A stretch of DNA of 32,930 bases, from assembly GCA_020629005.1 (NCBI GenBank), contig JAHDEE010000049.1:1-32930 (forward strand), written 5' to 3'. Under the pieces are notes generated by a model. That model saw nothing but the letters and a program-made list of their open reading frames with translations, was not told the origin of the DNA and did no database searches. The translations under genes were made by a program, and so were the position numbers. How positions within the stretch are numbered: position 1 is the stretch's first letter; every line of letters starts with the position of its first letter. This DNA is from Chitinophagales bacterium (GTDB taxonomy: Bacteria; Bacteroidota; Bacteroidia; Chitinophagales; UBA2359). This document shows positions 1 to 32,930 of this stretch, piece by piece.

Positions 1-435
1 GTGCTACGGGAGCTCAAGGTCCAGCAGGTAATGCCGGTCCAGCCGGTCCACAAGGTCCAGCCGGAAACACCGGTCCACAGGGTCCAGCTGGAAATGATGG
101 GGCAACAGGTCCTCAAGGTCCAGCCGGTCCACAGGGTAACACAGGTGCTCAAGGTCCTACAGGCCCACAAGGTCCAGCCGGAAACGATGGCGCAACAGGT
201 CCACAGGGTCCAGCAGGTAACGCAGGACCGCAAGGTCCAGTGGGTCCAGCAAGCACAGTACCTGGTCCTACAGGTCCTCAAGGTCCAGCCGGCCCAGCTA
301 GTACTGTTCCAGGTCCAACCGGCCCTCAAGGTCCAGCAGGAAATACTGGTCCAGCGGGTCCAGTCGGTCCTACAGGAGCAACTGGTCTTCCAGGAAATGA
401 CGGTGCAACAGGTCCTCAAGGTCCAGCCGGCTCAA
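1..435 (+). repeat. Degenerate tandem DNA repeat encoding Gly-X-Y triplets
   Basis: Units close to GGTCCACAAGGTCCAGCCGG recur with 9-bp periodicity and encode GPQGPAG-like triplets. Many near-identical copies make this stretch prone to slippage and misassembly. A second, shorter block lies at about 540-640. Confidence 0.8.
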
Positions 436-1226
436 ATGGAATCAGCTGTTGGGATACTAACATGAACGGTATTAACGATCTTGGTGAGGATATCAACGGT
501 GATGGACTATTCAACGTTTCTGATTGTCAAGGAGCTGGTTCAGTAGGACCACAAGGTCCGCAAGGATCTCAGGGACCTCAAGGTCTACCAGGCATCGCTG
601 GTCCACAGGGTGCACAAGGTGAGATCGGAATGCCAGGTCTAGCTTGTTGGGATTTGAACGAGAATGGAATTGGTGACACCGAAGAAGATTTGAACGGTGA
701 CGGTATCGTTAACGTACTTGATTGTCAGGCAGTTTGTGATTGTCCAATGGGCATGGCAGTATCTGGCAACAATGGGTTTGGGTGGTCTTACTCAGATATA
801 CAGTTGAAAGAGAACGTTACTTCAATCGGAAATGCTCTGAACTTCGTGATGGGCATCGAAGGTGTATCATTTGATTACAAGACCGAAGACTATCCAGAAT
901 TGGAGCTACCTGAAGGTGGCCAGATTGGAATCATCGCACAGAATCTGGAGCAATTCTTCCCAGAATTGGTTTCAGTAGATGAAGATGGATTCAAGAAGGT
1001 GCTTTATCCACAATTGACTGCTGTGCTTGTAGAAGCAATTAAGGAGCAGGCTAAGATGATCTATGATCTACAGGCGGAAGTATCGCTTTTGAATGCTCAA
1101 AATGACGAATTGGAAGAAATGCAAGAGCGCATGGATAGCCTTGAATCATTGTTGCAGCAGCTATTGAGCGGTAACGGAAACGGTAGTGTAGGTTTGGATG
1201 ATTCTTCAATTGATGATGTAGACTAA
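1..1226 (+). CDS. Collagen-like repeat protein with C-terminal S74 chaperone domain (5' partial)
   Basis: The reading frame is open from base 3 and has no start in the window, so the N-terminus lies to the left. Bases 3-440 encode Gly-X-Y triplets rich in GPQGPAG, interrupted twice by [11 protein letters not shown] Cys-bounded Asp/Asn/Gly-rich module follows (447-527, [20 protein letters not shown]), then a short second collagen stretch, then a similar module (645-725). These modules resemble EF-hand or dockerin-type calcium loops. From about 792 (SDIQLKENV) the protein matches the intramolecular chaperone domain of endosialidases and tail fibres (peptidase S74), which trimerises and self-cleaves in front of the conserved Ser-Asp. 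It ends in a coiled coil (about 1045-1165). By inference it is a trimeric surface fibre. The family call is firm; the role is not known. Confidence 0.88.
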
Positions 1227-1231
1227 TTAGT

Positions 1232-1278
1232 AAAGAATGATGGTGACCGAGAGGAAACTCCCGGTCACCAGATTCTTT
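1232..1278 (+). terminator. Long hairpin between the collagen-like gene and the T9SS protein gene
   Basis: The outer stem pairs AAAGAAT (1232-1238) with ATTCTTT (1272-1278). The inner stem pairs TGGTGACCG (1241-1249) with CGGTCACCA (1262-1270). The tip is GAG-GAAA-CTC. The T-rich 3' arm is compatible with intrinsic termination. The next start codon lies only 10 bases downstream, so it may instead be a partial terminator or an mRNA-stabilising processing signal between two co-transcribed genes. Confidence 0.6.
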
Positions 1279-1288
1279 CACCTTTAAA

Positions 1289-2521
1289 ATGGAGAATATG
1301 AACAAGGTTAAGTTTAACATATCGTTCTTCCTTACGGCTGTTGCTCTAATGGGTATCTCCTTTAGCTCTATTGCACAAAGCACACTAGTAAATGATGGGG
1401 TGATTACCCTACAGCCTGGCGCTGAACTATACATTCAAGGTGATTATACAAATGACCAGGAAGGTAGGTTGAATAGCGAAGGCGAAATTTACATAAGTGG
1501 AGATTGGACAAATGATGCTACAGAAGACGTATTCCTTAACGGGAAGCGAGGAACAGTAGTAATGGATGGAACATCGGACCAGCTGATCTATGGTGAAGAC
1601 ACCAAGTTCGGCATACTTGATCTGTCTCCTGGACAAGGCATTGTGGGTTTAATGACCAATGCGGCCATAAGCACCAATGGTGTTTTGCTTCTTGAAGACA
1701 GACTTCTTGCTCTGAATTCAAATGTACTTGATGTAAACAATGATTCACCATACAGTATTCAGTACAAGGATGGTGGTATTATTAGCGAAGATGAGTTGTC
1801 GATTGTGAAATGGCACATTGGAATGATGCAGGATATTTATCAGGTGCCGTTCCAAACTATTGATGGAGAAGAAATTCCTGTCATCGTAAATGTGAAGTCA
1901 GATCACAATGGACCAATTGCTTTGTCTACATATTCAACTGATTCCTATAATTTCCCAAGACCGCTGAATGTAACGAATATGACCATCAATGGTTTCAATC
2001 AGGCGCTAAGCAGTATCGATCGATTCTGGAATGTTGCGCTAAATGATAAGGAAGCTGATGTTCGCTTTAGCTATTCGTCAGCAGAGGTTGGGGAAAATGA
2101 TATTGATATGGGACAGATTGTAGCGGCTAAATGGACGGAAAATGGTGAATGGGATGCTAAGGCTGAGGGAGGCTATAATGATCCTTCAAGCAAGTCTTTC
2201 ATTCAGGAGAATGTGGAATCAGGGGAATGGGTATTGAGCTCAAAGCCTGATGATCTAAGCATGATTCTTTATCCGATTCCAGCGGCCACTGAATTGAATG
2301 TGGAGATACAATCAAGCAATGCAGACAGTAACGAAAGAATTTCTCTGCAGGTAGTGGATGGATTTGGTCGTAATCTGCAGACAGTTGATGCGAACGTAGA
2401 AGTTACTGGAAATCACATGAAACTTGATGTCACTAACCTTCCTATCGGGTACTACCTGGTGCAGGCTCAGGTTGGAGATAGAATGATTTCCAAGAAGTTC
2501 TACAAAGAAGACGAACAATAG
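1289..2521 (+). CDS. Secreted protein with T9SS type A C-terminal sorting domain
   Basis: The 410-residue product begins with a signal peptide: a basic start, a hydrophobic stretch ending in SFSSIAQ, and probable cleavage after Gln30. An alternative ATG lies at 1298. The body (about residues 31-320) is beta-rich with repeated GDYTND/GDWTND motifs, as in cell-surface proteins of Bacteroidota, and shows no recognised catalytic motif. The last ~85 residues, from ILYPIPAATELNVEI to the end, fit the type A sorting domain that directs export through the type IX system: the first strand with NP/IP-type proline, then GYYLVQAQVGDRMISKKF. It follows the collagen-like gene on the same strand across a hairpin, so the two products may be made together. 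The ligand or function is unknown. Confidence 0.88.
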   Translation: MENMNKVKFNISFFLTAVALMGISFSSIAQSTLVNDGVITLQPGAELYIQGDYTNDQEGRLNSEGEIYISGDWTNDATEDVFLNGKRGTVVMDGTSDQLIYGEDTKFGILDLSPGQGIVGLMTNAAISTNGVLLLEDRLLALNSNVLDVNNDSPYSIQYKDGGIISEDELSIVKWHIGMMQDIYQVPFQTIDGEEIPVIVNVKSDHNGPIALSTYSTDSYNFPRPLNVTNMTINGFNQALSSIDRFWNVALNDKEADVRFSYSSAEVGENDIDMGQIVAAKWTENGEWDAKAEGGYNDPSSKSFIQENVESGEWVLSSKPDDLSMILYPIPAATELNVEIQSSNADSNERISLQVVDGFGRNLQTVDANVEVTGNHMKLDVTNLPIGYYLVQAQVGDRMISKKFYKEDEQ

Positions 2522-2555
2522 TATTTATTAGTAAAATACTATAAAGATTTTGACG

Positions 2556-2590
2556 AAAGGCCCCTTCTCATCGAGAAGGGGCCTTTTTGT
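2556..2590 (+). terminator. Intrinsic terminator after the T9SS protein gene
   Basis: A perfect 11-bp stem GGCCCCTTCTC (2559-2569) and GAGAAGGGGCC (2573-2583) closes a 3-base loop. It is preceded by AAA and followed by TTTTTGTTTTTT. It lies 35 bases after the stop codon at 2521. Confidence 0.93.
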
Positions 2591-2738
2591 TTTTTGGTAC
2601 CAATATATGCATTACTGTCGCAATGGAATACCCTTTAGAGACCCAATATTGCGCTTGCTATGATGTTAGACTGGTAAAGTGGATAAGGTCGTCTGAATTC
2701 AGGTAGGTCGTTATAAATGCTGGCGCGAAGAAGGTAAG
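2591..2738. other. Intergenic stretch without recognisable gene
   Basis: The reading frames crossing this stretch have no family resemblance and run into the dispersed repeat. The only local structure seen is a 10-bp palindrome CTGAATTCAG at 2693-2702. I see no promoter box with confidence. Confidence 0.5.
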
Positions 2739-2917
2739 TGCAGAATAGCCCCGGGCGACGAGGAAATGAGTGCTGCGACTGCCGTGGCGACTGCTTAGCA
2801 ATGGGGGCTCGGAGCCTGCGGAGAGACCACAGTGCTAATGCAGGAGCAGGCAGGGGCAGTACGAATTGGAACAAAGCACGGGGAGGAAGTTAACGCGAAG
2901 GGAAGATGCTTCGCTCC
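2739..2917 (+). repeat. Dispersed 179-bp intergenic repeat, copy A
   Basis: This segment aligns over its whole length with the reverse complement of 30800-30978. Both copies are 179 bp and share about three quarters of positions by eye. A 36-base stretch from CAATGGGGGCTCGGAGCC through GACCACAGTG (2799-2834) is identical. The ends are TGCAGAATAGCCCCGGGCG and GCTTCGCTCC. Frames through it exist on both strands but have no start or family that would mark a gene. It could be a non-autonomous mobile repeat or a structured RNA. Confidence 0.8.
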
Positions 2918-2970
2918 AAAAGGACATAACTTTCAACTTTTGCTGCTATTCTATCAGCTTGTCAGGGCAC

Positions 2971-3008
2971 AAAAAAAGCCGTCTCTTCTTTCGAGACGGC
3001 TTTTCTTT
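2971..3008 (-). terminator. Intrinsic terminator of the atpDC operon (bidirectional)
   Basis: The stem pairs AAAAGCCGTCTC (2974-2985) with GAGACGGCTTTT (2993-3004). Read on the minus strand, a run of seven T follows the stem. It lies 20 bases past the atpC stop. The plus-strand side also has a T-rich tail, so it can stop transcription from both directions. Confidence 0.92.
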
Positions 3009-3027
3009 TTCATCAAACATCAATATA

Positions 3028-3273
3028 TCATGAAGATGCTCCTTCTACAAGGACCACCACTTGATTATTAAGAACTTCTACAAAGCCGCTTGCGATTTGT
3101 ATGACTTGCTCCTCTTTTCCTGTGTTGATTCTGAGGGTGCCTTCACCAAGCGCAGCGATCAATGGGGCGTGGTTGTTTAGAATTTCGAAACTTCCTTTAA
3201 CGCCTGGAAGCTGGATGCCTGTAGCATCTCCATCAAAAACTTTTTGAACTGGTGTCAATACCTGTACATTCAT
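3028..3273 (-). CDS. atpC: F1F0 ATP synthase epsilon subunit, short form
   Basis: The 81-residue product (MNVQVLTPVQKVFDGDATGI...) matches the N-terminal beta-sandwich of the epsilon/delta subunit, which joins the gamma subunit to the c-ring. It includes the conserved segments LPGVKGSFEILNNHAPLIA and GFVEVLNNQVVVLVE. The C-terminal helical hairpin that in many bacteria inhibits ATP hydrolysis is absent. The stop lies 20 bases before a strong terminator, so this is a natural short form as usual in Bacteroidota rather than a truncation. It follows atpD by 11 bases and is certainly co-transcribed with it. The rest of the ATP synthase genes are not in the window. Confidence 0.95.
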   Translation of the reverse strand: MNVQVLTPVQKVFDGDATGIQLPGVKGSFEILNNHAPLIAALGEGTLRINTGKEEQVIQIASGFVEVLNNQVVVLVEGASS

Positions 3274-3284
3274 ATTTCTAGTGT

Positions 3285-4841
<1,557 letters not shown>

Positions 4842-4853
4842 CTAAAGGTGGCA

Positions 4854-4861
4854 CAAAGGTA
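4854..4861 (-). promoter_or_regulatory. Putative -7 box of the atpDC promoter
   Basis: The plus-strand bases CAAAGGTA read TACCTTTG on the minus strand, a full match to the Bacteroidota -7 consensus TAnnTTTG. The atpD ATG lies 60 bases downstream. I do not see a matching -33 TTG at the usual spacing, so support rests on the box and its position. Confidence 0.55.
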
Positions 4862-4991
4862 AGTTAAGAAACTTAATAATCCTTGTGAGAAGCCCGATAA
4901 AAGCAGATTTGTACGCTAATAATTTGTAAGCCCCTATCAAATTGATTATTGGTTCAAATCTTGCAATATTTGCTTAGATTAAATTGTGAAA

Positions 4992-7154
4992 ATGAAAACC
5001 TTAGGATTCCAAATTGTGATCCTTTGTCTGTTTCTCCTCCTACCCCACAATAGTAATGCACAGCGAGCAGCTTTGAAGAAAGCAGATCGCTACATTAGCC
5101 AGGAGAAGCTTTCGGATGCCGAGGAAATGTATCTTGGTATACTGAAGAAGGACAAAGACAATCTGTCCGCCACCAAAGGCCTTGCGGAAATTTACAAACG
5201 GCTTGGAGAAACGACCAAATCTGAGCATTGGTATAGTAGGGCTCTGCAGCTAAAACCAAATGATTCTGAGTTGCTATTGTCGCTGGCCTTAGCTTGTATG
5301 CAGAATAAGCATTACAGCACTGCCCTGCGTCATTTGGAGCAAATTCATCATCAGGATCCTTTCCATCCGCAGGTTGCTGTTTTTATCGAATCTTGCGAAC
5401 AATTGGCGGCAGATCAAGCTCCTAAGTCCAACTACGAACTTGTTAAGTTGACAACTAACACCGTGGAAGCCGAACTCTCTCCGGGTTTTTATCAGGATGG
5501 ATTGGTTTTTATTTCCGGGAGTAGTGATAAATCAGCTAGCAAGCAAGGGCAACGTAGGGCTTATTTTGCCAAATCGAGAAGTGATCTCCAGCTATACGAA
5601 CCGAAAAAGTTTTTTGATAAAGCAATGCGGCTGGAGCCGACTTCCTCTTTCTGTCCGGCTGGTGATGGAAATCGAGTCTATTTTTCTTCCTTGGTTGTAA
5701 ACAAGAAGAAACGCAGTGTCGAAAAGGTATTTATGATGGAGCGAGACGCCAGAGGGGACTGGTCTCGTGCAAAGGAATTTAACTTCAATAGCAATGATGA
5801 GAGTTTTTCCGTTAAGGATCCTTTCATTTCTGCTGATGGGTTGAGGTTGTATTTCTCTTCAAATATGCCAGGTGGGTATGGTGGCTATGATCTTTACGTT
5901 ACGCAATGGTTAGAACATTCCTGGTCTGCTCCTATCAATCTTGGGCCAACTATAAACTCATTAGGAGATGAGGTAAAGCCATTTGAGCATGCCGATGGCG
6001 AATTGTACTTTTCTTCTGATGGAATGGGTGGATTTGGAGGATTGGACATATTTAGGGCTGTGAAGCTGAATCAACAGTGGGCTGTGCTAAACATTGGAGC
6101 TCCTGTAAATGACTCGAGCGATGATTTTGGTCTAGTTTTGTCAGCAGATAAGTCGTTTGGTTTTTTGAATTCCAATCGAAAAGGTGGAGCGGGTGATCAC
6201 GATATTTACCTTGTAAAAGAATTGTTAAAGAAAAATAAGCAACTGGCCAATCGGGATTTAAGAACTGGTGTGAGTTCTTACGATAAGGAAGAGATCTCAG
6301 ACCGGGGGTATGATAGTGATAATCTCCAGGTTGATCAGCAATCCGGTACCGTGAAAGTAAGCACTAGCGGTTCAGGAATCAGCCATCCTAATATCGGACC
6401 TCAGAGTTCATTGGATATTATGCTGGTGGTATTGGTAGTTGACCAAATCACAGATGAACCGCTGCATTACTCTGTGGTAGAACTTCGTGATCTGGTATCT
6501 AATGAGATCCAGCATCAGGGGACTTCAGGCGATGGTAGAGTGTATTTTCGACTAGAGCCGGAGCGTCAGTATACGATTTCCAAGATTCTTGAAAACAATA
6601 TTGAAGATTCTGAGCTGATTTCTACTATTAATCGTTCCGAATCGGAAATTATTAACCTGACGTTGAAAGGTAAAAATGTGCCTTATATGCATGACGCTGG
6701 TTACATTCGATATGTGGTTTCGGTTGAAAATGGTACGCGCTATCAGGATGATAATCCTCAGGTTGGCCATACAGAGGATATGGATACCATGCGTAGGGTG
6801 ACTCAGAACATGGGTCGAGCTTTATTGCCATCGGATGAAGTTTATCGCCCTAAGCCTAGCCTGAAGAATGAAGATGAGTTTGAGCTTAGAATTCAGATTG
6901 GGGTATTTTCACGTAAACTTCCTGAAACCAGTAACTTTATCCGGCAGGTAAGAAATGTTTATGAAGTTGAAGTATCTGACGATGGTTTGTATCACTATTT
7001 TGTTGGTAATTTCACACATTTAGAATCTGCACAGCAATATCAGTCTGACTTGGTTGATTGGGGGTATTCCAAGGCTTCGATTGTGCCTTATCTAAACGGT
7101 GAGCGTCTAGGTCTACGAGCGGAAGCTGCCTACGACCGATTTGGAGAAAAGTAA
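4992..7154 (+). CDS. PorE-like envelope protein: TPR, PD40 propeller, regulatory beta-domain, SPOR-like C-terminus
   Basis: The product has 720 residues from the ATG at 4992; a GTG two codons upstream is possible. A signal peptide (about 1-24, ending HNSNAQ) is followed by TPR helices (about 25-125). PD40/WD40-like blades follow at about 150-415, with motifs such as ADGLRLYFSSNMPGGYGGYD and ADGELYFSSDGMGGFGGLD. Next come a linker, a carboxypeptidase-regulatory-like beta-domain (about 480-570) and a C-terminal segment, FELRIQIGVFSRKLPET to SKASIVPYLNGERL, that resembles a SPOR peptidoglycan-binding domain. The order recalls PorE, a T9SS component that ends in an OmpA-type peptidoglycan-binding domain; here the anchor appears to be SPOR. 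By inference it is periplasmic or outer-membrane associated and binds the cell wall. It is monocistronic and ends at a terminator. Confidence 0.82.
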   Translation: MKTLGFQIVILCLFLLLPHNSNAQRAALKKADRYISQEKLSDAEEMYLGILKKDKDNLSATKGLAEIYKRLGETTKSEHWYSRALQLKPNDSELLLSLALACMQNKHYSTALRHLEQIHHQDPFHPQVAVFIESCEQLAADQAPKSNYELVKLTTNTVEAELSPGFYQDGLVFISGSSDKSASKQGQRRAYFAKSRSDLQLYEPKKFFDKAMRLEPTSSFCPAGDGNRVYFSSLVVNKKKRSVEKVFMMERDARGDWSRAKEFNFNSNDESFSVKDPFISADGLRLYFSSNMPGGYGGYDLYVTQWLEHSWSAPINLGPTINSLGDEVKPFEHADGELYFSSDGMGGFGGLDIFRAVKLNQQWAVLNIGAPVNDSSDDFGLVLSADKSFGFLNSNRKGGAGDHDIYLVKELLKKNKQLANRDLRTGVSSYDKEEISDRGYDSDNLQVDQQSGTVKVSTSGSGISHPNIGPQSSLDIMLVVLVVDQITDEPLHYSVVELRDLVSNEIQHQGTSGDGRVYFRLEPERQYTISKILENNIEDSELISTINRSESEIINLTLKGKNVPYMHDAGYIRYVVSVENGTRYQDDNPQVGHTEDMDTMRRVTQNMGRALLPSDEVYRPKPSLKNEDEFELRIQIGVFSRKLPETSNFIRQVRNVYEVEVSDDGLYHYFVGNFTHLESAQQYQSDLVDWGYSKASIVPYLNGERLGLRAEAAYDRFGEK

Positions 7155-7176
7155 GAATCCAGGAATTTACAAAGCT

Positions 7177-7217
7177 AAAAAGCAGAGGCCAGCACAACAG
7201 TAGTGCTGGCCTTTTTT
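7177..7217. terminator. Bidirectional terminator between convergent genes
   Basis: The perfect stem GGCCAGCAC (7187-7195) and GTGCTGGCC (7203-7211) is followed by six T on the plus strand. On the minus strand a run of five T follows the stem after four bases. It serves the PorE-like gene (stop 7154) and probably the pssA operon, whose stop codon (7216-7218) overlaps the edge of the hairpin region. Confidence 0.88.
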
Positions 7218-7941
7218 ATGCACGCTCTATTTTTGTTCCTCTTGCCAAAAACGCAATAACGTTTGCAACGATATACACCAAAATGCTGAGAGCCAGACCG
7301 GAACCCTTGAAAAAGAAGATCAAAAGGAGCCCGATCAAAATAATACTGTATCGCAGGCGATTGTCGTGGACTTTAAAGCTCTTGAACTTATTAGCAAACA
7401 TGGGAATTTCTGATACCAAAAGAAACGAAAAAATCAGACTACTCGTCATTAAGAAGTATCGGTTGAGCAGGATTTTATCCCAAGCAAAGGTCGGGTCGCT
7501 GAGCATGAACACCAAGCCAATAAAGAACATTGTACAAGCTGGGGTGGCAAGTCCGATGAAGTCATTAGTCTGTCTGGTATCTAAATTGAACTTTGCCAAT
7601 CTCAATGCAGAGAATAGGGTTACACTGAAGCCAATATAAGGCCAAAAACCGCTATGCCCTCCAAGGCGAAAAAAATTGAAAAGTATCGCACCCGGTACAA
7701 GACCAAAACTGACCATATCTGCCAGACTGTCCAGTTGTTTGCCAATTTCAGAAGAGGTCTTCAGTAGCCTGGCGACGAAACCGTCAAGAAAATCAGCAAA
7801 AGCGGCCGCAATGACGATCCACGGGACATACTCTAGTTTGCCTGTAAATATTTGTACCAGGGCGGCGCATCCCAAAAACAAGTTGAGAAGCGTGAAGAGT
7901 GAAGGGATGGCGGCTATGATGTGTCGCATGTTGCGATCCAA
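7216..7941 (-). CDS. pssA: CDP-diacylglycerol-serine O-phosphatidyltransferase
   Basis: The 241-residue integral membrane enzyme condenses CDP-diacylglycerol with serine to phosphatidylserine, the precursor of phosphatidylethanolamine. The CDP-alcohol phosphatidyltransferase signature is complete: D50, D53-G54, A57-R58, G67, D71 and D75, in the segment DFLDGFVARLLKTSSEIGKQ and beyond. About six to eight hydrophobic helices follow. The N-terminal HIIAAIPSLFTLLNLFLGC is the usual type II PssA opening. The choice between start codons (7941 or 7929) is not decided by a ribosome-binding site. It lies 10 bases after the aminopeptidase gene on the same strand and is probably co-transcribed with it. 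No phosphatidylserine decarboxylase gene is nearby. Confidence 0.93.
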   Translation of the reverse strand: MDRNMRHIIAAIPSLFTLLNLFLGCAALVQIFTGKLEYVPWIVIAAAFADFLDGFVARLLKTSSEIGKQLDSLADMVSFGLVPGAILFNFFRLGGHSGFWPYIGFSVTLFSALRLAKFNLDTRQTNDFIGLATPACTMFFIGLVFMLSDPTFAWDKILLNRYFLMTSSLIFSFLLVSEIPMFANKFKSFKVHDNRLRYSIILIGLLLIFFFKGSGLALSILVYIVANVIAFLARGTKIERA

Positions 7942-7951
7942 ATTTAGATGA

Positions 7952-9250
7952 TTACGCTTTTACAGCATTCATAAGGTCCTCTAAGTGTTCGGCTTCAACC
8001 GGAATGTCTTCCATCAAGTTAAGGGTAGCTGTTTCGGTTACCAGCACATCATTCTCAATGCGAATGCCCAATCCTTCATCAGGAATGTATATTCCAGGTT
8101 CGACTGTAAACACGTTACCAGCTGAGATAGGCTTCGTTTTATCTCCGACATCATGCACATCGAGACCAAGAAAATGAGACGTTCCGTGCATAAAGTATTT
8201 CTTATACAATGGAGCTTGTGGATCTTGATTTTTCACATCTTGTGCATTTAGCAGACCTAAATGTATCAGTTCCTCTTCGACAATGCTCCCTACTTGCTTG
8301 TGGTATTCGTCGAGAAAGACTCCAGGTCTCAACATTTGAGTGGCTTGCTTCATAACTCTGAGCACTGCATCGTAGACGTTTCTTTGCCTGTCCGTAAACC
8401 TCCCATTGACGGGTATGCTTCTGGTAAGGTCTGCAGCATAATTGGCATATTCTGCCCCGAAGTCCATAAGAATTACATCTCCATCCCTGCATTCCTGGTT
8501 ATTATCTACATAATGAAGAATACAAGCATTTTGTCCCGAAGCTATGATTGAAGGATAGGCAGGGCCAGTGGCACGATTTGCAATAAACTCGTGAAGTATC
8601 AGGGCTTCCACTTCGTACTCCATCACGCCAGGTTGCATAAATCTCAAGACCTTGTTGAAGGCATTGCCAGTGATCTTGATTGCTTCTCGCATCAGGTCAA
8701 TCTCAATGGCAGATTTGACACTTCTAAGGTCTGTAAGTATAGGTGCAGCGCGCTCGAAGTTATGGAAGGGAAATTTTTCTCGCATCTCCTTTGCGAAACG
8801 CATGTCAGCAGTGGGAACCTTGGTTGTGTATCTCCCGTGTTCGTTTGAATTGAGGTAGCAGGTTTCGGCAAGGTGCATTAGCGTTTTCAAGACACCATCG
8901 AAATCTTCAGTCCATTGGATTTTTTGGATACCTGAGGCCTTGGTTGCCTCCTCCTTAGTATACTTATGGCCATCCCAGACAGCAATATGCTTGTTGGTTT
9001 TCCGAATGAACAATACTTCTTCGAAGCCTTCGAGAGGACAATCCGGAAATACGATCAGTCGTGTTTCTTCCTGATCGATTCCTGTGAGGAAAAGCAAGTC
9101 TGAATTTTGTCGAAACTTGAAATCCTGATCAGCTGATCGCGGCATTAGATCGTTGGAATTGATTACTGCCATGCTTCCTTTTGGCAGTTGTTGAGCGAAG
9201 TCTCGTCTATTGTTAATGAAGAGAGCACTATCGATTGGGCTGTATTTCAT
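7952..9250 (-). CDS. pepP: Xaa-Pro aminopeptidase, M24B family
   Basis: The 432-residue product has the AMP_N domain (about 1-135, with SADQDFKFRQNSDLLFLTG) followed by the pita-bread metallopeptidase domain. The five dimetal ligands are present: D263 (MDFGAEYANY), D274 (AADLTRS), H359 (HGTSHFLGLD), E384 (FTVEPGIYIP) and E399 (GIRIENDV). It should remove N-terminal residues that precede proline. No signal peptide is seen, so it is cytoplasmic. It heads the unit with pssA (10-base gap). The upstream region holds only a one-mismatch -7 box (TAAAGGTA on the plus strand at 9308-9315), so its promoter is uncertain. Confidence 0.93.
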   Translation of the reverse strand: MKYSPIDSALFINNRRDFAQQLPKGSMAVINSNDLMPRSADQDFKFRQNSDLLFLTGIDQEETRLIVFPDCPLEGFEEVLFIRKTNKHIAVWDGHKYTKEEATKASGIQKIQWTEDFDGVLKTLMHLAETCYLNSNEHGRYTTKVPTADMRFAKEMREKFPFHNFERAAPILTDLRSVKSAIEIDLMREAIKITGNAFNKVLRFMQPGVMEYEVEALILHEFIANRATGPAYPSIIASGQNACILHYVDNNQECRDGDVILMDFGAEYANYAADLTRSIPVNGRFTDRQRNVYDAVLRVMKQATQMLRPGVFLDEYHKQVGSIVEEELIHLGLLNAQDVKNQDPQAPLYKKYFMHGTSHFLGLDVHDVGDKTKPISAGNVFTVEPGIYIPDEGLGIRIENDVLVTETATLNLMEDIPVEAEHLEDLMNAVKA

Positions 9251-9440
9251 GATATTCGAATAATTGTTAGGAAAGGCTGTACTTCAACTATACACGTCAA
9301 AAATCTTTAAAGGTAAAGAATAATGCACCATAAGTGCGTCTATTTTGCCCCAATGTCTATTTGAGCTCTACCAGAAGGCAAGTAATACGGAGTTGGGACG
9401 ATTTCAGCCACAAACACTTGCAAAGAAATCGGCAATTTCC
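9251..9440. other. Divergent intergenic region upstream of the aminopeptidase and the str promoter
   Basis: This stretch must hold the promoter of the minus-strand pepP-pssA unit. I see only a weak candidate: TAAAGGTA at 9308-9315, the complement of TACCTTTA, one base off the TAnnTTTG consensus. No RNA gene or repeat is apparent. Confidence 0.4.
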
Positions 9441-9471
9441 TTGATAAAACGCTAGGAAGTCCTTACCTTTG
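9441..9471 (+). promoter_or_regulatory. Promoter of the str ribosomal operon
   Basis: TTG at 9441-9443 and TACCTTTG at 9464-9471 match the Bacteroidota -33 (TTG) and -7 (TAnnTTTG) elements with 20 bases between them. The first gene, rpsL, starts 169 bases after the -7 box, which leaves a long leader. Confidence 0.75.
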
Positions 9472-9506
9472 CCGCGCCTTATAGTCGACTGGTCAATTTA
9501 AGTACT

Positions 9507-9533
9507 ATGTTGATTTGGCAAAGTGAGAGTTAA
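9507..9533 (+). CDS. Possible leader peptide ORF in the str leader
   Basis: The ATG at 9507 opens the eight-codon frame MLIWQSES, ending at TAA 9531-9533. The frame covers the TTTGGC segment (9514-9519) and stops five bases before the CGCCAAA segment (9538-9544) of the terminator-like hairpin. This is the geometry expected of a translated leader in an attenuator. No ribosome-binding site is obvious and a frame this short can arise by chance. Confidence 0.25.
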   Translation: MLIWQSES

Positions 9534-9537
9534 TCTG

Positions 9538-9572
9538 CGCCAAAGATATTTTGGCGGGGTTGGCGTTTTTTT
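9538..9572 (+). terminator. Candidate attenuator hairpin in the str leader
   Basis: CGCCAAA (9538-9544) can pair with TTTGGCG at 9550-9556. Alternatively, its first six bases can pair with TTGGCG at 9560-9565, directly followed by seven T (9566-9572). An upstream TTTGGC (9514-9519) can also pair with GCCAAA. One strand thus competes for three partners, and only the distal pairing makes a classic intrinsic terminator. The structure lies inside the transcribed leader, between promoter and rpsL. Confidence 0.5.
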
Positions 9573-9640
9573 GTCGCATGATAAAGCATCTAAGAAGTCC
9601 TAAGGGACAGATAATGACAGGTTTGTAGTAAAATTTGGAT

Positions 9641-10021
9641 ATGCCTACGATACAACAGTTAGTAAGAAAGGGAAGAAAGACAATCAAGATGGCGAGTAAG
9701 TCTCGTGCACTGGATTCAAGTCCTCAGAAGCGGGGAGTATGTACCAGGGTATATACCACAACTCCTAAGAAGCCAAATTCTGCTTTACGCAAGGTTGCGA
9801 AGGTGAGGCTTACTAATGGCATTGAAGTGATTGCCTACATACCAGGAGAAGGTCATAATCTACAGGAGCACTCTATCGTACTCATCAGAGGTGGAAGGGT
9901 GAAAGATCTCCCAGGAGTGCGTTATCACATTGTTCGAGGCTCACTCGATACCGCAGGTGTACAGGATCGAACTCAGAGCAGATCGAAGTACGGTGCTAAG
10001 CGACCAAAGAAAAAAGCCTAA
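9641..10021 (+). CDS. rpsL: 30S ribosomal protein S12
   Basis: The 126-residue protein of the decoding centre has the universal segments [46 protein letters not shown] and [17 protein letters not shown], which include the two lysines (in PKKPN and RVKDLP) where streptomycin-resistance mutations occur in other bacteria. The sequence at both places is wild type. I chose ATG 9641; a TTG two codons upstream would add residues absent from the family. It is the first gene of the str-S10-spc-alpha run and is preceded by a leader with attenuator-like structure. Confidence 0.97.
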
Positions 10022-10066
10022 AAGAGAAAGAAGCAATAACAAAAGAAATCAAAAGCCTGAGCTAGA

Positions 10067-10534
10067 ATGAGAAAAGCAAGAGCGAAAAAGAGACCATTAG
10101 CGCCAGACCCTCGGTATAAGGATCAGCTGGTAACTCGTTTTGTCAATGATATGATGATCAGCGGCAAGAAGAGCGTTGCTTACAAGTGCTTCTATGACGC
10201 TATGGATATAGTGGAAGAGAAAACCAATGAAAGCGGGCTTGAGGTGTGGAAGAAGGCATTGAACAACATTATGCCAATGGTTGAGGTGAAGAGTCGCAGA
10301 ATTGGTGGTGCAACCTTTCAGATTCCGATTGAAATTCGAGCAGACAGGAAAATTTCACAAGGCATCAAGTGGATGGTATTGTATGCTAGAAAGCGTAATG
10401 GCAAGTCGATGGCTGAAAAGCTCTCGGCTGAAGTAATGGCAGCAGCTAAAGGAGAAGGTGCAGCAGTAAAAAAGAAAGAAGATACGCATAAAATGGCCGA
10501 GGCCAACAAAGCTTTCTCTCATTTTAGAGTTTAG
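10067..10534 (+). CDS. rpsG: 30S ribosomal protein S7
   Basis: The 155-residue protein binds the 3' major domain of 16S rRNA and nucleates assembly of the head of the 30S subunit. MRKARAKKRPLAPDPRYKD and NIMPMVEVKSRRIGGATFQI are diagnostic, and the length is normal. It lies 45 bases after rpsL and 56 bases before fusA in the str part of the operon. Confidence 0.97.
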   Translation: MRKARAKKRPLAPDPRYKDQLVTRFVNDMMISGKKSVAYKCFYDAMDIVEEKTNESGLEVWKKALNNIMPMVEVKSRRIGGATFQIPIEIRADRKISQGIKWMVLYARKRNGKSMAEKLSAEVMAAAKGEGAAVKKKEDTHKMAEANKAFSHFRV

Positions 10535-10590
10535 GAATAATTTAAGGATTGCTTATATAGCAGTCTATTCAACAAAATTAGCAGACCAAA

Positions 10591-12711
10591 ATGGCACGGG
10601 ATCTTAATTTTACGAGAAATATTGGTATTGCCGCGCACATCGATGCGGGCAAGACTACCACTACTGAGCGAATTCTCTTTTACACCGGTATTACCCACAA
10701 GATTGGGGAAGTACACGATGGAGCGGCAGTAATGGATTGGATGGAACAGGAGCAGGAGCGAGGAATTACGATTACCTCTGCTGCAACTCGTTGCGAGTGG
10801 AATTACCGAGAAAAGACCTATCAGATTAATATCATCGATACCCCGGGTCACGTTGACTTCACCGTGGAAGTAGAGCGTTCTTTGCGTGTTCTTGACGGCG
10901 TTGTTGCACTCTTTTGTGCAGTAGGAGGGGTAGAGCCACAGTCAGAGACAGTTTGGCGTCAGGCAAATCGCTACGAGGTACCTAGAATTGGATTCGTAAA
11001 TAAGATGGATCGTACTGGTGCCAACTTCCTTGAGGTTGTGAAGCAGGTAAAAGAAATTTTGGGAGCGAACCCAGTGCCGCTACAGTTACCAATTGGTGCA
11101 GAAGAGTCTTTCAAAGGCGTGGTAGATTTGATTACAAATCAGGCCATTATTTGGGATGACGAGCTTGGATCTACTTTCGAAGTAGTGGAGATTCCGGCCG
11201 ATATGGCTGACCTGGTGACAGAATACCGAGGTGCCCTGGTTGAAGCAGTAGCGGAGTATGATGATACTCTTTTGGAAAAGTACTTTGAAGATCCGAATTC
11301 CATAACTGAAGCAGAGTTGACTGCTGCAATTCGTGCGGCCGTATGTGATCTTTCCATTATCCCAATGTTCTGCGGTTCTGCTTTTAAGAATAAGGGTGTG
11401 CAGCGTTTGTTGGACTCAGTAATTGAGTACTTGCCATCACCGTTGGATATCAAAGCTATTGAAGGGGTGAATCCTGATACTGACGAGCCGGCAAGCAGAC
11501 AGCCGGATGTTAATGAGCCTTTCTCAGCTCTTGCATTCAAGATAGCCACTGACCCGTTCGTAGGAAGACTTTGCTTCTTCCGGGTCTATTCAGGTCGTCT
11601 GGACGCAGGTGGTTCTATTTTGAACACGAGAAGTGGAAAGAAGGAGAGAGTTTCGAGAATCTATCAGATGCACTCAAATAAGCAGCATCCAATTGATTTT
11701 ATTGAAGCCGGAGATATCGGGGCTGGAGTAGGCTTCAAGGATGTACGAACAGGAGATACGCTTTGCGATAGTAAAAACCCAATCGTTCTGGAGAGTATGA
11801 CTTTCCCTGATCCGGTTATTTCTCTTGCTGTTGAGCCACTTTCACAGAAAGATTTGGATAAGTTGGGAATTGGCTTGGCTAAGCTGGCAGAGGAAGATCC
11901 AACTTTCCGAGTGCATTTCGAGGAAGAAACTGGTCAAACTGTGATTAGTGGAATGGGCGAGTTACACCTTGACATTATTGTGGACAGACTTCGTAGAGAG
12001 TTCAAGGTTGAATGCAATCAGGGAGCTCCTCAGGTGAACTACAAAGAGGCACTGACGGCTGAAATTGATCACACGGAGGTGTACAAAAAGCAGTCTGGTG
12101 GTCGTGGTAAGTTTGCGAAGATTCAGTTCAAAATGATGCCGGCCACTCCAGACGAGGAGTCAGGAGAGGTTAAGCCTGGACTTCAGTTTGAGAACCAGAT
12201 CAAGGGAGGAAACATTCCAAGAGAATTCATTCCATCAGTAGAGAAAGGGTTCAAGATGGCAATGGAAGCAGGTCCTCTCGCGGGATATGAAGTAGAAGCG
12301 ATGAAGGTAGTTCTTTACGATGGTAGTTTCCACGCGGTGGATTCAGATCAGCTTTCGTTTGAGCTTTGTGCTAAGGCTGCTTTCAGGTCTGCTGCCATGA
12401 GTGCAGGTCCAAAAATCATGGAGCCAATAATGAAATTGGAGGTTATTACTCCGGATGAGTACAGTGGAAATGTGATCGCGGATTTGAACAGAAGAAGGGG
12501 TCAACTCGATGGTATGGATATGAAGGGTACTGCTCAAATGATCAAGGCAAAGGTGCCTTTGTCGATGATGTTTGGGTATGTTACAGACCTGAGAACTAAT
12601 ACCTCTGGAAGAGCGACTTCAAGCATGGAATTTTCGCATTATGCTGTTGCCCCAGCAAGTATTTCCGAAGACGTAATTGCTAAGGCAAAAGGAAAAGTAA
12701 ACGTAGAGTAG
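10591..12711 (+). CDS. fusA: Translation elongation factor G
   Basis: This 706-residue GTPase drives translocation of tRNA and mRNA. G1 (AHIDAGKT) is at residues 15-22, the switch II motif DTPGH at 83-87 and NKMD at 137-140. Domains II to V follow in full, with the domain IV segment [20 protein letters not shown] and a C-terminal [20 protein letters not shown]. All GTP-binding motifs are intact, so this is the main EF-G rather than a divergent paralogue. The stop is one base from the rpsJ start, so the two are translationally coupled. There is no tuf gene after it, unlike in E. coli. Confidence 0.98.
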
Positions 12712-12712
12712 A

Positions 12713-13018
12713 ATGACACAAAGAATTCGCATCAAACTTAAGTCCTACGACCACAATTTGGTTGATAAGTCTTCTGAGAAGATTGTAAAGACAGTGAGAT
12801 CGACTGGAGCAGTTGTAACTGGCCCGATTCCGTTGCCAACTGAGAAGAAGATTTTTACGGTCCTGAGATCGCCTCACGTAAATAAGAAGGCAAGAGAACA
12901 GTTCCAATTGTCAACGTACAAGCGACTATTGGACATTTATAGCTCGACTTCAAAGACAGTGGATGCACTGATGAAATTGGAGTTGCCGAGTGGAGTTGAT
13001 GTAGAAATCAAGGTATAA
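12713..13018 (+). CDS. rpsJ: 30S ribosomal protein S10
   Basis: The 101-residue protein ([39 protein letters not shown]) sits in the 30S head and is also the NusE factor that links ribosomes to NusG and RNA polymerase during antitermination. The length is normal. It starts one base after the fusA stop and ends two bases before rplC, so the str and S10 units are joined here without a visible promoter or terminator. Confidence 0.97.
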
Positions 13019-13020
13019 TC

Positions 13021-13638
13021 ATGAAGGGAATAATAGGAAAGAAAATAGGAATGACCAGCATTTTCCTGGAAGATGGTACCAACGTATGTTGTACGATGGT
13101 AGAGGCAGGTCCTAACTTTGTGACTCAAGTAAAGACTCCTGATAGCGATGGTTATTCGAGTGTTCAGGTTGCTTTCGATGATGCAAAGGAAAAGAATACC
13201 AGCAAACCTATGCAAGGACACTTCAAGAAAGCGGGAATTTCGCCAAAGAGAAAATTGGTAGAATTTCGGGACTTTGAATTGGAGGCTGCTGCAGGTGATG
13301 AAATCAAGATCGACATCTTTGATGAAGGTGAGGTTGTTTCTGTGACTGGCACTTCGAAGGGAAAGGGTTTCCAGGGTGTTGTAAAGAGACATGGTTTCCA
13401 CGGTGTTGGGGATGCAACCCACGGTCAGCATAACCGACTGAGAGCTCCTGGTTCATTGGGACCCGGTTCAACTCCCTCCCGAGTGTTCAAGGGAATGCGA
13501 ATGGCTGGTAGAACTGGTGGACAGACGGTCACTCTTCCAAATGTGAAGGTGGTGAAGGTGTTCGCCGACAAGAATTTGATTTTGCTTAAGGGAGCTGTGC
13601 CTGGTGCGAGAGGCTCTTATGTAACGATTCAGAACTAA
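13021..13638 (+). CDS. rplC: 50S ribosomal protein L3
   Basis: The 205-residue protein ([20 protein letters not shown]) is an early-assembling large-subunit protein whose loop approaches the peptidyl transferase centre. The loop segment [20 protein letters not shown] and [18 protein letters not shown] are canonical. It starts two bases after rpsJ and ends seven bases before rplD. Confidence 0.97.
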
Positions 13639-13645
13639 TTGAGCG

Positions 13646-14266
13646 ATGAGAGTAGACGTAGTAAATATTGATGGTGCTTCAACCGGCAGATCTGTAGAAT
13701 TATCTGAGACTGTCTTTGGTGTAGAACCAAATGATCACGTTCTTTATCTGGCTGTTAAGTCTTACCTGGCTGCACAGCGCCAGGGTACACACAAGGCCAA
13801 GGAACGCGGAGAAATCAAGGGTTCTACTAAGAAGTTGAAGAAGCAGAAAGGTACGGGAACTGCCAGAGCAGGTAGCATCAAGAATCCTTTGTTTAAGGGG
13901 GGGGGGCGTGTATTTGGTCCTCGTCCCAGGAAGTACCAGCTTAAGTTGAATAAGAAGGTTAAGGCCTTAGCGCGACAGTCTGCTCTATCCTATAAAGCCA
14001 AGGAAGAAAAGATCATTGTTGTTGAAGACTTTAATCTGGATGCTCCCAAGACAGCCCAGATTGCAAAGCTTCTCAAGAATGTTGGAGCACAAGAAAAGCG
14101 TAGTCTTATGGTAATCGGTCCGGAGGACAGAAACTTTCTTCTATCAGCTCGCAACATTAAGAATGCAGAGGTTACGAATCCCAATGAGCTGAATACCTAC
14201 GCAATTTTGAAAGCAGGATATCTTCTGATCAAGGAGAGTGCTGTTGAAGCATTGAATAACTATTAG
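13646..14266 (+). CDS. rplD: 50S ribosomal protein L4
   Basis: The 206-residue protein lines the exit tunnel and in enterobacteria autoregulates the S10 operon. The conserved extended loop QKGTGTARAGSIKNPLFKGG through GGRVFGPRPRKY is present. The three glycines in this loop are written GGG GGG GGG after AAG, which gives a run of ten G at 13897-13906. Other glycine codons in the gene are mostly GGT or GGA. The frame is intact across the run and the C-terminal half is normal. Confidence 0.96.
   Translation: MRVDVVNIDGASTGRSVELSETVFGVEPNDHVLYLAVKSYLAAQRQGTHKAKERGEIKGSTKKLKKQKGTGTARAGSIKNPLFKGGGRVFGPRPRKYQLKLNKKVKALARQSALSYKAKEEKIIVVEDFNLDAPKTAQIAKLLKNVGAQEKRSLMVIGPEDRNFLLSARNIKNAEVTNPNELNTYAILKAGYLLIKESAVEALNNY
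13897..13906 (+). repeat. G10 homopolymer inside rplD
   Basis: Ten consecutive G, within codons AAG GGG GGG GGG CGT of the conserved L4 loop. Runs of this length are prone to replication slippage and to sequencing error. The frame is correct at length ten. Confidence 0.95.
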
Positions 14267-14286
14267 TAGCTCGAAAAGCATAAAAG

Positions 14287-14589
14287 ATGCCTCAGATTAA
14301 CGATATATTGGTTAAGCCACACATTACAGAGCGAACTGCTCTTATGAGCGAGAAGGAAAACAAGTACGTTTTCTTCGTGCACCTGAATTCTAATAAGATT
14401 CAGATTAAAGATGCAGTCGAGCGCATGTACGGAGTATCAGTGGAGTCGGTCAATACCTTGATTTCTCCAGGTAAAAAGAAATCAAGATTTACGAAAAGCG
14501 GCCTTCTGCAAGGTAAAACTTCAGCCAAGAAGAAAGCGATCGTTCGAATAGCCGAAGGTGATACCATCGATTTTTACAGTAATATTTAA
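14287..14589 (+). CDS. rplW: 50S ribosomal protein L23
   Basis: The 100-residue protein at the tunnel exit is the docking site for trigger factor and signal recognition particle. Recognised by [20 protein letters not shown], the [15 protein letters not shown] segment and the basic loop [10 protein letters not shown]. It lies between rplD and rplB as usual, with a 20-base gap before it. Confidence 0.96.
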
Positions 14590-14600
14590 GACGAGAGGAA

Positions 14601-15434
14601 ATGCCTGTTAGAAAGTTTAGACCGATGACTCCTGGCACTCGCTTTAGAGTGCAAAATACCTTTGCTGAGGTTACCACGGCGAGTCCCGAAAGAAGTCTGC
14701 TAGAACCGATTAAGCGTTCGGGTGGCCGAAATAGCTCCGGAAGGATGACTATGAGATATCGAGGTGGGGGTCACAAGAAGAAATATCGCGTTATTGACTT
14801 TAAGAGAGATAAGCACAATATTGAGGCCTCTGTTCAGAGTATTGAGTACGATCCTAACAGAACCGCTTTTATTGCCTTGCTTGCTTATACTGATGGAGAA
14901 AAGCGCTATATCATTGCTCCGGAGGGACTTAAGAAAGGAGATAAAGTGGTATCTGGTGCTTCGGTAGCGCCGGAACTGGGAAATTGCCTTCCGCTTCGCG
15001 ATATTCCTTTGGGAACGGTAGTTCACAATATTGAATTGCGGCCCAACGGTGGAGGGGTGATGGCCAGAAGCGCTGGTACCTACGCTCAGCTTACGGCAAA
15101 GGACGGCAAGTATGCGATTCTGAAGTTGCCTTCAGGGGAGACGAGAATGGTATTGGCAGTTTGCATGGCTACCATTGGATCTGTTTCGAATACCGACCAC
15201 AGTTTGCAGTCTATGGGAAAGGCTGGAAGAAGCAGATGGAAAGGCAGAAGACCTCGTGTAAGGGGTGTTGCTATGAATCCGGTAGATCACCCAATGGGTG
15301 GTGGTGAGGGTAAGTCCTCAGGAGGTCACCCTAGATCAAGAACGGGATTGTATGCGAAAGGAAAGAAGACAAGGAACAGAAAGAAGCCTTCTTCTAAATT
15401 GATTATTACAAGACGTAAAACGAAAAGGAGATAA
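14601..15434 (+). CDS. rplB: 50S ribosomal protein L2
   Basis: The 277-residue protein is needed for subunit association and peptidyl transfer. Signature segments include [35 protein letters not shown] and [20 protein letters not shown], which holds the conserved histidine (about residue 229). The basic C-terminus ends [21 protein letters not shown] at the start is one of the few Shine-Dalgarno-like contexts in this operon. It ends four bases before rpsS. Confidence 0.97.
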
Positions 15435-15438
15435 TAGT

Positions 15439-15702
15439 ATGCCTAGATCGCTAAGAAAAGGACCTTACATTTTTCACAAGCTATTGAAGAAAATTGATAA
15501 GGTAAACAGCTCAAACAAAAAGTCAGTTATCAAGACCTGGTCTCGTGCTTCGGTAATAACACCAGATTTTGTTGGGCATACTTTCGCAGTTCATAATGGG
15601 AATAAGTTTATTCCTGTTTACGTGACAGAAAATATGGTAGGCCATAAGCTTGGAGAGTTTGCCCCTACCAGAAACTTTAGAGGACACTCTTCTAAGAAAT
15701 AA
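15439..15702 (+). CDS. rpsS: 30S ribosomal protein S19
   Basis: The 87-residue protein ([55 protein letters not shown]) forms a head complex with S13 and contacts the A-site tRNA. Length and motifs are canonical. It starts four bases after rplB. Confidence 0.97.
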
Positions 15703-15719
15703 GCAAAAGGAATTTGAGC

Positions 15720-16088
15720 ATGGAAGCAGTAGCTAAGTTGAGAAATTGTCCAGGATCACCACGGAAGATGCGTTTGGTGGCGGATATTGTTCGTGGTATG
15801 GATGTAGACCGTTCTCTGAATACACTTCGGTTTACCTCAAAAGCCGGAGCAAGAATTATAGAGAAGTTACTTTTGTCGGCGGTGTATAACTGGCGTAATG
15901 GAAATCCTGGTGCAGCTGTAGATGATAGTCAGCTGGTTGTAAAGAAGATTACGGTTGATCAGGGAAAGACCTTGAAGCGTTTTCGTCCAGCTTCGTTCGG
16001 TCGTCCACACCGAATCAGAAAGAGAATGAACCACATTACTATTATAGTTGACTCTAAGGACACGGTTGAAAATACCCAAGCAGAATAA
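15720..16088 (+). CDS. rplV: 50S ribosomal protein L22
   Basis: The 122-residue protein has a beta-hairpin that reaches the exit tunnel (macrolide site). Recognised by KLRNCPGSPRKMRLVADIVR and the hairpin segment KRFRPASFGRPHRIRKRMNH. I chose ATG 15720 (MEAVAKLRN). The frame could be extended two codons to a TTG at 15714, but that adds nothing conserved. The gap to rpsS is 17 bases. Confidence 0.95.
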   Translation: MEAVAKLRNCPGSPRKMRLVADIVRGMDVDRSLNTLRFTSKAGARIIEKLLLSAVYNWRNGNPGAAVDDSQLVVKKITVDQGKTLKRFRPASFGRPHRIRKRMNHITIIVDSKDTVENTQAE

Positions 16089-16097
16089 ATATAGAAC

Positions 16098-16868
16098 ATG
16101 GGACAGAAAGTAAATCCAATAGCTAATCGTTTGGGGATCATCCGTGGATGGGATTCTAACTGGTACGCATCGAAGGCAGATTTCGCGAGTAAGCTTGTTG
16201 AAGACGAAAAGATTCGTGAATACCTAAGCGCTCGTATCTCAAAAGGTGGTATTGCTCGAATGGTAATCGAGCGTACTTTGAACAGAATCACTGTTACAAT
16301 TCACACGGCACGCCCGGGAATCATTATCGGTAAGGGTGGACAAGAAGTCGATCAAATTCGTGAAGAGCTAAAGAAGATCACGAAGAAAGACATTCAGATT
16401 AATATTGTCGAAATTCGTCGACCTGAGATGGATGCAGCTATTGTTGCTGAGACCATTGCTAAGCAGCTAGAGGGTAGGGTGAATTTCCGAAGAGCATCGA
16501 AGATGGCCATTCAGTCTACCATGCGAATGGGAGCTGAAGGTATCAAAATTCGTGTCTCTGGTCGACTTGGTGGCGCTGAGATGGCTCGTTCGGAAGAGTA
16601 CAAGCTTGGAAGAACACCGTTGCATACATTTAGAGCAGACATTGATTATTGTCTGAAGGAGGCCCAAACCGTTTATGGCAAGATTGGCGTCAAGGTATGG
16701 ATTTGCAAAGGCGAGGTGTTTGGCAAGAGAGACTTGTCTCCTGATGTAGGAGCTGGTCAGAAGCGTGGTGGCCGGGATGGAGGTCGCAGAGGTGGAAGAG
16801 ATCGACGAGGTGGTGATAGAAGAGGCGGTGATCGTCGCGGTGGTGGAAGAAGAGGCGGAAACAACTAG
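16098..16868 (+). CDS. rpsC: 30S ribosomal protein S3 with Arg-Gly-rich C-terminal tail
   Basis: The 256-residue protein of the 30S head forms part of the mRNA entry channel and its helicase activity. The KH domain has the GxxG loop in [19 protein letters not shown]. The C-terminal domain ([39 protein letters not shown]) is standard. After about residue 220 comes an extra tail of repeated RRGG and [10 protein letters not shown] units ending GGNN, which resembles an RGG box that could add RNA contacts. The tail DNA is repetitive (16770-16865) but in frame. Confidence 0.96.
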
Positions 16869-16926
16869 AAAGCATCAAAAGGAATTAGAGTTGACCTGTA
16901 TTGGTTAACTGAAAAATATAGAAAGA

Positions 16927-17346
16927 ATGTTAGCACCTAAGAGAGTAAAATGGAGACGGCAGCAAAAGGGTCGTGTACGAGGAATTGCCACTAAAGGCTC
17001 TACATTGGCTTTTGGCTCCTTTGGCTTGAAGACACTTGACTCAGCGTGGATCACAGAGCGTCAGATTGAGGCAGCAAGGATTGCGCTAACGAGGTACATG
17101 AAAAGGGAAGGAAAGGTCTGGATTAGAATTTTTCCAGACAAGCCAATTACCAAAAAGCCGGCTGAAGTACGTATGGGTAAGGGTAAGGGTGCACCATCAG
17201 GCTGGGTTGCCACTGTAAAGCCTGGAAGAATTATTTTTGAAGCTGAAGGTGTTCCAAAAGCTGTTGCACAAGAAGCCATGAGGCTTGCTGCTCAGAAACT
17301 TCCAATCAGAACGAAAATGGTGGTTCGTAGAGATTATACCGAATAG
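16927..17346 (+). CDS. rplP: 50S ribosomal protein L16
   Basis: The 139-residue protein near the A-site elbow is recognised by [39 protein letters not shown] and [20 protein letters not shown]. It follows rpsC after a 58-base gap, larger than most in this operon. The gap holds a weak 7-bp hairpin, GTTGACC (16890-16896) with GGTTAAC (16903-16909). Confidence 0.97.
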
Positions 17347-17361
17347 ACAAAGCTGAAAAAA

Positions 17362-17577
17362 ATGGCGAAGAAGAAAAAAGAAAATCTAGCTGATCTAGGA
17401 ATAGAGGAACTGAAGGAGAGAATTGCGGATGCAACCAGAGAGAAGCAGCAAACTCGTTTTAGTCACGCTATAACACCTGTGGATGATACAAATGTTTTTC
17501 GGAATGCTCGAAAAACAATTGCACGATACAAGACAGAGTTGAGAGCTCGACAGCTGGCTGAAATGAAACAATCTTAA
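17362..17577 (+). CDS. rpmC: 50S ribosomal protein L29
   Basis: The 71-residue two-helix protein at the tunnel exit (LADLGIEELKERIADATREK; RNARKTIARYKTELRARQL) is usual in length and lies between rplP and rpsQ. Lysine-rich start MAKKKKEN. Confidence 0.95.
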   Translation: MAKKKKENLADLGIEELKERIADATREKQQTRFSHAITPVDDTNVFRNARKTIARYKTELRARQLAEMKQS

Positions 17578-17599
17578 TCATCCATAAAGAAGAAACCGG

Positions 17600-17857
17600 A
17601 TGGAAACCAGGAAACTGCGGAAACAAAGAGTGGGCCTAGTAACGAGCGACAAGATGGATAAGACCATCACAGTGGCTGTGCAAAGAAAGGTACCACACCC
17701 TCTGTACGGAAAGTTCATCAAGAAGACAACCAAGTACACTGTCCATGATGAGAAAAACGATTGTCAAGAGGGTGATACAGTAAGAATAATGGAAACCAGA
17801 CCTCTAAGCAAGCGCAAAAGATGGCGTTTGGTGGAAGTCATTGAAAGAGTAAAATAA
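17600..17857 (+). CDS. rpsQ: 30S ribosomal protein S17
   Basis: The 85-residue OB-fold primary-binding protein of the 30S body is recognised by [20 protein letters not shown] and [20 protein letters not shown]. It sits in the standard order rpmC-rpsQ-rplN. The gap to rplN is three bases, consistent with coupling. Confidence 0.96.
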
Positions 17858-17860
17858 GCC

Positions 17861-18229
17861 ATGATACAACAGGAGTCCAGACTTAGAGTAGCTGACAATA
17901 GTGGTGCGAAGGAAGTACTTTGCATTCGCGTTCTTGGCGGCACCAAAAGAAGATATGCTAGTGTTGGTGATAGGATCATCATCACTGTAAAAGATGCAAT
18001 GCCAGCTGGTGGTGTCAAAAAAGGACAGGTATCGACGGCTGTAATTGTCAGAACCAAAAAACAGCTGCGTAGACGCGACGGATCCTATATCCGTTTTGAC
18101 GACAACGCCTGTGTTCTATTGAACGCCTCAGGGGAGCCTAGAGGAACTCGTATATTTGGCCCTGTTGCCAGGGAATTGCGAGAAGGAGATTACTCAAAGA
18201 TTATCTCATTAGCGCCAGAAGTTCTGTAA
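17861..18229 (+). CDS. rplN: 50S ribosomal protein L14
   Basis: The 122-residue protein at the subunit interface is the target of the silencing factor RsfS in other bacteria. [20 protein letters not shown], the loop [20 protein letters not shown] and the ending ISLAPEVL are canonical. It begins the spc part of the cluster, with no separate promoter seen. Confidence 0.97.
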
Positions 18230-18230
18230 G

Positions 18231-18575
18231 ATGAGCAAGAATACAAAGAAAAGTAGATTTCGCCCCAAAATAAAGATTCTCAAAGGCGATATGGTAAAGG
18301 TTATCTCAGGAGCCGATAAGGGCAAGGAAGGTGCAGTACTCTCTGTTGACTACAGCACACAAAAGGCCTTTGTGGAAGGGGTAAGAGTTGTGACTAAGCA
18401 CAGCAAACCTGATGCAGCAAATCCTGACGGTGGGATTCTCAAACAAGAAGCTGCTGTACATATTTCAAATCTAATGCTGGTCGATCCGAAATCAGGACAG
18501 CCAACCAAAGTCGGTAGGAAGTTGGTTGACGGTAAGTTGGTTCGTTATGCGAAAAAATCAGGGGAGGTTATCTAA
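18231..18575 (+). CDS. rplX: 50S ribosomal protein L24
   Basis: This 114-residue assembly initiator of the 50S subunit has a KOW motif, [20 protein letters not shown], and an ending typical of Bacteroidota ([16 protein letters not shown]). It starts one base after rplN. Its stop overlaps the start of rplE by one base (TAATG), so the pair is translationally coupled. Confidence 0.96.
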
Positions 18576-19123
18576 TGTATACACCAAGGTTAAGAACTAA
18601 ATACAAGGAAGAAGTGATCCCTGCATTGCAGGAGAAATTCAACTATAGCAACAACATGCAACTTCCAAAGTTGCTTAAGATTTGTGTCAACCAGGGTATT
18701 GGTGCCGCAACTCAGGACAAAAAGCTGGTTGAGAATGCTGTAAATGAAATGACCATGATTACCGGTCAGAAGGCAGTAGTAACTTATGCTAAGAAGGCGA
18801 TCTCAAACTTCAAACTTAGAGAGGAAATGCCGATTGGTGCCAGAGTTACGCTCAGAGGCCAGATTATGTGGGAATTCCTGGATAGGATTATTGCTGTGGC
18901 ACTTCCTCGTGTGAGGGATTTTAGAGGTATCAATGATCGTAGCTTCGATGGTCGAGGCAATTATACCTTAGGAGTTACAGAGCAGATTATCTTTCCTGAG
19001 ATTGATCTTGATAAGATCAACAAGATCACTGGAATGGATATTACTTTTGTGACTTCCGCAAAAACTGATAGCGAAGCATACGAACTGCTGAAGGCTCTTG
19101 GAATGCCATTCAAAAAAGCATAA
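18575..19123 (+). CDS. rplE: 50S ribosomal protein L5
   Basis: The 182-residue protein of the central protuberance binds 5S rRNA and contacts P-site tRNA. Recognised by [36 protein letters not shown] and [20 protein letters not shown]. Length is normal. It starts on the last base of the rplX stop codon. Confidence 0.97.
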
Positions 19124-19136
19124 ATACAAGCTAGAT

Positions 19137-19406
19137 ATGTCAAAGAAATCGATTTTAGCAAGACAAAAGAAAAGAGAGAGGATGGTAGCAAAGTATGCTG
19201 AGAAGCGTGCCGCACTAAAAGCTGCTGGTGAGTGGGAAGAGTTGGACAAATTGCCAAGAAATTCCTCGGCTAAAAGATTGCGCAACCGATGTGGTCTTAC
19301 AGGTAGACCAAGAGGTTATATGAGGTTCTTCGGAATTTCAAGAGTGAAGTTTAGAAAAATGGCTTCCAATGGTACTATTCCAGGTGTCAGAAAAGCCAGC
19401 TGGTAA
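19137..19406 (+). CDS. rpsN: 30S ribosomal protein S14, zinc-free long form
   Basis: The 89-residue form ([40 protein letters not shown]) has a single Cys and lacks the two CxxC pairs of the short zinc-binding S14. It should fold without zinc. I chose ATG 19137 because the frame upstream overlaps the end of rplE without conserved residues. The 13-base gap after rplE is normal for the spc order. Confidence 0.96.
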
Positions 19407-19439
19407 TAAATTAAGAAGAAACAGAAAAGAGTATTATCG

Positions 19440-19847
19440 ATGGCAGTAATAACTGATCCTATAGCTGATTACCTGACAAGAGTGCGTAACGCTCTGCTAG
19501 CAGGCCATTTGGTTGTTGAAATACCAGCTTCCAAGATGAAAAAGAGTATTACCGAGATTCTGTATGAGCACGGTTACATCTTCAGGTACAAGTTTGAAGA
19601 CACTCCCAATAATCAGGGCATTATCAAAATTGCTTTGAAGTATGACCCGAAAACCAATGCATCAGTTATTCGGAAGTTGAAAAGAGTAAGCAAGCCAGGA
19701 TTGAGAAAGTATGCTGGTTCAAGCTCTATTCCTCGAACCATAAACGGTCTGGGCTTAACTATTGTCTCTACTTCGAGAGGTGTGATGACTGATAAGAAGG
19801 CAAGATCGATGAACATTGGAGGCGAGGTTCTTTGCCAGGTTTACTAA
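19440..19847 (+). CDS. rpsH: 30S ribosomal protein S8
   Basis: The 135-residue primary 16S-binding protein of the platform also represses the spc operon in E. coli by binding its mRNA. Recognised by [20 protein letters not shown] and the C-terminal [20 protein letters not shown] and GGEVLCQVY. Confidence 0.97.
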
Positions 19848-19868
19848 TAGCGAATAATTTTTAGTGTT

Positions 19869-20420
19869 ATGTCCAGAATAGGAAATTCAGAAATAAGCAT
19901 CCCTGCTGGTGTAGATGTTAAGGTTGATTCGGCCAATCTTGTAACGGTTAAGGGTCCCAAAGGAGAGCTGACTCAGCAGATCAACGGCGAGATGATTATT
20001 GATCATGAAGGTGCGGTTATACGTGTCAAAAGACCAACTGAACAAAAGCGTCACAAAGCACTGCACGGTCTTTCAAGAACATTGATAGCCAATATGGTGC
20101 AAGGTTGTGCTGAAGGTTATCAGATTCAGCTGGAACTGGTCGGTGTTGGATATCGTGCGAATAATAGAGGTCAGTTGCTGGAATTAGCTCTTGGTTTTTC
20201 TCACCCAGTGTTCTTCTACGTACCTAATGAGGTAAAGGTGGAAGCTGAAACAAAGAAGGGTAGCAATCCAATTGTAACGCTGACAAGTCCGGATAAGCAA
20301 TTGGTTGGGCAGATAGCTGCTAAGGTTAGAAGCTTCCGTAAGCCAGAGCCATACAAAGGCAAAGGAATCAAGTTTGTTGGTGAACAGATTCGAAGAAAGG
20401 CTGGTAAGACAGCAGGATAA
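19869..20420 (+). CDS. rplF: 50S ribosomal protein L6
   Basis: The 183-residue two-domain protein near the GTPase centre is recognised by MSRIGNSEISIPAGVDVKVD, VTVKGPKGELTQQ and the C-terminal PEPYKGKGIKFVGEQIRRKA. Length is normal, in order between rpsH and rplR. Confidence 0.97.
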   Translation: MSRIGNSEISIPAGVDVKVDSANLVTVKGPKGELTQQINGEMIIDHEGAVIRVKRPTEQKRHKALHGLSRTLIANMVQGCAEGYQIQLELVGVGYRANNRGQLLELALGFSHPVFFYVPNEVKVEAETKKGSNPIVTLTSPDKQLVGQIAAKVRSFRKPEPYKGKGIKFVGEQIRRKAGKTAG

Positions 20421-20450
20421 TTTTGATGTTGATAATAATTGTTTAATACT

Positions 20451-20804
20451 ATGTCCTCTAATAAAACGCAAAGACGCCAGAAGATTCGAAGAAAGATTCG
20501 AAAGAAGGTAATCGGTTCACTGGTTCGTCCTAGATTAAGTGTATACAGAAGCAATAAAGAGATTTACGCGCAATTGATTGATGACGAAATGGGACACACG
20601 CTGGCCTCTGCTTCTTCAAGGGATGCTGAAATAGCTGGTTCCAATGCCAAGATCGACAAAGCTAAATCTGTTGGCCAGCAAATTGCCAATCGGGCATTGG
20701 CTAAGGGATTTGACAAAGTAGTGTTCGACCGAGGTGGCTATTTGTATCATGGACGTGTGAAGGCCTTGGCTGAAGGAGCCAGAGAGGGCGGTCTGATTTT
20801 CTAA
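20451..20804 (+). CDS. rplR: 50S ribosomal protein L18
   Basis: The 117-residue 5S rRNA-binding protein is recognised by [20 protein letters not shown] and [21 protein letters not shown] chose ATG 20451 ([19 protein letters not shown]). The frame extends back to a TTG at 20439 but the extra four residues are not part of the family. Confidence 0.96.
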
Positions 20805-20823
20805 TTTCCGTAGCTGACGTATA

Positions 20824-21342
20824 ATGGCAAAACAAAACGTAAAGAAAGTAAGGGCTCAAGAGAGCGAAATCAAGGATAAAGTTGTTGATATCCGAAGAGT
20901 AGCCAAGGTGACAAAAGGTGGTAGAACTTTTAGTTTCTCCGCAATTGTGGTCGTTGGCGATGAAAAAGGTCAGGTTGGGCACGGTCTTGGTAAAGCTCGT
21001 GAAGTAACTGAAGCCATTCAGAAAGGGAAGGACGAAGCTGTAAAAAGCATGATTCGAGTTCCTATCATCAATGACACCATTCCTCACGAGCAACTTGGGA
21101 AATTCGGCGCAGGTAAGGTGCTTTTGCGACCAGCTTCGAGAGGTACCGGAGTTAAGGCAGGTGGTGCGATGAGAGCTGTTCTTGAAAGTGCCGGCATCCA
21201 CAATGTGATTGGGAAGTCGCTTGGAACTTCTAATGCACACAATGTGATTAAGGCAACTCTGGCTGCATTGCAGTTGCTAAGAGATCCTTACACAGTGGCT
21301 AAAGACAGAGGAATTGAACTAGACAAAGTCTTCAACGACTAA
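20824..21342 (+). CDS. rpsE: 30S ribosomal protein S5
   Basis: The 172-residue protein is important for decoding fidelity. Recognised by [40 protein letters not shown] and [20 protein letters not shown]. It is the last gene before the terminator-like hairpin at 21369-21397, which separates it from rpmD. Confidence 0.97.
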
Positions 21343-21368
21343 TTTCGAATCCTTAACAAAAATAATAT

Positions 21369-21397
21369 AAGGCAAATTCGTAAATTTGCCTTTTTTT
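21369..21397 (+). terminator. Intrinsic-terminator-like hairpin inside the spc operon
   Basis: The perfect 10-bp stem AAGGCAAATT (21369-21378) and AATTTGCCTT (21383-21392) with a 4-base loop CGTA runs into a seven-T tract (21391-21397). The gap between rpsE and rpmD is 86 bases, where most gaps here are under 25. No clear TAnnTTTG promoter follows. It therefore looks like a partial terminator that lowers or controls expression of rpmD, rplO and secY. Confidence 0.7.
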
Positions 21398-21428
21398 ATC
21401 CTCAAGAGGGGATCTTAAGCATACTATT

Positions 21429-21608
21429 ATGGCAAAGGTAAAGGTAACCCAAGTAAGAAGCGCCATTGGCTCTCCAAAGAGACAAAAGGCCACCATACAG
21501 GCTTTGGGAATAAAAAAGCTAAATAAACCAGTTGAACATGAACTTACACCTCAGATTGAGGGTATGTTGGTTAAGGTTGCTCACCTGGTTCGTGTAGAAA
21601 ATTTATAA
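21429..21608 (+). CDS. rpmD: 50S ribosomal protein L30
   Basis: This 59-residue frame is recognised from the nucleotide sequence: MAKVKVTQVRSAIGSPKRQK, then ALGIKKLNKPVEHELTPQIE and a C-terminal VAHLVRVENL. These are the conserved L30 features (VTQVRSxIG, LGL/I-K-L, V-H-V/L). L30 is a small 50S protein that is dispensable in some bacteria. It follows the hairpin after rpsE and precedes rplO by 19 bases. Confidence 0.95.
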   Translation: MAKVKVTQVRSAIGSPKRQKATIQALGIKKLNKPVEHELTPQIEGMLVKVAHLVRVENL

Positions 21609-21627
21609 TACGAGAGAATATACTATC

Positions 21628-22074
21628 ATGGATCTTAGTAGTTTAAAGCCAGCCAAAGGCTCGATAAAGAAGTCCAAAAGAGTTGGTCGTGGCCAGGGAT
21701 CGGGAAGAGGAGGAACTTCTACCCGAGGCCATAAAGGCGCTAAATCACGCTCTGGTTATTCGCGCAGGTTCGGTTTTGAAGGTGGACAAATGCCCCTTCA
21801 AATGAGATTGCCGAAAAGAGGTTTTAAGAACATCAACCGAGTAGACTATGTTGCTCTAAACCTTGATCGGTTGCAGGCAATAGCAGACGCAAACAGCCTT
21901 TATACAGTAGATTTCGAATCATTGGTGAAGCTGGGAGTTGTCTCTAAGAATGCAAAAGTTAAGGTCTTAGGTGGTGGTGCTCTTTCTAAAGGGCTAACCG
22001 TAAAAGTACACGCTTGCAGCGCATCTGCTAAAAGCGCTATTGAGTCCCAAGGTGGGACTATTGAATTGATATAA
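21628..22074 (+). CDS. rplO: 50S ribosomal protein L15
   Basis: The 148-residue late-assembly protein is recognised by LSSLKPAKGSIKKSKRVGRG, the glycine-rich GQGSGRGGTSTRGHKGAKSR and GFEGGQMPLQMRLPKRGFKN. It lies directly upstream of secY, the usual arrangement. Confidence 0.97.
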   Translation: MDLSSLKPAKGSIKKSKRVGRGQGSGRGGTSTRGHKGAKSRSGYSRRFGFEGGQMPLQMRLPKRGFKNINRVDYVALNLDRLQAIADANSLYTVDFESLVKLGVVSKNAKVKVLGGGALSKGLTVKVHACSASAKSAIESQGGTIELI

Positions 22075-22094
22075 TATCCACAGTAGCTACAATT

Positions 22095-23444
22095 ATGAAG
22101 AATTTCATCCAAACGCTCAAGAACATCTATAAGATAGAAGATCTTAGGAGCAGGATTTTTTATACGTTGCTTCTTTTGTTGATCTATCGAATTGGATCAT
22201 TTGTGGTATTGCCAGGAATCGATCCCGGGCAATTAGGAGCTTTTGGCCAACAAGGCCAGGACGGTCTGTTGGGCCTGATTAACATGTTTGTAGGGGGCTC
22301 ATTCTCTCGCGCATCCGTGTTTGCTCTTGGAATCATGCCATACATCTCCGCTTCGATTGCCATGCAGCTGTTGACGCTGGTGGTACCAACCTTCCAGAAA
22401 ATGCAGAAGGATGGGGAAAGTGGTCGAAGAAGAGTAACGCAATTGACGAGATACTTGACCATAATTGTAACAGCTGTTCAGGCTGTGGGATATATCACCT
22501 TTCTAAAGTCACAAGCAGCAGACGCGATCACTATACAATCGACCTTCTTGTTTGGACTATCTACAGTAGTTGTGCTTACTGCAGGTACTGTTTTCTGCAT
22601 GTGGTTGGGTGAAAAGATTACAGACAGAGGTATTGGAAATGGTATTTCCCTCCTTATTACGGTGGGTATCATAGCGCAATTACCCTTTGCACTTGCAGCT
22701 GAGGTAGGCTCCAAATTCTCTTCAAGTGGTACTGGTCCGGTCTTCTTCCTTGTTGAAATTGCCTTGCTGGTAGCGATTGTAATGGCAACAGTAATGTTGG
22801 TACAGGGAGTGAGGAAAATACCTGTGCAGTACGCAAAACGAGTAGTAGGACGTCAACAAGTCGGGGGAGTACGTCAGTACATTCCACTGCGAGTTAACGG
22901 TTCGGGAGTGATGCCAATCATCTTTGCTCAGGCCTTGATGTTCATTCCTTCATTTGTTGCTCAGTTCTTTCCTAATTCTTCAATGGCGCAGCAAATTCAA
23001 GGAACGGCATTTTATACCTCATTTTGGTATAACTTCTTCTTCTTCTTACTGGTCATTATCTTCACTTACTTCTATACGGCTTTGATCATCAATCCTACTC
23101 AGATGGCTGATGATATGAAACGTAGCAATGGATTTATTCCAGGTGTGAAGCCAGGAAAGAACACTGCTGATTTTATTGATAATGTGCTATCAAAGATTAC
23201 GCTACCAGGATCTATCTTCCTGGGGATTGTAGCAATTCTACCTGCCTTTGCTACTCTGGCAGGAGTGAATAGCCAATTCGCACTATTCTTTGGAGGAACA
23301 TCATTGCTGATCATGGTTGCCGTTGTATTGGATACACTGCAGCAGATTGAAAGCCACTTGCTGATGAGACATTACGATGGACTGATGAAAGGTGGAGCTA
23401 GAATAAAGGGTAGAAGCAAGAACGCAGTAGGAGCGAGCGTCTAA
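22095..23444 (+). CDS. secY: Sec translocon channel subunit SecY
   Basis: This 449-residue inner-membrane channel exports unfolded proteins and inserts membrane proteins. About ten hydrophobic segments are visible. Recognised by RIFYTLLLLLIYRIGSFVVL, LGIMPYISASIAMQLL, GNGISLLI, the cytoplasmic loop QYAKRVVGRQQ and NGSGVMPIIFAQ. Its stop overlaps the map start by one base (TAATG), so the two are coupled. In this organism the Sec pathway feeds the T9SS and outer-membrane proteins seen at the left end of the window. Confidence 0.98.
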   Translation: MKNFIQTLKNIYKIEDLRSRIFYTLLLLLIYRIGSFVVLPGIDPGQLGAFGQQGQDGLLGLINMFVGGSFSRASVFALGIMPYISASIAMQLLTLVVPTFQKMQKDGESGRRRVTQLTRYLTIIVTAVQAVGYITFLKSQAADAITIQSTFLFGLSTVVVLTAGTVFCMWLGEKITDRGIGNGISLLITVGIIAQLPFALAAEVGSKFSSSGTGPVFFLVEIALLVAIVMATVMLVQGVRKIPVQYAKRVVGRQQVGGVRQYIPLRVNGSGVMPIIFAQALMFIPSFVAQFFPNSSMAQQIQGTAFYTSFWYNFFFFLLVIIFTYFYTALIINPTQMADDMKRSNGFIPGVKPGKNTADFIDNVLSKITLPGSIFLGIVAILPAFATLAGVNSQFALFFGGTSLLIMVAVVLDTLQQIESHLLMRHYDGLMKGGARIKGRSKNAVGASV

Positions 23445-24244
23445 TGATCTTTTATAAGACGGACCAGGAGATTGAGCTCATTAGGCAAAGCTGCCTAATG
23501 GTAGGAAAGACCCACGAGGCTATCGTACCATTTATCAAACCTGGAGTAAAGACACTGAGGCTAGACGAGATCGCTGAAGAATACATTCGGGACCAGGGGG
23601 CTGTACCTGGATTCAAGGGTTACAACGGATTCCCATATACACTGTGTATCAGCATGAACGAAGAGGTCGTTCACGGCATGCCTAGTGAGCGCGAAATCCA
23701 GCCAGGCGATCTTCTTTCAATTGATTGCGGAGTACTGGCCAATGGCTTCTACGGTGATCAGGCATACACTTATTGCGTAGGTGAAGTAGAGCCGGAAGTA
23801 AAACAACTATTACAAGTAACAAAAGCATCACTCTATGCGGGAATCGAGCATGCAGTGATAGGTAAAAGAATTGGCGATATATGTTACGCCATTCAGGATA
23901 TGTGCGAACGTCAACACAGGTATGGCGTTGTAAGAGAACTGGTCGGACATGGAATTGGAAGAAATCTGCACGAAAGTCCAGATGTTCCTAATTATGGAAG
24001 ACGAGGAAGGGGAATCAAACTTCAGAAAGGTTTGGTCATAGCTATAGAGCCAATGGTCAATCTGGGAAGAAAAGAGATTCGCCAATTAGATGACGGTTGG
24101 ACCATTATTGCGAGGGACAGAAAACCTAGTGCACATTATGAGCACACGATTACAGTCGGAAAGGAGAAAGCTGACATCCTGACGACCTTTGACTACCTCG
24201 AAGAGGCAATCAAATCAAACGCAGAATTAACCGAAATCGATTAA
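23444..24244 (+). CDS. map: Methionine aminopeptidase, type I
   Basis: The 266-residue M24A enzyme removes the initiator methionine of new proteins after deformylation. Metal ligands are D94 (LSIDCGVLANG), D105 (FYGDQAYTY), H169 (LVGHGIGRNLHESP), E202 (IAIEPMVNLG) and E233 (HYEHTITV). H77 in VVHGMP corresponds to the conserved substrate-binding histidine. It overlaps the secY stop by one base. A related M24 aminopeptidase (Xaa-Pro type) is in the window at 7952-9250 but is longer and belongs to another subfamily. Confidence 0.97.
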   Translation: MIFYKTDQEIELIRQSCLMVGKTHEAIVPFIKPGVKTLRLDEIAEEYIRDQGAVPGFKGYNGFPYTLCISMNEEVVHGMPSEREIQPGDLLSIDCGVLANGFYGDQAYTYCVGEVEPEVKQLLQVTKASLYAGIEHAVIGKRIGDICYAIQDMCERQHRYGVVRELVGHGIGRNLHESPDVPNYGRRGRGIKLQKGLVIAIEPMVNLGRKEIRQLDDGWTIIARDRKPSAHYEHTITVGKEKADILTTFDYLEEAIKSNAELTEID

Positions 24245-24250
24245 TTTTAT

Positions 24251-24258
24251 TATCTTTG
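24251..24258 (+). promoter_or_regulatory. Putative -7 box of an internal promoter before infA
   Basis: TATCTTTG matches TAnnTTTG exactly, and its context TTATCTTTGCACTC resembles typical Bacteroidota promoters. It lies 17 bases upstream of the infA ATG and just after the map stop. No TTG was seen at the -33 position. Confidence 0.55.
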
Positions 24259-24275
24259 CACTCTAAAATCTGTGA

Positions 24276-24494
24276 ATGGCTAAACAAGACCTTATAAAAC
24301 AAGATGGTGTCGTGATCGAATCACTAGGTAATGCGAAGTTTCGCGTTCGTCTGGAGAACGGTCATGAGATTATCACTCATATCGCTGGGAAAATGAGAAT
24401 GCACTACATTCGCATCCTTCCTGGAGATAAGGTCGCTGTCGAAATGTCTCCCTATGATCTGACTAAAGGCAGAATTACCTATAGGTACAAGTAG
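24276..24494 (+). CDS. infA: Translation initiation factor IF-1
   Basis: This 72-residue OB-fold protein binds the 30S A site during initiation. Recognised by [40 protein letters not shown] and a C-terminal [13 protein letters not shown]. The promoter-like -7 box 17 bases upstream suggests it can also be transcribed separately from the upstream ribosomal genes. Confidence 0.97.
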
Positions 24495-24521
24495 CTTTAG
24501 TTCATAGAAACAGCAATATTG

Positions 24522-24552
24522 AAGTCGGGAATTATCATAAATTTTCCGACTT
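24522..24552 (+). terminator. Hairpin between infA and rpmJ
   Basis: AAGTCGGGAA (24522-24531) pairs with TTTCCGACTT (24543-24552) with one G-U pair and an 11-base loop. Downstream bases ACTTTTGT are only moderately T-rich. Its 3' end overlaps the TACTTTTG box, so termination and initiation signals lie side by side. Confidence 0.5.
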
Positions 24553-24559
24553 ACTTTTG
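24552..24559 (+). promoter_or_regulatory. Putative -7 box before rpmJ
   Basis: TACTTTTG matches TAnnTTTG and lies 15 bases before the rpmJ ATG. No -33 TTG at the expected spacing. If active it would drive rpmJ and the alpha-operon genes. Confidence 0.45.
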
Positions 24560-24574
24560 TATAAATACGTACTT

Positions 24575-24691
24575 ATGAAGGTTAGAGCATCAGTTAAAAA
24601 GAGAAGTGCTGACTGCAAGGTCGTCCGGAGAAAAGGGAAGATCTATGTGATCAACAAAAAGAATCCCAAGTTTAAACAAAGACAAGGATAA
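24575..24691 (+). CDS. rpmJ: 50S ribosomal protein L36, zinc-free form
   Basis: This 38-residue product is recognised from the nucleotide sequence: [20 protein letters not shown], then [18 protein letters not shown]. The usual L36 binds zinc through three Cys and one His. Here only one Cys (in SADCK) remains; the first Cys position is Ser, the third Asn, and the His in NPKHKQRQG is Phe. It is therefore the zinc-independent form, which occurs widely in Bacteroidota. It ends two bases before rpsM. Confidence 0.96.
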
Positions 24692-24693
24692 TT

Positions 24694-25074
24694 ATGGCTC
24701 GTATTTCAGGTATTGACCTACCCAGATATAAGAGAGGGTGTATCTCATTGACTTACATCTTCGGCATTGGAAAAACTACAGCTCTTTCAATCCTGCAATC
24801 AGCAAATGTTGATCCGGATAAGAAAGTATCAGACTGGAGTGACGAAGAGATTACTGCAATCCGTACAATCATTACCGATACCTACAAGGTGGAGGGACAA
24901 TTGCGTTCGGAAATACAGATGAACATCAAGCGTCTTATGGACATCGGTTCCAACCGAGGAATCAGACACCGTAAAGGTTTACCACTTCGTGGTCAGAGAA
25001 CCAAAACCAATGCTCGTACCAGAAAAGGACGTAAACGTACTGTAGCGGGTAAAAAGAAAGCACCTAGGAAGTAA
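24694..25074 (+). CDS. rpsM: 30S ribosomal protein S13
   Basis: The 126-residue head protein bridges to L5 and t[56 protein letters not shown] and a basic end [10 protein letters not shown] are canonical. It is separated from rpsK by 87 bases that hold a strong hairpin. Confidence 0.97.
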
Positions 25075-25090
25075 GACCTGGAAGCTGCAT

Positions 25091-25119
25091 ATACAGGATC
25101 GGTTTTCCGTATCCTGTAT
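25091..25119 (+). promoter_or_regulatory. Stable hairpin between rpsM and rpsK
   Basis: ATACAGGATCGG (25091-25102) pairs with CCG-ATCCTGTAT (25107-25119), leaving one bulged T (25110) and a TTTT loop. AGCT at 25083-25086 and 25120-25123 could extend the stem. There is no T-run after it, so it is not a typical terminator. The bulged stem in an alpha-operon gap fits an mRNA site for a ribosomal protein or an RNase processing signal. Confidence 0.55.
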
Positions 25120-25161
25120 AGCTATGTTTAAGGGTGTCTCAAAATTTAGAATTGCAAGCTC

Positions 25162-25554
25162 ATGGCAAAATCGAATAAGAAACAAAGCAAAAAAAGGGTT
25201 GTTAAAGTCGATGCAGAAGGCAGAGTCTACATCAAAGCTAGCTTCAACAACATTATTATCTCTTTTACCAATGGTACAGGTCAGGTGATATCCTGGTCTT
25301 CTGCTGGAAAGGCAGGCTTCAGAGGCTCAAAGAAGAATACTCCATATGCTGCACAAATCGCGTCAAGCGAGGCCGCAAAGAAAGCATACGATGCTGGACT
25401 GCGTAAGGCGGAAGTATTCGTGAAAGGACCTGGGTCTGGTCGTGAGTCAGCAATCCGAGCGGTAGTGAATTCCGGAATTGATGTGACATTGATCCGCGAT
25501 GTATCGCCACTTCCACACAATGGCTGTCGTCCGCCTAAGAAAAGACGAGTTTAA
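25162..25554 (+). CDS. rpsK: 30S ribosomal protein S11
   Basis: The 130-residue platform protein is recognised by [40 protein letters not shown] and [19 protein letters not shown]. Length is standard. It is preceded by a hairpin-containing 87-base gap and followed by rpsD after 31 bases. Confidence 0.97.
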
Positions 25555-25585
25555 GAGATTTTTGCAGTAAAAGAAATATACGATA

Positions 25586-26191
25586 ATGGCAAGGTATAGA
25601 GGTCCAGCTACTAAAATCGCCCGAAAGTTTGGCGAAGCAATCTTTGGTTACGATAAAGCTTTTGAAAAGCGGAAGTATCCACCAGGGCAGCACGGAAACT
25701 CAAAGCGTCGTCGTAACAAATCAGACTACGCGCTCCAGCTCAGAGAAAAGCAAAAGGCAAAGTACACTTATGGTGTGCTCGAAAAACAATTCCGCAGATT
25801 CTTCCAAATCGCTGTAAGAACTAAAGGTGTAACAGGAGAAATTTTGCTGCAATTGCTGGAATCTCGACTCGACAATGTTGTTATGCGGATGGGTATCGCT
25901 CCTACTAGACGTGCCGCGAGACAGTTTGTAGGACATAAACACATCATGGTGAATGGTAAAGTAGTGAACATCCCTTCTTACCTTGTTCAGCCAAATGATG
26001 TAATCTCAGTGCGCGAAAAGTCAAAAGACATGGATTTGATTCGTTCTACCTTATCAAAGAGAGGTAAGAAATTCCCTTGGTTGGATTGGAACGATGAGCA
26101 TATGAGTGGAACCTTCTTGTCAGTGCCAGAACGCGAGCAAATTCCTGAAGCCATCAACGAGCAGTTGATTGTGGAACTTTACTCGAAGTAA
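25586..26191 (+). CDS. rpsD: 30S ribosomal protein S4
   Basis: The 201-residue primary assembly protein regulates the alpha operon in E. coli. [40 protein letters not shown], the S4 RNA-binding domain [20 protein letters not shown] with [20 protein letters not shown], and the end [11 protein letters not shown] are canonical. No N-terminal Cys cluster, so it does not bind zinc. The hairpin before rpsK would be a natural candidate for its autoregulatory site, but nothing in the sequence proves that. Confidence 0.97.
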
Positions 26192-26258
26192 TCCGGACAC
26201 AGACCAGTTTCTACCTCTAGTTGTACTAAGCCATTAATAAATAAAACCAAAGTGCTGA

Positions 26259-27266
26259 ATGGGACTACTAAACTTCATTAAGCCAGACAAAATTATTCTT
26301 CAGAAAGCGACTGACTTTCAAGGAACATTTGAATTCCGGCCGCTGGAACCGGGCTTCGGTGTTACGGTTGGAAATGCGCTAAGGAGAATACTACTTTCGT
26401 CTCTTGAAGGTTTCGCAGTCACTTCTATCAGAATTGAAGGAGTAGACCACGAATTTTCTACCATCGAAGGAGTACTGGAAGACGTTACCGAATTGGTACT
26501 AAACCTGAAGCAGGTCCGCTTCAAAAAGGCCATAGATGACGAAATGCTGAGCAGTGAGAAAATTTACATCTCACTCTCTAATAAGAGCCAGTTCCTCGCC
26601 GGAGACCTAGACAATTTTACCTCAAGTTTCAAAGTCACTAACCCTGACCTTGTACTTTGCAATATCGACCCTTCAACCAACCTGAACATGGAAATTACGG
26701 TCAATAAAGGCCGTGGCTATGTTCCAGCTGAAGAAAACTTTTCTAAAGAAGACAAAGATGCAGCTATCGGAGTGATTCCTATGGACTCCATCTACACGCC
26801 AATCAAAAACGTCAAGTATACCGTTGAGAATACTAGGGTTGAGCAAAAGACGGATTATGAGAAGCTTATCATAGAAATCACCACGGATGGAACCATACAT
26901 CCGGAAGATGCCATCAAAGAATCTGCAAAAATCATGATTCAGCATCTGATGTTGATCTCTGACGAAAATATAACATTCGACTCACAAGCAGACAAAGACG
27001 AAGATGTTGTAGATGAGCATATTCTACACATGAGAAAAATACTCAAGACTCCTCTTGATGATCTCGATTTGTCTGTGAGAGCTTACAACTGCCTCAAAGC
27101 GGCCAAGATTAATACTTTGGCAGAATTAGTACACTACGATACTAGCCAGCTGATCAAGTTCAGAAACTTTGGTAAGAAGTCACTGGTCGAAATTGAAGAG
27201 CTGATTCAAGAAAAGGGGCTTTCATTTGGAATGGACCTTTCAAAGTACAAGCTCGAAGAAGAATAA
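26259..27266 (+). CDS. rpoA: RNA polymerase alpha subunit
   Basis: The 335-residue subunit nucleates assembly of RNA polymerase. The N-terminal dimerisation domain ([40 protein letters not shown]) is followed by a linker and the C-terminal domain (about 255-335: [36 protein letters not shown]), which binds UP elements and activators. Length is normal. The 67 bases before it hold no evident signal. It sits between rpsD and rplQ as in most bacteria. Confidence 0.98.
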
Positions 27267-27331
27267 GCCAAATTGGCCACACTTTTTGAAAACTTAGAAG
27301 GCCCATCAACAGGGCTGGAAACCGCAAGGAA

Positions 27332-28102
27332 ATGAGACACGGAAAGAAATTTAACCACCTTGGTCGAAAAGCAGCCCACAGAAAGGCTATGCTGAGTAAC
27401 ATGGCTGGTTCCTTGATCGAACACAAAAGAATTTCGACAACCTTAGCTAAAGCAAAAGCTCTTCGGGTATACGTTGAACCTTTGATTACTAAAGCAAAGT
27501 CCAATACTGTTCACTCGAGAAGAACTGCCTTCAGCAAGCTAAAGAACAAGCATGTTGTAAAGGAACTATTCGACACTGTAGGACCAAAGGTAGGTGACCG
27601 TCCAGGTGGATATACCAGAATCATCAAGATGGGACGTCGTTTTGGTGATAATGCCGAAATCTGTTACATCGAGCTGGTTGACTTCAATGAAGTGATGCTA
27701 CAGGCTAAAGAAGCTTCTGGAAGTGGTAAGCGCACCCGAAGAAAGAAGAAGAAGTCTGGAAGCACTGCTGCTAACACAGCTGCAGCGGCTACTGCGGTGG
27801 CAGCAACTGACGCAGTGGTAGACACGGCACCAGAGGTGGTAGAAGAGACAGTAGCGGAAACCATCGCTGACACGGCGACAAATGCAGTGGAAAAAGTAGA
27901 AGAAACTGCAGCAGAAGTTGTGGACAAAGTGGAAGAAACTGCAACAGATGCAGTAGAAACCGTTACAGAAACCACTAGCGAAGTAGTTGAAGAAACTCCA
28001 GCAGCTCCGGAAGCACCAGCGGCAGATGAACCTGCAGCTGAAGAACCCAAAGCTGATGATGCAGAACAAGCTTCAGACGAAGACAAGTCGGAGGATGCCT
28101 AG
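27332..28102 (+). CDS. rplQ: 50S ribosomal protein L17 with long acidic C-terminal extension
   Basis: The first ~125 residues are canonical L17 ([60 protein letters not shown]). After a basic patch [11 protein letters not shown] the protein continues for about 110 residues of low-complexity Ala/Glu/Val/Thr sequence with repeated VEETA, VDKVEET and EEP units, ending DEDKSEDA. Total 256 residues, where L17 usually has about 120-160. The tail is in frame, ends at a stop 36 bases before a terminator, and is strongly acidic. Confidence 0.95.
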
Positions 28103-28137
28103 CGGCATACAGTTCGGCACTTAGAAAATTCCAAATA

Positions 28138-29488
<1,351 letters not shown>

Positions 29489-29529
29489 AAATTGAATCTT
29501 AATGAAAGATGGTGTAATTTCATTATTCA

Positions 29530-29859
29530 ATGGCGTCAATTAACCAACAAGCACCCGCTAAGAAACCAAATCCGATTATCGCCTGGATTGCAAAACGGAA
29601 GATCACCGTCATGCTCTTCGGCTTTCTATTGTACCTCTTACTTGGCGATGCCAACAGCATCTTCACCCAGGTTAGCCTGCACAATACCCGTATGGAAATG
29701 GAGCAAGAGAAGCAGGTATTGCTGGATCGCATATCAAAGAATGAAGCCTATCTCGAGCATCTGCGCACCAACTCCGAGGAGCTGGTAAGCCCCAACTTTC
29801 CGATTCTTCCCTTCAAGAAGGACAATGAAATCCTATTCATTTTTCAGGATAGCCCCTAA
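29530..29859 (+). CDS. Septum formation initiator family protein (DivIC/FtsB-like)
   Basis: The 109-residue bitopic protein has a cytoplasmic N-terminus (1-23), one transmembrane helix (about 24-43, ITVMLFGFLLYLLLGDANS) and a coiled coil (about 45-80, RMEMEQEKQVLLDRISKNEA). The end FKKDNEILFIFQD matches the short C-terminal motif of the family (KKDNE-x-I/L-x-x-x). Between coil and motif the usual leucine/arginine pattern is replaced by a proline-rich SPNFPILPF. The family links FtsL and FtsQ in the divisome. It lies downstream of eno, as ftsB does in E. coli, which supports the call. Confidence 0.82.
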   Translation: MASINQQAPAKKPNPIIAWIAKRKITVMLFGFLLYLLLGDANSIFTQVSLHNTRMEMEQEKQVLLDRISKNEAYLEHLRTNSEELVSPNFPILPFKKDNEILFIFQDSP

Positions 29860-29867
29860 CATACTTA

Positions 29868-30023
29868 GGGATAGGGAATCAATAACTGTCCGATTTTGAC
29901 GTCGCTGGAAATGATTTAGACGAGGCATTTTTTGACAGCATCCTTGTTGGCTGGTGGAGAAAAATAACGATGGATAAATCATTTCTAGCAAGTCAAAATG
30001 GACATTTATTGATTCGCTGTCCC
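29868..30023. mobile_element. MITE-like palindromic element with TTA target duplication
   Basis: The left arm (29868-29918) and the reverse complement of the right arm (29975-30023) align over about 50 bases with few mismatches and two single-base gaps. The outermost 24 bases differ at three positions (GGGATAGGGAATCAATAAC versus GGGACAGCGAATCAATAAA, then TGTCC in both). TTA flanks the element on each side (29865-29867 and 30024-30026) as a 3-bp target duplication would. It has no coding capacity. It sits 8 bases after the divIC-like stop and 31 bases past the end of the convergent dehydrogenase gene. Confidence 0.7.
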
Positions 30024-30054
30024 TTAGCAAAGCCAATCCAGACCAGGCTCAAAA

Positions 30055-30762
30055 TCAATCTCCTAAGTCACCAAGCATGGGGCGCATGATCAACTCCTCG
30101 ATCACCGTACGCTGCGAGAGCACATAAGCATTGTAAACCACATCAGCCACATCTTCCGAAGACATAAACCGCGACTCCGGAATATCCGCACCCGCCCAGG
30201 AGTTTGTATAAGTGGCGCCCGGTAGCAAGCTCGTTACGCGCACATTAAAAGCCTTCATCTCTTCCCGCAGCACCTTCGAAAAACCGAGCATAGCAAATTT
30301 GCTAATGCAATAGGATCCACCATTTGTATAAGGCACCACACTAGCCGTCGAACACACATTAAATACGTGACCTTCCTTGCGCTCTTTCATGCCACCAATC
30401 AAACTACGAGTCAAGTGATAGGCACTGTACAGGTTGGTATTAATCTGTCGTTCCAGCACCCCATCCTCTTCATCCGACAACATTCCAGGCAAGTAGAATC
30501 CCGCATTGTTTACCAGCACATCCACATGATCAAAAGCCTCCGCCATCGCCTTTCCAAAAGCCATCACCTCCTGCTTCACCGACATATCCGTAACCGAAGT
30601 AATCACCCGCACACCATGCGCCTCCTCAATCGCAGCCTTCATAGCTGCCAGATCCTCCGCATTCCTCGCACACACCCCCAAATCAAATCCCTCCGCAGCA
30701 AAGCGCTCAGCAATCGCTCTCCCAATTCCCTTGGTAGCACCAGACACTATTATAGATTTCAT
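30055..30762 (-). CDS. Short-chain dehydrogenase/reductase
   Basis: This 235-residue classical SDR has a Rossmann fold. The cofactor motif SGATKGIG (7-14) and NNAG (85-88) are present, and S138, Y151 and K155 (YCISK) form the catalytic set. An Arg at 33 (CARNAEDL) after the second beta-strand suggests NADP(H) preference, as in many SDRs. A substrate cannot be assigned. The C-terminal part (NSWAGADIPESRFMSSEDVA) is like that of uncharacterised or sepiapterin-reductase-like members. It is a single gene with a -7 box 17 bases upstream. Base composition is richer in C than that of the ribosomal genes. Confidence 0.9.
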   Translation of the reverse strand: MKSIIVSGATKGIGRAIAERFAAEGFDLGVCARNAEDLAAMKAAIEEAHGVRVITSVTDMSVKQEVMAFGKAMAEAFDHVDVLVNNAGFYLPGMLSDEEDGVLERQINTNLYSAYHLTRSLIGGMKERKEGHVFNVCSTASVVPYTNGGSYCISKFAMLGFSKVLREEMKAFNVRVTSLLPGATYTNSWAGADIPESRFMSSEDVADVVYNAYVLSQRTVIEELIMRPMLGDLGD

Positions 30763-30778
30763 ATTTTTCTCTTTTGGA

Positions 30779-30786
30779 CAAAACTA
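30779..30786 (-). promoter_or_regulatory. Putative -7 box of the SDR gene promoter
   Basis: The plus-strand bases CAAAACTA read TAGTTTTG on the minus strand, matching TAnnTTTG. The ATG follows after 16 bases. The -33 position falls within the end of the 179-bp repeat copy B (30800 onward) and shows no TTG. Confidence 0.55.
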
Positions 30787-30799
30787 GCAAAAAAGATTA

Positions 30800-30978
30800 G
30801 GAGCGAAGCGCCGCCCCAAGAAGAAACGGGCTACCCGTGCTTCGTTCCAAATCGCACTGCGTCTGCCTACTCATGCTCTGCCACTGTGGTCTCTCCGCAG
30901 GCTCCGAGCCCCCATTGGCAGGCATTCGTTTACGGCAGCCACAGCACTCTTTTCCTCTGCGCCCGGGGCTATTTTGCA
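30800..30978 (-). repeat. Dispersed 179-bp intergenic repeat, copy B (inverted)
   Basis: The reverse complement aligns end to end with 2739-2917 (copy A), with an identical 36-base core (30883-30918 on this strand), equal total length and the same ends. The plus-strand frame that crosses it has no start near and is antisense to the SDR gene upstream, so I treat it as non-coding. Its right end lies 21 bases before the GGATTACGGA motif at 31003. Confidence 0.8.
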
Positions 30979-31002
30979 GCTGCAGTGGAAGTATGGGATA
31001 TG

Positions 31003-31012
31003 GGATTACGGA
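31003..31012 (+). repeat. Short motif GGATTACGGA, also at 32667
   Basis: GGATTACGGA occurs here and again at 32667-32676, flanking the amidohydrolase gene on both sides in the same orientation, within G/A-rich sequence of similar character (GGGATATGGGATTACGGAC and GGATTGCGGATTACGGATG). Confidence 0.55.
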
Positions 31013-31047
31013 CTAAGGATCACAGACTCTGCATCCACAATCGAGCT

Positions 31048-31070
31048 ATTCGCCAAATCCTTTGGCGAAT
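31048..31070. repeat. Perfect 10-bp inverted repeat upstream of the amidohydrolase gene
   Basis: ATTCGCCAAA (31048-31057) and TTTGGCGAAT (31061-31070) are separated by TCC. Neither strand has a clear T-run after it, so it could be an operator or a hairpin rather than a terminator. Confidence 0.6.
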
Positions 31071-31193
31071 TTACTAATCTAAGTAAACGTGCCTCAAGTC
31101 TCGACCACTATCGCGGCGAAGCACCAAACACGAACAATTCCCCAAAATTTGACCACCCAAAATTCTTTATCTTCATTGAAAAACTCCCCTCCA

Positions 31194-32648
31194 ATGCCCA
31201 TTACCTTACCGAAATGGAAACTACCTGTCCTTGTTGCGCTGCTGGTGCTTTGCAGCGTCCTAGTGACCAGCAGTTTCGAAAGCATGGATAGCAGATCCAA
31301 ACTGGAATTGACTTTGCCAAAGCTCGACTCCTTACATCAATACCTCGCCTATGATCAGCCAAGACTGGCATTCATCAACGCCACCTTGATTGACGGAACC
31401 GGTCGGCCAACGAGGTTTCAGCAAACCATCCTGGTTGAGCATGGACACTTCAAAGCCTCTGGTGATTCCGATAGCATTCAGGTTCCGAAGGGCTTCTTGC
31501 AAGTGGATCTGGAGGGAAAAACCATTATCCCTGGCATTGTAGGAGCACACAATCATTTGCATATGCCTGGCTTCGCATTTATAGGAGATGTCGCATCAAC
31601 CCTGCATTTGGCCTGCGGGGTCACCACTATCCAAACATGCGGTGCAGCATCACCGCTAAAAGAACTCGCTCTGGCAAAACGCATAGCACAGGGCATTCAA
31701 CTGGGACCAGACATTATAAACAGCGGACCTTACTTCACCGGTCCTGGTGGTAGCACGGCAATGGTAATACCGAGGAACGCCGGGCATATTGAAGATACTA
31801 TGAAACACTGGATTGACAAGGGAGCCAGGTGGTTCAAGGTGTATCGCCACACGAGGCCTGAGGATCTGCAAACGATCATCGAAACGGCACATAAATATGA
31901 CTGCAAGGTCTCGGGACACTTCTGTTCCGTCACCTTTGAAGAGGCCATCGGAATGGGCATAGACGGGATTGAACATGGGCTGAAGAGCGCCAGCGATTTC
32001 CGGACGGACAAGAAACCCGGCCTATGCGGAGGAGCCAGAACTTACATGGACGAGCTTGCAATTGATGGACCAGAGGTGCGTCGACTACAGCAGATGATGA
32101 TCGACAGCGCTGTGTTCCTGACCTCTACCTTATCAATCACAGAAACGAGGGTGCCGCAAAGGTCCTTTGCCGATGAACGAACCAGGAAGGCCATGTCCCC
32201 TTATTTGCTTCAAGAATATACAAATCGACGGTTACGGCTGGATGAGGACCTGAAAAAATTCAAGGAAGAAAAACGCTTCCAAAGGGTGATGGCCTTCGAT
32301 GCACAATTCTTTGAAATGGGTGGCTTGCTGGCTTCTGGAGTAGATCCTGGAAGGCATAATCTGCCAGGCTTCGGAGATCAGCGCAATTATGAAATCTTCC
32401 TGGAAGCTGGCTTGAAGACGGAAGAGGCAATTCAGGTGATGACCAGCAATGGGGCAAGAGTACTTGGTCTTGATCATATCGGCACAATAGAAATTGGCAA
32501 GCGAGCCGACTTCGTGATTTTAGATGGAATCCTCTCAGATGATGCCTGCGTGATCAAACGTGCAGAGACGGTGTTCAAGGCGGGCATCGGTTATGATTCT
32601 GCCAGATTGCTGGAAACGACGGATGGAAAAGTGGGTTTGGCTGATTGA
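31194..32648 (+). CDS. Exported amidohydrolase family protein
   Basis: The 484-residue product starts at ATG 31194 with a basic, hydrophobic N-terminus (WKLPVLVALLVLCSVLVTSS) that is either a signal peptide or a membrane anchor. The start further upstream would put 35 non-conserved residues before it. The metal-dependent hydrolase set is present: H119 and H121 (AHNHLHMP), K215 (WFKVYRH, the probable carbamylated lysine), H242 (SGHFCS), H261 (EHGLKS) and D384 (ASGVDPGRHN). It ends in the small beta-sandwich (IGKRADFVILDG). It resembles imidazolonepropionase/prolidase-type amidohydrolases; the substrate is not evident. It is probably periplasmic and monocistronic. Confidence 0.9.
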   Translation: MPITLPKWKLPVLVALLVLCSVLVTSSFESMDSRSKLELTLPKLDSLHQYLAYDQPRLAFINATLIDGTGRPTRFQQTILVEHGHFKASGDSDSIQVPKGFLQVDLEGKTIIPGIVGAHNHLHMPGFAFIGDVASTLHLACGVTTIQTCGAASPLKELALAKRIAQGIQLGPDIINSGPYFTGPGGSTAMVIPRNAGHIEDTMKHWIDKGARWFKVYRHTRPEDLQTIIETAHKYDCKVSGHFCSVTFEEAIGMGIDGIEHGLKSASDFRTDKKPGLCGGARTYMDELAIDGPEVRRLQQMMIDSAVFLTSTLSITETRVPQRSFADERTRKAMSPYLLQEYTNRRLRLDEDLKKFKEEKRFQRVMAFDAQFFEMGGLLASGVDPGRHNLPGFGDQRNYEIFLEAGLKTEEAIQVMTSNGARVLGLDHIGTIEIGKRADFVILDGILSDDACVIKRAETVFKAGIGYDSARLLETTDGKVGLAD

Positions 32649-32666
32649 TTTGCGACTTTGGATTGC

Positions 32667-32676
32667 GGATTACGGA
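32667..32676 (+). repeat. Short motif GGATTACGGA, second copy
   Basis: Same ten bases as at 31003-31012, 19 bases after the amidohydrolase stop. Confidence 0.55.
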
Positions 32677-32697
32677 TGGGGTGAATGGGAGGCCTAA

Positions 32698-32819
32698 ACG
32701 GACGCTGAGCCAGCGTGAGTAAAAACCCAATTGGGAGTCTTCAACGCTCGCCGTGCCAGAGTGAATAAAAACCATTGACGTAGCCCACGACGGTCGCTGA
32801 GCCAGAGTGAGTAAAAACT
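32698..32819 (+). repeat. Three related ~31-bp repeats at 47-bp spacing
   Basis: Units begin at 32698, 32743 and 32789. Each has a core close to CGCTGAGCCAGAGTGAGTAA followed by AAAC. Aligned on GAGCCAG/GTGCCAG (32706, 32753, 32800) the period is exactly 47 bases. The first unit contains a 6-bp stem, ACGCTG and CAGCGT. Intervening segments of about 16 bases differ from one another. Confidence 0.75.
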
Positions 32820-32869
32820 ATTTCGCCTGCCAGAAAAAGGACTTTGCTCATACTAATGCAGTAGCCAAT

Positions 32870-32895
32870 GACGGTCCTTGAGCGGAGTCGAAAGG
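32870..32895 (+). repeat. Related repeat unit with core TTGAGCGGAGTCGAAAGG
   Basis: GACGGTCCTTGAGCGGAGTC at 32870 shares the GACGGTCxxTGAGC start with the third unit at 32789, but then diverges to GGAGTCGAAAGG. Sequences of the type TGAGCGGAGTCGAA are familiar as short dispersed intergenic repeats in many bacterial genomes. It lies 80 bases after the preceding unit. Confidence 0.6.
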
Positions 32896-32930
32896 CCCGT
32901 TATTGGCGGACCACGAAGAACAACATTTTC

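Follow-up and report, generated by a model that had tools for sequence, protein, structure and literature searches.

The segment at positions 2739-2917 of the analysed stretch of DNA (32,930 nucleotides, hereafter the window) and the reverse complement of 30800-30978 both belong to a non-coding repeat, long and folded, that is present in at least 150 copies, and their occurrence as a pair in the window is incidental. The two segments are best read as copies of a non-coding dispersed repeat that is an enlarged member of a superfamily of Flavo-1-like hairpins in Bacteroidota. The core of this element is under selection for the fold of one strand, and the sequences of core and flanks have separate histories. 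On balance we favor the explanation that this is an old dispersed hairpin repeat of the Flavo-1-like superfamily, in which recombination exchanges cores between fixed sites.

The Window Copies and the Anatomy of the Element

Both window segments are intergenic and 179 bp long, and their global alignment contains 141 identities in 180 columns, the longest exact match being 36 bases at 2799-2834, just as the original prediction of two alignable segments with a 36-base identical core had described. Copy 1, on the + strand, is flanked by the terminator-like hairpins of two genes that converge on it, a secreted-protein-like gene on its left (1289-2521, + strand) and an atpC-like gene on its right (3028-3273, - strand). 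Copy 2, on the - strand, is neighbored by an SDR-like gene (30055-30762, - strand) and an amidohydrolase-like gene (31089-32648, + strand); all four genes were named by eye. A near-palindromic second repeat of ~160 bp, belonging to a separate family, is located at 29865-30026; it is ~95% identical to a sister-species sequence (L168:2269-2426) and is present at many loci in the genome that carries the window.

From its 5′ end, the element comprises a flank of 22 nt, then the 143-nt core that forms the hairpin, then a variable linker (~27 nt), and lastly a conserved 3′ box, GCTCC(A/T)AA. In copy 1 (+ strand), the variable 5′ flank occupies 2718..2739, the hairpin core of 143 nt with its interrupted stem 2740..2882, the variable 3′ linker 2883..2909, and the 3′ box (TTCGCTCC, then AAA) 2910..2920. 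The corresponding parts of copy 2 (- strand) are at 30978..30999 (5′ flank), 30834..30977 (core), 30808..30833 (linker), and 30797..30807 (TTCGCTCC, then TAA). The 36-base stretch identical in both copies (2799..2834, + strand in copy 1) represents the apical stem and terminal loop. The 5′ flank is degenerate, with a loose consensus of CGCGnnGGAnnGnnGGT among 87 copies, and the 3′ box, TTCGCTCC(A/T)AA, lies 33-35 nt past the core.

In the 437 kb scanned, the motif TCGCTCC[AT]AA accompanied a core in 65 instances and occurred a single time on its own, inside an enolase-like coding sequence. The 3′ box thus occurs only with cores and is part of the element rather than a pre-existing target, and the idea of the flanks as pre-existing target sites was rejected as no core-less 3′ box was present outside coding sequence. 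The flanks were also rejected as target duplications, as similarity within a copy showed no excess. Pairing between the 5′ flank and the 3′ linker was likewise rejected (own pairs versus shuffled pairs, p 0.59 in the sister species and a marginal p 0.04 in the window's own genome); the test showed no effect for the 3′ end, and no covarying stem was found in the flanks.

Selection on the Fold of the Core

The 143-nt core forms a single long interrupted hairpin, in which 96.6% of cells were paired among 40 copies, versus 76% after shuffling and 26-38% with the partners slid; 330 double-changed cells were observed versus 95. A covariance model and a check for compensatory changes, as the original prediction had proposed, revealed strong covariation, with changes on both sides in 38 of the 43 pairs (40 copies). 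Between copies that are mutual nearest relatives, 88 of 121 changed pairs stay paired, 60 through double compensatory changes and 28 through pair-preserving single changes, and therefore the fold has been under selection on recent branches as well. Among 87 copies there are 144 G-U pairs versus 3 A-C pairs, indicating that the element's own + strand is the one whose fold is kept, a strand bias that does not separate RNA from single-stranded DNA. The core of copy 1 folds at -59.8 kcal/mol on its own strand versus -46.7 on the opposite strand, and that of copy 2 at -56.2 versus -41.6.

Copy Number in the Genome

The genome containing the window is a 6.9-Mb Chitinophagales draft of 96.7% completeness. 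BLAST of the 174-bp unit, which matches the second window copy with an E-value of 6.7e-36, located it in at least 40 places of this genome. The covariance model built from 40 copies (referred to as R1) detected at least 150 copies, all with E < 1e-23, including copy 1 (160.3 bits, E 9e-35 in the whole genome) and copy 2 (155 bits, E 1.8e-33). The true copy number is higher, since further copies were seen beside R1 matches in the fetched stretches. The copies are intergenic and in both orientations, with no preferred gene orientation or consistent gene context.

At this density, one to two copies are expected per 33-kb window, and the window pair is therefore unremarkable: the two copies do bracket the ribosomal cluster, as originally described, but they have no special status among at least 150 copies. 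The same count excludes a core confined to these two places. The proposal that the segments belong to a structured RNA or a mobilised repeat is supported by the covariation, the preference for one strand, and the number of dispersed copies.

Surroundings and Candidate Mobilisers

The surroundings of the element are asymmetric. In the window's own genome, 26 copies have a contig end within 500 bp on their 5′ side, versus 4 with one on the 3′ side; period-7 tandem repeats are present in 22 of 132 5′ flanks versus 4 of 131 3′ flanks, and shared repeats in 52/127 versus 17/130. The sister species (G001) shows the same direction (5′ versus 3′, 12 versus 5 contig ends; 9/43 versus 2/47). The period-7 units are locus-specific (GGGTAGA, AGGGTAT, TTTTGGT, and others), for example on the 5′ sides at L014, L033, and L117. 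Close neighbors are always inverted, mostly with their 5′ sides facing each other: among copies less than 2.6 kb apart, 9 pairs are divergent, 2 convergent, and none tandem in the window's genome, and 5 are divergent, 3 convergent, and none tandem in G001. Divergent pairs at G000 C390:9575-10965 and C304:106978-107878 enclose a ParD/ParE-like toxin-antitoxin gene pair and a carbonic-anhydrase-like gene (by eye).

Such an arrangement could reflect the ends of accessory cassettes, with copies facing their 5′ sides inward to enclose mobile cargo. The predominance of divergent pairs in the window's genome would agree with this, as would the enclosed segments (besides those above, ArsR + GNAT, by eye) and the excess of contig ends on the 5′ side. 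We nevertheless regard it as very improbable, because most copies lack a close partner, target duplication is not seen, and the window pair has its 5′ sides outward. Further, close pairs in the Flavobacterium-like genome G123 enclose housekeeping-type genes (truA-like and aroE-like), and cassette cargo as a general rule is not supported there.

The element resembles the REP/BIME/REPIN and RAYT systems in being intergenic, hairpin-forming, of high copy number, and accompanied by inverted neighbors. REPs are palindromes of 20-40 bp with a GTAG or CGTC tag, and inverted neighbors are common among them (PMC3733652). In contrast, the element here is a 143-nt interrupted hairpin in which no GTAG/CGTC-type tag was recognised, and it has no consistent Y1 partner. 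If it were REP-like and owed its movement to a Y1 (RAYT/IS200-type) transposase with single-stranded hairpins as its substrate, the repeats would be end products of transposition, and close copies that are always inverted and never tandem could be understood, as could the position of all three Y1_Tnp genes of the window's genome within ~1 kb of a copy. However, two of these three have their own, different repeats, and no Y1_Tnp match was found in the Flavo-1-rich complete genomes G139 (28 copies) and G193 (27 copies), which speaks against Y1/RAYT as an obligatory partner. Size and tag are also unlike those of REPs, and movement of whole elements would bring the flanks along, which is not seen; Y1-driven movement is thus quite unlikely. 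RAYT-like Y1 transposase genes beside other repeats are located at G000 C137:1365-1913 and on C17 (L136:1396-1941), and a GGCGCGACGGGGACGTCACGCC repeat near the Y1 gene on C137 recurs 5′ of several elements.

The element is also structured, strand-specific, and dispersed like repeats derived from retroelements (group II introns and retrons). It differs from these in that the RVT_1 reverse transcriptase domain (PF00078) has 0 matches in the window's genome at its 96.7% completeness, and a reverse transcriptase was rejected as the partner. Searches of plasmids, phages, and viral contigs gave no match to the element at the sensitivity applied.

Separate Histories of Cores and Flanks

Among 31 pairs of cores that are more than 90% identical, the 5′ flanks are 41% and the linkers 38% identical, versus 37% and 40% respectively in random pairs, and Mantel correlations of core similarity with that of flank and linker are 0.04 and -0.04. 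The two closest cores (98.6% identical) resemble each other from CAAAATAGCC to GCACGGG and no further. The window's genome and that of the sister species are both draft MAGs, and misassembly could join wrong flanks, but it would not give two near-identical cores four unrelated flanks.

About 10 of 49 sampled copies of the sister species have a partner at the same place and in the same orientation among 134 sampled copies of the window's genome, and a further two to three site pairs are at the same place in opposite orientation. The cores at ten shared sites rank at the 51st percentile of similarity, that is, they are like random copies. Same-place elements could partly reflect insertion hot spots, given that neutral sequence between both species is near saturation. 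The site of window copy 1 is among those shared, as a G001 contig ends inside the 3′ part of an element beside atpC in the same orientation. This bears on the earlier suggestion that the inverted window pair could act as a switch inverting the ribosomal region by recombination. The two copies are indeed inverted and have 36 identical bases in common, yet any two of at least 150 copies could serve, and the 3′ end adjacent to atpC has kept its place and orientation in the sister species; we consider such a switch extremely unlikely, and the suggestion is not upheld.

The cores themselves are mosaic, as distances from the two contiguous halves of the 5′ arm correlate with r 0.33 versus 0.55 ± 0.04 for random halves; linkage along the core falls only modestly beyond 6 nt. 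The tree of copies contains species-specific expansions, which would also fit continuing transposition by some enzyme. Taken together, the independence of the flanks, the shared sites with unlike cores, and the mosaic cores favor old fixed sites with recombining cores, the recombination itself being what we infer.

Under the favored explanation, the elements would sit at old fixed chromosomal sites, and recombination across the hairpin, either gene conversion or a cassette-like exchange, would overwrite their cores with those of other copies. Such overwriting may keep the family alike while the flanks drift. For REPs, gene conversion has long been proposed, judging from the title of Higgins et al. 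(1988), cited in PMC12306157. The folded strand, whether RNA or single-stranded DNA, would be recognised by some factor, since structure is kept while sequence is not. It is conceivable, though rather doubtful, that a dedicated process exchanges each core as a unit, for instance by cutting the extruded hairpin and then copying from a different site.

Relationship to Flavo-1

R1 matches were listed in 8 of 60 related genomes, including the window's own. At least 53 copies are present in the sister species G001, 22 in G006, and 9 in G040, while G004, G020, G015, and G017 have a few weak matches. The opening and closing arms recur in the short elements of G004, G020, and G017, which have a small apical stem. 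One of these short intermediates scores 42.9 bits as Rfam Flavo-1 (RF01705; gathering threshold 42 bits), and a second scores 35.1 bits, below the cut-off. The window contains no Flavo-1 match at the gathering threshold and none at E up to 10 for 2650-3000, its genome has 0 Flavo-1 matches, and no other Rfam family was credible in the window.

R1, built from long copies, matches the short elements of G020 and others, with no direct match to Flavobacterium-like loci. A second model (R2), built from nine short intermediates of three genomes only, matches Flavobacterium-like Flavo-1 28 times at E up to 1 (best E 1e-9) as well as long elements of G000, G001, and G040 (best E 7e-9), with a weak match to window copy 2 (E 0.09) and none to copy 1. 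As R2 finds both, they constitute one superfamily, in which the long elements are connected to Flavo-1 by continuous homology through the intermediates. The window copies do not reach the Rfam threshold and are therefore placed in a Flavo-1-like superfamily rather than called Flavo-1. The original statement that no named family could be recognised thus holds for the two copies, but not for the superfamily, which reaches Rfam Flavo-1.

Both Flavo-1 and the window copies have the opening TAGCCC.GAT.G.AG.GG.AAT, a closing arm of the same kind (AACGGATAGCGGG and variants), and many dispersed copies per genome. After the hairpin, they also have in common a GCTCC(A/T)AA 3′ end (window 2910-2920 and 30807-30797; Flavobacterium-like L175 and L182), a feature seen in this analysis that lies outside the Rfam model. 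They differ in that the window copies are ~60 nt longer and rich in GC; in the window copies the apical stem and loop are elaborated and the 3′ linker is longer, and these copies do not score against the Rfam model. A motif, GAGGGATAGTAGTGGAAAT...AACGGATAGCCCG, at L079, L086, L092, L081, and L183 in other genomes seems to be a second branch of this superfamily.

Flavo-1 itself is a dispersed repeat, with 30, 99, and 94 copies in three Flavobacterium-like genomes, and is present in 21 of 148 Bacteroidota genomes sampled. It was described as a probable RNA that is not cis-regulatory (Weinberg et al., 2010; PMC2864571), and is classed as sRNA in Rfam. This classification, the strand-specific fold with G-U pairs, and the several sites kept between species would suit a family of trans- or cis-acting regulatory RNAs, every copy of which is transcribed and functional in place. 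We find this unlikely, because the gene and orientation context is inconsistent and position-specific function would oppose free core exchange. Moreover, Flavo-1 hits in Flavobacterium psychrophilum are indistinctly sense or antisense to transcribed regions, with many outside them (PMC9723704). Within the open-licence literature, we found no report on the long form or on core exchange.

Implications

Since 2010, Flavo-1 has been listed as a probable RNA of unknown function, and it is recognised here as the short form of a superfamily whose copies in some Chitinophagales are large and strongly structured and number at least 150 per genome. The core and flanks of these copies evolve apart at partly conserved sites. 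If dedicated exchange is true, the histories of core, 5′ flank, and 3′ linker would be unrelated, and the element would be a self-homogenising repeat that spreads via its fold, without a transposase of its own. Readings of such motifs from one copy, as riboswitch, sRNA, or inversion site, can mislead. An orphan RNA motif thereby becomes a testable question of repeat dynamics, namely which strand is bound, what binds it, and in which way cores are exchanged.
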